DNA from: Spirulina subsalsa PCC 9445
Lineage (GTDB): Bacteria > Cyanobacteriota > Cyanobacteriia > Cyanobacteriales > Spirulinaceae
Direction of reading: 5' to 3'
DNA: 64,000 bases
Assembly (NCBI RefSeq): GCF_000314005.1
Contig: NZ_JH980292.1
Span: 860,530 to 924,529, forward strand
The position numbers and the translations under genes were made by a program. Below, one piece after another: positions 1-64,000 of the stretch; the stretch's first letter is position 1; each line of letters opens with the position of its first letter. The notes below the pieces were generated by a model. It worked only from the letters and a program-made list of their open reading frames with translations, had not been told where the DNA came from and did not search any database.

Positions 1-549
1 GATTGGCGAATGCCCAACCTCGACGGACGAGAAACCGCCGAACGTCTCAAACAAAACCCCACCACCCAAAACATCCCCATAGTATTCCTCACCGCCTCCA
101 CCCAAAACCCCGAACAACTCAAACTCAACACCGTGAGTGATGCCTTTCTGCGAAAACCCGTCAGTCGTCAACAACTCTTTGACACCCTACAAAAATTCCT
201 CCCCCTCCAAAATCAAGACGACTGGCAACCCAAAGACTTTAACCTGAATCTTTCCCCCTTAAACCCCGACAAACTCCCTCAATTAATCCCCCTATTACAG
301 CAATTTTTTCAGCAAAAATGGTTGACCCTGAAACAGGAAAAAATCACCCAAGATTTACGCCAATTCATCGAACAATTAAACCAATGGGGTCAAGACTATG
401 AATGTCCCGATTTAATTAACTACAGTCAACAAATTGCCCAACAAGTTAATCAATTTAATAGTCGCGGAATTGATCAACTTTTAGAAGAATTTCCCAACAT
501 GATCCAAAACTTAAATCACTTAATAGAACCCTCAGAATATGAACCCTAG
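1..549 (+). CDS. C-terminal part of a receiver-domain (hybrid kinase type) protein
   Basis: The reading frame is open from the first base (D-W-R-M-P-N-L-D-G), so the gene begins upstream of the window and the first ATG is internal. The visible part is the second half of a response-regulator receiver domain: the DWRMP stretch holds the phospho-acceptor Asp region, then IPIVFLTAS and a late Lys in FLRKP. It is followed by about 110 residues rich in Gln/Leu, the kind of tail found after the last receiver of large cyanobacterial hybrid histidine kinases. It overlaps the next gene by 11 bp, so the two are probably co-translated as one signalling unit. Kinase domains cannot be seen here, so 'hybrid kinase' is inference. 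Confidence 0.8.
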   Translation, partial: DWRMPNLDGRETAERLKQNPTTQNIPIVFLTASTQNPEQLKLNTVSDAFLRKPVSRQQLFDTLQKFLPLQNQDDWQPKDFNLNLSPLNPDKLPQLIPLLQQFFQQKWLTLKQEKITQDLRQFIEQLNQWGQDYECPDLINYSQQIAQQVNQFNSRGIDQLLEEFPNMIQNLNHLIEPSEYEP

Positions 550-1801
550 TTATCACCCACAAGATACACTCATTTTAATCGTTGATGATATTCCAGACAA
601 TATCAAAGTTCTGATTGGCTTACTCGATAATGTAGGTTACAAAACCACCTTTGCCCGCAGTGGGAAAGAAGCCCTAGAACGTTTAAAATCTATCACCCCA
701 AACCTGATTTTACTCGACTTGATGATGCCCGAAATGAGCGGGTTAGACGTTTGTAAAAAAATCAAAGAAACTCCTAAAATAAAAGATATTCCTATCATAT
801 TTTTAACCGCTAGTCATGAGCATAACAACTTACTCAAAGCCTTTGAAATAGGGGCGGCTGATTATGTAACAAAACCCTTTAAGACGGGTGAATTATTAGC
901 CCGAGTGCAAACCCATTTATTATTGCAAGCTCAATCTTTAGCCATAAAATACAGCGAAGAAAAATTAAGAATTATTGTCGAGCATTTATATGATGGCATC
1001 TTAATTATTGATCAAGACGGAATTGTTCAATTTGCCAATCCAGCCGCCGCTAAAATGTTTAATCGTCCCCTCCATCAATTAGTTAATCATGAAATTGGCA
1101 TACCCATCTTCGGTACGGCCATTAATGAAATGCAAATTTTGCGAGCTAAAAATGAAATTGGTGTAGCAGAAGTGGCGATTAGTTCCGTCTCTTGGGAAGG
1201 CAAAGACGCTCACCTAATTTCCTTACGAGATGTGAGTGAGCGGCAAGAAATTCAAGGGGAATTACGCAAGAGCTTACAACGACAATTACAACTGAATGAG
1301 AGTTTAAAACTTCTGTCCACCTTAGATGATTTAACAAACCTTACGAATCGTCGGTCAATTTTAAACACATTAAAAAACGAATTTGGCCGTAGCAAACGTT
1401 ACAATAGAAATCTATCTATTGCCGTGATTGATTTGGATCATCTCAAGCGAATTAACGATAATTATGGTCATGAAATGGGCGATCAAGTCATTTATAATAG
1501 TGGGCAAAGTATTCAAAAAGCCTTAAGAGAATGTGATTTTGTAGGACGGATGGGCGGAGATGAATTTTTGGTTATTTTGCCTGAAACTAGCTTGCAAAAT
1601 GCGGTATTAATTGCCCAAAGAATTCAAGAAGAAATTAAGTCTTTATCGATTATGCCGGATGATTCTTCCTTCCTGTTAAGTGCCAGTATTGGAGTGGCAG
1701 ATTATCGCGAAAACGATAGTAATTATTCGCATCTACTCAAACGAGCCGATCAAGCTATGTATCAAGCCAAAGATCAAGGCAGAAATCTAATTGTCTGTTA
1801 G
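539..1801 (+). CDS. Receiver-PAS-GGDEF diguanylate cyclase
   Basis: A 420-residue response regulator predicted to make cyclic di-GMP. The receiver (about 10-130) has acidic VDD at 15-17, phospho-acceptor D60 in LLDLMMP and K112 in TKPF. A PAS-like segment follows (about 145-235), then a GGDEF domain (about 262-418) with intact GGDEF at 339-343. R330-x-x-D333, five residues before it, is an intact inhibitory I-site, so product feedback inhibition is expected. The ATG lies inside the upstream gene (11-bp overlap), which suggests that the upstream hybrid kinase phosphorylates this protein. Family assignment is secure; the partner is inferred from context. Confidence 0.93.
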   Translation: MNPSYHPQDTLILIVDDIPDNIKVLIGLLDNVGYKTTFARSGKEALERLKSITPNLILLDLMMPEMSGLDVCKKIKETPKIKDIPIIFLTASHEHNNLLKAFEIGAADYVTKPFKTGELLARVQTHLLLQAQSLAIKYSEEKLRIIVEHLYDGILIIDQDGIVQFANPAAAKMFNRPLHQLVNHEIGIPIFGTAINEMQILRAKNEIGVAEVAISSVSWEGKDAHLISLRDVSERQEIQGELRKSLQRQLQLNESLKLLSTLDDLTNLTNRRSILNTLKNEFGRSKRYNRNLSIAVIDLDHLKRINDNYGHEMGDQVIYNSGQSIQKALRECDFVGRMGGDEFLVILPETSLQNAVLIAQRIQEEIKSLSIMPDDSSFLLSASIGVADYRENDSNYSHLLKRADQAMYQAKDQGRNLIVC

Positions 1802-1935
1802 TGGGGGGAGGGAGCAGGGGGGCAGGGGAGCGGGGGAGATGTCTATTACCTATTCCCTATTCCCGACTCCCGACCGTCGCGCTTCGCTACACCAGAGGCT
1901 ACACTTATACCTGCGGCAGGCTTCGCGAACAGCTA
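1802..1935. repeat. Fold-back heptad element plus palindromic repeat
   Basis: The spacer starts with a G-rich tract of GGGGAGC/GGGGCAG-like units to about 1840, then runs into the C-rich arm TATTACCTATTCCCTATTCC and CCGACTCCCGACC. The same two-armed layout recurs near 23030, 33970, 38160, 40250 and 58161. From about 1878 a second element with CGCGCTTCGCTAC and GGCTTCGCGAAC follows, resembling the short palindromic repeats common between cyanobacterial genes. A short ORF across this region is not considered real. Confidence 0.7.
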
Positions 1936-2031
1936 TAGCTGGAGTAGGGCGAAGATTCCCGATAGAATATCGGAGGACGGCTGACAGGGTAATCCTGCGC
2001 CATGTTTCTTAGAGAAAACCGGAGGAAGTGT

Positions 2032-3624
2032 ATGGCTGTGGAAGCGGCTTTGAGTGAAGAAGCCATTAAGCAGAGTTTAGAGCAGTTTTTAGTTGTTTTG
2101 TCTGTTTCCTTGAGCGTGGCTACCCTTTCCCGTATCTTTAGCTGGTTGCGCAATATTCCCTATACCCTCCTGTTAGTAATTGTGGGCTTAGGGTTGGCCT
2201 TCGTCAATGTCCGACTGGTCAACCTTTCCCCGGAACTCATTTTAGAGATATTCCTCCCTCCGTTACTCTTTGAGGCCGCTTGGAATATACGCTGGCGGGA
2301 GTTAAAGCAAAATATCCTCCCCGTGGCTATTTTTGCCACCTTGGGCGTGATTATTTCCGTCGTTGGGGTAGCCTTACCCATTAGCCAGTTTACCGGGCTT
2401 TCCTTGCCCATTGCCCTGTTATTGGGAGCCAGTTTGGCTGCAACGGATCCGGTGTCTGTGGTGGCCTTATTTCGGGAGTTAGGGGCCGGAAAACGCCTGA
2501 CGGTGTTAATGGAAGGGGAAAGTCTCCTCAATGACGGGGTGGCTGTTGTGGCTTTTGTCCTGTTGGTGGGGATTCCTTTGGGGATTCAGGAGTTTTCGAT
2601 TCCCGCGACACTGGCTCAGTTTACCACTTTTGTGGGGATTGGGGTGGGAGTTGGTTGTCTGGTAGGGTTTGGGATTTCTTACCTAACCCAGCGTTTTGAT
2701 TATCCTTTAGTGGAACAGTCCCTCACCTTGGTTTCTGCCTATGGTACCTATTTGATGGTGGAAGAATTAGGTGGATCTGGTGTGATTGGGGTGGTGACGG
2801 TGGGGTTAATCTTGGGAAATTTTGGTTCCCGGATTGGGATGAATCCCCGTACGCGGTTGATTGTTTCGGAATTTTGGGAGTTTTTGACCTTTTTTGTCAA
2901 CTCCATTGTATTCCTGTTGATTGGGGATCAGATCAACTTTTTGAGTTTGGGTGGCAATTTGGATGTGATTGGAATTGCGATCGCCTCCCTGTTATTTACC
3001 CGTGCTATCGTTATCTTTGGTCTAGGCACCCTCAGCAATCTTTTCCAACCTACTAAAATCCGTTGGTCAGAAATGACGGTGTTATGGTGGGGCGGATTGC
3101 GCGGGGGTGTCTCTATTGCCCTAGCCTTGAGTGTTCCCATATTATTGGAAGGACGACAAGCCATTATTGATGGGGTGTTTGGTGTTGTTTTATTCACCCT
3201 TTTAGTGCAAGGATTAACCACTCGTTTCTTTTTAGAAAAACTAGACTTAATTGGGGATCAACCCCAGCGTCAACAATATTCCGAAGCCCTAGCCCGTCGC
3301 ACCGCCTTAAATCGGGTGTTGAAGTATTTAGACGGGGTGCAACTGTCCGCAGAAATCGACCCAGACTTCTATCGTTATCAAAAAGGTTTAGTTAAAATCG
3401 AGGTTCGCACTATTGAGGAGGAAATTAACCAACTGCAACAGGAAAATCCTCAGTTAAGGGCGCTGGATTTGGAACAATTAAGCGAGGAATTACTGGATAT
3501 TGAGGCGGACACCTACGCTGAATTTATCCGCGCTGGCCGTTTAGATCGGAATCTTTCCCCTGTCTTATCGGAGGTTCTCAATAAAGCCACGGAAAAGGTG
3601 ATTGATGAAATCAAATTAGATTGA
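2032..3624 (+). CDS. CPA1-family Na+/H+ antiporter
   Basis: A polytopic inner-membrane cation/proton antiporter of 530 residues. About a dozen hydrophobic segments fill the first 400 residues; the family-defining ATDPVSV motif is followed by GESLLNDGVAVV, whose Asp residues take part in ion translocation. A hydrophilic C-terminal tail of roughly 120 residues is typical of cyanobacterial NhaS/NhaP-type proteins. An ATG at 2002 is in frame, but the start at 2032 is preferred because GGAGG lies six bases before it. The gene stands alone between repeat-bearing spacers. Ion preference (Na+, Li+ or K+) cannot be told from sequence. Confidence 0.9.
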   Translation: MAVEAALSEEAIKQSLEQFLVVLSVSLSVATLSRIFSWLRNIPYTLLLVIVGLGLAFVNVRLVNLSPELILEIFLPPLLFEAAWNIRWRELKQNILPVAIFATLGVIISVVGVALPISQFTGLSLPIALLLGASLAATDPVSVVALFRELGAGKRLTVLMEGESLLNDGVAVVAFVLLVGIPLGIQEFSIPATLAQFTTFVGIGVGVGCLVGFGISYLTQRFDYPLVEQSLTLVSAYGTYLMVEELGGSGVIGVVTVGLILGNFGSRIGMNPRTRLIVSEFWEFLTFFVNSIVFLLIGDQINFLSLGGNLDVIGIAIASLLFTRAIVIFGLGTLSNLFQPTKIRWSEMTVLWWGGLRGGVSIALALSVPILLEGRQAIIDGVFGVVLFTLLVQGLTTRFFLEKLDLIGDQPQRQQYSEALARRTALNRVLKYLDGVQLSAEIDPDFYRYQKGLVKIEVRTIEEEINQLQQENPQLRALDLEQLSEELLDIEADTYAEFIRAGRLDRNLSPVLSEVLNKATEKVIDEIKLD

Positions 3625-3629
3625 TTAAT

Positions 3630-3690
3630 GCTTGCAGAATAACTCTGCTTCGGGTGGGGAACGGGGAATAGGGAATGGGGAAAATCAGGT
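3630..3690. repeat. Dispersed 29-nt repeat followed by heptad tract
   Basis: Positions 3630-3658 match, with two mismatches, the reverse complement of 23063-23091. In both copies the unit is followed by heptad-like GGGAATAGGGAAT text. The spacer to murB (3625-3838) otherwise shows only AT-rich sequence with the partly symmetrical words CCAATTTGTT and GGACGGCACTAT. Confidence 0.65.
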
Positions 3691-3838
3691 TGTCTGCAAA
3701 ATTGGACGGCACTATTTATAGTGTCGTCCAATTTGTTGGAGGCTATATATGGGACTTGACAAAATGCACACAAGCTTAATTTGTTAAGATTGCCTATCCT
3801 GTAACCGGGTAGGGTGCGGGACTTCCCTCTCCAATTTG

Positions 3839-4807
3839 TTAAAAGTCTCCCATGAGTTTGACTTCTGGGTGAAGGAGTAAAGACCAGTGTTGCTCGACTT
3901 TTTCTTGTACATGATGGATCACGTTTAAGATGTCGCTGGCGGTGGCATCTCCACAGTTAAGGATGAAGTTGGCATGACGATGAGCGACTTGGGCTCCGCC
4001 AACTTGATAGCCTTTTAAGCCCAGTTGTTCGATGAGCCAGCCTGCGCTGTGGGGGTAGGGGTTACGGAAGACGCTGCCACAACTGGGGAGATGGTAGGGT
4101 TGGGTTTCTTTGCGTTGGTGGAGGTTGTGGGTGGTTTGTGCCATGATTTCGGTGCGATCGCCTCCGGGGGTGAGTTGTAAGGTGGCTTGTAGAACCAGTT
4201 TGCGATCGCCTTGCAAGATAGAAGTGCGATAACTAAATTGCAAATCCTCGGGGGTGAGCAGGTCTAAACTCCCGTCAGGATTGAGAACTAGAACATCGGT
4301 TAAACAATCGGCGATCGCCTGTTGATGGGCGCCTGCATTCATCACCACACAGCCCCCGATGGTGCCTGGGATGCCCACAGCCCACTCTAGGCCTTGCCAG
4401 CCCCGTTTCGCCGCTTTCCAGGCGAGGCGAGCAATGGGTTCTCCGGCTCCGGCGATGATTTGCCCATTGTCCGGGTGTAAGTTGTTGTGGCGCAGATGCC
4501 GGGTACTAATGACTAAACCCGGAATTCCGCGATCGCTGACCAATAAGTTAGAACCTGCCCCCAAAACTGTCGCGGGTAGGCTTTGCTGTTGGGCCCAAGC
4601 GACACTAAGTTGTAAATCTTCCAAGGTGCGGGGGGCAATATACCACTCGGCTGGACCGCCGACGCGGAAGGAGGTCAGGGGGGCGAGGGGAACATGAGGA
4701 CGAACAATGCAGTCAGTTCCTTTTAGACTGATTGGTGAAGGGTGGAACGACTTCCCTCCGTAGAAGTAGAGCTTCTTCGTACTAGGGGCATCAGAGGACA
4801 GTGTCAT
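3839..4807 (-). CDS. murB: UDP-N-acetylenolpyruvoylglucosamine reductase MurB
   Basis: Cytoplasmic FAD enzyme that reduces UDP-GlcNAc-enolpyruvate to UDP-MurNAc, the second committed step of peptidoglycan synthesis. The 322-residue protein has the FAD-binding start TSFRVGGPAEW, the GAGSNLL segment, WAVGIPGTIGG, the YRTS motif, and GSVFRNP containing the Ser that protonates the intermediate; the late Glu is in HPEVKLMG. It lies 83 bp downstream of murC on the same strand, the usual cyanobacterial murC-murB order, and is probably co-transcribed with it. About 40 residues precede the conserved core, so the true start may be slightly further in. Confidence 0.96.
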   Translation of the reverse strand: MTLSSDAPSTKKLYFYGGKSFHPSPISLKGTDCIVRPHVPLAPLTSFRVGGPAEWYIAPRTLEDLQLSVAWAQQQSLPATVLGAGSNLLVSDRGIPGLVISTRHLRHNNLHPDNGQIIAGAGEPIARLAWKAAKRGWQGLEWAVGIPGTIGGCVVMNAGAHQQAIADCLTDVLVLNPDGSLDLLTPEDLQFSYRTSILQGDRKLVLQATLQLTPGGDRTEIMAQTTHNLHQRKETQPYHLPSCGSVFRNPYPHSAGWLIEQLGLKGYQVGGAQVAHRHANFILNCGDATASDILNVIHHVQEKVEQHWSLLLHPEVKLMGDF

Positions 4808-4890
4808 AGTGCGTTCATCAAAAGTGTGAATGGATTCAGGTTGAGGAGTGGAGAAATTCAGAGGAATTTAAAGGAAGAAACCTTTAGTTC

Positions 4891-6411
4891 CTAAACAGAG
4901 GTGGGCAAGGACACCTCAGAATAAACGGTGACGAGATGAGGAATAAGCTGGTTAAGATTTCCTGCCCCGAGAAACAGGGTTAAATCACCCGGCTGTAATA
5001 TTTCTTCCAACAAGGTGGTTACAGACTCCAGTCCTCCTCCGTAGATCACTTGAGGATGATAGTGGGCGATTGCCTCCGCGACTTGTTCTCCCCCCAATTG
5101 TCCCACAGGGGACTCTCCTGCACTGTAAATATCCGTAACAACGACTAAATCGGCATCCTGAAATGATTGGGCAAAATCCCCTAAAAAGGCTTGAGTGCGA
5201 CTGTAGCGGTGGGGTTGAAATACCGCTACTAAACGACGATAAGCCCCTTGGGATTGGGCGTTTTGCTGTACTAACAAACGAGCAGCCCCGAGGGTGGCTT
5301 GTACCTCGCTTGGGTGATGGGCATAATCATCCACAAAGGTAATATCATTGGCTTTGCCTCGGTACTCAAAGCGACGTTTTGCCCCTTCAAAGGTGGCGAT
5401 CGCTTCAGCAATGACCGGGAAACTTAAGCCTAATTTCCGAGCTACGGCGATCGCCGCCAAGGTATTACTTAGATTGTGTTGACCCAACAACGGCAGGTAT
5501 AAAGACCCCAACAACACATCCTTTTCCCAGACCTGCGCCCTTGTTCCTTCCGCACTGTAGACCACATCCGTCACCGTATAATCTGCCCCCTGTTCTGGGA
5601 ACAAACTATAGGTAATCTGGGGGTGTAAGGTTGCCCGTACTGTGGCACAATCCCAACAGGCGACCATCGTTTCACACTGTTGTTCAAAGATCCGGAAAAT
5701 CTCCGTCACTTCGTCCAAACTGTCATAGTGATCAGGGTGATCCAATTCAATATTCGTCACGACCCCAATTTGGGCCGCCAACTTGACTAAAGACCCATCG
5801 GACTCATCCGCTTCTGCCACCAAGTAGCCTCCCTGACCGAGGCGAGCATTACCCCCAATGGCATTGACTTCCCCCCCAATGACAATCGTAGGGTCTAGAC
5901 CCCCTTGCAGTAGTACATAACCAATTAAACTGCTAGTTGTAGTTTTCCCATGAGTTCCGGCAACAGCAATGCTGTCATAATCTTGAATCAAGGCCGCTAA
6001 GACATCGGAGCGATGGAAAATCGGATAGCCCTGAGCTTGTGCCGCCTGATATTCTGCATTATTGGCTTGAATCGCCGTTGAACAAATGACTTGAGGAGCA
6101 TTCAGACCCTGAACCTGAGTCGCTCCATACCCTCCATTTTTCCCATTCCCCTCAACCCCTACCCCAATGGTAATCGAGGCGGGCTGGGCTTGGGTGGGCA
6201 TTTTAAAAAAATCTAGATTATCTGCATCCTGACGACTAAAAATATGAGCGCCTGCCGACTCTAAGCGCTGAGTTATATGGGTTGAACGAATATCTGAGCC
6301 AGAAACCGGGAGATTCCGCTTCGCTAAAATATAAGCGAGTGCCGACATTCCAATTCCACCAATTCCAATAAAGTGGAAGGGTTTTCCCTGAAAATTAATT
6401 GTGTTTGACAT
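4891..6411 (-). CDS. murC: UDP-N-acetylmuramate--L-alanine ligase MurC
   Basis: ATP-dependent cytoplasmic ligase that adds L-alanine to UDP-MurNAc. The 506-residue protein has the nucleotide-fold FIGIGGIGMSALA, the P-loop GTHGKTTTSS, the Mur-ligase EADESD, and HPSE near the substrate site. The ATG at 6411 is chosen over one nine codons upstream because AAGGAG lies five bases before it. Residues about 65-100 are an extra Gly/Asn-rich, low-complexity stretch (GVGVEGNGKNGGYG) between the first strand region and CSTAI, where most MurC proteins are continuous; its DNA resembles the heptad repeats of the spacers. It is followed by murB. Confidence 0.96.
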   Translation of the reverse strand: MSNTINFQGKPFHFIGIGGIGMSALAYILAKRNLPVSGSDIRSTHITQRLESAGAHIFSRQDADNLDFFKMPTQAQPASITIGVGVEGNGKNGGYGATQVQGLNAPQVICSTAIQANNAEYQAAQAQGYPIFHRSDVLAALIQDYDSIAVAGTHGKTTTSSLIGYVLLQGGLDPTIVIGGEVNAIGGNARLGQGGYLVAEADESDGSLVKLAAQIGVVTNIELDHPDHYDSLDEVTEIFRIFEQQCETMVACWDCATVRATLHPQITYSLFPEQGADYTVTDVVYSAEGTRAQVWEKDVLLGSLYLPLLGQHNLSNTLAAIAVARKLGLSFPVIAEAIATFEGAKRRFEYRGKANDITFVDDYAHHPSEVQATLGAARLLVQQNAQSQGAYRRLVAVFQPHRYSRTQAFLGDFAQSFQDADLVVVTDIYSAGESPVGQLGGEQVAEAIAHYHPQVIYGGGLESVTTLLEEILQPGDLTLFLGAGNLNQLIPHLVTVYSEVSLPTSV

Positions 6412-6701
6412 CAAATCTCCTTGCACACCACACACCACACCACAATACTCATCACATGATCCGTGTCACGAGGGACACGCGCTATAATATCAAGGATTCA
6501 CCCGTCAGGATACAGTTCATCATGATTTTCTATCTTTTCACTCCTTTGACCTATGGGCCAGATTATTGAACTTAAGGGAGTCGAAAGGGCCAGATTTAAA
6601 TGACTCCTAGGATTGTTTTTACCATTAGGCAGGCATTTTTTCCGTTAATCCGGAAACTTTCCTTGGTTTTACCGTAATACGACCAATTTTTCCAGAGCTT
6701 C
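6412..6701. other. Divergent spacer between murC and nadD
   Basis: This 290-bp gap must hold promoters for murC (minus) and nadD (plus). A TATAAT hexamer lies at 6483-6488 on the plus strand. It has no well-placed -35 box and is over 200 bp from nadD, so its role is uncertain. CACACCACACACCACACCAC at about 6425-6444 is a simple CA-rich run. No gene was found. Confidence 0.4.
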
Positions 6702-7352
6702 ATGCAAAAACACGGGATTTTAGGTGGAACATTTGACCCTATTCATGAGGGACACTTAACTCTGGCCCAAGTAGCCTTAACTCAAGGTCAACTGGATCAA
6801 ATTGTTTGGGTGCCGGATGGGGATGCACCCCATAAAGCCCAAAAAGCGCGTTCTCTCTATGTTGATCGCTGTCGTATGGTGGAGCAGGCGATCGCACCCT
6901 ACCCCGAATTCCGCCTAGAAATCCTCCCAGTCCGCGCCACCCCCCACTACAGCATTCACACCTTCCAACACATCCAAACCATCTATCCCCCCAGTGAGTG
7001 GTACTGGATTATGGGCTTTGATCTCTTTCAAACCCTCCCCCGCTGGTATCAACGCCATGAACTCATCCCCGCCCTCCATTGGTTAGTTGCCCCTCGCCCC
7101 CCTCTACCCTGCAATCTTCAGCCCATCATTGAACAACTACATGACCAAGGGATTAACATTCAGTGTCACCTCTTAGATATCTCCCCTCTGTCCATTTCCT
7201 CCAGTCAAATTCGCCAACATTATCAACACAGCAACAGCCCTCATCCTAGCCTGCCATCGTCCATACAGACCTACATTGCAGCCCATCGTCTTTACTCCCC
7301 CTCCCCCCAAGATAGAAGCGCTCACCAAGGGAATCTAAATTGGGATCGTTAA
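6702..7352 (+). CDS. nadD: Nicotinate-nucleotide adenylyltransferase NadD
   Basis: Transfers AMP from ATP to nicotinate mononucleotide in NAD synthesis, in the cytoplasm. At 216 residues it has the length of the family. It opens with GILGGTFDPIHEGH, whose H15-x-G-H18 is the nucleotidyltransferase signature, and carries the second motif ISSSQIR near residue 170. WYWIMGFDLFQTLPRW matches the NaMN-binding region. The C-terminal 20 residues (PSPQDRSAHQGNLNWDR) are variable. It is followed after 80 bp by gap2, an NAD(P)-dependent enzyme gene; they may be transcribed separately. Confidence 0.93.
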   Translation: MQKHGILGGTFDPIHEGHLTLAQVALTQGQLDQIVWVPDGDAPHKAQKARSLYVDRCRMVEQAIAPYPEFRLEILPVRATPHYSIHTFQHIQTIYPPSEWYWIMGFDLFQTLPRWYQRHELIPALHWLVAPRPPLPCNLQPIIEQLHDQGINIQCHLLDISPLSISSSQIRQHYQHSNSPHPSLPSSIQTYIAAHRLYSPSPQDRSAHQGNLNWDR

Positions 7353-7432
7353 ATTGCGCAGCCTTTGCGATATGATTTGGGGTATTAAGATTAATTTAAT
7401 GTATTGAACTAGAACACAGAGGGCAAGACGCA

Positions 7433-8446
7433 GTGATTAGAGTAGCAATCAACGGGTTCGGACGCATCGGACGGAATTTTTTGCGTTGTTGGTTAGGACG
7501 TGAAAACACCCAACTCGAAGTAGTAGGGATCAATGATACATCTGATCCGAGAACGAACGCTCACTTGCTAAGATACGACTCCATGCTAGGCAAGTTGGAT
7601 GCTGACATTGACGCAGATGAGAACTCCCTGATTGTTAACGGGAAAACCATTAAGTGTGTCTCCGATCGCAACCCACTAAACTTGCCCTGGGATGAGTGGG
7701 GAATTGATTTGATCATCGAATCAACGGGAGTCTTTGTCACCGAGGAAGGCGCTTCCAAACACTTAGCAGCTGGTGCGAAAAAGGTCTTAATTACCGCACC
7801 CGGTAAAGGTGGAGAGATCGGCACATTTGTTATGGGTGTCAATCATCATGAGTACGACCACAATCGGTACAAAATCGTCAGTAACGCCAGTTGTACAACC
7901 AACTGTTTGGCTCCCATCGTGAAAGTGCTGCATGAGCATTTTGGGATCATCAAAGGTACGATGACCACCACCCACAGTTACACTGGGGATCAACGGTTAC
8001 TTGATGCCTCCCACCGTGACTTACGACGCGCTCGTGCGGCCGCGATTAATATTGTTCCCACCACCACCGGAGCCGCGAAAGCCGTTGCTCTAGTGATTCC
8101 TGACATGAAAGGGAAACTCAACGGGGTAGCGTTCCGAGTTCCCACTCCGAACGTTTCCATTGTGGATTTTGTGGTTCAAGTGGAAAAAAGCACCATTGCC
8201 GAACAGGTGAATGATGCCTTACGCGAAGCCTCCGAAGGTTCTTTGAAAGGGATTCTGGGTTACAACGACCTACCCTTAGTCTCTAGTGATTATCGCGGAA
8301 CTGATTGTTCCTCCATTGCTGATGCAAGTCTGACCATGGTAATGGGTGGCGATATGGTGAAAGTGGTTGGTTGGTATGACAACGAATGGGGCTATTCTCA
8401 ACGAGTGGTTGATTTAGCTGAATTAGTCGCTGAAAAATGGGCTTAG
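7433..8446 (+). CDS. gap2: Glyceraldehyde-3-phosphate dehydrogenase, Gap2 type
   Basis: Catalyses NAD(P)-dependent interconversion of 1,3-bisphosphoglycerate and glyceraldehyde-3-phosphate; the Gap2 class serves the Calvin cycle in cyanobacteria. The 337 residues equal the usual Gap2 length. The NAD(P) fold is [11 protein letters not shown], the catalytic Cys is C154 in [12 protein letters not shown], and [20 protein letters not shown] is Gap2-like rather than Gap1-like. Translation starts at GTG; no alternative ATG precedes the conserved VAINGFG. A strong terminator follows. The Gap2 assignment over Gap1 or Gap3 is from recalled family features. Confidence 0.95.
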
Positions 8447-8483
8447 AGTTTTAGCTTCATTTGGACAAACTGGAATCAACAAG

Positions 8484-8518
8484 GAGGAGGGTAACGCGGT
8501 TACCCTCCTCTTTCTCTT
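8484..8518 (+). terminator. Rho-independent terminator of gap2
   Basis: A perfect 12-bp stem (GAGGAGGGTAAC at 8484-8495 with GTTACCCTCCTC at 8499-8510) with a three-base GCG loop, followed by TTTCTCTT. It begins 38 bp after the gap2 stop codon. Confidence 0.92.
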
Positions 8519-8626
8519 CCGTCATGATTCCCATCTCCTTCTTTTTAGCCCTCCCCTAGGTCACAAAACAGGGTTATAGTGATGGGTATGTAAATCAAGT
8601 AAGTTAAGACAAAAAAGCCAATTTTC

Positions 8627-9427
8627 ATGAACTTGCCTGAGTTTGAACGGGTTATTTATGAACGCAACCCCCTAGTGGAGGTTGTTTGTCAATTGTCCTT
8701 TCCGCCCATCCTGAAGATTACTCATCAAGAACCTGTTGAGTTTCAGGATAGGATTCGGTCCCAATATCCACTGTTTGAAACCAATAAATTACAACTACCT
8801 TCGGAAGTCTCTCAGCTTGTACAACAATTAGGATTACCTCAAACTCCTAATCGGACTTATCGTTTTCAATCAGAGGATCAGAAGTGGAGTTTATCTATCA
8901 CCCAAGATTTTATAGCTTTAACCACTTCCTCCTATGAGAGATACGAGCAATTTAAGCAACGTCTTGAACAAGCATTAGACGTTTTTGAAAATATCTATCA
9001 GCCCTCATTTTATAACAGAATTGGTCTGCGTTATCAAAATTTAATCATTCGTTCAAAGCTAGGACTTGAAGATACAGAATGGTCGGATTTAATCGCTAAA
9101 AATATTGCCTATGAGCTATATGAGGATAATGTTTATTTATCCATTCAAACGATGGTCAAAAATTTAGTCCTCAAAACAGATATCGGAAAAACTAACTTTA
9201 ATCATGGTCTAGTTTTTGTGAAAGATTCACAGAATAGTAAACCTGAAACGGCTTATTTATTAGATGCCGATTTTTACACAGAACAGAAAATAGAAAAAAA
9301 TCAAGATGTCTGGAACTTACTTACTCAATTCAACCAGTCTGCCCGACAACTCTTTAGGTGGAGTATTACCGACACCCTTCACCATGCCATGCAGCCCCAA
9401 TCCATTCACTCTCTATCAAAAGAGTAG
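8627..9427 (+). CDS. TIGR04255 family protein
   Basis: A 266-residue soluble protein of unknown function. The N-terminal YERNPLVEVVCQLSFPPIL is the hallmark of the TIGR04255 family, which is scattered through bacteria and often lies beside a small partner gene. The central region shows alternating beta-strand-like and charged segments; no catalytic motif, signal peptide or membrane segment is visible. The next gene starts two bases after its stop, suggesting translational coupling and a two-protein module. Function cannot be assigned. Confidence 0.8.
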   Translation: MNLPEFERVIYERNPLVEVVCQLSFPPILKITHQEPVEFQDRIRSQYPLFETNKLQLPSEVSQLVQQLGLPQTPNRTYRFQSEDQKWSLSITQDFIALTTSSYERYEQFKQRLEQALDVFENIYQPSFYNRIGLRYQNLIIRSKLGLEDTEWSDLIAKNIAYELYEDNVYLSIQTMVKNLVLKTDIGKTNFNHGLVFVKDSQNSKPETAYLLDADFYTEQKIEKNQDVWNLLTQFNQSARQLFRWSITDTLHHAMQPQSIHSLSKE

Positions 9428-9428
9428 C

Positions 9429-9776
9429 ATGAGATTGGTTTTAAGCAATCATTATGTCATTCAGGATAGGCAAAGTGGTCATCAAATTATTATTGAGTAT
9501 CCTGTTTCAAGTTTGACAATGGATGGTTTCTCTTTGTCTATCCCAACAGATCCATTGTCCGGGTTATCGAATCAATATAAACTTTTGATTCAATGTCTGA
9601 TAATATTACAATTTTTACCCGAAAAGGCTTTAGAAGAAGCGGCTCAGGAATTAGCCGAAATTTACAAATTTTCCTTAAGTTGTGAGCCAGCAGATCAACC
9701 GACTAAAGGAGTTCAGACAGTAACAGGTACTTTAAGAGAGCCACAAACTAGACCTTCAATTGTGTTGGATTATTAA
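9429..9776 (+). CDS. Small partner protein of the TIGR04255 gene
   Basis: A 115-residue protein not assigned to a named family. An in-frame start at 9306 exists, but it would lie inside the coding region of the TIGR04255 gene; the ATG at 9429, two bases after that stop, fits a coupled pair. The sequence (MRLVLSNHYVIQDRQSGHQIII) begins with beta-strand-like text and ends with a Glu/Ala-rich helix (EKALEEAAQELAEIYKF). No signal peptide or membrane segment. It probably acts together with the upstream gene product, but this is inferred only from spacing. Confidence 0.7.
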   Translation: MRLVLSNHYVIQDRQSGHQIIIEYPVSSLTMDGFSLSIPTDPLSGLSNQYKLLIQCLIILQFLPEKALEEAAQELAEIYKFSLSCEPADQPTKGVQTVTGTLREPQTRPSIVLDY

Positions 9777-9793
9777 GTAATTCTTTAAATCCT

Positions 9794-10597
9794 ATGCTTC
9801 CCGACAAAAAAACAGCCTCGGAATGGTTTTACGCTTTTTTTTCCTTCTTTCAACCCCGTTCAGTGCAGAGGAGTTGGGAGGAGGAATGGGGCGATCATGT
9901 TTTCCCCCATAGTGAGATTCAGAAACTCGCTCCGAATTTGTGGCACGTTACCGGAGTTTTGGGATTCACCCCCAGAGAAATGGTCATCTATCGACTACCC
10001 GATGGGGAGTTATTAATTCATAGTGCGATCGCCTTAAATGAAGCCGGAATGGCCGCCCTAGAATCCCTCGGCACCCCCACCCTGATGATTGTACCCAACC
10101 GCATCCATCGTCTGGATGCCGCCGTTTATAAGCAGCGTTATCCCCAGTTACAAGTGATTACCCCCCAAGTCGCCAAACCCTATGTTGAGGAAATTGTAGC
10201 CGTTGATGGGATTGCTGAGGAAATACTACCCCCCTTGGGCATTATCTGTCATCACCCCGAGGGCATTCGACCTCAAGAATTAGTCTTTGAACTTCCCCTC
10301 AGCACAGGAAAGGCTCTCATTTTTACCGATATCTTGTTTAACCTCACCGAGTCCTATCTACAGCAATACGTTCCTGACCGTCAATTTATCTTGCATTGGC
10401 TCGGTGCGGCGGGTTATTTTGGCATTACGGCATTAGGAAAGCGGGTTTTTTTGACCGATCAACCTACTTATCAGCAATGGTTACTCACCTTAGCCGACTG
10501 TATTCCATCCTTGCAAATCATCTCCGTTGCTCATGGTGAACCCATCACAGAGAACTGTTCACAGCGATTACGAGAGGCGGCCGCTCGTTTATCTTGA
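9794..10597 (+). CDS. DUF4336-like protein of metallo-beta-lactamase-like fold
   Basis: 267 residues, resembling the DUF4336 family of cyanobacteria and plants. The pattern MVIYRLPDGELLIHSAIAL, MIVPNRIHRLDAAVYKQRYP and ALIFTDILFNL recalls metallo-beta-lactamase-like hydrolases. The usual HxHxDH metal motif is not present in full, with only NRIHRLDA in its place. Catalytic ability is therefore unclear. It follows the TIGR04255 pair by 17 bp on the same strand and faces the CDF gene tail to tail. Function unknown. Confidence 0.7.
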   Translation: MLPDKKTASEWFYAFFSFFQPRSVQRSWEEEWGDHVFPHSEIQKLAPNLWHVTGVLGFTPREMVIYRLPDGELLIHSAIALNEAGMAALESLGTPTLMIVPNRIHRLDAAVYKQRYPQLQVITPQVAKPYVEEIVAVDGIAEEILPPLGIICHHPEGIRPQELVFELPLSTGKALIFTDILFNLTESYLQQYVPDRQFILHWLGAAGYFGITALGKRVFLTDQPTYQQWLLTLADCIPSLQIISVAHGEPITENCSQRLREAAARLS

Positions 10598-10612
10598 TCC
10601 GACGCTTATTTC

Positions 10613-11521
10613 CTATGCCCTATTTCCTACCCCACGTTTCCGCTCTGTCTCAATATAAAACGTCACCTGTAAAGCCCCATAGCGTAACCGTAACTCTTCC
10701 TCAATTTGCCGCGCAATTAGGGGCGCTTGGGGTTCGTAGCGGGCTTCAATGACTAGGTGCATCTGGAGGTAGAGAAACTGCCCCACAATGCCCCTGGAAC
10801 GAATGCGATAACAATAGGACACTCCCCGCACCCCTTGGGCAATGGCGGCCAGAACATCTGGGGCAATGCTCACTTGTTCAACCATCAGGGGCAACTGCCA
10901 ACAGATCATGTGCCAGAAGCCGTCTAAGAGGACGATAAAGAGGATTAAGGCGGCTAAAAGGTCAAATAGGGGTTCACCCCACCAAACGCCCCAGAGACTC
11001 AATAAAACCAATATGCCTAAACTGGCATCTTTGAATAGTTGGGTGGCGTTGTAGCCGAGGAGGGGATGCTTTAAACGGCGGGCGTGGTAGAGGGAAAATA
11101 GGGCGAGGGCGAGGGTGGAGAGGGTGGAAAGCCCTACCAGTTGGAGGAGGGGGGGATTAACTTGCAGGGGGAAGGGTAGAACCTCTCGTTGGAGGGCGGC
11201 GGTTACTTGTTGGACAAACATCCAAATTAGGCCAGCAGAGGCAAGGGTAAGGGTTCCGGTGAGGAAGAGTGCGATCGCCGTTTCTCGCCGCCCATGACCA
11301 TAGATATCCTGTCCTGTGGGATGATCGGGATTGGTGACGGCTAAAAAACTCAACACGCCGTTAAAACCCACTAACAAGGTATATAGGGACTCCGTTAATA
11401 GGGTAAGCGATCGCGCTTCCCACCCCGCCGCCCCTTTAACCCAGACGAGCAAAGCCATCAACCAAATGGTGGCTAGCAATAAAAGACGAGTTAGGAGATC
11501 AGGCGTTGGTTCTTCGCTCAT
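10613..11521 (-). CDS. Cation diffusion facilitator family transporter
   Basis: A 302-residue membrane protein with about five or six hydrophobic segments in the first 210 residues and a soluble C-terminal domain of about 90 residues, the architecture of CDF metal exporters. The pattern PDHPTGQDIYGHGRRETAIALF corresponds to the H..YGHGR.E loop after the second membrane helix. The usual first metal-site Asp and downstream HxxxD are replaced: ESLYTLLVGFNG and DASLGILVL. The transported ion therefore cannot be predicted. It stands alone, tail to tail with the DUF4336-like gene. Confidence 0.78.
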   Translation of the reverse strand: MSEEPTPDLLTRLLLLATIWLMALLVWVKGAAGWEARSLTLLTESLYTLLVGFNGVLSFLAVTNPDHPTGQDIYGHGRRETAIALFLTGTLTLASAGLIWMFVQQVTAALQREVLPFPLQVNPPLLQLVGLSTLSTLALALFSLYHARRLKHPLLGYNATQLFKDASLGILVLLSLWGVWWGEPLFDLLAALILFIVLLDGFWHMICWQLPLMVEQVSIAPDVLAAIAQGVRGVSYCYRIRSRGIVGQFLYLQMHLVIEARYEPQAPLIARQIEEELRLRYGALQVTFYIETERKRGVGNRA

Positions 11522-11609
11522 GGCTTCGGCGCGCTCAAGTTGGGGGAATGTGCCTTATAAAATAACCTAGAGAGAGAAAAATCACCTAACTCAATCTCCC
11601 AAAAACAGT

Positions 11610-13166
11610 CTAAGACCTCAAGGCGAAAACCGGGGCTGAATCGGGAACGATAGTATCTCGGATGGGGTAGGCTGGGATCTCTAAGTGGAAAAATGCGATC
11701 GCTCGTTGTAACTCCGCCGCTTGACTCGCCAGACTTTGCGCCATCATCGATAAATCCGTAGACACCGCACTATTTTGTTGAGTCGCTTTCTCCAACTGCC
11801 GAATCGCCTGATTCACTTGGGTGGTATTTTGAGCTTGTTCCGCACTCGCCACACTAATCTGTTGTATGAATCCCGCCGTTTCTTGAATATCAGGAATTAA
11901 CTGCATTAACATCATCCCGGCTTTCTCCGAAATGGCCACACTCGAAGCCGCCAATTGATTAATTTCTACCGCCGCCACTCGGCTCAATTCCGCCAGTTTC
12001 CGCACTTCTGCCGCCACAATGCCAAATCCGCCCCCCGCTTCTTGCGCCCTCGTCGCCTCAATCGCCGCATTCAACGCTAACATATTGGTTTGCAAGGCAA
12101 TGTCTTCAATCACCTTAATTTTCTGCACAATTCCCTTCATTGCCACGGCCGTTTCTTCTACCGTTTTTCCCGTAGCCTGAGCATCCTGCACCACCTTCAT
12201 AACAATGGCATTGGTTTGATTAGCATTCTGGGAATTTTGGTTGATTTTCAGCGTCATATCTTGAATCGAATTCGCCGCCTGTTCTGTTGCCGTCGCCTGT
12301 TCCATAGAACCTTGAGATAATTCCATCGCAGAACTACTCAAATTTTGACTCCCTAATGTCACCCCATCGGAGGATTTTTGCACCTGTAAAACCACCTGTT
12401 TTAGTTGCGTTACCATGTACTGCATTGACCCCAACAACTGCCCGATTTCATCTTGACTATCCGGGTGAACCTCTACATCTAACTGCCCTTTGGCGATTTT
12501 ATTGTTGAGTGCGATCGCCTCCTGTAAAGGCAGTGTAATTGAGCGAGTTAACACAACCGCTAAATAAATCATAATAATTAACGTCGCACTCATCACCCCA
12601 ATTGTCGTGACCAGTGCATTTTGTCTCGCCTCTTCCGCACTCGTCACAAATTCTAACGCTTTATTCCCCGCAAACTCTTGAATTCCGGTCACTTCCTGCA
12701 TAATCTCATTGACCTGTCTCAGGGCTTGATTTTTGATCAAATTGGTCGCCCTTTCCCGTTCATCCTGCTGCATTAAAGCAATAATTTCATCACGAATGGG
12801 TTTCCACTTACCAAACTCATCGCGCGCCCGATAAACTTGGGTAATATCGCCTAAAAAACGCTCTTCCAGAATGGCAAAATCTTCATAAACTTCCTGTTCA
12901 TACTGATTAATAGCTCCCACCGCATCATTTAACTCTGAAGGATTGCTCGATAAGATAACATCCCTCATCGAGCGGTGAATTTTTACCACCCCCGCTTCAA
13001 TTTCTGCCGTTGCCACACTGACCGTAAAAGGGTGTTTATGCAAACGCCCAGTTAACAACGACAGGCGATTCATATTGATAATCAAATAGACATTCGTGCC
13101 TAACAAAGCCAACAGCATAATGTTGAAACCTAAATTCAAACGAGTCCCAATTTTTAAGTTTTTCAT
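11610..13166 (-). CDS. Methyl-accepting chemotaxis protein
   Basis: A 518-residue inner-membrane chemoreceptor. One membrane segment near residues 10-30 precedes a mostly helical periplasmic domain of about 150 residues (four-helix-bundle type). A second membrane segment (about 188-210), a HAMP domain (about 212-265) and a long signalling coiled coil follow. The kinase-contact tip [37 protein letters not shown] is near-canonical over its whole length. The ATG at 13166 has AGGAG seven bases upstream; an earlier in-frame start is rejected. It is not beside cheA/cheW here; the next genes, divergent, are two ParA ATPases. Confidence 0.93.
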
Positions 13167-13876
13167 CACTATCTCCTCAATCGATGCCCTCCAAGCGCCC
13201 ACTTTGTTCTAAAATCTAAACTATTCAACTCTAAAATTCACAAAAAGCCCCCCAACTGCAATCAACACAGCAAGCTAGTTAGACCCTAATTTTAGATCAG
13301 AAATTTTAGATCAGATTCCCTCACAAGTAGCCCTTGATAGAGCATTAAATTTTTCTTAAAGCTAAAACCCTGTCTGAGACTAAAACTCAATGTACTAAAC
13401 CCAGCACATTCAACACAGTGTATTAAAGTGTATTAAACACAACAAATTCTCTGGATAGATTAATTTAAGTAACGACTTATTACTATTTTTAGGTATTTTA
13501 TGAGAAACGGCGGCGATGAGATCCTTTCTAATCTTAAGATAATATTAAGTCGTGTATCATCGAGCCTCAATCGTGAGTAATACCCTTTTAACCCACAAGA
13601 ACTATTATAAAACAAATCCAGAATAGCTACCACATAACCTCCTTAAATATTGAGTAAAATTAACCTGGCTTATCCGGTGATTGTTGGCATTTTAAAGAGA
13701 TAAAAATTAATACTCAACGTCAGGGAAACACCCCCCTTATCTCCCTCCGTAAATTCCGGGAGTAGCAGGAAAATAAACCCCTCTGACTATTCCAGGAGAC
13801 AATGAAAGGAGAGAGAGTCTCACCAAAGGGGAAACTTTCACCTTATGATGGGGTAGGTTAAGCGCAGGAACAGAGG
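13167..13876. other. Long noncoding spacer between the chemoreceptor and parA genes
   Basis: About 710 bp without a credible ORF. It is AT-rich and contains a direct repeat of ATTTTAGATCAGA (about 13291-13318) and a doubled GTGTATTAAA (about 13420-13438). A Ser/Gly-codon-free, purine-rich leader leads to the first parA gene, with AGGA eight bases before its ATG. It must hold two divergent promoters; the short repeats could be partition or regulator sites but nothing proves this. Confidence 0.45.
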
Positions 13877-14755
13877 ATGGGTTATATAGTCTCCGTAGTC
13901 AACATGAAAGGAGGAGTCGGCAAAACCACCGTCACCGTGAATCTGGGGACGTGTATTGCTCGTGACTTCAAGAAGCGTGTCTTAATTGTAGACCTCGATA
14001 CTCAAATTAACGCCACCCTCAGCCTGATGGCCCCTCTGTACTTTGCCACCTTGAAAAAAGAACGACGAACTCTGCGTACCCTGATTAATCAAACCATCCA
14101 AACCGAAGAACATCCCCCCATCACTATTCAACAAGCCATTTATCGAGATATTTGTCAAGTCAAAGGACTAGATATCCTCGCGGGAGATGTAGAATTGTGT
14201 GATGATTTTCTCCTTTCTGCACTGATTCACAATAAATCCCAATTTCATCAACAAACCTTTGAAAAAACATGGAGCAATGTTGAATTTAACCTTGTTCGTT
14301 CAATTTTAAAGCCCATTATTAAACACTATGATTTTATTCTACTTGATTTTCCTCCGGCTGATAATTTAATCACTCGCAGTGCTTTATTAGCTAGTCATTT
14401 TTATATTGTCCCAGCGAGAGCAGAACCCCTCTCCGTGGTAGGGATTGGGTTACTCCACAGTCGAATTAAACACTTACAACAGGAAACCCGAAGTAAAATC
14501 CAATTGGTCGGCATTATTTACACCGCTAGGGGGCCAGTAACGACTATGGAGAAAAAGGTAAAAAAACGGTTAGGGCAAGAATTCGGAGAAGACAAAATTT
14601 TTCAAGTTGAAATTCCTCTCAATGTTGCAGTTGCCAAAGCTGTGGATGATTTTCAACCTGTGGTCATTAATAATCCTCAAGCATCCGGGGCGATTGCGTA
14701 TAAACGTTTTGCCCGTGAATTTTTACAGAAGTTGAGTAAAATCGTCAAAAGCTAA
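13877..14755 (+). CDS. ParA-family ATPase (first of a tandem pair)
   Basis: A 292-residue P-loop ATPase of the ParA/MinD superfamily. The deviant Walker A motif KGGVGKT (residues 11-17) keeps the signature first Lys that works across the dimer; the VDLDTQINATLS segment corresponds to Walker A', and FILLDFPPADN to Walker B. Such ATPases position DNA, chemoreceptor clusters or carboxysomes by gradient formation on the nucleoid. No ParB, McdB or other small partner gene follows. The second gene is a diverged duplicate 114 bp downstream. The cargo is unknown. Confidence 0.9.
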   Translation: MGYIVSVVNMKGGVGKTTVTVNLGTCIARDFKKRVLIVDLDTQINATLSLMAPLYFATLKKERRTLRTLINQTIQTEEHPPITIQQAIYRDICQVKGLDILAGDVELCDDFLLSALIHNKSQFHQQTFEKTWSNVEFNLVRSILKPIIKHYDFILLDFPPADNLITRSALLASHFYIVPARAEPLSVVGIGLLHSRIKHLQQETRSKIQLVGIIYTARGPVTTMEKKVKKRLGQEFGEDKIFQVEIPLNVAVAKAVDDFQPVVINNPQASGAIAYKRFAREFLQKLSKIVKS

Positions 14756-14869
14756 GGGGATACATTTCATTATTTCTTTAAGATATTTTTGTAATATCAT
14801 TCAACAAAAATCGTTAAATTTGCGATAAAATAGACAGGCAGTAAATTAAAAACTACGAGGACGTTTTAC

Positions 14870-15763
14870 ATGGGCTTAGTCTTAACGACCATTAATATGA
14901 AAGGTGGTGTGGGCAAGACAACCTTAACCATTAATTTAGCCGCTTGTCTGGCAAGAGACTATAAAAAACGGGTATTAGTCCTTGATTTAGACTCTCAAAT
15001 CAGTGCAACATTAAGTGTAATTCCTCCCCATGAATTCGCCCGTCTTCGTAAAGCAAGACGGACGTTAAGCTATTTAATTGATAAAGTTATTCGTCCTTAT
15101 ATTTCTCGAAAGTTTTCCACAGAAGATATGATTTTAGAGTCTGTTTGTGGGATTACTGGCTTAGACCTATTACCGGGAGATATTGAACTGTATGATGAAT
15201 ATACAGTCGCCGAAACCTTGGCAAAACAAGCCGAAAAAGATGGAAAAAAATTTAGTGATATTTGGTTTCATTTCGAGAAAATTTTGATTCAAAGTATTAT
15301 TGAATCGGTACAGGAACGCTATGATTTTATTTTATTAGACTGCGCACCGGGTTATAATCTCCTCACTCGAAGTGGTATTGTCAGCAGTCACTTTTATTTA
15401 CTGCCTGCTCGTCCTGAACCACTATCTCTAGTTGGGATTCAGCTATTAGAGCGACGCATCAAAAAGTTAAAAGAACAGTTCACTCCTCCCTTAAATTTAA
15501 ATCTATTAGGGATTGTATTTATTCTCTCAGGGGGGTTATTTAGCGGGCGTTATTATGGGCAAGTTATCCAACGAATTGAACAAGATTTTTCAAGTGATAA
15601 AGTGTTTAAAAATCGGATTCCTTTAGATGTTAATGTAGCGAAAGCGGTGGATACGTTTACGCCTGCTGTTGTGGCGATGCCTAATACCGCAGGGTCGAAA
15701 GCATTTAATCGTTTAACTCAGGAGTTTTTAGATAAAATTGCGGATTACAGTAATTCGGTGTAA
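14870..15763 (+). CDS. ParA-family ATPase (second of a tandem pair)
   Basis: A 297-residue paralogue of the upstream protein: the order MKGGVGKTTLTINLAACLARDYKKRVLVLDLDSQISATLS matches it residue by residue over long stretches. Walker A (11-17) and Walker B (FILLDCAPGYN) are intact. GAGGA lies eight bases before the ATG. A stretch rich in Lys/Phe in the middle (KQAEKDGKKFSDIWFHFEK) is longer than in its neighbour. Tandem paralogues could form heterodimers or position two cargoes. The gene after it (glcF) is unrelated. Confidence 0.9.
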   Translation: MGLVLTTINMKGGVGKTTLTINLAACLARDYKKRVLVLDLDSQISATLSVIPPHEFARLRKARRTLSYLIDKVIRPYISRKFSTEDMILESVCGITGLDLLPGDIELYDEYTVAETLAKQAEKDGKKFSDIWFHFEKILIQSIIESVQERYDFILLDCAPGYNLLTRSGIVSSHFYLLPARPEPLSLVGIQLLERRIKKLKEQFTPPLNLNLLGIVFILSGGLFSGRYYGQVIQRIEQDFSSDKVFKNRIPLDVNVAKAVDTFTPAVVAMPNTAGSKAFNRLTQEFLDKIADYSNSV

Positions 15764-15872
15764 GGTGGGTTAGAAGGAATAACTGTTTGATGGGGTTTTG
15801 CTGTTGCTGAACCTAACCTACAAATAGTCTGATTCCTGTTTGGTTGGGTTTCGCGGTCGCTGCACCCAACTT
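15764..15872. repeat. Two GGTTGGGTT-type hairpin repeats
   Basis: After the second parA gene lie an imperfect inverted pair AGGTGGGTTAG (15763-15773) / CTAACCTAC (about 15813-15821) and a second pair GTTGGGT (15843-15849) / ACCCAAC (15864-15870). This GGTTGGGTTTCGC...ACCCAAC pattern is a common short interspersed palindrome of cyanobacterial genomes; here it could also act as a weak transcription stop. Confidence 0.6.
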
Positions 15873-15970
15873 ACAGTCGGGTTGAAGAAAAATGATCTCC
15901 CTTGCGCTAGAAGTTAGCTCCCGGAGAATTTGCTATGATTGGCCAACAAAGCCTTTATTAACTCTGAAGA

Positions 15971-17329
15971 ATGCCCAGTTCAGAAACATTTTTAAAAACC
16001 CCGTTGGAAACCCCACCTGTCCAAGGATTTGACCCCAAAGACGCTCCGAAATCTGACTTGATTGATAGTTGCGTTCATTGTGGCTTTTGCCTCTCCACCT
16101 GTCCGAGTTATCGCGTCCTCGGCACAGAAACCGACTCCCCCCGAGGTCGTATCTACCTAATGGATGCGATTAATGAGGGGGAAGCGGCTTTGAGTTCTGT
16201 CACGAGTCAGCATTTTGACAGTTGTCTAGGTTGTTTGGCTTGTGTCAGCACTTGTCCCTCGGGGGTGAAGTATGATGAACTGATTCGGGCGACTCGTCCC
16301 CAAGTGGAGCGCAATGTTCCCCGGGGTTGGGGCGATCGCATTTTTCGCCGTGTTATCTTTAATCTATTCCCCTATCCCAACCGTTTACGCCCTTTACTCC
16401 TCTTCCTGTGGCTTTATCAGTCCCTCGGATTACAAAAACTCATCCGTCGCACAGGACTCCTGAAAAAAATCCTCCCCCGATGGGCGGCAATGGAATCCAT
16501 TCTCCCCCAAATTACCCTACAAAATATCTGGGGCAATAACCTACCGGATACGATTCCCGCCCAAGGGGAAAAACGCTATCGTGTGGGGATGGTTTTAGGC
16601 TGTGTACAACGGCTCTTTTTCTCCCCCGTGAATGAGGCCACAGTAAGGGTTTTAACAGCCAATGGCTGTGAGGTAGTCATCCCCAAAACTCAAGGCTGTT
16701 GTGCGGCCTTACCGGCCCACCAAGGCCAAGAAGAACAAGCCCAAGCCCTCGCCCGACAAATGATTGATAGCTTCGCAGAAACCGGGGTTGATGCCATTAT
16801 TATTAATGCGGCAGGCTGTGGCCATACGTTGAAAGAATACGGCCATATTTTAAAAGACGACCCCGACTATCGAGACAAGGCCAAAGCTTTTTCAGCGCAA
16901 GTTAAAGATGTGAATGAATTTTTAGCGGAAGTGGGGTTAACTGCTCCTCTTTCTCCCTTAACTGACCGAGAATTAGTGATGGTTTATCAAGACGCTTGCC
17001 ATCTATTACATGGGCAGAAAATTAGTCTACAACCCCGTCAATTATTGCAAAAAATCCCCCAGGTTAAACTAAGCGAACCCTTAGACGCGGCGCTCTGTTG
17101 TGGGAGTGCGGGGGTTTATAACATTTTGCAGCCCGAAGTCGGGGATGAGTTGGGACAGCAAAAGGTGGAGAATTTAGTGAATACGGGGGCGGAATTAATT
17201 GCCTCTTCTAATCCCGGTTGTTCGTTACAAATTCTCAAACATTTGGAGTTAAAAGGCCATAACATTCCAGTGTTTCATCCTATGCAGTTGTTAGATTTAG
17301 CGACAAGGGGGATAAAACTGGAGGTCTAG
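15971..17329 (+). CDS. glcF: Glycolate oxidase iron-sulfur subunit GlcF-like
   Basis: A 452-residue protein with two 4Fe-4S ferredoxin motifs: C34, C37, C40, C44 and C85, C88, C91, C95 (each followed by Pro). After these come two CCG-domain motifs, GCCAALPAHQG and ALCCGSAGVYN, as in the electron-transfer subunits of glycolate and lactate dehydrogenases and heterodisulfide reductase. It would pass electrons from the flavin subunit in photorespiratory glycolate oxidation. The flavoprotein genes glcD/glcE are not adjacent, so partner and exact substrate are inferred from family only. Confidence 0.88.
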   Translation: MPSSETFLKTPLETPPVQGFDPKDAPKSDLIDSCVHCGFCLSTCPSYRVLGTETDSPRGRIYLMDAINEGEAALSSVTSQHFDSCLGCLACVSTCPSGVKYDELIRATRPQVERNVPRGWGDRIFRRVIFNLFPYPNRLRPLLLFLWLYQSLGLQKLIRRTGLLKKILPRWAAMESILPQITLQNIWGNNLPDTIPAQGEKRYRVGMVLGCVQRLFFSPVNEATVRVLTANGCEVVIPKTQGCCAALPAHQGQEEQAQALARQMIDSFAETGVDAIIINAAGCGHTLKEYGHILKDDPDYRDKAKAFSAQVKDVNEFLAEVGLTAPLSPLTDRELVMVYQDACHLLHGQKISLQPRQLLQKIPQVKLSEPLDAALCCGSAGVYNILQPEVGDELGQQKVENLVNTGAELIASSNPGCSLQILKHLELKGHNIPVFHPMQLLDLATRGIKLEV

Positions 17330-17371
17330 GGGAAAATTCTAGCACTTGGCACTAAGAGCGAGGTTGACTTG

Positions 17372-18250
17372 TCATGAGATAAACTCACCTACGACCTCGA
17401 CAAAAACGGCGGTTGATTCATAGGGGAGAACGTTTCGACCGGGGATTTTGCGACCTTCGCCTTGGGGGAGGTGGTCTAAGTAGGCCCCAAGGCGTTGGTC
17501 GGCGCTCTCCACGTAGCCTCGGGTGACGCTGGATGCTCCTTCCCCAAATAATACAAGGGTGGGACAGGGAATAGAGGCGATCGCCTTTCCGTAATCCTGC
17601 CGCCAAAACCCAGACAGGAAGGAGAACACGGCATGACGACTATTGAGATTCCGTGACCCTTGATGGAGTTGCTCTAACCATTCCCCATCAATATCACTCT
17701 CTTGGGCGAAGAGTTGCCGTTGAGAAAAGGAGCGTAAAAAGGCCTCTCGGCGAGCATAACGGTAAAAAGCCACTCCCAAGGGTGTATCAAACAGATTCCA
17801 GGCGATTTTCTGCTGACGGGATTGGGTGGGGGTGGTGATTAAGCGCCAAGCGGGGGGACCCGACCAGACCATCCCCCGGATCAGGTCGGGAAAGCGCGCC
17901 ACACAAGCGAGGGCAACGGGGGCTAGGGCACCTTGGGCGACGATGATCACGGGTTCTTGAATAATGGTCTTGACAAAATACTCTAACTGTGCTGCCCAGT
18001 CATCGGGATGGTAGGCGAGGCGAGGCATGGCACTTTCCCCACAGCCGAGGAGGTCGGGGTTATATATTTTTTGGCGGTGGCCTTGTTGATACCAAGTCTT
18101 GAGGAAGCGTTGCCAAAACTGGCGAGAGAGTCCGACACCGATGGGGTGGATGAGCAGGAGGGGAGTTCCTAGAGGGGAGTCGGCGGGGGGGTGGTGGCAA
18201 TCGTAGGCGCAGGGGTAGGATTGCCAAGTGTAGAATTGGGTGGTGGTCAT
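17372..18250 (-). CDS. Alpha/beta-hydrolase-fold protein, nucleophile Ser apparently missing
   Basis: A 292-residue alpha/beta-hydrolase-fold protein: LLLIHPIGVGLSRQFW gives the oxyanion region, NPDLLGCGES the first loop, and CPTLVLFGEGA the late strand. At the nucleophile elbow, where G-x-S-x-G is expected, the sequence reads VAQGALAPVAL, so Gly aligns with the catalytic Ser. It may be non-catalytic or use another residue. Its start overlaps the TetR stop by 4 bp (ATGA), so it is coupled to the regulator and probably autoregulated with it. Confidence 0.85.
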   Translation of the reverse strand: MTTTQFYTWQSYPCAYDCHHPPADSPLGTPLLLIHPIGVGLSRQFWQRFLKTWYQQGHRQKIYNPDLLGCGESAMPRLAYHPDDWAAQLEYFVKTIIQEPVIIVAQGALAPVALACVARFPDLIRGMVWSGPPAWRLITTPTQSRQQKIAWNLFDTPLGVAFYRYARREAFLRSFSQRQLFAQESDIDGEWLEQLHQGSRNLNSRHAVFSFLSGFWRQDYGKAIASIPCPTLVLFGEGASSVTRGYVESADQRLGAYLDHLPQGEGRKIPGRNVLPYESTAVFVEVVGEFIS

Positions 18251-18867
18251 GATGGTTTTGCCCCCGATGCGGTGATCATGGCAATGAGCGTATCAATTAG
18301 CCGGGTTTCGGTCAAGGGGAGGATGTCGGCCCCATAGAGGACGTACTGGGTGATGATGTAGTGGGCGATCGCACCGAGAAAAATCCGGGCCGTTGCTTCG
18401 GGGTCTGGGAGAGCCAAATGGGGACAGTGGGTGAAGTAGTGGCTGAGGGATTCTAAGGCAATGGCGGGTAATTCCCGTAAGAAGGTTTGAGCGAGGTCGG
18501 GAAAGCGTTCCGATTCGGCGATCACAATGCGCAGAAACCCTACATACTCGGGGTCTTGGCGGGGAACTTGTAACATGGTGCTGGCTAGATGACGCAGCAG
18601 TTGTTCTGGGGGATCGTTCAAATGTTGGGCGACTTGTTCCGGGGCTAAAAGGTCGGCAAATTTGCTCAACACTAATCGATCCACTATGGCAATAAAAAGG
18701 CGGTCTTTGCTTTGAAAATGGCTGTAGATCGTGGCTTTGGACACTCCGGCCGTGCTGGCAATCCGATCCATACTAGCCGCCGCATAGCCTTGTTTGAGAA
18801 ATTCCGCGATCGCACCCTCTAAAATCGCATCCCGTTTATCACTTGAGCAGGAGAAAGCAGCCGTCAT
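18247..18867 (-). CDS. TetR-family transcriptional repressor
   Basis: A 206-residue DNA-binding regulator. The N-terminal helix-turn-helix is AASMDRIASTAGVSKATIYSHFQSKDRLF (about 29-57), very close to the TetR consensus. The C-terminal 150 residues form the variable ligand and dimerisation part. It is divergent from a DevB-like membrane fusion protein gene, with two palindromic sites in the 114-bp gap between them. It likely represses both itself with the hydrolase and the membrane fusion protein, responding to an unknown small molecule. Confidence 0.93.
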   Translation of the reverse strand: MTAAFSCSSDKRDAILEGAIAEFLKQGYAAASMDRIASTAGVSKATIYSHFQSKDRLFIAIVDRLVLSKFADLLAPEQVAQHLNDPPEQLLRHLASTMLQVPRQDPEYVGFLRIVIAESERFPDLAQTFLRELPAIALESLSHYFTHCPHLALPDPEATARIFLGAIAHYIITQYVLYGADILPLTETRLIDTLIAMITASGAKPS

Positions 18868-18901
18868 GGGGAAATACTCCTAAACAACTTGACAATTCTA
18901 T

Positions 18902-18947
18902 ACTAAACCGTTTAGTTTAAAAGTAAGAACTAAACGGTTTAGTTTAG
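18902..18947. promoter_or_regulatory. Double TetR operator
   Basis: Two near-perfect 13-bp palindromes, CTAAACCGTTTAG at 18903-18915 and CTAAACGGTTTAG at 18930-18942, each symmetric except at the central base. They are flanked by TTTA on the right and lie 27 bp apart between divergent tetR and membrane-fusion genes. Position and symmetry are typical of TetR autoregulation. Confidence 0.85.
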
Positions 18948-18981
18948 TCGTTTGGGTTTCCCTTTCCTTGGAGATTCCCCC

Positions 18982-20181
18982 ATGAAATCCCTAACCCTTC
19001 CCCCCCTGCCCTCACCTCAAGGCCTACCTTGGCAATACGGCTTGTTCGCGGCGCTCTTGCTCCTCCTAGGGGGTGGGGTGCTGTATTGGCGACACCCTTG
19101 GCAAACCCAAGAGAGTAGGGCCCTCCCCGTGCCGACAGTAGAACGAGCCACCGTGACCGCCTTGGGACGCTTAGAACCGGAAGGCTCGGCCATTCAAATT
19201 CATGCCCCCACCGCCAGCCAAGAACGGCGTGTGGCCGAGTTGCGGGTCAGTTTAGGGGACTCCATCGCCCCCGGACAAATTATTGCGGTATTAGATGGCC
19301 GAGAGCGCTTAGAAGCGGCCATAGAACAAGCCCAAAGCGAGGTCAAGATTGCCCAGGCCCAACTCGCCCAAATTCAGGCCGGGGCGAAAGTAGGAACCCT
19401 CACCGCCCAACAGGCCGAAATTGAGCGTATCACAGCCGAACGGCAAGCCCAAATGACCGCCCAGCAAGCCATTGTTGCCGAACGACAGGCCGAGTTAGAC
19501 AACGCCGAGGCCGAATGGAGCCGTTATCAATCCTTGTATGCAGACGGGGCGATTGCCGCCATAGACCAAGAACGGAAACAACTCGCCCGAGACACCGCCC
19601 AGCGTCGCCTCGAAACCGCCCGGGCTGAACTGTCTCGCCTGCAAACCACCCAAGCCCCGGAACTAGAACGAGCCAGAGCCACCCTCGCCCAACTGGCCGA
19701 GGTGCGCACCGTAGATGTTCAACTCGCCCAGGCCCAAATCCAACGCGCTCAAGCCCTTGTGCAGCAAGCCCAAGCCAACTTAGATCAGATTTATGTGCGA
19801 TCGCCTCGGGGGGGCGTAGTATTAGACATTTACACCCACGCCGGGGAAGTCGTGGCACCCGAAGGCATTATTGAACTGGGGCAAACCGCCCAAATGGTCG
19901 CCATTGCAGAGGTCTATCAAAGCGACATTCAGGCCGTCCGCCTGGGGCAAAAAGCCACCATTACCAGCCCAGCCTTACCAGAAAGTCTTAGCGGAAGCGT
20001 GACCCAAATGGGGGCAAAAGTCCAAGCTCAAAACGTAGTCAACACCGACCCCAGCAGTAACATTGACGCTCGGGTAGTAGAAGTCACCATTCGTCTAGAC
20101 GATTCCGCCAGTCAGCAAGCCAGCCGTTTCACCAATTTACAGGTTGAGGTTCAGTTATCTGTGTTCCCAATTTCAGACTAG
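18982..20181 (+). CDS. DevB/HlyD-type ABC exporter membrane fusion protein
   Basis: A 399-residue periplasmic adaptor. One membrane anchor lies near residues 17-37, followed by the DevB-like start of the mature part (TALGRLEPEG), a lipoyl/barrel-sandwich half, a very long Gln/Ala-rich helical hairpin (about 105-260) and the second half with VRSPRGGVVLDIYTHAGEVV. In cyanobacteria these adaptors work with DevC and DevA in an ABC exporter to the outer membrane, but no permease or ATPase gene follows. The ATG at 18982 has GGAG nearby; a TTG further up is rejected. Probably controlled by the adjacent TetR. Confidence 0.88.
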   Translation: MKSLTLPPLPSPQGLPWQYGLFAALLLLLGGGVLYWRHPWQTQESRALPVPTVERATVTALGRLEPEGSAIQIHAPTASQERRVAELRVSLGDSIAPGQIIAVLDGRERLEAAIEQAQSEVKIAQAQLAQIQAGAKVGTLTAQQAEIERITAERQAQMTAQQAIVAERQAELDNAEAEWSRYQSLYADGAIAAIDQERKQLARDTAQRRLETARAELSRLQTTQAPELERARATLAQLAEVRTVDVQLAQAQIQRAQALVQQAQANLDQIYVRSPRGGVVLDIYTHAGEVVAPEGIIELGQTAQMVAIAEVYQSDIQAVRLGQKATITSPALPESLSGSVTQMGAKVQAQNVVNTDPSSNIDARVVEVTIRLDDSASQQASRFTNLQVEVQLSVFPISD

Positions 20182-20269
20182 CAGATTTATAATTAGATAT
20201 TGTTTAATATACTTTAAAGCAGAACATTGTTTCTAATTCTCAAAACAAAATAGCGATCATTCAACTTTT

Positions 20270-20455
20270 GTAATGCCGAAAATAGACGACGGCTTCCTTA
20301 CAAAGCGAATACTGTCCGGCGGACAGAAATTCAAGCCCTTGCTACGCAACGTTTCACGAACGGACAGACTACCCACTGTCTATTAGGTGAAAGCCTCCTA
20401 GATAAGGTAACTGGATGAACCGGGAATCCCTCGCTTTTAGCGATGGGAGCGTCAA
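20270..20455 (+). mobile_element. Putative truncated IS200/IS605-family right end
   Basis: The region ends with GGGAATCCCTCGCTTTTAGC (20422-20441) and GATGGGAGCGTCAA to 20455. A hairpin followed by GGGAGCGTCAA is the layout of right ends of cyanobacterial IS200/IS605-type tnpB elements, where it also forms the 3' end of the guide RNA. The preceding 150 bp has several stops and no intact tnpB. A short stretch, CTTGCTACGCAACGTTTCACG (near 20338-20358), is a different palindromic repeat. The tail GTCAA supplies the stop codon of the convergent response-regulator gene. A similar end lies at 24617-24660. Confidence 0.5.
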
Positions 20456-21135
20456 TCTCCGAAACGATAACCTTTGCCGTAAACCGTGTGAATAAGGGGA
20501 CTTTCTTTAGAATGTTCAATTTTGCGCCGCAATAAACGCACGAGGGCGGCTAAAACATTACTACTGGGGGGTTCACTTTCACCCCAGAGGTGTTGCTGAA
20601 TTTGATTGTGGGTGAGGAGTTGGTTAGGGTTCTCCATGAAATATTCTAATAACTGGGCTTCTTTCTCAGAAAGTTCTATGGTGCGGTGTTGACGATAAGC
20701 CAGTTGATTTTCACGGTCAAATTCTAAGTCACCCACTTGTAAACGGGGGGTGCTAGGGGCTGATTCTACACTATTGGGCGATCGCCTTAACAACGCCCGC
20801 ACCCGCGCCAACAACTCCCGCAACTCAAAAGGCTTGACTAAATAATCGTCCGCCCCCGCATCTAAGCCCAAAACCCGATCATCTAACGTATCCTTCGCCG
20901 TTAAGAACAAAATCGGCGCGATTTGCCCCAAACTTCGCAATTTTTGACAGAGGACTAACCCCGAGGACTGAGGCATCATCCAGTCCAAAATCAGCAAATC
21001 ATAGGCCGTTTTCTGAGCCAGTTCCATCCCTGTGATACCATCATGAGCGATATCTACTGTATAACCCTCACGGCAGAGAACTTGACTCAAGGAGTCTGTG
21101 AATTCTATTTCGTCATCAACTAATAAGATTTGCAT
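20452..21135 (-). CDS. rppA: OmpR-family response regulator (RppA-like)
   Basis: A 227-residue two-component regulator. The receiver has VDDE at 6-9, phospho-acceptor D51 in LILDWMMP and K101 in YLVKPF; the winged-helix domain (about 130-225) has the OmpR pattern [24 protein letters not shown] and ends in [10 protein letters not shown]. It is closest in feel to cyanobacterial RppA/NrsR regulators of redox and nickel responses, but no histidine kinase gene is adjacent, so its input is unknown. Its stop codon lies in the tail of a presumed IS-derived hairpin. It is divergent from hisG. Confidence 0.85.
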
Positions 21136-21183
21136 GGCGGATTAATTGAGCAAGGGGGTTGGTTCACCTGTTCTTTCTTAATT

Positions 21184-21825
21184 ATGATTACGATTGCCCT
21201 ACCCAAAGGCGCTCTTTTGCAAGATAGCATTGATTTGTTTCTCCAGATTGGTCTGGATTTTCGGGCTTTTCTCGACTCTAGCAACCGTCAACTCCAGATT
21301 ACAGAACCTACCCAGAGAGCAACGGCGATGTTAGTGAGGGCGCAGGATGTTCCGGTCTATGTAGAGTATGGTCAAGCTCAGTTAGGGATTGTGGGCTATG
21401 ATGTGTTGGAGGAAAAAAGCCCCCAAGTGGCACAGTTAGCGGACTTAAAATTTGGAGGGTGTCGCTTATCGGTGGCCGTACCTCAAGAGAGTCCCTATCG
21501 GCGTTCCGTAGAACTCCCCCCTCATGGTCGCGTTGCCTCTAAGTTTGTCCAATGTGCGCGCAATTATTTCCGTAAGTTAGATTTACCTGTGGAAATTATC
21601 CCCCTCTACGGTTCTGTGGAGTTGGGGCCGATTACGGGGATGTCTGAGGCCATTGTGGATTTAGTTTCAACGGGGCGCACCTTAAAGGAAAATGGTTTAG
21701 TGGAAATCGATGTGCTGTTTGAAAGTACGGCTTATCTCATCGCCCATCCTTTAAGTTATCGTCTCAATCCGGAGGGATTGGGGGAATGGGTGCAAAAGTT
21801 ACGAGAGTATGCACTATCTAATTAA
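21184..21825 (+). CDS. hisG: ATP phosphoribosyltransferase, short form (HisG)
   Basis: First enzyme of histidine synthesis, joining ATP and PRPP. The 213 residues are the short HisG form, which needs the HisZ regulatory subunit encoded elsewhere. [18 protein letters not shown], the PRPP-binding region [18 protein letters not shown] and the central [17 protein letters not shown] are typical. The ATG at 21184 directly precedes the conserved start; an upstream in-frame ATG inside the regulator promoter is rejected. It is followed 14 bp later by a lipoprotein gene. Confidence 0.95.
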
Positions 21826-21839
21826 GAAATGAGGCGTGT

Positions 21840-22994
21840 ATGTGGCAACGTTGGAGTCGTGGGAAACGGTTTTTACTCTGGATGGTGAGCGGTGTGATCG
21901 CCAGTCTCCTCGCTTGTAGTTCCCCCCCTACCAACCTGCCCATTGGCCTGATTGCGCCCCTCAGTGGCGATTTAGCCCCCACCTCCGGCACCCCCACCCT
22001 TCAGGGGGCAGAACTAGCTGTAAACGTCCTCAATGAAGCCGGAGGAGTCGAACTAGACGGCCGTCGCTATACCTTCACCCTCGTTCCCGCCGATGATGAA
22101 GATAACCCCAACCAAGCCGTCGCCGTAGCCAATCGCTTGATTAATCAAGAACAAGTAGTGGTCTTAGTGGGAATGCCCCTGAGTCGGATTGCGATTCCCG
22201 TCTCCCAGGTGGCGGAAAATGCTCAAATTCCCATGATTAGTTCTAAGTCCACCAATCCCGCCACCACACAGGATAAAGACTATGTATTCCGCGTCACCTT
22301 TACCGACACTTTTCAGGGAGAGGCGATCGCAGAATTTGCCAAAAATGAACTGAACCTTACCCAGGCCGCCATCCTTTACGACGATGCCAGCAACTACAAC
22401 AAATTCCTCGCCGAAACCTTCCAACAAGCTTTTACCCAACGAGGCGGCCAAATCGTCGCCCTAGAGTCCTACATCACCAACGAAACCAACTTTGAACCCC
22501 AACTCACCCGCATCCGCGACAGTGGGGCAGAATTAATCTTTCTCCCCAACTATCCCGTCGAAGTCATCGAACAAGCCCGACAAATCCGCCAACTGGGCAT
22601 AGATGCCATCTTACTGGGGGGGGATGCTTGGTCCGGTTTCGCCCAATACGACGAACCGGCCCTAGATGGCTCTTACTACAGCGCAGACTGGGCTTTAGAC
22701 CTCGATAATCCCCAAATGCCCGACTTTCTCGCCCGCTATCAAGCCACCTACGACACCCTCCCCACCTCCGCCGCCGCCCTCAGTTACGACACCATCGGTT
22801 TAATCGCCGCCGCCATGCGCCAAGCCAACGACAGCACCCCCCAAGGCATCCGCGAGGGGTTAAGCACCATGCGCGACTATCCGGGGGTGACAGGATTAAT
22901 TTCTTATCAAGACAGTGGAGATCCCCAAAAAGGGGCGGTTATCTTGCGCTTAGAAGCCGGGAACGCGGTATTTGATCGGCAGGTTATGCCCTGA
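21840..22994 (+). CDS. Branched-chain-amino-acid-type ABC substrate-binding lipoprotein
   Basis: A 384-residue periplasmic-binding-fold protein (Peripla_BP_6/LivK type). The N-terminus has basic residues, a hydrophobic stretch and the lipobox LLAC with Cys near residue 26, so it is a lipoprotein. IGLIAPLSGDLAP opens the mature part and ILLGGDAWSGFAQYDEPALDGSYYSADW is typical of the ligand cleft. GAGG lies a few bases before the ATG. No permease or ATPase genes are adjacent, so it may feed a transporter encoded elsewhere. It is 14 bp after hisG. Confidence 0.9.
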   Translation: MWQRWSRGKRFLLWMVSGVIASLLACSSPPTNLPIGLIAPLSGDLAPTSGTPTLQGAELAVNVLNEAGGVELDGRRYTFTLVPADDEDNPNQAVAVANRLINQEQVVVLVGMPLSRIAIPVSQVAENAQIPMISSKSTNPATTQDKDYVFRVTFTDTFQGEAIAEFAKNELNLTQAAILYDDASNYNKFLAETFQQAFTQRGGQIVALESYITNETNFEPQLTRIRDSGAELIFLPNYPVEVIEQARQIRQLGIDAILLGGDAWSGFAQYDEPALDGSYYSADWALDLDNPQMPDFLARYQATYDTLPTSAAALSYDTIGLIAAAMRQANDSTPQGIREGLSTMRDYPGVTGLISYQDSGDPQKGAVILRLEAGNAVFDRQVMP

Positions 22995-23015
22995 TGTCCT
23001 GCCACAGTGCATCAA

Positions 23016-23091
23016 CGAGCAGGGGAGACGAGAAATTAAGACTTATTCCCTATTCCCTGTTTCCCACCCGGAGCAGAGTTATTCAGCAAGC
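23016..23091. repeat. Fold-back heptad element with 29-nt repeat unit
   Basis: GAGCAGGGGAGACGAG is followed by an AT-rich bend and the C-rich arm TTATTCCCTATTCCCTG, then by the unit at 23063-23091, which matches 3630-3658 in inverted orientation with two mismatches. The rest of the 290-bp spacer to 23284 is AT-rich with no gene. Confidence 0.65.
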
Positions 23092-23284
23092 CCTATCTAA
23101 ACTTGATAGTGCGTTTTACCTGAATAAATGGTTAACTTCGCCCTATAGTTATCCTTGAACCTTCGTTTTGCATTTTGCACATCTGTAGAACTTAAGGGGC
23201 ATTTTGTACAAGAAATGATGCAATAGATTTCACGAGATTTTAAGGATTATTGTTCTCTTCCGTACATTCTGGAAATTCCATAAA

Positions 23285-24572
23285 CTATTCTATCTCCAGC
23301 AAATTGTCAAATTGAATAGCTAAATCCTGAGACACAGAATCAATAACTTCAGCCTCAATTAGTCCTGTTTCTGAAGAAATTATATTATTACAAGTCCCAT
23401 TGGATAAACTATAGACAGCCATTTCATCAGGATTTAAGAAACGAGACTCAGGCACAATTTTTGTGATTCGTTTTAACTGCTCCTTCTGGGCAGCTTTAGC
23501 TAACATCCCTGCTTGTAGTAAATTATTAAATGCAGTCAGAATATAAGGACTATGTGTGGTTATAAAAAATTGTATTCTGTCTTTTCTAAAATTATAAACT
23601 GTTGCTATTAAATCAACTATGTCTTTCTGGGCAGTTGGGAATAAATGTGCTTCTGGTTCTTCAATATAAGTGGACTGACCTGTTAAACCACGACCAAAAA
23701 AGGGAATACTTTCTAAAATCAGCGTCAATGGTAAAGCTTCTTGTTGTCCAGAAGAACAGTTAGACAATAGAACTTGACGACCATCACTCATTTTCAAATA
23801 ATCTTTACCATCAAAACTCAAATATTTTCCTAACAATATCTTACTTTTAAGCGATTCTACATCAGCAAAAAAAGCATTGCTTTCAGGTTTAATTCTATTC
23901 ATTCTAACAGAATTTTTCACCGTATCATAATAATCCCCAAAGTCCACTAAAAACGGATCAATATTTTTACTTTTCTGACAGAAAAGTAAAAATATTGTTT
24001 TGCAAATGTGCAAAAAATGATCTTCCGGCAGGAATAAACAACTGAGAGAATGAAGTTTCTTTGCCAAATTGTTCAGACACTTCATCCAAAAATGATTTAT
24101 GGGATTCAATCATTAAGTCTAGTCGGGAAAATATTTTGGTTGGAGTTTCCTGTTGATTAATCGTTTCTTTTATTCGTTTTGATATTCTTCTGATTTTGTC
24201 AAAACTTTTTTTGTAAAAATCAGAGTAATTAATAATTAGATTAGATTTTCTTGAACTGTTCTCATCCGTTTTTATCTCTATATATTCTGCTCCTATTGAA
24301 TACTTGATAAAAAAGCCACCCTTACCCCAACAATCATAGGGAAAATACTGTTGAAACTTATTTTTTAATTCTCTATCTAATTCTCGTTTTGTTTTCAGCT
24401 TAATTCCTTGAGAGAAAAACTCCTCAATAAAAGCTTTACAATAAAATAATATTTTCGCAATAATACTTTTTCCACTGGCTTGTGGACCAATAAAAATATT
24501 GATTTTTTTAATCTCAATATCTATGTATTTTAATCCTGCAAAATTTTTAATTATGAGTTTTTCATCCGTCAT
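23285..24572 (-). pseudogene. AAA/ABC-type ATPase gene interrupted by a frameshift
   Basis: Two overlapping reading frames together encode one protein of about 430 residues of the AAA_15/AAA_21 group (ABC-like ATPases seen in OLD/abortive-infection-type systems). The first frame (24572 to 23967) has Walker A GPQASGKS; the second, open from 24109 and ending at 23285, has the signature SSGQQE, Walker B TYIEEPEAHLFP and the H-loop TTHSPYIL. The protein switches between FAHLQNNIFTFLSEK and SKNIDPFLVDFG, a +1 (or -2) change located inside a perfect 19-bp inverted repeat. The gene is probably inactive unless the change is a sequencing error. No partner nuclease lies beside it. Confidence 0.85.
23959..23997. 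repeat. Perfect 19-bp inverted repeat at the ATPase frameshift
   Basis: CAATATTTTTACTTTTCTG at 23959-23977 and its exact complement at 23979-23997, separated by one base. The stop codon of the first ATPase frame (23967-23969) lies within it. Such symmetry in the middle of a coding region suggests templated (quasipalindrome-type) mutation. Confidence 0.95.
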
Positions 24573-24616
24573 GTTTTGGACAAAAATTAAATGTAAGCTT
24601 AGTTGATCAAATAAGA

Positions 24617-24660
24617 GAATCTCCCGCTATACGCTCCGCGTATAGCGGGATGAGCGTCAA
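24617..24660 (+). mobile_element. Second IS200/IS605-like right-end hairpin
   Basis: GAATCTCCCGCTATACG begins at 24617, followed by CTCCG and CGTATAGCGGGATGAGCGTCAA. The stem CCCGCTATACG/CGTATAGCGGG is perfect (11 bp) and the tail GAGCGTCAA equals that at 20447-20455. As there, GTCAA provides the TGA stop of the convergent minus-strand gene. No transposase remains. Confidence 0.5.
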
Positions 24661-26669
24661 ATAGCCGCCGCTTCTGCTTGAGAATTAGCCAACTCCCGGA
24701 AACGGATCACATCTTGACGGGGATCGGCGGTACTCACCTGAACCTCCAGACGATCCCCTAAACGTACCGCCCGATTGAATCGATGGGGTAACTCTAAGCC
24801 TAAATCTTCCAACAAAATCAGCCCTAAATTCTCATCCTCCCGTAACCAACGCAAAACCAAGACCTGCCAAATTTCTTGGGGATTGCGGCGTAAATACTCT
24901 AGCCCCCAGTAACGATTAGTTTGGCGTTCTACTAAGGTCGCCTCTTGGGACGCTGCCGTTACACTAAATACAATTGCCTGTAACTCGACTCCCGTTAAGG
25001 GCAAAGACTCCCCCCGTAAATGGGCTTTAATTTGGAAATGCGCCAGTAAGTCCGTATAGCGGCGAATGGGCGACGTGACCTGAGTATATAAATCTAAACC
25101 TAACCCGGCATGACGGGCGGGCGTAATCCCCATTTCACTGCGGGGCATACAACGCCGCATGGCACAAAAGCGCACGGGTCCCGGAGGCAGGGAAAGTAAT
25201 TCCTCTTCTGGGGGTAATTCGGGCTGGGGCTGTCCTCGGAAGGGCATGGGAATGCCATGTTGTTGGGCATAGCGTCCGGCCACTTCTCCGGCTAAAATCA
25301 TCATCTCCGCCACCAATTGGCGAGAGCGGGAGTCATCGAGTAAGGTGATGGCAATTTCTTCCTCGTTCTTCACCTTAATAGACGATTCTGGCATCCGAAT
25401 GTCAATGGAGCCTTGAGATTTACGCCAACTTGAACGTAAAGCGGCCGCTTCGGCTAGGTGAGCAATTTCCGGTTCGGCTTGCACTCCTAACTCTAACATT
25501 TCATCCACATCATCGTAGGTGAGGCGATAGGTGGGTTTGATCCAACTAGCATGGATGGTATAGTCTTCGACTTTGCCGATTTCATCTAGAATTACGCCAA
25601 AACTCAAGGCAGCACAGACTTGACCTTGAATTAAGCTCATCGGTCCGGTGGCTAACTCCTTGGGAAACATGGGAATCATGCCCGTTGGGAGGTATAAACT
25701 GGTACTTCGTCGTCGCGCTTCAAGATCCAATTCATCTCCTAAGCGGACCAAACGACTGGGATCGGCAATATGAATCCAAAGCCTCAATCTGCCATCCTCT
25801 ACAGGTTCGACACTTAACCCATCGTCTATTTCTTCTGTGCTTTCATCATCAATGGTGTAAACTTTGAAGCGCGTTAAATCCAGACGGTTGGGATCCGGAT
25901 CGCAGGAGATAGATTCCAAGCGCTGTTGTGACACATCAAGTACCTTTTGCGGGAATTGGACAGGATACGAACTACGACGGAGAAACAAGTTTTCATGAAT
26001 CGACCATCGTTTTAAGTCTACCAGTAATTGAAAAGCTGCGTCCGGATTTTGGGGGCGATTGAGGGCGGCGAGAATTTCTTGAGCGAGACGATGGGAATTT
26101 TCCGGTTGCAGGGCGCATTTTTCGAGGGCTTCTAAACGGAGGCGATCGCTATCTTGCCAGATGACCTCGTTTCCGGCTAAGGCTTCTTGCACTCGTTGGA
26201 GAAATTCCTCCCGTTCCCGTAATCGTTGTTCTTCAACGGTTTGCTGGTGTTTAATCTCAGCGACTTGTGCGGCGGAGCGGGGTTCATAAACGTCTGCTTT
26301 TTTCTTAAAGTAAATCTTATCGTCCGAGAGCAACAGATGAGCGGCATAACAGACGACGGGATTCTGTTCATCAAATAACAATTGTGCTAAATCGGCGGAA
26401 CTGACGGGACTGGCTTCTTCAACCAGTAACTCCCAAGCCACCTCTAAACTATCGGGATCTAAATAATCTTCGACTTCGGCTCGAAAAGGGGCAATTTCTG
26501 AGGGGGTATAGCCTCCACCCACTTCATACTCCACACGCTGGGGTTTTAGGGAGTGAGATTGACCCCGTTCATCAATCACAATCCAATTCTTTTTTCCTTC
26601 TGGACGATCTGCAACAGCCAGCCGACGCTCTCCTTGTAGTCTGAATTCAATCAGCGTTCCTTTGTCCAC
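24657..26669 (-). CDS. RNase II/R-family (RNB domain) exoribonuclease
   Basis: A 670-residue 3'-5' exoribonuclease. The RNB catalytic centre is TIDDESTEEIDDGLSVE, with the metal-binding Asp residues. LYLPTGMIPMFPKELATGPMSL and YTQVTSPIRRYTDLLAHFQI are further RNB landmarks. GTG at 26669 starts VDKGTLIEFRLQGERRLAVADRPEGK, which matches the start of cyanobacterial homologues of this length; a longer frame running into the sucD-like gene is a chance extension. An imperfect hairpin at 26766-26790 in the 146-bp upstream gap lacks a T run. The protein lies downstream of sucCD-like genes on the same strand. Confidence 0.9.
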   Translation of the reverse strand: MDKGTLIEFRLQGERRLAVADRPEGKKNWIVIDERGQSHSLKPQRVEYEVGGGYTPSEIAPFRAEVEDYLDPDSLEVAWELLVEEASPVSSADLAQLLFDEQNPVVCYAAHLLLSDDKIYFKKKADVYEPRSAAQVAEIKHQQTVEEQRLREREEFLQRVQEALAGNEVIWQDSDRLRLEALEKCALQPENSHRLAQEILAALNRPQNPDAAFQLLVDLKRWSIHENLFLRRSSYPVQFPQKVLDVSQQRLESISCDPDPNRLDLTRFKVYTIDDESTEEIDDGLSVEPVEDGRLRLWIHIADPSRLVRLGDELDLEARRRSTSLYLPTGMIPMFPKELATGPMSLIQGQVCAALSFGVILDEIGKVEDYTIHASWIKPTYRLTYDDVDEMLELGVQAEPEIAHLAEAAALRSSWRKSQGSIDIRMPESSIKVKNEEEIAITLLDDSRSRQLVAEMMILAGEVAGRYAQQHGIPMPFRGQPQPELPPEEELLSLPPGPVRFCAMRRCMPRSEMGITPARHAGLGLDLYTQVTSPIRRYTDLLAHFQIKAHLRGESLPLTGVELQAIVFSVTAASQEATLVERQTNRYWGLEYLRRNPQEIWQVLVLRWLREDENLGLILLEDLGLELPHRFNRAVRLGDRLEVQVSTADPRQDVIRFRELANSQAEAAAI

Positions 26670-26815
26670 CCGCTTTGCTTCGCTCCAGTCACTATCTCCA
26701 CCCACTAACTTAACATTTCCAGACCCAGATCGGAAAGATACCCCTATTCCAAGGCTGCTATCCCTCCCCTCCCTGCAAGCGAGGAAGGGGAATTCCGCAA
26801 CATTTTTGTTAAATT

Positions 26816-27697
26816 TCAAAGGTTGTGAAGATACTCCACTAACTGGGTGGGAGATTGGGCGACGGGGATTTTCGCTTGCTGGTAAGCGTTTTTTTTCGCT
26901 AAGGCGGTGCTGGCGTGGGGGGTTAATGGGGAGAGACGAGAGGCAATCAAGGTCGGGGATTCTTTGGATTTGAAGGGGATGGGGACGTTTTGCCCGGCAA
27001 TATGAGCGACTAGGGGCTTTTTCCGAGGGGAGGAGAGGATGCTGACCATGGATTCGGTGCCGCAAAGGGTTTGTTCTAAACAGAGGATGATTTCGGTGTT
27101 TTTGTCTTGTTCTAAGGTGGGAAGCCAGCCTTCGAATGTTGAGCCGATAATATCCCCACCCCCTAGGTGAATGACAATGGACTGGCCGAGTCCGGCTTGG
27201 GTGAGTTCCCAGATTATGGCGTCGGTGACATAATCACAGCGACTAATGACCCCAATGTTTCCGGGGGTGTAACACTGAGGATCACAACTGCCTAAAAGCA
27301 GTTTACCGGGGATGATGACTCCGGCACTGCCTGCGCCTAGGACAATGGTATTTGTTGCCTTGGCTTTGGCTAATAAGCGGATCATGTCGAGGGGGGGGAC
27401 TCCGTGGGGCAGGATGATTAATTGACGAATCCCGGCGGACATGGCTTCTAGGGCGGCATCAAGCACCCAGTAGGGGGGGACGGCGATGATGCTGAGTTGG
27501 GGCATTCCGACTTGAGCGATCGCACTTTCGACCAAATCAAACACGGGAATCTCCTCAATGCTTTCTCCCCCATAGCCTGCACTAATCCCGGCCACGATGG
27601 GGGTACCGTAGGCAGTCATTTGTCCGGCACAATACACCCCTAATGGTTCGACAATCCCCTGAATCACAACTTTACTTTTGCCAGTCCAGTTCAACAT
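26816..27697 (-). CDS. sucD: Succinate--CoA ligase alpha subunit-like protein
   Basis: A 293-residue CoA-binding Rossmann protein of the SucD family: KVVIQGIVEPLGVYCAGQMTAYGTPIVAGISAGYGGES at the start, IAVPPYWVLDAALEAMSAGIRQLIILPHGVPP in the middle and GNIGVISRCDYVTDAIIWELTQAGLGQS later. In typical SucD the phosphorylated His lies in a GHAGA motif; here the corresponding region reads TPHASTALAKKNAYQQAKIPVAQSP, with His but without the Gly-rich frame. Activity on succinate is therefore uncertain. It follows the beta-subunit gene by 33 bp, so they are one operon. Confidence 0.8.
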   Translation of the reverse strand: MLNWTGKSKVVIQGIVEPLGVYCAGQMTAYGTPIVAGISAGYGGESIEEIPVFDLVESAIAQVGMPQLSIIAVPPYWVLDAALEAMSAGIRQLIILPHGVPPLDMIRLLAKAKATNTIVLGAGSAGVIIPGKLLLGSCDPQCYTPGNIGVISRCDYVTDAIIWELTQAGLGQSIVIHLGGGDIIGSTFEGWLPTLEQDKNTEIILCLEQTLCGTESMVSILSSPRKKPLVAHIAGQNVPIPFKSKESPTLIASRLSPLTPHASTALAKKNAYQQAKIPVAQSPTQLVEYLHNL

Positions 27698-27730
27698 AAT
27701 GATTTAAAAAACAAGAAGGTTGCACCCCTG

Positions 27731-29062
27731 TTAAGTTCCCACGGCTGCCAATACTACGGTTTGCTCAATGGCATCCTCTAAACTCTGAGTCCAGTGTACC
27801 GATAAGCTAGACAGTGCTTCTTGAACGGCTGCTGGGGGTTCCCCTAACAGACGGATGACCAAGGGAACAGAACGGCGAGAACAACTGGGCGGGGTTGGTC
27901 GGCTGGTTTGTTCTAGCTGGTTTTGGCGTAAAATGCGTAAGGTGTTGGCGGTGGGACGCTCTAAACGGTCTTCGCTGATGATCAGGCGCTGGGGGGGATT
28001 GACGGGGGCTTGGAGGACATTGGCGATCGCCTCAGCCACCCGTTCTACTCCACCCAAACCACAGACTAAATGGAGGAAAATCACCTCAATTTCCTCCATG
28101 CGACTTAATCGTTCTAGTCCCTGATTCAGTTGTTGTTCTAGGGGCAAGGTTTTCAAGATTTTACCTTGATGTTCTCCCCCCACTAAACAGCCTGTACGCG
28201 GTTTTCCCCCCGCTTGGGTCAACAAATCCCAAGTCAAGGCCGCCAGTCCCCGACCATTACATAAAATTCCGATATTTCCCTCCCCATTGTACCAATCTAA
28301 GGGATCCGCCGCTTCAAAGTCTAACCCTTCTGACCCCTCCTCACTGTCCCCATTTTCTCCCCCATTTTTCTCTACCTCTTCCCCCGTCGTCCCCCAGGGG
28401 GTGGCAGCCCCGACAACGGCCATTAAGTCCCAATGACGGGCTAAGGCGTGATCATTCATCGTCACCTTGCCATCGAGGGCCATCACTTCCCCAGAGTCCC
28501 GAATCCCCAAGGGATTGATTTCAATGCCATTTAAATCACGACGGACAAATAACTCATACATTTTGCAGACAATATCAGTAATCACCGGGATGAGATGACC
28601 CTGTACGCCCATTAGATGGACTAAACGGCGAGCATAGAAGGGGGAAAACTCATCCTCAATGACTACCTGCTGCATTTGTTCCAACAGCACATCAATATTT
28701 ACGCCCCCTTGGGCGGAACCTAACAGAACTGGACGTTTGCGTTGATAGTCCAGAATAACCGCTAAATAAAGCTCCTGTTCCGCATCATAGCGGGCTTCCG
28801 CTAACAGGAGTTGGGGGTATTCTCCGGCAATCGGTAAATTCAAGATCATCTGGGCGGCGGCGATCGCATCAATGGTATTCTCCACAAAGCGAACCCCCCC
28901 GGCCTTCCCCCGTCCCCCTGCCCGGACTTGGGACTTCAGCACCACCGGATAGGGAATCTGTAACTGTTTAATCGCCCGAGAATCGGCAATCGTTTGGGAG
29001 GGTAAAACCGGAATGCCGACCTCCCGGAATAATTCTTTCGCTTGGTATTCGAGTAAATCCAT
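27731..29062 (-). CDS. sucC: Succinate--CoA ligase beta subunit-like protein
   Basis: A 443-residue ATP-grasp protein of the SucC family. MDLLEYQAKELFREVGIPVLPSQ and VVLKSQVRAGGRGKAGGVRF form the nucleotide-binding start, and GIEINPLGIRDSGEVMALDGKVTMND the Mg-binding part. Residues about 224-254 are an acidic, Gly/Asn-rich insertion (EEVEKNGGENGDSEEGSEG) and about 40 residues near 365-405 (Pro/Arg/Gln-rich) are also extra. With the alpha-like gene it would form a CoA ligase for the cyanobacterial TCA variant, or act on another acid; both subunits are unusual in the same operon. Confidence 0.82.
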   Translation of the reverse strand: MDLLEYQAKELFREVGIPVLPSQTIADSRAIKQLQIPYPVVLKSQVRAGGRGKAGGVRFVENTIDAIAAAQMILNLPIAGEYPQLLLAEARYDAEQELYLAVILDYQRKRPVLLGSAQGGVNIDVLLEQMQQVVIEDEFSPFYARRLVHLMGVQGHLIPVITDIVCKMYELFVRRDLNGIEINPLGIRDSGEVMALDGKVTMNDHALARHWDLMAVVGAATPWGTTGEEVEKNGGENGDSEEGSEGLDFEAADPLDWYNGEGNIGILCNGRGLAALTWDLLTQAGGKPRTGCLVGGEHQGKILKTLPLEQQLNQGLERLSRMEEIEVIFLHLVCGLGGVERVAEAIANVLQAPVNPPQRLIISEDRLERPTANTLRILRQNQLEQTSRPTPPSCSRRSVPLVIRLLGEPPAAVQEALSSLSVHWTQSLEDAIEQTVVLAAVGT

Positions 29063-29162
29063 CAGGATTAATGTAAAAGTGATACATTAGGGGCAAGTTG
29101 GCTCACTGCCCGATCCACCTTTCCCCTCTCATTAGTACCATTAAACACCGATTGTTGTTGTG

Positions 29163-31037
29163 ATGACCAAAACATCGACCCCACCTGTCGATTTGGCTAG
29201 CTTTGAGAGACTCCTCCAGCAACGTCTACAAGCCAAACTGACTGAATTGACTCCCCTTCAGGTGAATTGCTTCATCAAGCGGGAAACGTTGTTAATGGTG
29301 GTTCAGCATCCCGCCCCGGTCATGGCTCATCCCAGTCGGGCTTTTCGCATCTTAGAAGCCGCTTTTGATGAAGAAGGGCTGCCGGAGCATTTTCGCGGTT
29401 TAATGTACCTAGAAGTCGAAGGACGCAACCAACCCTATGCTTTCCACACCTTCCGGGATTCCCTGCCCCCCAACGATGTGGCCGAACAAGTGAAAGCCAC
29501 CACCCCAGAAGGGATTCAGGCCGCCCAACAACAGAAAAAACGCAAATCCTTCCCCGCCCCCCCTCCACCCCCGCCCCGTCGTGACCTAGAGGAAATCCCC
29601 CCGCCCCAATATTCCGATCCCGATACGATTTCCTTGGCTTCCCCCCCCCTAACTCCCGAGGGGGATTTCTCCGACGTAGACCTTGATCTAGATTCCCTCG
29701 ATCTCGATCAGATGATGGAGGAATTTGGGGCAGAAGAAGCCCCGAAAGGAGGGGAGAAATTCTGGTTAGCGGTAGTTATTGCGGGTGCTGCCTTAAGTGT
29801 TGTGGTGTTTTTCGGCAGTTTATACGTCTTGAGTCGCCCTTGTGTCCTGCGGGCTTGTGAAACGCTGGATGTGGCCGAAGAACTGGCCGGGCGCGCCTTA
29901 AATACCCTTGAAGCCCCCCCATCGGGTCAAGCCATCCTACAAGCTCAACAGCAACTCAATCAAGCTCTTGATTTATTGGCATCGATTCCCCCTTGGTCTG
30001 GGAAACATGACCAGGCGCAGAGATTGTTAGCGGAGTATGACACTACCTCCCAACGATTATCTGAATTGGTGGCCGCCCTCAGTTTAGCTTCTCAGGGGGC
30101 GAACTTAAGTCAAAATCCCCCTCATCCTGTAGCACGTTGGGAAAGTGCCCAGAGCAAATGGCGAGAGGCGATCGCACAACTTGGCCGTTTACCCGCCAAC
30201 AGTCCCTTTCATGACTTCGCCCAGAACAAAATACAGGAGTACCGCCAGAACCTCAACGTCGTCAATCGTCGTCTGCGCCTAGAACAGGAAGCCGTCGAAA
30301 GTTTCGCCGCCGCCCAAGAAGCCGCCAAAATCGCCGAAGCCCGTCAAGGCATCGCCCAATCCCTACAAGACTTACAACTAGCCTCCGCCACTTGGGAAAC
30401 CGCCGTCCGACGCTTACAAGCCATACAATCCGGCACCACCCCCTACGAAGAAGCCCAACAGCAGTTAAGCGTCTATCTGCCCAAACTTTCCGCCGCCCGA
30501 GAACGCGCACGCAATGAAGTATTCGCCACCGATGCCTATAATCAAGCCCTGCGCCTTGCCCAACTCGCCCAAAGTGCCGAAACACGCAATCAATGGTCAG
30601 AAGCCGTCAGCCACTGGCGTAGTGCGGTGAACTACATTGAGCAAGTCCCCAGCGACTCCTTTAATTACGCCAAAGCTCAACCCTTGATAAAAACCTACAC
30701 CGACGCTTTAACCGAAGCCGAATCCCGGTTAAGAGAATCCTTACAAGTTCGTCAAGCGAGGGCAAACTTGGAGCGAGTTTGTAAGTCTGAGGATTTGATT
30801 TGTGTGTATACTGTCACCGATCGTTTAATTCGGGTGCGTTTAACTCCCACCTACATTGAAGAAATTCAACAAAACGCCAGAATTGCCCAACAAAGCAACA
30901 ATTTTTCCGCTCAAGTAGATTTATTAGATCACATTTTTACCCTAGAACAAACCCTAGAGCAAATTAGCAGCGAGGCGGGAATTCCCTTGGAAATTTATAC
31001 CTCTGAGAATGTTTTAGTCAAGCGGTTTAACCCTTAG
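29163..31037 (+). CDS. Single-pass membrane protein with helical repeats, function unknown
   Basis: A protein of about 624 residues with no recognised family. The N-terminal 100 residues (SFERLLQQRLQAKLTELTPLQVNCFIKRETLLMVVQHP) look like a compact cytoplasmic domain. A Pro-rich, then Asp/Leu-rich linker (about 120-195) precedes one membrane helix (about 203-225). The remaining 400 residues are Ala/Gln-rich helices in TPR-like pairs and may lie outside the membrane. A GTG one codon earlier is also possible. It is divergent from the sucCD-like operon and tail to tail with the radical SAM gene. Confidence 0.75.
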   Translation: MTKTSTPPVDLASFERLLQQRLQAKLTELTPLQVNCFIKRETLLMVVQHPAPVMAHPSRAFRILEAAFDEEGLPEHFRGLMYLEVEGRNQPYAFHTFRDSLPPNDVAEQVKATTPEGIQAAQQQKKRKSFPAPPPPPPRRDLEEIPPPQYSDPDTISLASPPLTPEGDFSDVDLDLDSLDLDQMMEEFGAEEAPKGGEKFWLAVVIAGAALSVVVFFGSLYVLSRPCVLRACETLDVAEELAGRALNTLEAPPSGQAILQAQQQLNQALDLLASIPPWSGKHDQAQRLLAEYDTTSQRLSELVAALSLASQGANLSQNPPHPVARWESAQSKWREAIAQLGRLPANSPFHDFAQNKIQEYRQNLNVVNRRLRLEQEAVESFAAAQEAAKIAEARQGIAQSLQDLQLASATWETAVRRLQAIQSGTTPYEEAQQQLSVYLPKLSAARERARNEVFATDAYNQALRLAQLAQSAETRNQWSEAVSHWRSAVNYIEQVPSDSFNYAKAQPLIKTYTDALTEAESRLRESLQVRQARANLERVCKSEDLICVYTVTDRLIRVRLTPTYIEEIQQNARIAQQSNNFSAQVDLLDHIFTLEQTLEQISSEAGIPLEIYTSENVLVKRFNP

Positions 31038-31061
31038 TCTGACCAGGAGCAATCAACAATT

Positions 31062-32402
31062 TTAGATTTCTTGGATTGCCGTGATCAGTAAATCTTCAAT
31101 ACCAGCGACGACAAAAATAGGAACATTCAGTTGCCCAGAGACGGTTTCAACACTGAGATCATCCAGAAACAAAGTGTCGTCATGTTTCAACATCACCGAA
31201 GGTAATAAGATCCCATCCCCTAAGTCTTGATGGGCTAAATCTTGCACTAAATCCTGTCCCGTTAAGAGGCCTGTCACGGCAATATCAATGCCCCAATAAT
31301 TGCTTTTTAAGGGGGCAAGTTGCACCGCTAGACCTTCTAGTTCATTTAACCGCTCAACAAGGGGTTTAAAGGCGGTTTTAACGGCATTTCCGACCACCCA
31401 CGTTAGACGACGGGGAGGATGAACTTTCTCTAAATGAGCATCCGCTAGAAATTCATCTACAGTCTGGTGAAAGTCTCTTATAAATTGCCGAATTGACCCT
31501 ACCCCGTTACCGATTTGGGGGTAATCCTCATAATGGTCTTCTGGGGGGAGTTCTTGTTCGGCAATCAGAAACCATTCATCGGCTAACCAGGCAAAAGTCG
31601 TGCCTAGTTTTTGCTGAAATTCTTGTTGTAAGGTTTGTACTTGTTGAATAACCTGTCTGGCTTTTTCCGGGGTGACAGGGGTTAATTCGTCTTGATTCGG
31701 ACGAAAACGGGTGAGTCCAACAGGTACGACAGCAGCCGAGAGAATGGTGGGAATTTCGCCTCGGTGGAATTGTGCTAAATCTAAGAGGGTTCTTTCTAGG
31801 TGGATTCCGTCATTAATGCCGGGACAAATAACCACTTGAGCATGAATTTGTAAGCGTCGTTCTTGAAACCATTGGAATTGATTTAATATATCCCCAGCAC
31901 GCGGATTTTTTAACAGGCGAATTCTAACCTCGGGTTCGGTGGCATGAACGGAAACGTAGAGGGGGGAGAGGCGCATTTGTTCGATGCGTTGCCATTCTTT
32001 GGGGGGGAGATTGGTTAAGGTTAAATAACTACCGTAGAGGAAACTTAAGCGATAGTCGTCGTCTTTGAAATACAAACTATCTCGTTTGCCGGGTGGTTGT
32101 TGGTCAATGAAGCAGAAGGGACAATGATTATTACATTGAATAAGCCCATCAAAAAGGGCGGTTTCAAATTCTAGGCCTAGGTTTTCTTCGTAGTCTTTTT
32201 CTATTTCGAGTTCGTGATATTGTCCCTGTTGATCTAATACGGTCAGTTCTAAAATTTCATCGGCACAGAGGAATTGATAATCAATGAGATCCCGGGGTTG
32301 GATTCCGTTGATTGAAACGATAGCATCGCCGATTTCAAAGCCGATTTCTTCGGCGATGGAGTTGGGGAGGATGCGGCTAATTTTGGCGGGTTGGATAGGC
32401 AT
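31062..32402 (-). CDS. TIGR03279-family PDZ-radical SAM protein (DUF512)
   Basis: A 446-residue protein of a cyanobacterial family. It begins with a PDZ-like domain (about 5-75: ISRILPNSIAEEIGFEIGDAIVSING). It then has C-N-N-H-C-P-F-C, a CX3CX2C radical SAM cluster motif near residues 91-98, followed by FIDQQPPGKRDSLYFKDDDYRLSFLYGSYLTLTNL and VSVHATEPEVR. The last 200 residues match DUF512. The family has been noted as a possible Fe-S oxidoreductase of unknown substrate. It is upstream of no obvious substrate peptide. Confidence 0.88.
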   Translation of the reverse strand: MPIQPAKISRILPNSIAEEIGFEIGDAIVSINGIQPRDLIDYQFLCADEILELTVLDQQGQYHELEIEKDYEENLGLEFETALFDGLIQCNNHCPFCFIDQQPPGKRDSLYFKDDDYRLSFLYGSYLTLTNLPPKEWQRIEQMRLSPLYVSVHATEPEVRIRLLKNPRAGDILNQFQWFQERRLQIHAQVVICPGINDGIHLERTLLDLAQFHRGEIPTILSAAVVPVGLTRFRPNQDELTPVTPEKARQVIQQVQTLQQEFQQKLGTTFAWLADEWFLIAEQELPPEDHYEDYPQIGNGVGSIRQFIRDFHQTVDEFLADAHLEKVHPPRRLTWVVGNAVKTAFKPLVERLNELEGLAVQLAPLKSNYWGIDIAVTGLLTGQDLVQDLAHQDLGDGILLPSVMLKHDDTLFLDDLSVETVSGQLNVPIFVVAGIEDLLITAIQEI

Positions 32403-32466
32403 AATCGGCGTTCTCTACGAGACGCTCCGCGTTCGCGCAGCGTTGCGAAGCAAGGGTTGGGCTACA
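32403..32466. repeat. Short palindromic repeat between uppP and the radical SAM gene
   Basis: TTCTCTACGAGACGCTCCGC followed by GTTCGCGCAGCGTTGCGAAGC, a type of repeat often found between genes in filamentous cyanobacteria. Related words occur at about 1878-1935 and 20338-20358. It fills the gap between the two minus-strand genes and enters the end of uppP. Confidence 0.6.
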
Positions 32467-33502
32467 CATTGGCAAAAAGACCAAAGGCGGAAGCAATGAG
32501 AATAACAATCCCGAAGGCGAGACGGTACCAGACAAAGAGCCAAGTATTTTGTTTTTGGAGATAGTTCATTAACCAGGCGATCGCTAAATAGGAGAAAACC
32601 GCCGAAGAAAGAACCCCAAGGCCTAGGGGAATCCACTGTTGAGTGCCGACGTTGGCATCTAAGACTTCTGTTTTGAGTTCCACTAATCCGGCCAGGGTAA
32701 TGGCTGGAATGCCCAAGAGGAAGGAAAAACGGGCGGCTGTAGCCCGTTCTAAGCCAATAAAGAGGGCGGCGGTGATGGTGGAGCCGGAACGAGAAACGCC
32801 GGGGATAATGGCTAACGCTTGGGCAATCCCCATCAAAATCCCGTCTTGGGTGGTGAGGTGGTCAAAGTCCCGACGACGTTGGCCGAGCTTTTCGGCTAAT
32901 CCTAACAGAGAAGCCATGACAATGGAGGCGATCGCAATAGTGTTCATACTCCGCAGGGGAGAGTTATCCAAATCCGGGATAAACAGCTTAAACCCTAACC
33001 CCACAATCACAATCGGTAATGTCCCCACCGCAATCCCAATGGCAATTTTCAAGGATAAGGCCGGGGAGGGGGGATGGGGGCCTTCTGGGGTCGGAGGGGT
33101 TGGAGTGGGGGGGGGTAACTCCTTCTTAGCGGCGAGAATCCGTAATTGAGTAATCGCCCCCCAAGTTAGCTCAATTAAATCCTGTCGAAAATACCACAAC
33201 ACCGCCCCAATACTGCCCAATTGCACCACGGCCGTAAAGGTGACACCGGGATCTCCCCAGCCCAAAAACACCGGAATGGCTTTCAGGTGTGCGGTGCTAC
33301 TAATAGGGATAAATTCCGTTAATCCTTGCACCATGCCCAGGACTAACGCTTGAAACCAATTAATCTGGGGCATCCCCGTAGCAGGGCTTGGGGTTTGAGC
33401 TAGGACTATATGATGAGTCAGAGTGGAAAAGGCGATCGCCAGACTCAAGCCTAACGCCATCTCACTCAACACCACCAAACCTTTACGCTGTAACTTATTC
33501 AT
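32462..33502 (-). CDS. uppP: Undecaprenyl-diphosphate phosphatase UppP (BacA)
   Basis: Polytopic membrane phosphatase that recycles the lipid carrier for peptidoglycan precursors. Both catalytic motifs are present: GLTEFIPISSTAHL (about 59-72) and PGVSRSGSTITA (about 223-234). At 346 residues it is longer than usual, from an N-terminal extra hydrophobic segment ending near AQTPSPATG and a Pro-rich insertion (PPTPTPPTPEGPHPPSP, about 127-147) in a loop. This is the only other cell-wall gene besides murBC in the window, and it is not linked to them. Confidence 0.94.
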   Translation of the reverse strand: MNKLQRKGLVVLSEMALGLSLAIAFSTLTHHIVLAQTPSPATGMPQINWFQALVLGMVQGLTEFIPISSTAHLKAIPVFLGWGDPGVTFTAVVQLGSIGAVLWYFRQDLIELTWGAITQLRILAAKKELPPPTPTPPTPEGPHPPSPALSLKIAIGIAVGTLPIVIVGLGFKLFIPDLDNSPLRSMNTIAIASIVMASLLGLAEKLGQRRRDFDHLTTQDGILMGIAQALAIIPGVSRSGSTITAALFIGLERATAARFSFLLGIPAITLAGLVELKTEVLDANVGTQQWIPLGLGVLSSAVFSYLAIAWLMNYLQKQNTWLFVWYRLAFGIVILIASAFGLFANV

Positions 33503-33542
33503 CGACTATTTCACCTTCACGGGGGCAACGGCGAGTTCAAGT

Positions 33543-33911
33543 TTAAGGTAAAAAGCGATCCAACGCCGCCTTTAACTCGCTTAATTCGGCCTCAATGTTC
33601 CCATCATGGGCAGCGCGGGCAACACAAGCGGTTAAATGCTCATCCAAAATCAAACGAGCCACCCGGTCTAATGCACCCCGCACCGCCGCAATCTGAATTA
33701 ACACCTCGGGACAATGACGATCTTCACTGACCATTGTTTTGATTCCCCGAATATGACCCTCAATCCGGGAAAGACGATTAATAATCTGCCGTTGAGATTC
33801 GGGATTGTGAACATGGGGATGGGCGTGAGAATGTCCCTTTTGTTCTGGGCCACCTTGCTCTGAGAGTGAGGATGGGGGGATAGCTTGATTCTCGTCAAGG
33901 GGGATATTCAT
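33543..33911 (-). CDS. CsoR/FrmR-family metal-sensing repressor (InrS-like)
   Basis: A 122-residue all-helical repressor of the DUF156 family. After an unstructured start there is a His-rich run HSHAHPHVHN, then the core RQIINRLSRIEGHIRGIKTMVSEDRHCPEVLIQIAAVRGALDR. Its Cys, and the later His and Cys in DEHLTACV, occupy the W-X-Y metal positions. The His-rich N-terminus plus C/H/C set resembles nickel-sensing InrS of Synechocystis more than copper-sensing CsoR. ATG at 33911 is preferred to one eight codons upstream. No efflux gene is adjacent, so the target is unknown. Confidence 0.85.
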   Translation of the reverse strand: MNIPLDENQAIPPSSLSEQGGPEQKGHSHAHPHVHNPESQRQIINRLSRIEGHIRGIKTMVSEDRHCPEVLIQIAAVRGALDRVARLILDEHLTACVARAAHDGNIEAELSELKAALDRFLP

Positions 33912-33969
33912 GATCTTTCTTTTGAGAAACCCCATCCTGCAAGTGGAGTGAGGTTGTTTAGGTTCGGTA

Positions 33970-34085
33970 ATAGGGAATTGATAACGATGGGGGAACAGAG
34001 AACGGGGAACAGGGAACAGGGGGAGGGGGAGCAGGGAACAGGGGGAGGTGATAATTATTACCTATTCCCTATTCCCGACTGATTC
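33970..34085. repeat. Fold-back heptad element downstream of rpoC2
   Basis: G-rich arm with repeated GGGAACA and GGGGGAG units (about 33990-34050), then GATAATTATTACC and a C-rich arm TATTCCCTATTCCCGACTG. The two arms are partly complementary. It lies between the convergent end of rpoC2 and the start of the metal-sensor gene. Confidence 0.75.
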
Positions 34086-34109
34086 AGCCAACCCCAATTA
34101 ACTTAAGGT

Positions 34110-37100
34110 TTACTCTTCCTCATAGAACTCATTAAACTCATCGGGGACATCAAAATCCGAATCCGGATCGGCATCCTCAACACTATAAGCGCGAGCAGTT
34201 TGGTCATCCAACACCACATCCTCATCTAAAGGACGACCGCCAGCTAAACCCCGCTCCGGATAAACCATCGTCTCACTTAAATCCCGATCAGGGGTTAAAT
34301 CCCAAAGACCTGTAGGCAAAGCCCCAGAACCCTCGAAATCTAAGCTACTCAGGGGCAAGTCCTCATGGAGATGGAAACCCGTCCCAGCCGGAATTAAACG
34401 CCCGATGATCACGTTCTCTTTCAGACCGCGCAGCCAATCGGATTTCCCTTCAATAGCTGCCTCCGTCAATACCCGGGTGGTTTCTTGGAAACTGGCCGCA
34501 CTGATGAAACTATCAGTATTTAAAGAGGCCTTAGTAATCCCCAACAAAACGGGAGTATAACGCGCCGGAGCCGCCCCGGTAATGCCCATAGCTTCGTTCA
34601 CCTGTTCCACTTGGCGCAACTCCACCAACTCACCGGGTAACATAGTCGTGTCTCCCCCGTCGTCGATACGCACCTTACAGGTCATCTGCCGCACAATCAC
34701 CTCAATGTGTTTGTCGGAAATCTCAATCCCTTGGGACTGATAAACCCCTTGCACACTTTCCACAAGGAACATCTGGGCTTTTTGTAAACCAATCAAGGCG
34801 GCCTCATAAACCCCTTTGAGGTCTTTGTAATACTCAAAGTAAGTTTCGAGAATTTCGTGGGGATTTGATGGACCATCGGTTAAGGGTTCCGCCACTTCCA
34901 CCTGTTGACCATCGGAAACAATGACGTTTTGACCGGGACTGAGGGGATAATCCGTAATCACCCCATCCTCCTCAATAATCTTGATGTCTACCGATTCATC
35001 CTCCCCATAAACCACCTGAGCGGTTCCCGGACGACGGGCGAGTAAACAGGCTTCTTTCGGGCGACGGGCTTCTAGCAGTTCTTCAATCCGGGGCAACCCT
35101 TGGATGATGTCCCCAGTTTTCGACCGTTCAAAGACCAATAACACCAAATTATCGCCCCGTTGGACTAAATCCCCGTTACCAATTTGTAGAATAGCCCCAG
35201 CAGAGACGCGATAAGGCCGGGCATAGCGTAGGGTGACGGTTGACCCTTGAATGGACACAACTTGCCCAGAATCAGAACTCCGGATTCCGGGGGCGAGTTC
35301 TTGACCGGCCACCACCAAATCTCCGACTTTAACCTTGGGTTTACTCTCTAGGTTGATTTCAAAGCGATCGCTTGCCCGCACCAACAGAATCCGCCGCAGG
35401 GCTTCAGCACTCTTCAGAATCCCCCGCACTTCCCCGGCTTCCTTACACTGAATAGCCGTGCGCGCCACTACAGCCCCTTTGGGGATTTCTTGGCCATCTT
35501 CGACCAAAATTTCCGTTCTCGTGCCACCACTGAGGGAATCAGCATCTACATCCCGGCGAATCACCAAGGACTCCAGAATGACAATTTGCAATAAATACTC
35601 ATGTACTACTAAATCACCACCATAGACTTCCGCCTCACTGGCCATCGATAACTGATCCGTCACAATGGCATCGGTTTCCGGCTCGTCATTGACCAGAGGA
35701 ATCAACTCAATATCCGCCGTCAAACCGCCGATTTCTCGTTCATCTCCATCTTCGGCCTCAATTTCTAACACCAGTTGGGTGCTTAACAATTCCACCCCTT
35801 CCACAGAGCGCACCCGTTCCCCATCTTTATAGTGCAGACGTTGCACAGCGCGCAGAGAAATTTTCTGACCGGACTTGTCATTAATGGAGTCTTGGGAGGG
35901 TACATCGGGCTGGTCAGCCACTTGGTATTCCACCACCGGGCGCAATAAGAGCGCCACCCCTTCGGGGGTGTCCAAATACTGCCCAAAGCGCATTTCTTCC
36001 AACACCACACCGGGCAGAACTTCCGTTCCGGGGGGCAGCAGTTGGCCATCCGCTTCCATCAAAGGCGGTTCATCCAAGAGATGTAAATCCCCCGGTTTAA
36101 TCACCATTTCCCGCAGAATGTCATTTTTCTGCACCACTTCCACCACCCCACTGGATTGGCAGAAAATATCCTTCACCACTTCGGTTCCGGCTTCCACATA
36201 CTGGCCTTCTTCCACCAGTAACAGAGAGATGTCCTTATTGACCTCATGGCATTCTTCGGGAATCCAGATTAAGGTTCCCCCTTGGGTCACTTCATAGCCC
36301 TGTTTCGCCCGTCCCCGCAGGCGACCCACTTCCACCCCAGCATATTTGACAATGCCCCCGGTGTGGGTGCGATAGCGGTCGTCAATCAGTTCCGCCACCA
36401 CTTGATGGTTTAATAACTTGGTGCCCGGCGTAGCCTTGAGCAAAAACCGTTGACCGAGGGCGGTTTGAATAATATATTGTTCCCGTCCTCCGGTAGCCGT
36501 TCGCTGTACCCGAGCTTGGTCTAACTGCACCGAGGCGGTGATAATCTCAATTTCCCGACTGCCGGGAGTCAGACGGACAACCCCCCCGTGGGCGGTGGCC
36601 AGTTTGGTCTGAGCGAGAACATCCCCCCGTTCTAGCATGGCACCGTTTTCCACTACGGGTTCAGCCCCCGGTAGGAGGTTATACACTTCCCCCGAAAGCA
36701 CCCAAATTAAGCCCCCCCGTTGGACAATGTGGGTCGTGTTGCCTTGACGGTCGGTTTTTTCTTCTTCTACTAAGCGGTCAAATAAAACCTCCCCAGCCAA
36801 GTCACTGGTCACGTCTTTGGTCGCCTTTTCTGTGGAGCGTTGGCGTTTAGGTAGGGCAACTTCCGCTAAGAGTTCATCTTTCTCCACCTTTTGCCCGACT
36901 TTGACAAACAGCAGAGAACCCGCCGTGACAGAATAGGGAATCACGTCCCCATTTTCTAACTCTAGTAAGAGTTCCCCGGCCACTTCCACCTGTTCCCGTT
37001 CGTCCCCGTGGCGAGTCCGTACCGGGCGGGTGCGGAGTTTGGAGTCAAAGCCTACAGTACCGGGGTGTTCTGCTTGCACATTGCGCGCCACTTCCCCGGT

Positions 37101-38132
37101 AAAGACCCCTCCCGTGTGGAATGTCCGCATGGTTAACTGTGTCCCAGGTTCTCCAATGGACTGGGCGGCAATAATCCCAATGGCTTCGCCCATATTAACC
37201 ATTTTACCGTGGGCTAAACTCCAACCATAACAATGTTGGCAGACACTACGGGCGGCTTCACAGGTTAAACTTGAACGCACTTTAACCCGCTCTACAGCAT
37301 TTTGCACCCGTTCGGCTACATCTTCATCAATGGGCTGATTACGCTCGGCGACGACTTCTCCGGTTTTGGGGTCAATTACATCTTCGGCTAAGACACGACC
37401 GAATAAACGGTTAGCGAGGGGGATTAAAATGCGATCGCCATCTTTCATCGCCTCCACCATCACCCCCCGTTCCGTGCCGCAGTCCACCTCCCGCACGATC
37501 ACATCTTGGCTCACATCCACCAACCGCCGGGTTAAATACCCAGAGTCCGCCGTCCGTAAAGCCGTATCCACCAACCCTTTCCGCGCCCCGTAAGACGAAA
37601 TAATATACTCCGTCACCGTCAAGCCTTCCCGGAAATTGGTTTTAATCGGCAACCCGATAATTTCCCCTTGAGGGTCCGCCATCAAGCCCCGCATCCCCAC
37701 CAACTGACGCACCTGAGATAAATTCCCCCGCGCCCCAGAAAAAGCCATCATATACACACTATTGAGGGGGTTCGTATCTTTAAAGTTGCGCACCACCTCA
37801 TCTTTAAGAGTTTCTGAGGTTTTATTCCAAGTATCAATCACCTTCTGGAATCGTTCCACCTCGGTAATTTGCCCAGTCCGATAACGGTTTTCCGTGATGC
37901 GCACCTCTTCTTCTGCCTCTTGCAGCATTTGCTTCTTCACCGGAGGCACCTGCAAATCATCCACACTAATGGACACCCCGGCACGGGTAGCATAGCGAAA
38001 CCCTAATTCTTTAAGTTGGTCAGCCACTTGAGAACAGCGCGCACTGCCATAATTCGTAAACGCCCAGGCAATGAGCTTTTTCAATTGGCCTTTATCAACG
38101 ATTCGGTTAAAAAAAACGGGTTCTTTAGACAT
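34110..38132 (-). CDS. rpoC2: RNA polymerase beta' subunit, C-terminal part (RpoC2)
   Basis: The 1340-residue second half of beta' in cyanobacteria and plastids, part of the transcribing core enzyme. It starts [25 protein letters not shown], contains the trigger-loop region [18 protein letters not shown], the zinc-binding Cys set ([19 protein letters not shown]) and, between, a large repetitive insertion of about 600 residues corresponding to SI3 of cyanobacteria. A longer frame would begin inside the repeat spacer and is rejected. It ends the rpsT-tatD-rpoB-rpoC1-rpoC2 gene run. Confidence 0.97.
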
Positions 38133-38157
38133 GGTTTTCTCGCGTAGGGGACAATCG

Positions 38158-38352
38158 GTAATCAATAACAAGGGAACGGGGAACAGGGAACAGGGAACAG
38201 GGAATTGGGAGTCGGGAATCGGTGTAGGGGCGCAATGCTTGCGCCCTAGGGAGTCGGGAATCGGGAGTCGGGAGTCGGGAAAAAGCAATAGTCAAAAGTT
38301 TTGGCTATTCACTATTCCCCTGCTCCCCCTCTCCCTATTCCCTGTTCCCTCC
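38158..38352. repeat. Fold-back heptad element in the rpoC1-rpoC2 spacer
   Basis: A run of GGGAACA heptads (about 38170-38200) and GGGAGTC/GGGAATC heptads surrounds a perfect hairpin GGGCGCAA (38228-38235), TGC, TTGCGCCC (38239-38246). From 38310 the complementary arm CCCTATTCCCTGTTCCCT follows. The spacer is 222 bp and would be transcribed in the rpo mRNA. Confidence 0.8.
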
Positions 38353-38354
38353 AC

Positions 38355-40238
38355 CTAATTAATCAAAGCCTCCCGAATCATTTTGTTGTAAATAATCCGA
38401 CCCGGAGTGGTGCGAATATATTGGAACTGACCGCCATCCGGTAACTCCCGCACCTTGCGTTCTCGATAGAGCTTGACCACACTGCCATCACTTTGGGTTT
38501 CCTCCTTGACCACTTCATCATCAGGTTTCACGGTGTTTACATCGCCGTTGTAACGTAGCCAAATAAAGGTATGAATATCTAACTGTCCCTGTTCAAAAGC
38601 TCGTAGCGCATCATCCATAGAGGCAAAATAACGCCCTGCTCCCTTCTCAGGAGTTTGTACCGCCGGATTTTCCGCCGTTAGGTAATAACACCCCAACACC
38701 ATATCCTGAGACGGAGCCACAATGGGTTTCCCCGTCGCCGGAGATAAGATATTGTGACAAGCCAACATCAACAAACGAGCCTCCGCCTGAGACTCCAAAG
38801 ACAGGGGAACGTGAACCGCCATTTGGTCGCCGTCAAAGTCCGCGTTAAACGCCGGACACACTAAAGGATGGAGTTGAATCGCTCGCCCTTCTACTAAAAT
38901 CGGTTCAAAGGCTTGAATCCCTAAACGGTGCAGCGTGGGCGCACGGTTAAGGAGAACCGGGTGTCCGGCAATCACTTCCTCCAACACTTCCCAAACCGCC
39001 GTATCGCCCCGTTGAATCAGCTTTTTGGCCGCCTTGATATTATTCACCAACCCATTCTTAATCAAGCGGTGAATCACAAAAGGCTGGAACAACTCAATGG
39101 CCATTTCCCGAGGCAATCCGCACTGATAAATCTTCAGTTTCGGCCCCACCACAATCACAGACCGTCCCGAATAGTCTACCCGTTTCCCTAACAAGTTTTG
39201 GCGGAAACGCCCTTGTTTCCCTTCGATAATGTCGGACAAAGACTTGAGCGCTCGGTTATTCGCCCCCACCACTGTCCGGCCTCGTCGTCCGTTATCAATC
39301 AGGGCATCAACGGCTTCTTGTAACATCCGTTTTTCGTTGCGCACAATGATTTCCGGCGCGAGAATCTCTTGTAAACGGGCTAATCGGTTATTGCGGTTAA
39401 TTACCCGACGGTAGAGGTCGTTTAAGTCAGAGGTAGCAAAACGCCCCCCATCTAACTGCACCATGGGGCGTAAATCCGGGGGAATCACGGGAATCACATC
39501 CAACACCATCCACTCCGGCCGGGAACCTGTAGCAATAAAGTTATCAATCACCCGTAGCCGTTTAATTAATTTGGCGCGTTTTTGCCCTTTGGCTCCGGTG
39601 ATTTCTTCCCGCAGTTTTTCCGCCTCTTCTTCTAAGTTCACCTCTTCGAGTAAGCGCTGAACTGCCTCGGCCCCAATACCTACCTCAATGCCTTCTAATT
39701 CCGAATCTTCGGCATAGAGTTGTTCTTCAATTTCTAGCCATTGGTCCTCGCTCAACAACTGGCGATATTGTAGGTTTGTGGCATTGCCGGGGTCTAAGAC
39801 CACATAGGCGTTAAAGTAAACAATTTGCTCTACATCCCGCAGGGGCATATCTAACAAAATGCTTAAATAGCTGGGGATGCCTTTGAGGTACCAAACATGG
39901 GTCACAGGGGCGGCTAATTTAATAAAGCCCATGCGGTGACGACGGACGCGGGATTCTGTAACTTCCACCCCGCAGCGCTCGCAGACAATACCCCGATGGC
40001 GCACCCGTTTATATTTCCCGCAGTGACATTCCCAATCCTTGGCCGGCCCAAAAATCCGTTCACAGAACAGACCATCCATTTCCGGTTTCAGGGTGCGGTA
40101 GTTAATGGTTTCCGGTTTGGTCACTTCTCCTACGATTTGACCATTAGGCAGGGTGCGCTCTCCCCACTGGCGAATCCGGTCGGGGGAAGCAATGCCAATC
40201 TTGACGTAATCAAAACGCTGTTCGGTCTGGTTTCTCAT
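38355..40238 (-). CDS. rpoC1: RNA polymerase gamma subunit (RpoC1)
   Basis: The 627-residue N-terminal half of beta', separate in cyanobacteria. The zinc-binding clamp has [20 protein letters not shown] near residues 71-90. [16 protein letters not shown] carries the three catalytic Asp residues that hold the active-site Mg. [17 protein letters not shown] and [16 protein letters not shown] match the conserved core. It lies 116 bp after rpoB and 222 bp before rpoC2 with repeat-filled spacers on either side. Confidence 0.98.
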
Positions 40239-40247
40239 GTCAATTGT

Positions 40248-40353
40248 TAGGGGTTAGGGGTTGGGGGTTAATGTGTAGGGGGGGAGAGGGAGAGGGGGGG
40301 ACGGAAAATTGATAATTATTCCCTATTCCCTGTTCCCTGTTCCCTATTACCTA
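40248..40353. repeat. Fold-back heptad element in the rpoB-rpoC1 spacer
   Basis: GGGGTTAGGGGTTGGGGGTTA (about 40252-40272) and a purine tract are followed by TTGATAATTATTCCC and then CCTGTTCCCTGTTCCCTA. Same two-arm design as elsewhere. The spacer between rpoB and rpoC1 is 116 bp and almost wholly repeat. Confidence 0.78.
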
Positions 40354-40354
40354 T

Positions 40355-43300
40355 TCACACTTCGTCCTCTTGCAAATCTTCGCTGGTCAAAGATTCATAG
40401 GTGGGACGGTTGGGGGTGCGTCGCCGTTCAACGTCGGCCATGAGGTCTACTTCCACATCTTGGCTATCTCCATTTTTAGCGGTTTCGACTTTGTGAACGG
40501 CAATATCTAACCCCAAGGACTGGAGTTCCCGCATTAACACCTTGAAGGATTCAGGAGTTCCCGGCCGGGGAATGGGTTTCCCTTTGACAATGGCGTTGAG
40601 GGCTTCGTTCCGTCCCTGCATATCATCGGACTTAACGGTAAGCAGTTCTTGTAGGGTGTAGGCCGCGCCGTAAGCTTCCAGCGCCCACACTTCCATTTCC
40701 CCGAACCGTTGTCCCCCTTGTTGGGCTTTGCCCCCCAGAGGTTGCTGGGTAACGAGGGAGTAGGGGCCGGTAGAACGGGCGTGAATTTTATCGTCTACGA
40801 GGTGAACCAGTTTCAACATATAGGCAATACCTACGGTTACGGGACGGTCGAAGGGTTCCCCGGTGCGTCCGTCGTAAACTTGGATTTTGCCGGGGTTTTC
40901 GGGGTCAAAGACCCAATCACGTCCGGCTTTCCGGCTGGCTTCTTCTAGTTTGCCGTGAACGGTGAGGCGGGAGGCTTCTTCCCCATACATTTCATCGAAG
41001 GGGGTGATTTTAAAGCGTGCGCCTAAGTTTTCACCGGCCCAACCGAGGAGACATTCAAAGACTTGTCCCACGTTCATCCGGGAGGGTACGCCCAAGGGGT
41101 TCAGGACAATATCCACGGGGCGACCGTCGGGCAGGTAGGGCATATCTTCCATGGGCAGGATGCGGGAAATAATCCCTTTGTTGCCGTGACGACCGGCCAT
41201 TTTGTCGCCGACTTGGATTTTGCGTTTTTGGGCGACGTAGACCCGGACGACCATGTTGGCACCGGGGGGGAGTTCGTCGCCTTGTTCCCGGGTGAAGACG
41301 CGCACATCAACGACGCGGCCTTTTTCTCCGTTGGGGACGCGCAGGGAGTTGTCCCGCACGTCTCGGGCTTTTTCTCCGAAGATGGCGCGCAGCAGTTTTT
41401 CTTCGGGGGGTTGGTCGGACTCGCCTTTGGGGGTAACTTTCCCTACGAGGATGTCGCCGGATTCGACCCAAGCCCCAATGCGAATAATTCCCCGTTCGTC
41501 GAGGTGTCGTAGGGCATCTTCCCCGACGTTGGGGATTTCTCGGGTGATTTCTTCGGGGCCGAGTTTGGTCTGGCGGGCTTCGATTTCGTATTTTTCAATG
41601 TGAATGCTGGTGTAGACATCATCCATGACGAGCCGCTCACTAATGAGGATGGCATCTTCATAGTTGTAGCCTTCCCAAGGCATATAGGCGAGGAGGATGT
41701 TTTGACCGAGGGCGATTTCTCCCCCTTCACTGGCGGAACCGTCGGCGAGGACTTGACCGGGGACGACGGGTTCTCCGGGGAAGATGAGGGGTCGCTGGTT
41801 TAAGCAGGTGTCTTGGTTGGAGCGTTGATACTTTTGTAGTTCGTATTCGACTACTTGGGGGGCGGTTGGTTCTGGATGGGGGGGGGCTTCTCCTTCGCCC
41901 AGGGGGGTGCCGGGGGGTGGGGTGGGGTCTACGGTGATTTTTACTCGTTCGGCATCGACGTAACTCACTATGCCTTGATGACGAGATACAACCACCATGC
42001 CGGAGTCTCGGGCGGCTTGGGCTTCTAGGCCGGTGCCGACGAGGGGGCGCTCTGGTTTGAGGAGGGGAACGGCTTGACGCTGCATATTAGACCCCATGAG
42101 GGCGCGGTTGGCGTCGTCGTGTTCGAGGAAGGGAATCAGGGAGGTGGCTACGGAGACAATCTGCATGGGGGAGATGGCTACATAGTCCACTTGGTCGGGG
42201 GTGGTGGTGGAGAATTCCTGCCGATACCGCACGGGAATTTCATCCCCAAGGATGTAGCCGTTTTCGTCGGTGGCTACGTCGCCGGGGGCTACTTGGCGGT
42301 CGTCTTCTTCGTCGGCGGTGAGGTAAACGACGGGTTCATCTAAACAGACTCGTCCGTTTTGGGCGCGCCGATAGGGGGTTTCTATGAAGCCGTAGTCGTT
42401 GACGCGGGCGAAGGTGGCGAGGGAGCCAATTAGTCCGGCGTTGGGGCCTTCGGGGGTTTCTACGGGGCAAATGCGGCCGTAGTGGGAGGGGTGAATGTCT
42501 CGCACGGCGAAGCCTGCCCGTTCTCGGGTTAACCCGCCGGGGCCAAGGGCGCTAATCCGGCGTTTGTGGGTGAGTTCGGCGAGGGGGTTGGTTTGGTCCA
42601 TGAACTGGGACAGTTGGGAGGAGCCAAAGAATTCTTTAATCGCCGCGACGAGGGGTTTGGGGTTGACGAGGGAGGCAGGGGTGAGGGAGTCGGCTTCGGA
42701 GACGGTCATCCGTTCCCGGATGATGCGTTCTAGACGGTTGAGGCCGACGCGGACTTGGTTTTGTAGGAGTTCCCCGACGGAACGGACGCGACGGTTGCCG
42801 AGGTGGTCGATGTCGTCTACGTTGCCGACGTCGAATTCTAGGTTAATCAGGTAGTCGATGGCGGCGAGGATGTCGGTGGGGGTGAGGACGCGGGTGCTGT
42901 CGGGGACGTTGAGCCGCAGTTTGCGGTTGAGTTTGTAGCGCCCGACTTTGCCGAGGTCGTAGCGTTTGTTGTCGAAGAAGCGGGAGTCTAGCAGTTGACG
43001 GCCGCCGCTTACGGTGGGGGGTTCGCCGGGACGGAGTTTTTTGTAGAGTTCCATCAGGGCGTCGTCTTCGCTGGGGTTGCCTTCTTTTTCGAGGGTTTTG
43101 TGGTAGTAGTCGGGGTGACGCAGGGCGTCGAGGATTTCGTTGTCGCCAAGTCCGATGGCTTTAAGCAGGACTTGGGATGAAAGTTTCCGGGTTTTGTCGA
43201 TGCGCACCCACACGAGGTCGTTTTTGTCGGTTTCAAATTTGAGCCAAGCGCCTCGGTTGGGGATGAGGGAGGCGGAGTAGGTGCGGCGACCGTTTTTGTC

Positions 43301-43705
43301 GGTTTCGGATTTGTAGTAAACTCCGGGCGATCGCACGATTTGGTTGACGATGACTCGTTCGGCCCCGTTGATGATGAAGGTTCCCCGTTCGGTCATCAGG
43401 GGCAGGTCGCCGATAAAGACTTCCTGTTCTTTGATTTCTCCGGTTTCTTTGTTGATTAAACGGGTGGGAACGTACATCTGGACGGCGTAGCTGGCATCGC
43501 GCCGTTTGGCTTCGTCTACGTCGTATTTGGGGGCGTGGAGTTTGTATTTTTCGCCGATAAAGTGCAGTTCTAGTTTCCCGGTGTAGTCGGTGATGGGGGA
43601 GAAACTATTGAGTTCTTCAATGAGTCCGGTTTCCAAAAACCAGCGAAAGCTAGATCGTTGAATTTCAATCAGATCCGGCAGTAGGTTATGGGTGGGGTTG
43701 GTCAT
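40355..43705 (-). CDS. rpoB: RNA polymerase beta subunit (RpoB)
   Basis: The 1116-residue beta subunit. It starts [27 protein letters not shown]; the rifampicin region reads [31 protein letters not shown], which is the sensitive-type sequence. [26 protein letters not shown] and [19 protein letters not shown] are invariant parts. A Pro/Gly/Glu-rich insertion ([21 protein letters not shown], about 592-612) is outside the conserved regions. The 90 bases of longer frame upstream are rejected because [10 protein letters not shown] is the family start. It is 59 bp from tatD. Confidence 0.98.
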
Positions 43706-43764
43706 GAGTGATTCTCGATTAGGTGGAAACTGGGAACGGGGACTGAACCAGTGATAATTAATAA

Positions 43765-44547
43765 TTAACTCGCGTTTAAGCCGAATAGCTGACAAGCGTT
43801 GGCGGTGGTTTGTTGGGCGAGTTCTTCTAGGCTGACTCCTCGCAGGTCTGCTAGGGTTTGGGCAACGTAGCGCACAAAGGCGGGTTCGTTGCGTTTGCCT
43901 CGTTGGGGGACGGGGGCAAGAAAGGGACAGTCGGTTTCAATGAGCAGGCGATCGCAAGGCACCATTTGGGCCGAGGCTTTAACGCTGTGGGCGTTCTTGA
44001 AGGTGACAATCCCACTAAAACTGATATAAAATCCTAGGTCTAAAAACCATTGGGTTTCTTCCGGGCTACCGCCCCAACAGTGCATTACTCCTCGGATTTC
44101 TCCATATTCCTGTGACTGGTGCCTCACCAAATCTCGCAGATCGGCGGCGGCATCCCGACAATGCACGATAACAGGTTTGCCGAGTTCCGCAGCGATTTGA
44201 AGCTGCACACGGCAAACCTTGTTTTGTTGATCTTGATTGGTGGCTTTGTAATAGTCTAAACCGAGTTCCCCAATGGCTACGACTCTAGAATCTGAGCGCG
44301 CCAATTGACGAATCTCGTCGGCTGTTCCTTCGCCCCATTTGTCGGCATCTAGGGGATGTAATCCGACGGCAAAGGATAGCTCGGGGAATCGGTCGGCCAA
44401 AGCCTGAATACTCACAAACTCGCTCGGCTCTACGCAGGAATGCACGAGACGAACAACACCAGCTTCTTGCCAACGGGTTTGTAGAGCATCTAAGTCTTGC
44501 TGAAAGTCAGCAAAGTTAATATGAACGTGGGTGTCAATTAACTGCAT
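43765..44547 (-). CDS. tatD: TatD-family metal-dependent nuclease
   Basis: A 260-residue TIM-barrel hydrolase. Metal ligands are seen in IDTHVHINF (H7, H9), [14 protein letters not shown] and, near the end, [10 protein letters not shown]. TatD proteins act as 3'-5' deoxyribonucleases in repair. The first in-frame ATG lies 13 codons earlier, but MQLIDTHVH is the family start. It sits between rpsT and rpoB, the usual position in cyanobacteria, and is probably co-transcribed with both. Confidence 0.94.
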
Positions 44548-44722
44548 TACAACCCAGTTTGCTAAACTGATGGATTCAAAAAACACTCGGCCGTTTTACG
44601 GGCTGTGGGCTGCCAGTTTTTGAGGGAAACTTTAGGTTTCTCTGCCCAACTGGAGGGGAGATTTGAAGCCAAGAGGAAGAATGGGATTGAGTCCAGTCTG
44701 AACTCTTGACTTTTTGCGCAAG

Positions 44723-45031
44723 TTATGCCTTCACGGCTTGGGCTTTCTCGTGGGTCATGCGCCAAAAACGAGCTAAACGCGCTTTCCGACGCGATCCGGT
44801 GTTGGCGTGCAGTACTCCTCTTTTCACCGCTTTATCGATTTTTTGGTAGGCCGAGGAGCGAGCTTGGTCAACTTTTTCGAGTGCTTCGGGGGTTTGGTCT
44901 TGTACATAGGCTTCAACAGCCGTAAAATAGCGTTTCATCAGGGTTTTCACGGCTGACTTATAAGCCTTGTTTCTCAGGCGATTCCGTTCAGCAATTTGAA
45001 TGCGTTTAATTGCAGATTTGTTATTAGCCAC
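44723..45031 (-). CDS. rpsT: Ribosomal protein S20
   Basis: A 102-residue basic protein of the 30S subunit, binding 16S r[45 protein letters not shown] and the end [13 protein letters not shown] are typical. The first gene of the rpsT-tatD-rpoBC1C2 run; the gap to tatD (175 bp) contains no gene. The promoter must lie in the 368-bp divergent gap to hisD. Confidence 0.97.
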
Positions 45032-45399
45032 GGTCAGTTCGGGGAAACGATGTATTTGGAGTTTTGGGGTTTTGAGTGCTTCCTACCCTTGAGCTATAAA
45101 TAATTAGCTTGGGGAGGCTCTGGCTTTTCGTCTGGGGGTGAACCGGAAAATGGCAGGTTTTTCCACCCTCACACTACTCAGGACATATCAATATAACATT
45201 TTAGGTCAAAGTCTGGCAAGGGCAAAGGGAGAAAGTTTTGTCTCAAGGAAAAAAAGGGGGGAAAAGCTTGTGTGGCCGGGGGTAGGTGGTGAGGGCTGGG
45301 GGAGATTTTTCCCAGAAGGGGAGAGGAAAAGCAGGCAAGTCTGGGCAATACAAGTTAAGCTAGAGAAACAATGGGAAGTAGCGAAGGCATTTTGACTCC
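45032..45399. other. Divergent spacer between rpsT and hisD
   Basis: 368 bp without a convincing gene (an 85-codon ORF has low-complexity Arg/Gly/Lys text and no family resemblance). It contains AT-rich words such as GAGCTATAAATAATTAGC (45091-45108) and TATCAATATAACATTTT, either of which could belong to a promoter; no -35/-10 pair is assigned. Confidence 0.4.
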
Positions 45400-46698
45400 A
45401 TGCTGCGAATTATTACTCAGCAGTCTGAGGCACACACAGAACTTCAGCGCATTGGCGGGCGCACTCATGGTAGCGAAACGCTTCAAGTGGAAGAAACGGT
45501 GCGGGATATTCTGCAAACGGTTCGACAACAGGGCGATCGCGCACTTTTGGATTACACCGCCAAATTTGATGGGCAAACTCTGACCCTGAGCCAATTACGG
45601 GTCAGTGGTTCGGAACTGGATGCAGCCTACCAACAAGTCTCTAAGGATCTCTTGGATGCCATCAGCTTGGCTTGTCGGCGTGTAGAGGCGTTTCATCGGC
45701 AACGGATTCCCAAGTCTTGGGTTCAGTTTACGGAGGATGATAATGTCATCCTAGGTAAACGGTACACTCCAGTAGATCGGGCGGGCTTGTATATTCCGGG
45801 GGGGCGGGCGGCCTACCCCAGCACGGTGATTATGAACGCCATTCCCGCGAAGGTGGCGCAGGTGCCGCGTATTGTGATGGTGACTCCGCCGAGTGAAGGG
45901 GGGAAAATTTCCCCGGCGGTGTTGGTGGCAGCCCAGGAGGCGGGAATTACAGAAATTTATCGGGTGGGGGGGGCGCAGGCGATCGCAGCGTTGGCCTACG
46001 GAACCGAGACAATCCCGAATGTGGATGTGATCACAGGCCCTGGTAATATTTACGTCACCCTGGCCAAAAAGATGGTCTATGGTTTAGTGGGGATTGATTC
46101 CCTCGCCGGCCCCTCGGAGGTATTGATTATTGCCGATCAGCAGGCGAATCCGGTTCATGTGGCGGCGGATCTGTTGGCGCAGGCGGAACATGATCCGATG
46201 GCGGCGGCGATTTTAATTACACCGGATGAGGGGTTAGCGAAAAAAGTTCAACAGGAGGTTCAAGGGCAGTTACAGAACCATCCTCGGCGAATTTTGACGG
46301 AAAAGGCGATCGCCCACTATGGCTTAATCATTGTAGTAGACTCCCTCAAGACCGCCGCCGAACTCTCGAATCTCTTCGCCCCAGAACACTTAGAACTGGA
46401 AATTGCCGAACCTTGGGATCTCCTCGAACAGATTCGCCATGCCGGGGCCATTTTCTTGGGGAACTCCACCCCGGAAGCCGTTGGCGACTATTTGGCCGGC
46501 CCCAATCACACCCTCCCCACCTCCGGTTCAGCCCGCTATTCTTCCGCCTTGGGGGTGGAAACCTTCCTGAAACACTCTAGTTTGATTCAATACTCCCCCA
46601 AAGCCCTAAGTGAGATGGGTCGAGCCATTCAAACCTTAGCAGATGCTGAAGGGTTACACTCTCACCGGGAGTCTGTTCGTTTACGGATGGAAAATTAA
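45400..46698 (+). CDS. hisD: Histidinol dehydrogenase HisD
   Basis: A 432-residue zinc enzyme that oxidises L-histidinol to L-histidine in two steps, the last of the pathway. RAGLYIPGGRAAYPSTVIMNAIPAKVAQV is highly conserved, the NAD site has GPGNIYVTLAKK, and LLAQAEHDPMAAAILIT and NLFAPEHLELE bear the catalytic Glu-His and metal ligands. Start ATG 45400 fits the length. It is divergent from rpsT, a gene order known in cyanobacteria. The other his gene here, hisG, is 24 kb away. Confidence 0.96.
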   Translation: MLRIITQQSEAHTELQRIGGRTHGSETLQVEETVRDILQTVRQQGDRALLDYTAKFDGQTLTLSQLRVSGSELDAAYQQVSKDLLDAISLACRRVEAFHRQRIPKSWVQFTEDDNVILGKRYTPVDRAGLYIPGGRAAYPSTVIMNAIPAKVAQVPRIVMVTPPSEGGKISPAVLVAAQEAGITEIYRVGGAQAIAALAYGTETIPNVDVITGPGNIYVTLAKKMVYGLVGIDSLAGPSEVLIIADQQANPVHVAADLLAQAEHDPMAAAILITPDEGLAKKVQQEVQGQLQNHPRRILTEKAIAHYGLIIVVDSLKTAAELSNLFAPEHLELEIAEPWDLLEQIRHAGAIFLGNSTPEAVGDYLAGPNHTLPTSGSARYSSALGVETFLKHSSLIQYSPKALSEMGRAIQTLADAEGLHSHRESVRLRMEN

Positions 46699-46863
46699 CA
46701 AAACAAGATGCAGGAATCCCCTAAACCCAAGGCGAGTAGTGTGGGGTGTGGTTTAATCTCTCAGCTTTCCCTTGACTTTCCCCTGTCAATGGGTTTTCTG
46801 TGCTAATGCCACAATCTACATCGTTAAACACGAAGGGCGCAATCAGGTTAAGCTCGGCAAGTA

Positions 46864-47115
46864 TTGGATGAAAATGCGAATTATGATATGTCCTTAGCCT
46901 TAAAAGCGCATGGAATCCTTCCAATTATGTTGATATTTTGTAACACCTCTTTAAGAAGTCCACTTGCTAGACTCTCCAAGAGTTGGGTGCTTTATGAAGG
47001 GATGGTAAGCTTCAACTTGATACAATCCATCACCGGGTTCAACCTTCACACTTTTTTAGAGCAAAACTCCGAAATTCTTAGCCAAGAAATAGCTAACGTT
47101 TTCTCTAAATTTTAA
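46864..47115 (+). CDS. Small ORF beside the methyltransferase, possibly a remnant
   Basis: An open frame of 83 codons, only from TTG (46864). The first part (NANYDMSLALKAHGILP) and the last (VSFNLIQSITGFNLHTFLEQNSEILSQEIANVFSKF) look protein-like, the latter like the end of a soluble helical protein. It overlaps the methyltransferase by 11 bp, tail to tail. A restriction endonuclease gene would be expected in such a position, but no nuclease motif is visible. The rest of the spacer (46699-46863) holds nothing recognisable. Confidence 0.25.
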   Translation: MDENANYDMSLALKAHGILPIMLIFCNTSLRSPLARLSKSWVLYEGMVSFNLIQSITGFNLHTFLEQNSEILSQEIANVFSKF

Positions 47116-48424
47116 CAAAAATAGCTGTTTCATAGAGGTTTTTTCGCCCCCCTCTTTTTCTAAACAATACAACTTTTTCAACATAAAAACCTTCATGCTT
47201 AAAAAGTTCAGCTAAAATGCTCTCAGTGAATATCTCTACACCCGATAACCTCGAATTACCCACAATGTAAGCAGCACGAAAATTAGCCGATTTAATTTCG
47301 TGAAGCGACTTAATATGTTGCCACATATTGATAAAGTATTTAGTAGCATAATTACACATTAAAGTGCTTTTAATCTTGAGTTGGTCGTAATAACAAAGAT
47401 AGGGTTTAATGGGTGTAGGAACTTCCAGTAGTTTATTCTGTAAAATCGATGTAGCTCTGCCCCAAGTTCCGCCCACAGCTTGCAGGTCAACTTCTGTCGC
47501 TTGCTTAACATCATCAAATAACTCCATAAAATGCAGTTGTGGTCTTGTCTGATGAACATAGCTATAGCGGTTTGGATAGGGGGGAGAAGTAATTATAAAA
47601 TCAGAGGACTGCTTAACTTGTTGTTTTAAGTTATTCGTTGAGTCACCTAGAACAATAGAACTTAGCTCCGACAAGCTAATCTCTTTTTGGCTAAGTTGTC
47701 TCAAATCACTGCAAATTATATTTAAATTGAAACTCATTTCACCGAAAACATCAATTTCTCTTTGATGATGATCGTCGAAAGTAATTGTGGGATGGTTTCT
47801 ATGAATATTTGCACAATCCAAGCAAGTTTTATTGAGGGCTAACCACAAGTAGTCGTAAACACCAGAATACCCTGGGTTGTTTGCTACTTCTCGGCATATT
47901 ATCAATTCCTTAAGAACGTTTTTTTCCCACCATCTAAATACGTTATAAATAATAGGAACTCTAGTATTAAACAACTGTATTACTTCATCTAATGATATTT
48001 TTTTACTATCTTGAATTAATCTGGATACTTCAGCTAAGTAATTTTGAATCAGATGGAGGTTTTGAGTTTCCCACTTCAATGATTTAGTACCAGTTTGTTG
48101 TAACAGGGGATTAATCTCAATCCCAAGGGATCTAATTCCCTGTTTCTGGCATTCAATACAAGTAGTCCCTCGACCACTAAATGGATCAACGACGAAATGA
48201 TCTGGAGTAATTTGGAATTCCTTAATCAAAAATCTGACTAAATTGGGTGAGTAACTTGGAGTCAAACGATACCATCTATGGATCGGTTCTAGTTGACCTG
48301 TTTTAAAAGTGATATCTCCTATATCAATTTCTTCATAATCAAATCCAGACTGCCGTATTCTTTCATCAAAATACTTGTTACTATTACTAATAGTCGTTTC
48401 AAATAAAGACAGTTGTTTAAACAT
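47105..48424 (-). CDS. DNA methyltransferase (N4/N6-amino type), orphan
   Basis: A 439-residue adenine-N6 or cytosine-N4 methyltransferase. The SAM-binding motif is VDPFSGRGTTCIECQKQGIRSLGIEIN (residues about 79-105) and the catalytic motif is ITSPPYPNRYSYV (about 280-292); SPPY is usual in N4-cytosine enzymes. The SAM motif precedes the catalytic motif with a long target-recognition-like stretch between. No restriction endonuclease is adjacent, so this is solitary or its partner was lost. Base use is more AT-rich than in neighbouring genes, which would fit gene transfer. Confidence 0.85.
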   Translation of the reverse strand: MFKQLSLFETTISNSNKYFDERIRQSGFDYEEIDIGDITFKTGQLEPIHRWYRLTPSYSPNLVRFLIKEFQITPDHFVVDPFSGRGTTCIECQKQGIRSLGIEINPLLQQTGTKSLKWETQNLHLIQNYLAEVSRLIQDSKKISLDEVIQLFNTRVPIIYNVFRWWEKNVLKELIICREVANNPGYSGVYDYLWLALNKTCLDCANIHRNHPTITFDDHHQREIDVFGEMSFNLNIICSDLRQLSQKEISLSELSSIVLGDSTNNLKQQVKQSSDFIITSPPYPNRYSYVHQTRPQLHFMELFDDVKQATEVDLQAVGGTWGRATSILQNKLLEVPTPIKPYLCYYDQLKIKSTLMCNYATKYFINMWQHIKSLHEIKSANFRAAYIVGNSRLSGVEIFTESILAELFKHEGFYVEKVVLFRKRGGRKNLYETAIFVKI

Positions 48425-48532
48425 TTTTGCTTTGAACCAAATGCTTTCAAAGTACCATGAGTTCTCAATTTTACCAAGCTTTTTCCCTGAGCGACTGATA
48501 TATCTTCAGTCTGAAACTGATCAGATAGGCAC

Positions 48533-49137
48533 TTGTTACTAGATTTGCGAGATTTGCAAAGGTGGTTGCTGAAAGTTTTTTTTAGCATCTTGAACCTGGC
48601 TCTCACTGTTACTTGGATAATCGAAGCCTTGATAAGACATCAGGTGAATATAGTTGATCGGGTCGCCTACCCTATCATGATTCCCTCTATAACTATTGCT
48701 CTAGCCTTGTTGCAGTGGCGGCCACAATATTACGCCCTAGTACTCATTGGGACGGTTGGCGTAATATGTTTATATGCTGTTGTCTTTATGCAAGTAGCTC
48801 AACTGTCTTTATGCAAGTAGCTCAACTCCTGAAAGAATACCTTCCCGATAATGATTTAGCCGCACGCTGGGGCGGGGAGGAGTTTTTGATCTTGCTGCTC
48901 TCCGTCTCTAGCTCTGTGGAAGTGGCTCAGAGAGCAGAAGAGTTGCGCACTTGTTTAGCGACATACAATCACCCAAACGTCGGTCAAGTAACGGCTAGCT
49001 TGGGCATTGCTAGCACGACTGGCGGCGAAACCCCAGAAACCCTAATTGCTCGTGCTGATGCGGCTCTTTATCGGGCTAAACAGCAGGGGCGAAACCGAGT
49101 CTGTGGCGCTGAAGTCTCGCCAACTCAACTGATATGA
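48533..49137 (+). pseudogene. Broken membrane-bound diguanylate cyclase
   Basis: The first frame (48533-48820) encodes two or three membrane helices (VTWIIEALIRHQVNIVDRVAYPIMIPSITIALALLQW); the second frame, ending at 49137, has LKEYLPDNDLAARWGGEEFLILL and the rest of a GGDEF domain, with ITALLYRAKQ-like ending ADAALYRAKQQGRN. The frames meet at a 23-bp tandem duplication (48781-48803 and 48804-48826); without it the frames would join as VVFMQVAQLLKEYLP. Even then the first half of GGDEF, with the Mg-binding Asp and substrate Asn, is missing. It ends in a 4-bp overlap with cobK. Confidence 0.88.
48781..48826 (+). repeat. 23-bp perfect tandem duplication in the broken cyclase
   Basis: The unit begins TGTCTTTATGCAAGTAGC and is repeated exactly twice, back to back. 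As 23 is not a multiple of three, it shifts the reading frame. Confidence 0.95.
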
Positions 49138-49892
49138 ATCCGAAAAGAGTTTTGATTTTAGGTGGAACAGGAGAAGCCTCGGCATTAGCGGGGAAAATTG
49201 AGGCGATTCCGGGGGTAGAGGCGATCGCTTCCTTGGCAGGTCGGACGAAAGATCCCATAACTCTCACCACCCCTTCCCGTCAAGGGGGTTTCGGCGGTGC
49301 AACAGGATTAGCCAACTATCTACGCCGCGAGGGCATTGATTTTTTAATTGATGCGACCCATCCCTTTGCCGCCCAAATTTCCTTCAATGCGGCTCAAGCT
49401 GCCTCAGATTGTGGCATTCCCCGATTAATGTTAAGTCGTCCCGCTTGGGAAAAAGTCCCCGGAGATCATTGGATTGAAGTCGAAAGTAATCAAGGGGCGG
49501 CGGATATTTTGCCCGGGTTCGCTGAACGGGTTTTTCTCACCATTGGTCGCCAAGAACTCCCCACCTATGCCCATTTAAAAGATATCTGGTTTTTGATGCG
49601 CATGATTGACCCTCCCCCATCAAATGCCAACATCCCACCAGGACAATTATTGCTGGCACGGGGGCCTTTTTCCCTAGAGTCAGAGCGATCGCTTTTGCAA
49701 GATTATCAAATTGGTGGGCTAGTCAGCAAAAATAGCGGCGGTCATGCCACTTACGCCAAAATCATCGCCGCCCGAGAGTTAGGAATCACAGTAATTATGG
49801 TAAAGCGCCCACCTGTGCCTGAAGGGGAAAAAGTCGCGGATGTTCAAAGTGTCCTCGCTTGGTTAGAAACAAGGTTAGAAACAGGATTTTAA
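49134..49892 (+). CDS. cobK: Precorrin-6A/cobalt-precorrin-6A reductase CobK
   Basis: A 252-residue enzyme of corrin ring synthesis, reducing precorrin-6A with NADPH. The start is RVLILGGTGEASALAGKI, followed by FLIDATHPFAAQISFNAAQAA and VFLTIGRQELPTY, then LLLARGPFSLESERSLL and VSKNSGGHATYAKIIAARELGI, all family landmarks. Its ATG overlaps the end of the broken cyclase frame by 4 bp, so it may once have been coupled to it. No other cob gene is in the window. Confidence 0.93.
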   Translation: MNPKRVLILGGTGEASALAGKIEAIPGVEAIASLAGRTKDPITLTTPSRQGGFGGATGLANYLRREGIDFLIDATHPFAAQISFNAAQAASDCGIPRLMLSRPAWEKVPGDHWIEVESNQGAADILPGFAERVFLTIGRQELPTYAHLKDIWFLMRMIDPPPSNANIPPGQLLLARGPFSLESERSLLQDYQIGGLVSKNSGGHATYAKIIAARELGITVIMVKRPPVPEGEKVADVQSVLAWLETRLETGF

Positions 49893-50150
49893 CCAAGATT
49901 TAACCCATCAGTGGCCATCTCGCTAATCTGCCAAGACTTCTCCATCCTGCCAGTAGCGTTGAAATGCTGAACAGCTTACTCTCGAACATTCATCGGCAAT
50001 CGTTCAATGATCTGCCCACAGTTCGAGCCGTGCTTGAAGGAGGGGAAGCAACGGTCAATCCTGACCAATTCGCCCCAACTCGCATCCGAAATGGACAGAG
50101 CGAGGGAAGGATTTTTTAACATATTCTTCAGACCCAAGAGATATGATGGA

Positions 50151-51131
50151 ATGAGCAAAATCTCGGTATTTGGAACTGTTTATACTATGGGCGACATCTG
50201 GATAAAACTGGCAAAAACTCTCTTCATTACGTCCGGTTTACCGCTACTAAGTCTTGTGACAATGGCTAAACCTGCGATCGCACAAGCCATTATTACCCTA
50301 CCCAATGGAATACGCTGTGAGGGTCAATTTAACGGTTTTACAGGCCGTGGGATTTGTGAATATCCCGAGGGCTACTATCGCGGGACAATTGTTAATGGTC
50401 AGCGTCAAGGTCAAGGGGTTTTCTATTTTTCCGAAGGCAATGGGGGCGGGGATGATAATTTAGCCACCATTTATGAAGGACAGTTTAGCAATGACCGACC
50501 CAATGGACGGGGGCGGTTTATTTATGGCAATGATGACCGCTATGATGGAGAAGTGCTAAACGGAACACCCCACGGAACCGGTCAATTTACCTTTCGCTCC
50601 CTAGAAACGGAAAATTTCCTCTTTGTGGTCAACAATAATCTGATCACAATGGAAAATGTGGACAAGCGAGATAGCCGCTACTTTGGGGGAGTTCGTAACG
50701 GTCGGCCCGAGGGTCGCGGGACATTTGTCTATGGCATTTGCCAAGCCTATGGGGCAGAATTACGCTGTCTGCGCTACGATGGGATGTTTCGGAACGGTGT
50801 ACCTCACGGACAAGGTACAATGACCACTCCGGCCTGTTTGGTGAGAGGGGGACAAGTCGTTTGTTCTCGGTTTACGGGCAATTTCTATCGGGGTCAGCCC
50901 AACGGAGCGGGGCAAATTATCACAGCCAATGGCGATCGCTGTCAAGGAGAATTCAACGACTTTACCTTTAGTGGTCGCGGCACTTGCACCTATAGCAATG
51001 GCGATCGCTACAGTGGAGAATTACGCTTTGGAGCCCCCCACGGCATTGGGGTAGCCACCTATGCCAATGGTCAAAGTTATCGGGGAGAATTCGTCTTTGG
51101 CGCTCCCCGTGGTATCTCTCGGGCGCGGTGA
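50151..51131 (+). CDS. Secreted MORN-repeat protein
   Basis: A protein of about 326 residues. A hydrophobic N-terminal region (TLFITSGLPLLSLVTMAKPAIAQA) is a signal peptide with probable cleavage after AQA. The rest consists of seven or more MORN repeats, e.g. YEGQFSNDRPNGRGRFIYG, YDGEVLNGTPHGTGQFTF, YDGMFRNGVPHGQGTM, YSGELRFGAPHGIGVATYANG. Such beta-hairpin arrays bind lipids or other proteins; in bacteria the role is rarely known. ATG at 50187 is an alternative start. It faces the WD40 gene tail to tail (10 bp). Confidence 0.82.
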   Translation: MSKISVFGTVYTMGDIWIKLAKTLFITSGLPLLSLVTMAKPAIAQAIITLPNGIRCEGQFNGFTGRGICEYPEGYYRGTIVNGQRQGQGVFYFSEGNGGGDDNLATIYEGQFSNDRPNGRGRFIYGNDDRYDGEVLNGTPHGTGQFTFRSLETENFLFVVNNNLITMENVDKRDSRYFGGVRNGRPEGRGTFVYGICQAYGAELRCLRYDGMFRNGVPHGQGTMTTPACLVRGGQVVCSRFTGNFYRGQPNGAGQIITANGDRCQGEFNDFTFSGRGTCTYSNGDRYSGELRFGAPHGIGVATYANGQSYRGEFVFGAPRGISRAR

Positions 51132-51141
51132 CTTCCTCCCC

Positions 51142-53307
51142 CTAACGGCAACTCGTCGCCTCCCGTCGGCGAGAATATAACCGCACCTTCCCCTGATCAT
51201 CCCCCATCACCAAAACCACCCGGTCATTCACCAGCAATAGGTCAACAGCATTGATTTTAGCTCGTTGTCTCGCAATCACCTGTCCGCTAATATACTTACC
51301 CGCCCGTCGTCCCGTCTCCGTCAACACCCACAACATCAAGCGTCCATCATCCCCCCCACTGGCCAGATAACAGCCATCTTGACTCATAGCCACACTTCTC
51401 ACCGCCTTCTGTTCATCCTGTTCCCACTGATCCACAATAGAACAATCCTGACTATTGCCACCTAAACACCCCTCCAAATCCCAAATCATAATCCGACCTT
51501 GATTATCCGCCGTTGCCAATAAATTCGTCATCCGGGAAGTCGCTAGACTGGTAATATAATCATCCTGGCCTCCCGTGGGGTAGTTGATCGTTTGGCGCTC
51601 ATTCTCCGACCAATCCCACAAAAGCAACTGATTATAACGGCCAGCAATCGCTAAATAATCCTCCCCAGGCCCCACTAAAGCCAGATCATAGATAGCAAAA
51701 TCTAACTGTTGTTGCAATTGGGGCCCTGCAGGAGTCGTCAGTCGTTGAGATCCTCCTACATCCCACTTCAACACTAACCCACTCCCATGACCACTAAATA
51801 AATAGCGAGAATCTTGGGTAAACTCCAAATCTAACACCCGATCATCCCGTTGAAAAACCAAGGTTTGCGGAGTAGTACGTTGACCCAACAAATCCCATAA
51901 CTGCACCTCCCCCGTTTCCAACCCCATCGCCATCACATTATTATCCACCGGGCGATAATGGAGCGTGCGCACCGCTTTTTCCGTGGCCGTAAACACCCCC
52001 AACGCCTCCAAACGTCGAGCATTCTGCACCCCCCAACGTCTCACCGTTTGGTCATTAGACCCACTCAGCACCCAATCCCCCAACCCATTTAAACGCACAA
52101 CATTCACCGGAGCGCTATGTTCTCGTAACGTCGCCTTGAATCCCCACAACCACCACAGGCACAACACCACCAGCAAAGCTAACACCCCTTGCCACCACCG
52201 GGGAATAATAGGGAACACCTCCAACTCTACCTGCTGGTCAGGATTTTCTAACGTCACTCGCTCATCGGAAATCACCCCAGATAACTCCAGCAATAACTTT
52301 TTACTCAACCCCACCCAAGGACGACGGGGTTGTGCAATTAACTCTAACTCTTGGGTTTCTTGGGGGTTTACTGTCTCTTCAGAGGGGACAACTTCTAAGG
52401 TGCAGGCTTTGCGATCTTCTTCGCGTTGATACTTTAAAATATTCGCACTGACCTGTTGAGCAATATTACTTTGATTGGTGAAGGTTAAAGTATAAATAGC
52501 GGGGGGAACTTGCCGTTTGGGCAATAGATCCGAAAAGCGAAATTGATTAGACGCAACCGGAACACGCTGTTCTTTCGGGCTGATAGCAAAAAAGACATTT
52601 CCCGAGGGCAAAATTTCAATCTCTCCCCCTACCTTTACCCCCATTCCTTGGCTGGGAGTCGCTTCAATGTGGAAGGAATAGGATTGAGTGCGTAAGGCTG
52701 AGGAGTGACCGGATAAGCTGGGAATCTCTACGGATAATTCAAGTTCGTGCCACTGTTGAGAGGTTAAATCAATGGTTTTCTGGGATTCGGCGGAGAGATG
52801 CCACGCAGGCGGTAATCCTAATAGATTAACTTGTGTGGTAACAGTGCCTTTACTCGGATTTAATAAGCGCAAGGGAATGTCTATTTTAGCTCCCGGAATG
52901 GCTTGGAATGTGGTGACAGGTAATTCCCCTTTAAGTGCTGTAATGCCATCAGATTCTACGGTCAAGCGAATCACATGACGATCTTCGACTTGTAATTCAA
53001 TAGAAAAAATCCGCACGGTTAAGTTAACTAATCCAGCAAAACCGGGTAAGGGAGATTTAACAATCTCAATCGCAAATTCTGTGCTATCCCCGGGAGGCTT
53101 TTTGGTCGAAACTTCTGGGGCAATTGTCCACCAATCTTTAGAGGCTTTTTGGTCTAACCCTGCGGCTAAAATTTCGATTTGAAAGCTGGCAAATTTATCA
53201 CTTTGGTTGGTGACTTGAATCGTAAATTTTGCCCCGGATTTATCGGCTTTTAACGTTAAATCTTTATGAGAGAGTTGAGTGGTGAGTGAACTGGTTAAAG
53301 TGTTCAT
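51142..53307 (-). CDS. Membrane-anchored WD40-repeat protein
   Basis: A 721-residue protein. The N-terminal 350 residues contain Ig-like beta-sandwich segments (FTIQVTNQSDKFASFQIEI; FTNQSNIAQQVSANIL), resembling NEW3-type domains. A single membrane helix WWQGVLALLVVLCLWWLWG lies at about 370-389. It is followed by WD40 repeats (e.g. VRLNGLGDWVLSGSNDQTVRRWGV, MGLETGEVQLWDLLG, ATADNQGRIMIWDLEG, SGGDDGRLMLWVLTE) that would form one propeller of about seven blades. It closes the gene run with the three sensors and CIS baseplate genes. The propeller may be a scaffold; which side of the membrane it faces is not certain. Confidence 0.85.
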   Translation of the reverse strand: MNTLTSSLTTQLSHKDLTLKADKSGAKFTIQVTNQSDKFASFQIEILAAGLDQKASKDWWTIAPEVSTKKPPGDSTEFAIEIVKSPLPGFAGLVNLTVRIFSIELQVEDRHVIRLTVESDGITALKGELPVTTFQAIPGAKIDIPLRLLNPSKGTVTTQVNLLGLPPAWHLSAESQKTIDLTSQQWHELELSVEIPSLSGHSSALRTQSYSFHIEATPSQGMGVKVGGEIEILPSGNVFFAISPKEQRVPVASNQFRFSDLLPKRQVPPAIYTLTFTNQSNIAQQVSANILKYQREEDRKACTLEVVPSEETVNPQETQELELIAQPRRPWVGLSKKLLLELSGVISDERVTLENPDQQVELEVFPIIPRWWQGVLALLVVLCLWWLWGFKATLREHSAPVNVVRLNGLGDWVLSGSNDQTVRRWGVQNARRLEALGVFTATEKAVRTLHYRPVDNNVMAMGLETGEVQLWDLLGQRTTPQTLVFQRDDRVLDLEFTQDSRYLFSGHGSGLVLKWDVGGSQRLTTPAGPQLQQQLDFAIYDLALVGPGEDYLAIAGRYNQLLLWDWSENERQTINYPTGGQDDYITSLATSRMTNLLATADNQGRIMIWDLEGCLGGNSQDCSIVDQWEQDEQKAVRSVAMSQDGCYLASGGDDGRLMLWVLTETGRRAGKYISGQVIARQRAKINAVDLLLVNDRVVLVMGDDQGKVRLYSRRREATSCR

Positions 53308-53412
53308 GGAATTAGGGGAATAGGGCGTAATGGTTTAGGATTTAGGGAGGGGTGGAAAAGTTAGGAAACAAAGAAGCTACAGAAATCATCCAGTCTTATA
53401 ATTTGGGTTGTT

Positions 53413-55314
53413 TTAAACTCCGAAAAGGGTTTTCATTCGATTTTGAACCCAGCGCATAGGGTTATTATTAAAATCCTCATCAAGTAAACCATATTTGCGT
53501 AAAAGTTCTTGACGTTCTTGCAATTCGGCTTGATGTAAGTTGAGTTGGTGTGTAATTTCATCAGCTAAGGATTTATACTGTTTTAAAAGTCTGCCTAATG
53601 CTTCCTGATTGAGAATAAATAAACGAGTTTCTTCCCGAGTAATGACGGTGGCTGTGCGGGGAATGCCAATGAGTAAGGAAAGTTCACCAAAAAAAGCACC
53701 TGCTTTTAATTGTGTCAAGTATTTGTTGATTTTCTCTACAAAAATCTCTACTGTTCCTGAGACAATAATATAAAATTCATCCCCCGGCTCATCTTCCCGA
53801 CAGATATATTCTCCTGTATCAAAAACTTTTTGATAGCCTGCTTCAATAATTTGCTGAATTTCATGTTCTTTAAGGCTGGAAAAATAAGTCACTTTTTTTA
53901 GAACTTCAACAAGGTTTATTTCAATATTTTTAATGTCTCGAATCAGCTTCGCTTTTTTTTGAATTTGTTTAAGTTGAGTTAAGTTTTGACCTTGACCCCG
54001 GATGAGTTTTCGGTATTTATCGCCTAATTGTAACTGCATTTCTTGCAGTTGTTCTTCCAAACTCTGTTCTTGAGTATCTAGGGTAATGGCCATAGTTTGA
54101 AAGACGCGGGCAAATTCGCCAATTTCGTCAGAACGACGGGTTAAATCTTCAATGGTACTGGGTTCAAATTGTTGAGTTCTTAAGTCTGTGGCGGCTTCGT
54201 TGAGGCGTACAATGGGGCGGATGACCCAATAGCCTAAAATTAAGCCCAAGATAATGGCAAGACCCAAAGAAGCGAGGCCTAAGATAATAGAGAGACGAGT
54301 TTGTAGGTTCACTTGCTGCATAAAATCGGCTTTGGGTAAGACCACCACAATCAGCCAATCGAGTCCGTAGGCATCCCGGATGGGTTGAACTTGAACTAAA
54401 TGTTGTTTGCCTTGCCAGCGAAAGGAAAATTTTTGGTTATCGTCAAGGCTGGCAAAACTGCCCATGTTGTTTAGTAACATTTGGGCGGTATTTTGGATGA
54501 GGGGTTCTTGACTATTAATGGCTTCTACTCGCCTTAATTGGGCATCATAGGAGCCTTCTTGACCTGATGAGGCCACTAATAAACCATCTCGCTCAATAAT
54601 AAAGGTGTGTCCTGTTTTGCCCACTTGTAATCCGCGTAAAAATCCGCTTAGATTGCCCAAAGAAATATCAATCCCGAAAACCCCTTGAAGTTGTCCCGTT
54701 GCGTTAAAGATGGGGTAAACGGCAGGGAGGGCAATGTCTTCATAACCAACAGCCCAAATATAAATCGACCCCCAAGTGGCTTGTTTAGCGGCCACTGCAT
54801 CTTGATACCAAGGCCGTTGTCGGGGATCATAGGGTTCGGGTTCAATGGACTGCCTCGCCCCTCGGTTGCCTTGAGCATCTACTTCATAGTTGTAATAGTA
54901 GTAATCTGTCTCTGCATTGGAGCGGGCTAAAACGACTTGATTGTTGCGAACACGACCCGCCCCTACAAATTCCCGTTGTTCGTTGCCCCAGTACACATAG
55001 GCAAAGTAAGGGGTTTGTTGCAGTTGAGAATACAGGGGCTTTTCAAAGGTTGATAAGTCCTCGGGATTTAATAATCCTAGACGGAGTTGATCTGCATTCC
55101 ATTGATTGAGTTGATGAGGTAATTCAATTGTATCTATTACTTCTGTTTCAACTCGTTGGGCGATATTATCGACTAAACGTTGGGAGAGGTCATTGACTGT
55201 GCTCCGCCCGTTTAAAAAGGCTAAAAGACCTGTCACTCCTACCCCAAGGACGAGGGGGGCAATCATGACGATAGGGACGGTTCGACGAAGATAACGACTA
55301 GAAGACATGGGCAT
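53413..55314 (-). CDS. dCache-HAMP-cyclic-nucleotide-binding membrane sensor
   Basis: A 633-residue sensor. TM1 (about 12-32), a double-Cache extracytoplasmic domain with YDPRQRPWY and GSIYIW then VFGIDISL, TM2 (about 340-364), HAMP with RRSDEIGEFARVFQ, a coiled coil, and a cNMP-binding domain (about 493-590). The last reads GAFFGELSLLIGIPRTATV, so the phosphate-binding cassette keeps the Glu and Arg that grip cAMP/cGMP. No kinase, cyclase or methyl-accepting output is present. It is the third of three paralogues and has 15 bp to its neighbour, so one operon with the CIS genes is likely. Confidence 0.9.
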   Translation of the reverse strand: MPMSSSRYLRRTVPIVMIAPLVLGVGVTGLLAFLNGRSTVNDLSQRLVDNIAQRVETEVIDTIELPHQLNQWNADQLRLGLLNPEDLSTFEKPLYSQLQQTPYFAYVYWGNEQREFVGAGRVRNNQVVLARSNAETDYYYYNYEVDAQGNRGARQSIEPEPYDPRQRPWYQDAVAAKQATWGSIYIWAVGYEDIALPAVYPIFNATGQLQGVFGIDISLGNLSGFLRGLQVGKTGHTFIIERDGLLVASSGQEGSYDAQLRRVEAINSQEPLIQNTAQMLLNNMGSFASLDDNQKFSFRWQGKQHLVQVQPIRDAYGLDWLIVVVLPKADFMQQVNLQTRLSIILGLASLGLAIILGLILGYWVIRPIVRLNEAATDLRTQQFEPSTIEDLTRRSDEIGEFARVFQTMAITLDTQEQSLEEQLQEMQLQLGDKYRKLIRGQGQNLTQLKQIQKKAKLIRDIKNIEINLVEVLKKVTYFSSLKEHEIQQIIEAGYQKVFDTGEYICREDEPGDEFYIIVSGTVEIFVEKINKYLTQLKAGAFFGELSLLIGIPRTATVITREETRLFILNQEALGRLLKQYKSLADEITHQLNLHQAELQERQELLRKYGLLDEDFNNNPMRWVQNRMKTLFGV

Positions 55315-55329
55315 TCATGGGGTAGCATT

Positions 55330-56748
55330 TTAAGGGGTTTCGGTTGAATCTTGGCAATTTTGGGCTTGTTGACGGAGGTTTTGAGCGCGTTCACGAAGGG
55401 TTTTGTAGGAATCTTGCAATTCGGTTATTTTTTCTTCTGACCCGAGGGATGGTTCTGAACTGAGAGGATTATTGTCTTGTAACTCTTCGAGTTGTTCGCT
55501 TAAACTTTGGGTGCGATCGCCAACCACAACGGCCATATCCCGAAATGCCCGGGCAAACTCTCCCACTTCATCGGAGCGTTCTACTAAATCCTCTAAACTT
55601 TGGTCATCAAAACGGTGGGTCGTAATAGATAGCGCTGCATCATTCAAACGCATCACGGGACGCACTAACCAATTACTGAGGACAAAACCCACCCCGGCCG
55701 CTAAAATAAGGGCGGCTAAACCAAACAACACCGTCATTTGAGTTTGAGCATTCACTTGAGCCAAGAAATCGGCCTCGGGAATCACCACCACAATTAACCA
55801 GTCTAACCCTCCGGGATCTCGGAACGATTGCGCTCGGACAAAGTATTGATTTCCCTGAAACTTAAAGGACTGGTGATCTTGAGTTTGGACTAAACTTAAA
55901 TCCCCAAAGCTTGTCACCAGATAATTAGCGGTGGCTTGGAGTATGGGGTTTTGACTCTCCATTACAGAAACCCGTTGTATCTCTTCCCCCTCTATGATAG
56001 CGGTGGGATCACTGCCAGAACTGCCAATGAGAAAACCATCTCGTTCAATAATAAACACCTGTCCGGTTTCGGCAATTTTTAAGCTTTTGAGAAACTCATC
56101 AAGACGATTTAAGAACACATCCACCCCGAAAACCCCCACTAACTGATCTTGGGTATTTTTCACCGGATGAGTGGCGGTAATCGCTAATTGCCGACTATTA
56201 AAATCAGTATAGACTTCACTCCAGATGGGACGCTGGGCGGTAACGGTGGCGGTATACCAAGGACGAATCCGGGGATCATAGCGATCGCCTTCATGGACTA
56301 ATTGGTTGCGATCGCCCGTGGAAGTGGCACTATAGGTTAAAAATAGGGAATTGGTACTCACTCCAACCACCCCGATCTGGAATACCCCATTCACTTGTTC
56401 CGCCCCTCGGAACTCCCCAGTTTCCGTCCCCAAGTAGATATAACTCACCGTATCAAAAACCTGAATTTTATGCCAAAAATAGCGTTCTAAGAGGGGTAAA
56501 TTATCGAGATTAATCTGCTCATTTTGAAAGGCATCATAATTCAGTTGATTGATCTGCCGGGGAACCGCTAAAAATGTTTCGGTTTTTTGGGCTACTTGAT
56601 CCGCAATTTCCTGACTTAACTCAGAGGACAGTTGATCAATTGTTTGCCGGGTATTGTGAAACGCTAGTCCACCTGTTAAGCCAATGGCTAAAACAAGAGG
56701 GGCAATGGTGAGCAAAGGAATACTGGTTCTCAGGGAGATGTATTTCAT
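55330..56748 (-). CDS. dCache-HAMP membrane sensor without output domain
   Basis: A 472-residue paralogue: TM1 (about 10-30), double Cache, TM2 (about 338-361), HAMP (VERSDEVGEFARAFRDMAVV) and a short Gln/Glu-rich coiled coil to the end. The ligand signature is intact: Y-D-P-R-I-R-P-W-Y, then EVY 15 residues after the last Tyr, then VFGVDVFL. These are the residues of the dCache_1 amino-acid-binding motif. It ends without any kinase or methyl-accepting part. Eight and fifteen base gaps join it to its neighbours. Confidence 0.9.
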   Translation of the reverse strand: MKYISLRTSIPLLTIAPLVLAIGLTGGLAFHNTRQTIDQLSSELSQEIADQVAQKTETFLAVPRQINQLNYDAFQNEQINLDNLPLLERYFWHKIQVFDTVSYIYLGTETGEFRGAEQVNGVFQIGVVGVSTNSLFLTYSATSTGDRNQLVHEGDRYDPRIRPWYTATVTAQRPIWSEVYTDFNSRQLAITATHPVKNTQDQLVGVFGVDVFLNRLDEFLKSLKIAETGQVFIIERDGFLIGSSGSDPTAIIEGEEIQRVSVMESQNPILQATANYLVTSFGDLSLVQTQDHQSFKFQGNQYFVRAQSFRDPGGLDWLIVVVIPEADFLAQVNAQTQMTVLFGLAALILAAGVGFVLSNWLVRPVMRLNDAALSITTHRFDDQSLEDLVERSDEVGEFARAFRDMAVVVGDRTQSLSEQLEELQDNNPLSSEPSLGSEEKITELQDSYKTLRERAQNLRQQAQNCQDSTETP

Positions 56749-56756
56749 GGTCAGAT

Positions 56757-58160
56757 TTAAGCTTTGCGCCGTAAACTTTGGGCTTTTTTCTTTAAGGCTT
56801 TAAAGTAAGCTAATTCTAGGTTTTTGGCATCTTCTTTACCCTGCTTAAATTGGGAATTTTGTTGGTGTAGTTCCTGCACTTGATTGGCAAAGTTACTCTG
56901 GCGATCGCTAATCACTAACGCCATATCCTGAAATGTGCGCCCCAACTCCCCTAACTCATCCTGTCTTGAGGCAACCGCATATAAACTCATGGGCTGAAAT
57001 CGATCGGACTTCAAATCTTTCGCCGCTTGATTTAATTGTTCCAACGGACGAGTCACCCAAGAGGTAATATAAATTGTTAGACCAAAAGCAATCAGCAGAG
57101 CGACTACACAAACCACAATCATCATGCGAGTATTATTTTTTAACTCCGTTGTAAATTGAGATTCAGGAATAATAATCCCAACCATCCAATCTAAGCCTAA
57201 TTCATCTTGCCAAGAAATAATTTCAATAAAGTGTAATTCTCCTCCCACCCTGAACTTAAAACCTTGCGATTTCGGAACAGCATCCCAAGTTTTATACTCA
57301 TCAATTAACTGTTGAGCTACACCTTGAACCATCGGATGACTACTTTCTAGCACATTTCTTCGGGTCAATTTTCCATTCTCAACCTGATAGTCTGATTGAT
57401 CCTCGGAACTATGTGCAACAATTGTCCCATCTCGTTCAATGATAAAAATTGCTCCCCCATAGCTCATGGCGAGAGATTTCAAATACTTTTTGATTTGCGA
57501 TAAAACTAAATCAACTCCCATCACACCTAAGAGTTCACCTTGATTATTGTAAAAGGGATAACTCACTGAAATTGAAAAAGTGCCAGGATCTTCATCCCAT
57601 TGGTAAATATCACTCCACACAGCCCTGTTTTGTTCTACAGGATTCCGATACCATGCTTCATCCTGAAAATTATAAGTTTCCTCTTGCGTAATTACACTAC
57701 CCCGATTTCCTTGGGCATCCAAACGGTAAGTTATAAATGTTGGACGATCTTCTGTTGCATCTTGACTTTCTAGGTAAAGTTCACCATTCGGGGAACGCCC
57801 AATTCCTGTATAGTTCCCATTTTGATCGCCAAAATTAATAAAATCTACTGCATAGAGTCGCATTTGTTCGGCAAAATAACGGGTAATTTGTTCCCGATTG
57901 CCAACATCTAACATTCCCAATTGCACCACTTTTAAGTTCAAATCAGCCAGTCGGGTAGGATAGCTGAAATATTCATCTAATTGCTCCTGAGTACGTGAAC
58001 TGACTTCGGCTTTAAGTTGTATAATAGCGCGGGTAATAGCCCGTTGGCCACTCCACCATGAGAGCCAACCTACTACACTCACAACTAGGAAAATTTGCAG
58101 TATAAAGGGGATAATAAAAATCCAGCGCAAGGGCAATTTAGAACCAGAGTTATTAATCAT
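56757..58160 (-). CDS. dCache-HAMP membrane sensor without output domain (altered ligand motif)
   Basis: A 467-residue paralogue: TM1 (about 12-34), double Cache domain, TM2 (about 343-366), HAMP ([19 protein letters not shown]) and a short coiled coil with a basic end ([14 protein letters not shown]). In the ligand motif Arg is replaced: Y-N-F-Q-D-E-A-W-Y. The downstream DIY and VMGVDLVL remain. It could bind a different ligand or none. It lies first of the three, after a 114-bp repeat spacer. Confidence 0.9.
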
Positions 58161-58274
58161 AGGGAATTGGGAATTGGGAACAGGGAATTGGGAGTCGGGA
58201 ATCGGGAGTCGGGAGTCGGGAATCGGGAATCGGGAGTTGATTAGTATTCCCCATTACCTATTACCTATTACCTC
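58161..58274. repeat. Heptad fold-back element between CIS and sensor genes
   Basis: Almost pure tandem heptads: GGAATTG, GGAACAG, GGAGTCG and GGAATCG units from 58162 to about 58238, then ATTAGTATTCCCCATTACC and repeated TATTACC heptads. The clearest STRR-type array in the window; it separates the conserved CIS-associated gene from the first sensor gene. Confidence 0.88.
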
Positions 58275-59600
58275 TTACCGGGCTTGCATCATTTGCTGTC
58301 TCCACCAAGCGAAATGGAGTAAATTAATGCCCATTTCATGATTAGTCCGAATACTTTCTCTAGTTTGGTCTAACTCCTCATCAATGCCCCAAGCTTGGAT
58401 TAAATTACCGATAATAAAGACAATTCCACCCCAATTTAAGAGTTCAATCGGCTTATTTGAGACAGTGGGATATTGACTAAACAAGAAGGGGAGACGACGC
58501 AGAGGATGATGACGATCTAATTGTCCTGAGTTGGGGGTATGTACGCCAAAGGTTTCAACTAAATGCTGGGCTTCAGTTTTCAGTTGATTAATTTGGTTAG
58601 TAATTTCCTGTTGGGTGGCTTGGAGTTCTTGCATGAGTTCGTTTTTCGCCTCTCGTAAACTTTCATTGTCCCCAATATCCGCGATCGCCTCTTTTAACTC
58701 CCCTTCAATCACTTTTAATTCATCAATGACTGTTTCCCATGCGGGCAAATCTACAACAATCAGCCCGCCGTGCGCCACATATTGCTGTAGCAGTTGACTT
58801 GTGCCATTTGTTAGTTTAACAAAACGCTGATGTTGTATAGACAAAATACTATAACCTAGGAGTTGTTCAATTTTAACTTGTTCCAAATTAAGCGCGGTCA
58901 CTTGGGGATCTCCCGCTAAGGCCGGATAGAGTGCGGGTAAGGCAGAGAGAAGTTCTCCCCACTGTTCCTCCCGTTGGGGTTCTCTCGTGCCTTCTTGAGC
59001 CGCATAGGCAACGCGGACAAACCCTTTCGCCTTGGCCTGCACTTGTACCCGAGAGCGCAAATCTAACTGATTAAAACCGGGATTAAAGACATCCACGGGG
59101 TGACTTAATTCTACATTGCCCGGTTGTAGGAGAATCCGACATAATTCTACATCTTGATCTGTAGGGAGCGTCGTTTTTTCATCCAGGCGGAAGGTTTCCC
59201 GGACAATGGTAGGGGAAGTTTTCCATTGTAATTTTTCGGGGTCTACATAACGCAGCACTAAATACACCCAAAACGGATTTTTTTCCGCGACGGAGGCAAG
59301 GTGAAAATCTAGGGATTCACTGACTATAATAGGATTCCCCCGACTATCAATAGCAATGCCGGGTTGAATGCGTAACCAACGGCGATCGCGATATTCGGCC
59401 TTAATCTCCCCTGAAGGCTCAATAATAGATAATCCTAGACCACAGACAATCCCCCCCTGATTCAGGGCTTGATAATGGATATTTTGCCGTTGGCGGTGAT
59501 AATAATGGGCGAGTTGCCACAATTCGGCATTTAATAATAGACCATCGGTTACATTTAACCGTTCTAGGGGATGGATGGGAGGATAAGAAAAAGAAGTCAT
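58275..59600 (-). CDS. Conserved CIS-associated protein, function unknown
   Basis: A 441-residue soluble protein. The N-terminal pattern [49 protein letters not shown] is, from memory, typical of a protein encoded next to phage-tail-like baseplate genes; it may be a structural or assembly part of the machine. Residues about 300-350 are a predicted coiled coil ([35 protein letters not shown]). No membrane segment. It follows the tail protein gene by 41 bp in the same direction. Its exact place is not known. Confidence 0.7.
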
Positions 59601-59641
59601 TTTATATTAATTTAATTTGAGTTTTGTGCAAAAGGGAACGT

Positions 59642-60892
59642 TTAAGACTCAATCACCAAATCATAAGTACAAAACGCGGGCTTTTCTTGGTCTATTACCA
59701 CTTGAATTAAGGTTTTGTCCAACTCATGACCATCCGGGGGACGCAATCTGACCGTGAAATGGTACGGACGACCTCCCCCTAGGGTGGCATCTTGCCCTAA
59801 GTGGGTATCTCCCAAAACCAGGCCGCGACTAAAGGATTCATAGATACCGATAGGCTGTTCATCTTCTGAGGTACTTTCCACAAGGGGGAGTCCTGTCGCC
59901 AAGTGGAGGGCGAAACGTAGCCCTCGACGAGTCCCCCGCCAACGGTATAAGGCGATCGCATGGCGAATCAGAGGCCGTTGTTGGTCTAAACTCAAATTAG
60001 GTTGCAGCGGCCACCCCACCCAATGGGCTAAAAAGGGTAACAGGCTTTCGGGAGCCAATAGAGGATCTAAATAAGCCCAGAGGGTGTTTAAAGTTAAAAC
60101 ATCCGGTTCAAACGCCTGTTCAAAAATCTTGAGGAAACGTCCTAAAAAGTCAATTTCCCCAAAGATACGCGGGACAAAATCCCGGTAGAGACTTTGGGGG
60201 CGAATAAACACCTGAAAGTTCGCAAATTGAACCAGGGTAAATAGTTCCGTATCTAGAGAATCAACCGTTTCACCTTCCTGGGGAATTTCTTCCAATTCTC
60301 CCCCCACAATTTCCCCTTCTATTGGTTCAGAAAGATCAGGTTCTGGCGTGGGTTCTTCTTCAATTTCTCCCGCTTCTTCTGGCTCAATTTCCGCTTCCAT
60401 CGCCTCAGAACTTTCCGGTTCTGTCGGCGATTCTGGTTCAATGTTTTGGCTAATTTCTGCCCTTTCCTCAGCCTCTCTCCGAGAGAGTTCCGGTTCTTCT
60501 ACCGGGATATCACTACCATAAATATTAATCCGGGCATCGTAATCTAATCTCAGGGGAATTCTCGGGAGAAATTCCTGTTCAAAAAAGTCCGCCGGAACTT
60601 GAAACAACAGCGCCGCGTTGACCCGTTCCCCCGGTCGTAACAGGGCATTGTTATTAATAATCTCACACCATTCTGGGGGAAAATTTCCCTGAATTTGGGC
60701 ATTCCAGCGAAAATTGCGCGTCCCTCGATTTTCCAACTGAATCACCATTTCCGTCGGTTCTCCCGGATGCACAACCAGATTTTTAACACTCGAAGCGGTC
60801 ATGATTAATTCAGCTTCCCCGCTTGTCTCCTCAACAGGAGTAGCCGGGATAAGTTGCATGGGAATCAGTTGGAGATCAAGAGATTGAGTCAT
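59642..60892 (-). CDS. Tail protein I-like CIS baseplate protein with added N-terminal domain
   Basis: A 416-residue protein. The C-terminal part (about 218-395) matches the phage tail protein I-type family: SLYRDFVPRIFGEIDFLGRFLKIFEQAFEPDVLTLNTLWAYLDPLLAPESLLPFLAHWVGW and YRWRGTRRGLRFALHLATG. The N-terminal 145 residues form an Ig-like beta-sandwich (LVVHPGEPTEMVIQLENRGTRNFRW). Residues about 145-215 are a Pro/Glu-rich acidic linker. Two bases from the baseplate J-like gene, so strongly coupled to it. Confidence 0.88.
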   Translation of the reverse strand: MTQSLDLQLIPMQLIPATPVEETSGEAELIMTASSVKNLVVHPGEPTEMVIQLENRGTRNFRWNAQIQGNFPPEWCEIINNNALLRPGERVNAALLFQVPADFFEQEFLPRIPLRLDYDARINIYGSDIPVEEPELSRREAEERAEISQNIEPESPTEPESSEAMEAEIEPEEAGEIEEEPTPEPDLSEPIEGEIVGGELEEIPQEGETVDSLDTELFTLVQFANFQVFIRPQSLYRDFVPRIFGEIDFLGRFLKIFEQAFEPDVLTLNTLWAYLDPLLAPESLLPFLAHWVGWPLQPNLSLDQQRPLIRHAIALYRWRGTRRGLRFALHLATGLPLVESTSEDEQPIGIYESFSRGLVLGDTHLGQDATLGGGRPYHFTVRLRPPDGHELDKTLIQVVIDQEKPAFCTYDLVIES

Positions 60893-60894
60893 TT

Positions 60895-63120
60895 CTAAAT
60901 CACGTTAATAATGTGTCCCAAAGAAGCACGAGTATCAGACCAAGAACAAATTAAACCGTTGGGACCCGGGTCAATCATGGAGGTGGGGGGCATCCTTGTC
61001 CATTGTCCCTCCACTTGCTGACTGGCAAAGAGTTGAATTGCCCCAAGATAGAGGATTCCGGGGACTTTTTGGAAAACGGCAATAATATCTGACGGGTACA
61101 CTGGACGACCAAACGCCCAGCCTTGTCCATCGGGCCCCCCGGTGAGGGGATTGAGGAAACGATATAAAGCAACACGCAGACGGGAGAGGATTTCTTGTCG
61201 GGCTTCGGGGGTGTTATAAATGGGTTCGAGGGAAATTTCCGTCTGGACACTGACCCCAATATACTGAGGTTCCTCACATTTAACTTGAATGCCTAATAAA
61301 GTGCGATCGCGCAAATAAGCCAATAAATGCTCTTTTAACTGGGGTGTCAAACTAAACTGCTCTGGAGCAATCCCCTGTTCCTCATCAATGCCTCGGGTGT
61401 TGGTTTGTGGCACCACCAACAATTGAATGCTCCCCCCATGACGAGCATCCGCCGGCAAACAGCGCACCCGAGCCACCGCCCCCTGTCCTGCTTGTAGGGC
61501 AAGGGTTTCAAAATCTTCTGGTGTAACAGCGCGATCGCGACTGCGCAACAAACGGGGCACCCGAATCACCGCCTGTTCCAACGTTTCCCCATCCGAACCA
61601 TTCTTAGCTGGCTGATAATTCGTCACCTGAGTCACATAAGGCACCGCCGACTTTAACACCGTTAGAGTGTTAGGCTGCACATTACCCATCGCCCCCCCTC
61701 CCGTATGATAAGCCGCCATCACAATCCGCGACCCCCGAGGGGGAATCGCCCCATATTGCCGTTCCAAACGCTGCATTTCCCCCGGAATCGCCCCAGCCCG
61801 GTTTTGTCCATCAAACCACGTTAACTCTCCCGTCGTGACCGTTTGTAAGCCCCCCTGTTGTTGACCTCGGCGAACCGTCTGGGTCGGTAAACTCATCGCC
61901 TCCCGAATTAACGGCCCAAACTGAATTTCACCCGTAATGGAATCTAAAGTGTAGTGGAAATCATTAGGGCCAGAATCGGCAAAATCTGGCACTTCCTGCC
62001 AGACCTGGGGCATTCCCAAAGGAGTCACCACCACCAGATACTCCTCCTCCGACTTGCGAGGCAAAATGGGCGTTTCCTGTAATTGGAACTTCTGACCCGG
62101 CGTGCCATCACTCACCCCCACCTCCTCCCGTTCCACCCGTCGCCCTTGACTCCCATTCACCGTTCCCCCAATCGCCCGCACATCCACCCCCACCAAACGA
62201 GGAGAAGCACTATAAGGCGGTCTTTGGGGACTGGGAGGACTAAAACAACAACGCACCCAACGCCCCTGATAAGTGGAAAATTGAGTCACGGGGAAAGTTT
62301 GGGGCAAGTGCAGCACCACATCCGCCCCCTGTAACGGGTTGCCCCCTTCTAGCACCAGTTGATTAAAACTAAAACCCTGGGTAGTATCATCAGACTCCTT
62401 CAACAACACCGACACCCATTCCGTGCCATTCCAAGCCTCCCAAATTCGGGGCGGTGCTTGGGGATTAATCCCGGTGGGAGTTGCCTCCTGTCCTTGGACA
62501 TTAACCGCTACAACATTGCCTTCTAAAGGCTCATCCGGGTCAAACACCAAATAAAAACAATTGCCCGGTTGGGGTTGTTCATCAAAAATGTCCAACTCTG
62601 GCCCCCCCCATGCCCCATCAGGTTGTTGACTCCAAAAATTCACCAAGGGATCTCGCAATAATTGGGGGGTGGTTTCTTGATGTCGGGCTTTCAAGAGATG
62701 ACGAAGACGCGGTTGACCAATGATTAACGGATGATCGGTATTAAATACAATCGCCGCATCAGTGGCCGTGCGTAGGGTGGAAACTTCAATCCCCCTCGGA
62801 ATAGTGTAGCGTTCCGGTAACTCTCCCACGAGGTAAAACGTGATCGGCGTAGTGGCTGGAGTAGGAGGGTGTAGACGAATGCCCAGCAGTTCCAAAAACG
62901 TGATGTATTGACGACGAGGGACTTGGTTAAAACGGATGAGCATTTGATCCGTTAACCAAGCAAACAGTTCTACCAACGTAATCCCCGGGTCACTGGGACT
63001 GTAATTCGTCCACTCGGGACAATACCGGGGAATGCGTAAGAGACATTCTTCGATTAAATCCTCAAAGGTGCGGTCATCGAGGTTCGCTTTAGGGAGATTG
63101 GGTAAGAACTGGAATTCCAT
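60895..63120 (-). CDS. Baseplate J-like CIS protein (TIGR02243-type)
   Basis: A 741-residue baseplate wedge protein of the putative phage baseplate protein group. The start MEFQFLPNLPKANLDDRTFEDLIEECLLRIPRYCPEWTNYSPSDPGITLVELFAWLTDQMLIRFNQVPRRQYITFLELLG is strongly characteristic, and the C-terminal third (ARVRCLPADARHGGSIQLLVVP; EISLEPIYNTPEARQEILSRLRVALYRFLNPLTGG) is the Baseplate_J part. It lies between the gp25-like and tail-protein-I-like genes, the standard order in CIS clusters. Confidence 0.92.
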   Translation of the reverse strand: MEFQFLPNLPKANLDDRTFEDLIEECLLRIPRYCPEWTNYSPSDPGITLVELFAWLTDQMLIRFNQVPRRQYITFLELLGIRLHPPTPATTPITFYLVGELPERYTIPRGIEVSTLRTATDAAIVFNTDHPLIIGQPRLRHLLKARHQETTPQLLRDPLVNFWSQQPDGAWGGPELDIFDEQPQPGNCFYLVFDPDEPLEGNVVAVNVQGQEATPTGINPQAPPRIWEAWNGTEWVSVLLKESDDTTQGFSFNQLVLEGGNPLQGADVVLHLPQTFPVTQFSTYQGRWVRCCFSPPSPQRPPYSASPRLVGVDVRAIGGTVNGSQGRRVEREEVGVSDGTPGQKFQLQETPILPRKSEEEYLVVVTPLGMPQVWQEVPDFADSGPNDFHYTLDSITGEIQFGPLIREAMSLPTQTVRRGQQQGGLQTVTTGELTWFDGQNRAGAIPGEMQRLERQYGAIPPRGSRIVMAAYHTGGGAMGNVQPNTLTVLKSAVPYVTQVTNYQPAKNGSDGETLEQAVIRVPRLLRSRDRAVTPEDFETLALQAGQGAVARVRCLPADARHGGSIQLLVVPQTNTRGIDEEQGIAPEQFSLTPQLKEHLLAYLRDRTLLGIQVKCEEPQYIGVSVQTEISLEPIYNTPEARQEILSRLRVALYRFLNPLTGGPDGQGWAFGRPVYPSDIIAVFQKVPGILYLGAIQLFASQQVEGQWTRMPPTSMIDPGPNGLICSWSDTRASLGHIINVI

Positions 63121-63166
63121 AAATCACGAGGATGAGGGGATAGATGGGGGGGCTAAGAGAGGGAGA

Positions 63167-63619
63167 TTAATACTCTCGACTCAAGTTTTCTTCTGCCATT
63201 GCTTCTTCTGGGGGCATTAAGTAAAAAGGATAAATGAGAGTACCCGGGACATAATTAGCCCGGAGACGATAGTTAATTTCAATCAACACCCGACCCCGTT
63301 CAGAATCGGGAATTGTTTTCACCTCATCCAAGATGATGCGCGCTTCCCAAATACTCAGTGCCTCCTCCACGAAGCGGCGAATCGAAATAAGGGTGTCTAA
63401 ATTGAGGGGAGCAAAGGTTAATTCCGACAACCGAGAGCCAAAATCAGGACGATAGACCCGTTCGCCGATACTCGTTTCCAAAATAATGCGCATGGACTCT
63501 TCCACGTTCTGCTGGGCAGCACTCAGTTGAATAGCACCCTGGGGGTTAACCCGCCAAGGAAAGGCAAATCCTTGACCCAGATAATCGGTCGGGGGTTGAG
63601 AACCGGGGAGTAAGGGCAT
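63167..63619 (-). CDS. gp25-like CIS baseplate protein
   Basis: A 150-residue gp25/GpW-type protein, the central baseplate unit where sheath assembly starts. FPWRVNPQGAIQLSAAQQNVEESMRIILETSIGERVYRPDFGSRLSELTFAPLN is the conserved core. ATG 63619 (MPLLPGSQPP) is chosen over TTG at 63640. It heads the minus-strand run seen here; the tail sheath and tube genes are not found upstream in the window. Confidence 0.92.
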   Translation of the reverse strand: MPLLPGSQPPTDYLGQGFAFPWRVNPQGAIQLSAAQQNVEESMRIILETSIGERVYRPDFGSRLSELTFAPLNLDTLISIRRFVEEALSIWEARIILDEVKTIPDSERGRVLIEINYRLRANYVPGTLIYPFYLMPPEEAMAEENLSREY

Positions 63620-63775
63620 GGACAGATTTTTCCTAGTCAATCACCATGCTGTTCAATCTAGGCGGGGCAACGGTTAATGACCATTCGACTAAGGTCGAGT
63701 TTGCCGATTTTGAGGAGTGGGGAATCAGGAATTGATCTCGCCGTTCCCCGTCTGTCTTTCCTCGTAGGGGAGTTG

Positions 63776-64000
63776 TCAAATCTCACCATCAGGCCAATAA
63801 TCTAGGCTCAAAACATCAGCGACTGTGAACGGACAAACTAAGGGGAATGTCTGTTTCGACAGCCCGGTTTCATGGACGACCCCCCGAATGGCCTTTTGAT
63901 AACATTCAACAAAAAACGCTTCTAAGTAAGGCCTTAAACTCGGACTGTCCCGGAGTATAAGTTGCAGTTGATCTCTTTGTTCATCAATGGTACTCGCCCA
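63776..64000 (-). CDS. DUF29 family protein (C-terminal part)
   Basis: The last 74 residues of a protein that starts beyond the window. WASTIDEQRDQLQLILRDSPSLRPYLEAFFVECYQKAIRGVVHETGLSKQTFPLVCPFTVADVLSLDYWP is the end of DUF29, a short cyanobacterial family of unknown function, often present in many copies and sometimes beside toxin-antitoxin genes. It is not a CIS gene, so the CIS run does not continue directly upstream. The stop TGA is at 63776-63778. Confidence 0.88.
   Translation of the reverse strand, partial: WASTIDEQRDQLQLILRDSPSLRPYLEAFFVECYQKAIRGVVHETGLSKQTFPLVCPFTVADVLSLDYWPDGEI

Follow-up and report, generated by a model that had tools for sequence, protein, structure and literature searches.

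Cache-HAMP receptor genes in the baseplate row of a split contractile injection system suggest possible gating of injection by an external chemical cue in Spirulina subsalsa

The window, by which we mean the whole 64,000-nucleotide stretch of Spirulina subsalsa DNA analysed here, carries on its minus strand a row of contractile injection system (CIS) baseplate genes, followed by three genes encoding membrane sensors and a WD40 gene. In the direction of transcription, the features are:

63167..63640, minus strand: gp25-like baseplate wedge gene (Cis9-like), heading the row; PF04965, 71.6 bits against a cut-off of 27.2
60895..63120, minus strand: baseplate J gene (Cis11-like); TIGR02243, 643.5 bits against a cut-off of 155.8
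59642..60892, minus strand: Tail_P2_I/TIGR02242 wedge gene (Cis12-like); PF09684, 35.3 against 20.6 bits, and TIGR02242, 106.4 against 51.85 bits
58275..59600, minus strand: Cis13-like baseplate adaptor gene; weak CIS13_fam match, 37.4 bits against a cut-off of 370
58551..58727, minus strand: helical hairpin, codons 292-350 of the Cis13-like gene; helices 292-309 and 313-350, block-mean pLDDT 84-94
56757..58160, minus strand: sensor A, TM-dCache-TM-HAMP-coiled coil with a short C-terminal tail motif, 467 aa
55330..56748, minus strand: sensor B, TM-dCache-TM-HAMP-coiled coil with tail, 472 aa
55354..55437, minus strand: tail helix of sensor B, codons 438-465, following a disordered linker (426-440) in the AlphaFold2 model
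53413..55314, minus strand: sensor C, TM-dCache-TM-HAMP-like-coiled coil-cNMP-binding domain with tail, 633 aa
51142..53307, minus strand: WD40 propeller gene (WD40, 82.6 bits) with one hydrophobic segment (residues 364-382); the N-terminal part of its product is, on our own reading, presumably Ig-like

The gp25-like, baseplate J and Cis12-like genes (the last encoding 416 aa) all score over their Pfam or NCBIfam cut-offs, and together constitute a CIS baseplate set. Sheath and tube genes are absent from this locus; 5' of the gp25-like gene lies a DUF29 gene, and beyond it are genes that match no CIS family. A complete CIS at this position was ruled out, as the sheath, tube and ATPase genes sit elsewhere in the genome: a sheath, three tube genes, two Pvc16 genes and an AAA gene at C2:3162-3170k, and a tube adaptor, CIS_tube gene and spike, putative members of the same machine, at C2:2090-2098k. 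A second CIS of this genome occupies C2:1134-1153k. At E 1e-120 or better, a threshold picked after a gap in the match scores was seen, the C2:3162-3170k sheath is found in 78 of 80 J-positive genomes and in none of 211 J-negative ones, and in loci L059 and L061 a spike gene lies 5' of gp25. The nearest solved relative of J is the S. coelicolor CIS baseplate (9gtp, E 2.1e-108), no chain of the Anabaena structure 7b5h matching at E 0.001 or better, and that of the sheath is again the Streptomyces CIS (E 1e-115, versus 1e-52 for 7b5h). Judged by these nearest solved structures, the window genes appear to belong to a split CIS closest to that of Streptomyces. A scan for promoters and terminators was of no help in setting boundaries (27 promoter-like sites versus 17.5 expected, and 7 terminator-like versus 17.3 expected).

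Sensors A, B and C are paralogous and separated by gaps of 8 bp (A-B) and 15 bp (B-C); open reading frames, domain matches and hydropathy all agree with the TM-dCache-TM-HAMP-coiled-coil architecture that the first-pass annotation gave them. That annotation also set them directly downstream of baseplate genes, and they do share the strand and the row, but the CIS-like gene at 58275-59600 intervenes between Tail_P2_I and the sensors. All three dCache_1 matches exceed the Pfam cut-off of 45 (A 59.3, B 77.6 and C 72.9 bits), and by simple hydropathy two hydrophobic segments flank the dCache in each (residues 13-31 and 340-358 in sensor A). HAMP scores 33.9 bits in sensor A, over the Pfam cut-off of 25, and 20 bits, under it, in sensor B; Pfam lists none in sensor C, which is nonetheless matched at E 2e-33 by a HAMP-to-tail profile (A2) made from its paralogues with sensor C itself left out. 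Histidine kinase, MCP, GGDEF/EAL and cyclase domains were looked for with Pfam and NCBIfam and none is listed in any of the three, in line with the earlier claim that kinase, cyclase and chemoreceptor domains are missing; NCBIfam kinase and GepA matches are restricted to the common sensor-HAMP part and fall far under cut-off. The further claim that these are sensors without signalling output does not extend to sensor C, which is not strictly output-less because its residues 496-580 (53575..53829, minus strand) form a cNMP_binding domain (PF00027, 74.9 bits against 27.5, E 5.1e-21). This domain resembles those of PKA, PKG and SthK, and contains a FGELSLL-IPRTA stretch that we take to be the phosphate-binding cassette.

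The sensor domains also bear on what might be sensed. The dCache of sensor B matches Mlp37 (5ave, E 1e-11) and PctA (E 6e-10) in sequence, the fold of its model matches too, and Y157, R162, W164, Y165, the Y of VYTD and the D of GVFGVD coincide, by sequence alone, with the amino-acid dCache motif, for which the reference was PctA Y121, R126, W128, Y129, Y144 and D173. The ligands of sensor B are probably amino acids. Sensor C carries RPWY and GVFGID at the motif positions, again by sequence alone, and sensor A has EAWY in place of RPWY, so that the motif's ligand arginine is missing. Domains of the dCache type are common in the Spirulina subsalsa genome (24 matches).

The order J, P2_I, Cis13-like gene, sensor(s) and WD40 gene recurs in genomes in which J is 53-64% identical, and this recurrence indicates more than chance adjacency. 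Conservation was followed beside gp25 and J, as the first-pass annotation had proposed: in one set, 22 of 42 loci have sensors 3' of the Cis13-like gene, and in a second set, which shares some loci with the first and has its organisms named, 26 of 80 do; of 110 assessable distinct loci, 45 have a Cache-HAMP receptor after the Cis13-like gene. The row is conserved in Spirulina, Planktothrix, Arthrospira, Calothrix, Pseudanabaena, Acaryochloris and Laspinema, among others, which rules out a linkage that is fortuitous or unique to Spirulina subsalsa. Nor do the full-length matches to sensor C listed, down to about E 2e-79 and with the query end at residue 610 or beyond, fall outside J-positive genomes: they come from 27 genomes, all among the 80 J-positive of 291. 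What does not hold is a fixed set of three, since loci carry one to three sensors, other types, or none, and 65 of the 110 are without an adjacent sensor. The occupants of the slot vary likewise, comprising dCache, dCache-cNMP and Tll0287-like haem Cache receptors, with HAMP; those of L056, L060 and L171 match PF11845 at 138-150 bits and carry HAMP, under cut-off in L171. In one genus (g41, putatively Roseofilum) the row is broken, and P2_I, the Cis13-like gene and three sensors stand together, apart from J, in four loci (L132, L133, L135 and L136). Counting the other way, in one genome of this genus (G110) a P2_I gene adjoins J (L080), whereas the Cis13-like gene and sensors occupy a separate contig, which begins at the Cis13-like gene (L137).

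The Cis13-like protein is the baseplate component next to the sensors. Its C-terminal domain is DUF4159/GATase-like (DUF4159 23.7 against a cut-off of 25.9), and its N-terminal part weakly resembles baseplate and TssK domains. The AlphaFold2 model (mean pLDDT 87.5) returned an Anabaena CIS baseplate and the TssK N-domain as top Foldseek rows, all with E above 1e-3, and compared with 4i66 gave Z 15.6 across residues 194-433; searching PDB sequences with the protein and with its alignment produced nothing convincing. It has no 19-residue segment with a hydropathy of at least 1.6, that is, no transmembrane segment. The helical hairpin, which is 47-71 residues long across homologues, is present in 45 of 45 sensor-bearing loci and in 5 of the 65 without an adjacent sensor; for one genome of the latter kind (G210), searching the whole genome with a profile at E 1e-12 turned up no sensor of this type. 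The remaining 60 of 110 loci have neither, so that the machine can evidently do without both. These counts derive from a 115-row table that omits Cis13-like open reading frames of 385 aa or fewer and 19 of 133 that were identical to another over a 240-residue core, with five contig-end rows set aside as undetermined and sensor presence assigned by eye from gene-order tables. After correction for kinship, there are three well-supported sensor-hairpin contrasts in the J tree and four in the Cis13 tree, and no contrary ones; in the Cis13 tree, on average 2.1 of the 4 contrasts are without a hairpin difference, and with so few contrasts a sign test cannot reach 0.05. As just three to four independent contrasts are well supported, we regard the association of hairpin and sensors across loci as suggestive. 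The WD40 protein was considered as a partner that might explain the hairpin; its gene lies within five genes of 39 of the 45 sensor loci, but 24 loci retain it while lacking both sensor and hairpin, and 6 that have both are without it, a pattern that does not support this role.

Taken together, the conserved row, the joint relocation in g41, the co-occurrence with the hairpin, and the confinement of the listed full-length matches to sensor C to J-positive genomes support sensors that are dedicated to the CIS, which we hold to be very probable. As to how they serve it, the best explanation, favoured by only slightly better than an even chance, is that they are membrane receptors which dock or gate the split CIS by direct contact. 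Their dCache domains would lie on the periplasmic (or thylakoid-lumenal) side of the membrane, where they would bind small ligands, a place taken in other genomes by a haem Cache of an NO-sensor-like family, and HAMP would relay the ligand-induced change to the cytoplasmic coiled coil. The output would then be a protein contact, with no kinase or cyclase step: coiled coils and tail helices may bind the hairpin of the Cis13-like adaptor, a concrete candidate for such an output by its occurrence across loci, and the bound adaptor might hold loaded CIS particles at the membrane, permit firing upon a change in ligand state, or both. The cNMP domain of sensor C could supply a second, cytoplasmic input. 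That the CIS is gated directly through the Cis13-like protein seems to us about an even proposition. More tentative, falling somewhat short of even, is the fullest form of this proposal, a chemosensory machine in which interchangeable Cache-HAMP receptors dock or fire the syringe by coiled-coil contact with a hairpin that is gained and lost together with its receptor.

The tails of the sensors were considered as a contact specific to the CIS. The tail helix of sensor B is a low-confidence prediction (AlphaFold2 block means of 61, 73 and 54 for residues 441-470), and similar tails occur on slot sensors with different sensor domains. Since receptors without CIS linkage bear the tail of sensors A and B, and an MscS-type channel of the same genome bears the same cNMP-plus-tail half as sensor C, neither part is CIS-specific, and both were rejected in that role. 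Among the unlinked receptors, one in Spirulina subsalsa (L128) lies two genes 3' of a gene for a ParA/MinD-family ATPase (Pfam), and of the loci examined for further tail matches (L165-L167), L167 has its receptor directly adjoining such a gene (Pfam). These neighbours favour an alternative in which CIS receptors act on a separate soluble partner, such as a MinD/ParA-like ATPase, kinase or cyclase, via the tail helix, regulating expression or positioning and leaving the baseplate untouched. The cNMP domain of sensor C points the same way, as a cyclase encoded elsewhere must feed it. Yet no such ATPase is present among the genes of the window row searched with Pfam, the Cis13-like hairpin co-occurs with the sensors, and in the four g41 loci the sensors stay with P2_I and the Cis13-like gene apart from J; we consider this alternative unlikely, if worth keeping in view. 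Another unlinked receptor, at C2:3609588, was considered as a candidate further part of the CIS; it has matches in 12 of 291 genomes, of which seven are J-negative and match no more than the N-terminal part (up to about query residue 308); the five near-full-length matches are all J-positive and all within the window's family, in which 11 of 13 genomes are J-positive.

The lack of catalytic output would also suit passive membrane anchors, with the Cache domain as an extracytoplasmic plug and the baseplate tethered without any sensing. Membrane association is reported both for the thylakoid CIS (tCIS) of Anabaena (PMC8894136) and for CisA (PMC12237407), and sensor A, with EAWY for RPWY, lacks the ligand arginine. 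The motif residues retained in sensor B, the substitution of a haem Cache for dCache in the slot, and the retention of HAMP all count against a plain anchor, as a plain anchor needs none of them, and we judge this reading quite improbable. Still less credence is due to an operon of convenience or horizontal co-transfer, in which the sensors are truncated relatives of chemoreceptors or kinases with a role unrelated to injection: the abundance of dCache domains in the genome and the 65 loci where the Cis13-like gene has no adjacent sensor are compatible with it, but the row is kept across genera such as Planktothrix and Calothrix, the sensors relocate together with P2_I and the Cis13-like gene, and the listed full-length matches to sensor C are confined to J-positive genomes. 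Finally, the sensors might respond to stress or to the products of lysis and steer a CIS that, as in Streptomyces, kills its own producer rather than injecting other cells; this is brought to mind by the closest solved relatives, the cytoplasmic CIS of S. coelicolor, which is reported to mediate stress-induced cell death (PMC10066040; PMC12237407), but this differs from direct docking or gating in purpose only, is compatible with it, and seems to us highly improbable.

Known systems offer partial parallels to direct docking or gating. The Streptomyces type of cytoplasmic CIS (subtype IId) is characterised by particles that float free in the cytoplasm and discharge as cells die. Firing of the Streptomyces cytoplasmic CIS reportedly needs the membrane protein CisA (SCO4242), encoded just downstream of the baseplate genes (PMC12237407), a place comparable to that of sensors A, B and C, which sit beside relatives of the same baseplate. 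CisA has one transmembrane segment, its N-terminus is for the most part unstructured, and its C-terminal domain has been compared with periplasmic substrate-binding domains, whereas the sensors have two hydrophobic segments with a dCache between them, and HAMP; they occur in one to three copies, one with a cNMP domain, and accompany a hairpin in the Cis13-like protein. The comparison with CisA is one of domain architecture. The tCIS of Anabaena PCC 7120 (7b5h), with Cis11, Cis12 and Cis13 baseplate genes and thylakoid membrane association (PMC8894136), is farther than the Streptomyces CIS from the J and sheath described here, and its Cis13 has a transmembrane domain, unlike the Cis13-like protein. 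The tCIS type is further marked by an extension of Cis12 and a Cis19 crown. In the type VI secretion system (T6SS), TssK joins the baseplate to the membrane complex (PMC5813253); Foldseek places the N-terminal domain of TssK near the head of the matches to the Cis13-like model (E above 1e-3), but the C-terminal domain here is GATase/DUF4159-like with a hairpin, and the putative membrane partners are Cache-HAMP receptors rather than a T6SS membrane complex. Sensor B resembles the amino-acid chemoreceptors PctA, Mlp37 and Mlp24 in its sensor domain (sequence, fold and motif residues), but lacks a methyl-accepting domain after HAMP, ending instead with a short coiled coil followed by a tail helix. 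PF11845 is common to the slot receptors of L056, L060 and L171 and to the sCache_heme (DUF3365/Tll0287) family, which is described as haem-binding with the properties of an NO sensor (PMC12889525); the former are neighbours of a CIS baseplate.

Neither the main text of the tCIS paper (PMC8894136) nor that of PMC8213781 contains the words cache, HAMP or sensor, and sensor and WD40 are absent from PMC12998442. Literature searches, which covered few subscription papers and so provide weak evidence, found nothing for contractile injection with dCache, Geobacter biofilm work only, by title, for contractile injection with HAMP domain, sponge-microbiome work only, by title, for CIS with cyanobacteria and WD40, no mention of contractile injection in the 12 papers listed out of 3,784 for four of the genera, and the CisA paper alone for sensing or firing by a CIS.

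These findings bear on how firing is set off in a CIS that is intracellular or docked at a membrane. If our reading is true, a class of cyanobacterial CIS has identifiable, swappable ligand receptors, and the trigger for firing would thereby become testable. Such receptors would have an output other than phosphotransfer or a second messenger, its place being taken by contact with a mechanical machine, and the pairing of hairpin and coiled coil would be the candidate coupling part.

The contractile injection system (CIS) row of this 5.3 Mb Spirulina subsalsa genome begins with gp25, carries three receptor genes (sensors A, B and C) directly after a Cis13-like baseplate gene, and ends in the window with a WD40 gene:

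63167-63640, minus strand: gp25, first gene of the row
60895-63120, minus strand: baseplate J (TIGR02243)
59642-60892, minus strand: Tail_P2_I (TIGR02242)
58275-59600, minus strand: Cis13-like gene
56757-58160, minus strand: sensor A, TM-dCache-TM-HAMP-coiled coil
55330-56748, minus strand: sensor B, TM-dCache-TM-HAMP-coiled coil
53413-55314, minus strand: sensor C, as A and B, with an additional cNMP-binding domain
51142-53307, minus strand: TM-WD40 gene, end of the row

The first-pass annotation described the receptors as lacking signalling output, and the Pfam and NCBIfam matches of all three indeed include no output domain of the kinase, cyclase, MCP or GGDEF/EAL type; the cNMP-binding domain of sensor C had been overlooked. 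The Cis13-like protein is 88% identical to its counterpart in Spirulina subsalsa FACHB-351. Flanking the row, a MORN-repeat gene (PF02493, 113 bits; 50007-51131) converges with the WD40 gene across a 10 bp gap, and on the opposite strand, approximately 5.4 kb upstream of gp25, a gene for a protein kinase precedes one for a CHAT-TPR protein (L002:594-6041).

The CIS of this genome is split over separate loci. In the window, DUF29 lies 5' of gp25, with genes lacking any CIS family match beyond it; further CIS genes occur elsewhere on the contig (C2):

3162-3170k: AAA gene, two Pvc16-type genes, three tube genes, sheath
2090-2098k: spike, CIS_tube, tube adaptor
1134-1153k: separate sheath, tube and J-like genes of a second CIS

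Of the 291 genomes sampled from the order, 80 have a J orthologue (threshold E 1e-60); the 3162k sheath has a strong match (E at most 1e-120) in 78 of those 80 and in none of the 211 J-negative genomes, which argues that this row and that of the window belong together. In two other genomes (L059, L061) a spike gene lies upstream of gp25. The nearest solved relative of both J and sheath is the cytoplasmic CIS of S. coelicolor: J matches 9gtp (E 2.1e-108) but no chain of the Anabaena CIS (7b5h) at E 0.001 or better, and the sheath matches 8bky at E 1e-115, against 1.2e-52 for 7b5h (S. coelicolor codes assigned from PMC12237407 and PMC10066040). The second CIS (L015:1-18933), in which sheath, tube and J-like genes are each present twice, likewise has a sheath closest to this system among solved structures. 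Between the tube adaptor and CIS_tube genes at 2091k, L018:7017-11567 encodes a 1516-aa protein that matches nothing in NCBIfam and a single, implausible-looking family in Pfam (Kisspeptin, 45 bits); it may be a tape measure or an effector.

The proposed linkage of sensors to CIS baseplate genes is upheld across many genera. Among 60 neighbourhoods examined, the Cis13-like gene was recognisable in 42, and at least one Cache-HAMP receptor directly follows it, ahead of WD40, in 22 and is absent there in 20; in a second, partly overlapping named set (the best 80 of 188 relatives), 26 loci carry sensors. Bearers include Spirulina, Planktothrix, Calothrix, Roseofilum, Acaryochloris, Planktothricoides, Stenomitos, Laspinema, Oscillatoria, Coleofasciculus, Pseudanabaena and Arthrospira, among others. 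In four of six genomes examined from one genus (g41, apparently Roseofilum), P2_I, Cis13 and three sensors stay together apart from J (L132, L133, L135 and L136, the J surroundings having been covered for the first three); in L134 J is still joined to this group, and L137 lies on a contig starting at Cis13, in a genome where a P2_I gene adjoins J (L080). Full-length matches to sensor C come from at least 27 genomes among the matches listed (down to about E 2e-79), all J-positive; weaker ones may occur elsewhere. Beyond WD40, many relatives (L061:844-6894 and others) encode a protein of about 900 aa with a NEW3-type domain and, by reading, a TM segment, followed in some by pentapeptide-repeat-like and TPR-like proteins. 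In a sensorless locus, an eCIS_core protein (PF13699, 93 bits; L078:8618-10045), a candidate CIS effector, is encoded slightly downstream of the Cis13-like gene.

The receptors at this slot vary in number (one, two or three) and in sensor domain, three dCache sensors being one arrangement among several: dCache with cNMP, dCache without it, or a Tll0287-like (DUF3365) domain instead. The last was confirmed by Pfam (138-150 bits) in all three such proteins tested (L056, L060, L171), which also carry HAMP, below cut-off in L171. A 2026 preprint (PMC12889525) places this family among the Cache domains that carry haem c, and reports that one member behaves in ways typical of a NO sensor. The dCache of sensor B is near the amino-acid dCache domains of Mlp37 and PctA, and contains the amino-acid motif residues named in PMC10104139. 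Sensor C shares its cNMP-plus-tail half (profile E 1e-62) with an MscS-type channel of the same genome (C2:352045-352557; L110:568-2019) that has a C-terminal cNMP domain by Pfam, and therefore looks like a dCache-HAMP receptor fused to the regulatory portion of a channel of this type. Slot sensors with different sensor domains end in a similar short C-terminal tail, which is also found on receptors unlinked to any CIS, and is thus an older module. One genome (G039) encodes a Tll0287-like haem-Cache-HAMP receptor with this kind of tail away from its CIS (L165:1492-2553); its CIS row (L052) has no sensor and its Cis13-like protein no hairpin.

A candidate receiver of the sensor signal is the Cis13-like protein (model mean pLDDT 87.5). 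Its N-terminal part weakly resembles the Anabaena baseplate and TssK N-domain (E above 1e-3) and the Haloferax virus baseplate (Z 7.1). Similarity to DUF4159/GATase-like folds is seen in the C-terminal domain (residues 194-433 against 4i66, Z 15.6), which contains a predicted helical hairpin (residues 292-309 and 313-350). Across 115 distinct Cis13-like proteins that were aligned, with five loci counted as undetermined, the hairpin is present in all 45 sensor-bearing loci and in five of 65 without an adjacent sensor (L100, L177, L184, L187, L194); the other 60 have neither. WD40 occurs without sensor or hairpin in 24 loci, and sensor and hairpin without WD40 in six, all of g41, indicating that the hairpin tracks sensors, not WD40. 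Because the loci are akin, raw counts overstate this association. On the J tree (53 rows), three well-supported independent contrasts saw the hairpin change the same way 2.6 times on average, the opposite way 0 and not at all 0.4; on a Cis13 tree built without the hairpin columns, four contrasts gave 1.9, 0 and 2.1, respectively, and with only three or four contrasts a sign test is unable to reach 0.05. Sensors without hairpin never occur in this sample, whereas G210 (L100) has the hairpin and no such receptor in its whole genome at E 1e-12; the hairpin can outlast or predate sensors.

We suggest that the sensor domains would bind ligands, and that the receptor coiled coils may contact the Cis13-like adaptor and thereby, at the membrane, tether CIS particles, let them go or trigger their firing. 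Such contact fits the domains, gene order, conservation, sensor swapping and co-occurrence with the hairpin that we observed. Its main rival is that the tail binds a soluble partner instead of the baseplate, in favour of which two genomes encode CIS-unlinked receptors with such a tail close to or beside an ATPase of the ParA/MinD family. These output-less receptors (L128:3092-6677, at C2:3607-3611k of the window genome, and L167:503-3144; ATPases by Pfam) possibly form a separate receptor-ATPase system; the former has no Pfam family match, and the latter has a Nif11 domain followed by dCache-HAMP.

In searches of the open-access literature we found no description of Cache/HAMP receptors as CIS parts, and word searches of PMC8894136, PMC8213781 and PMC12998442 likewise returned none. 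A CIS with a membrane adaptor is an already known kind, on which Cache-HAMP receptors contacting the Cis13-like adaptor would be a new variation. A bolder reading, to which we give slightly less than even weight, is that the injection machine may be directly chemosensory.
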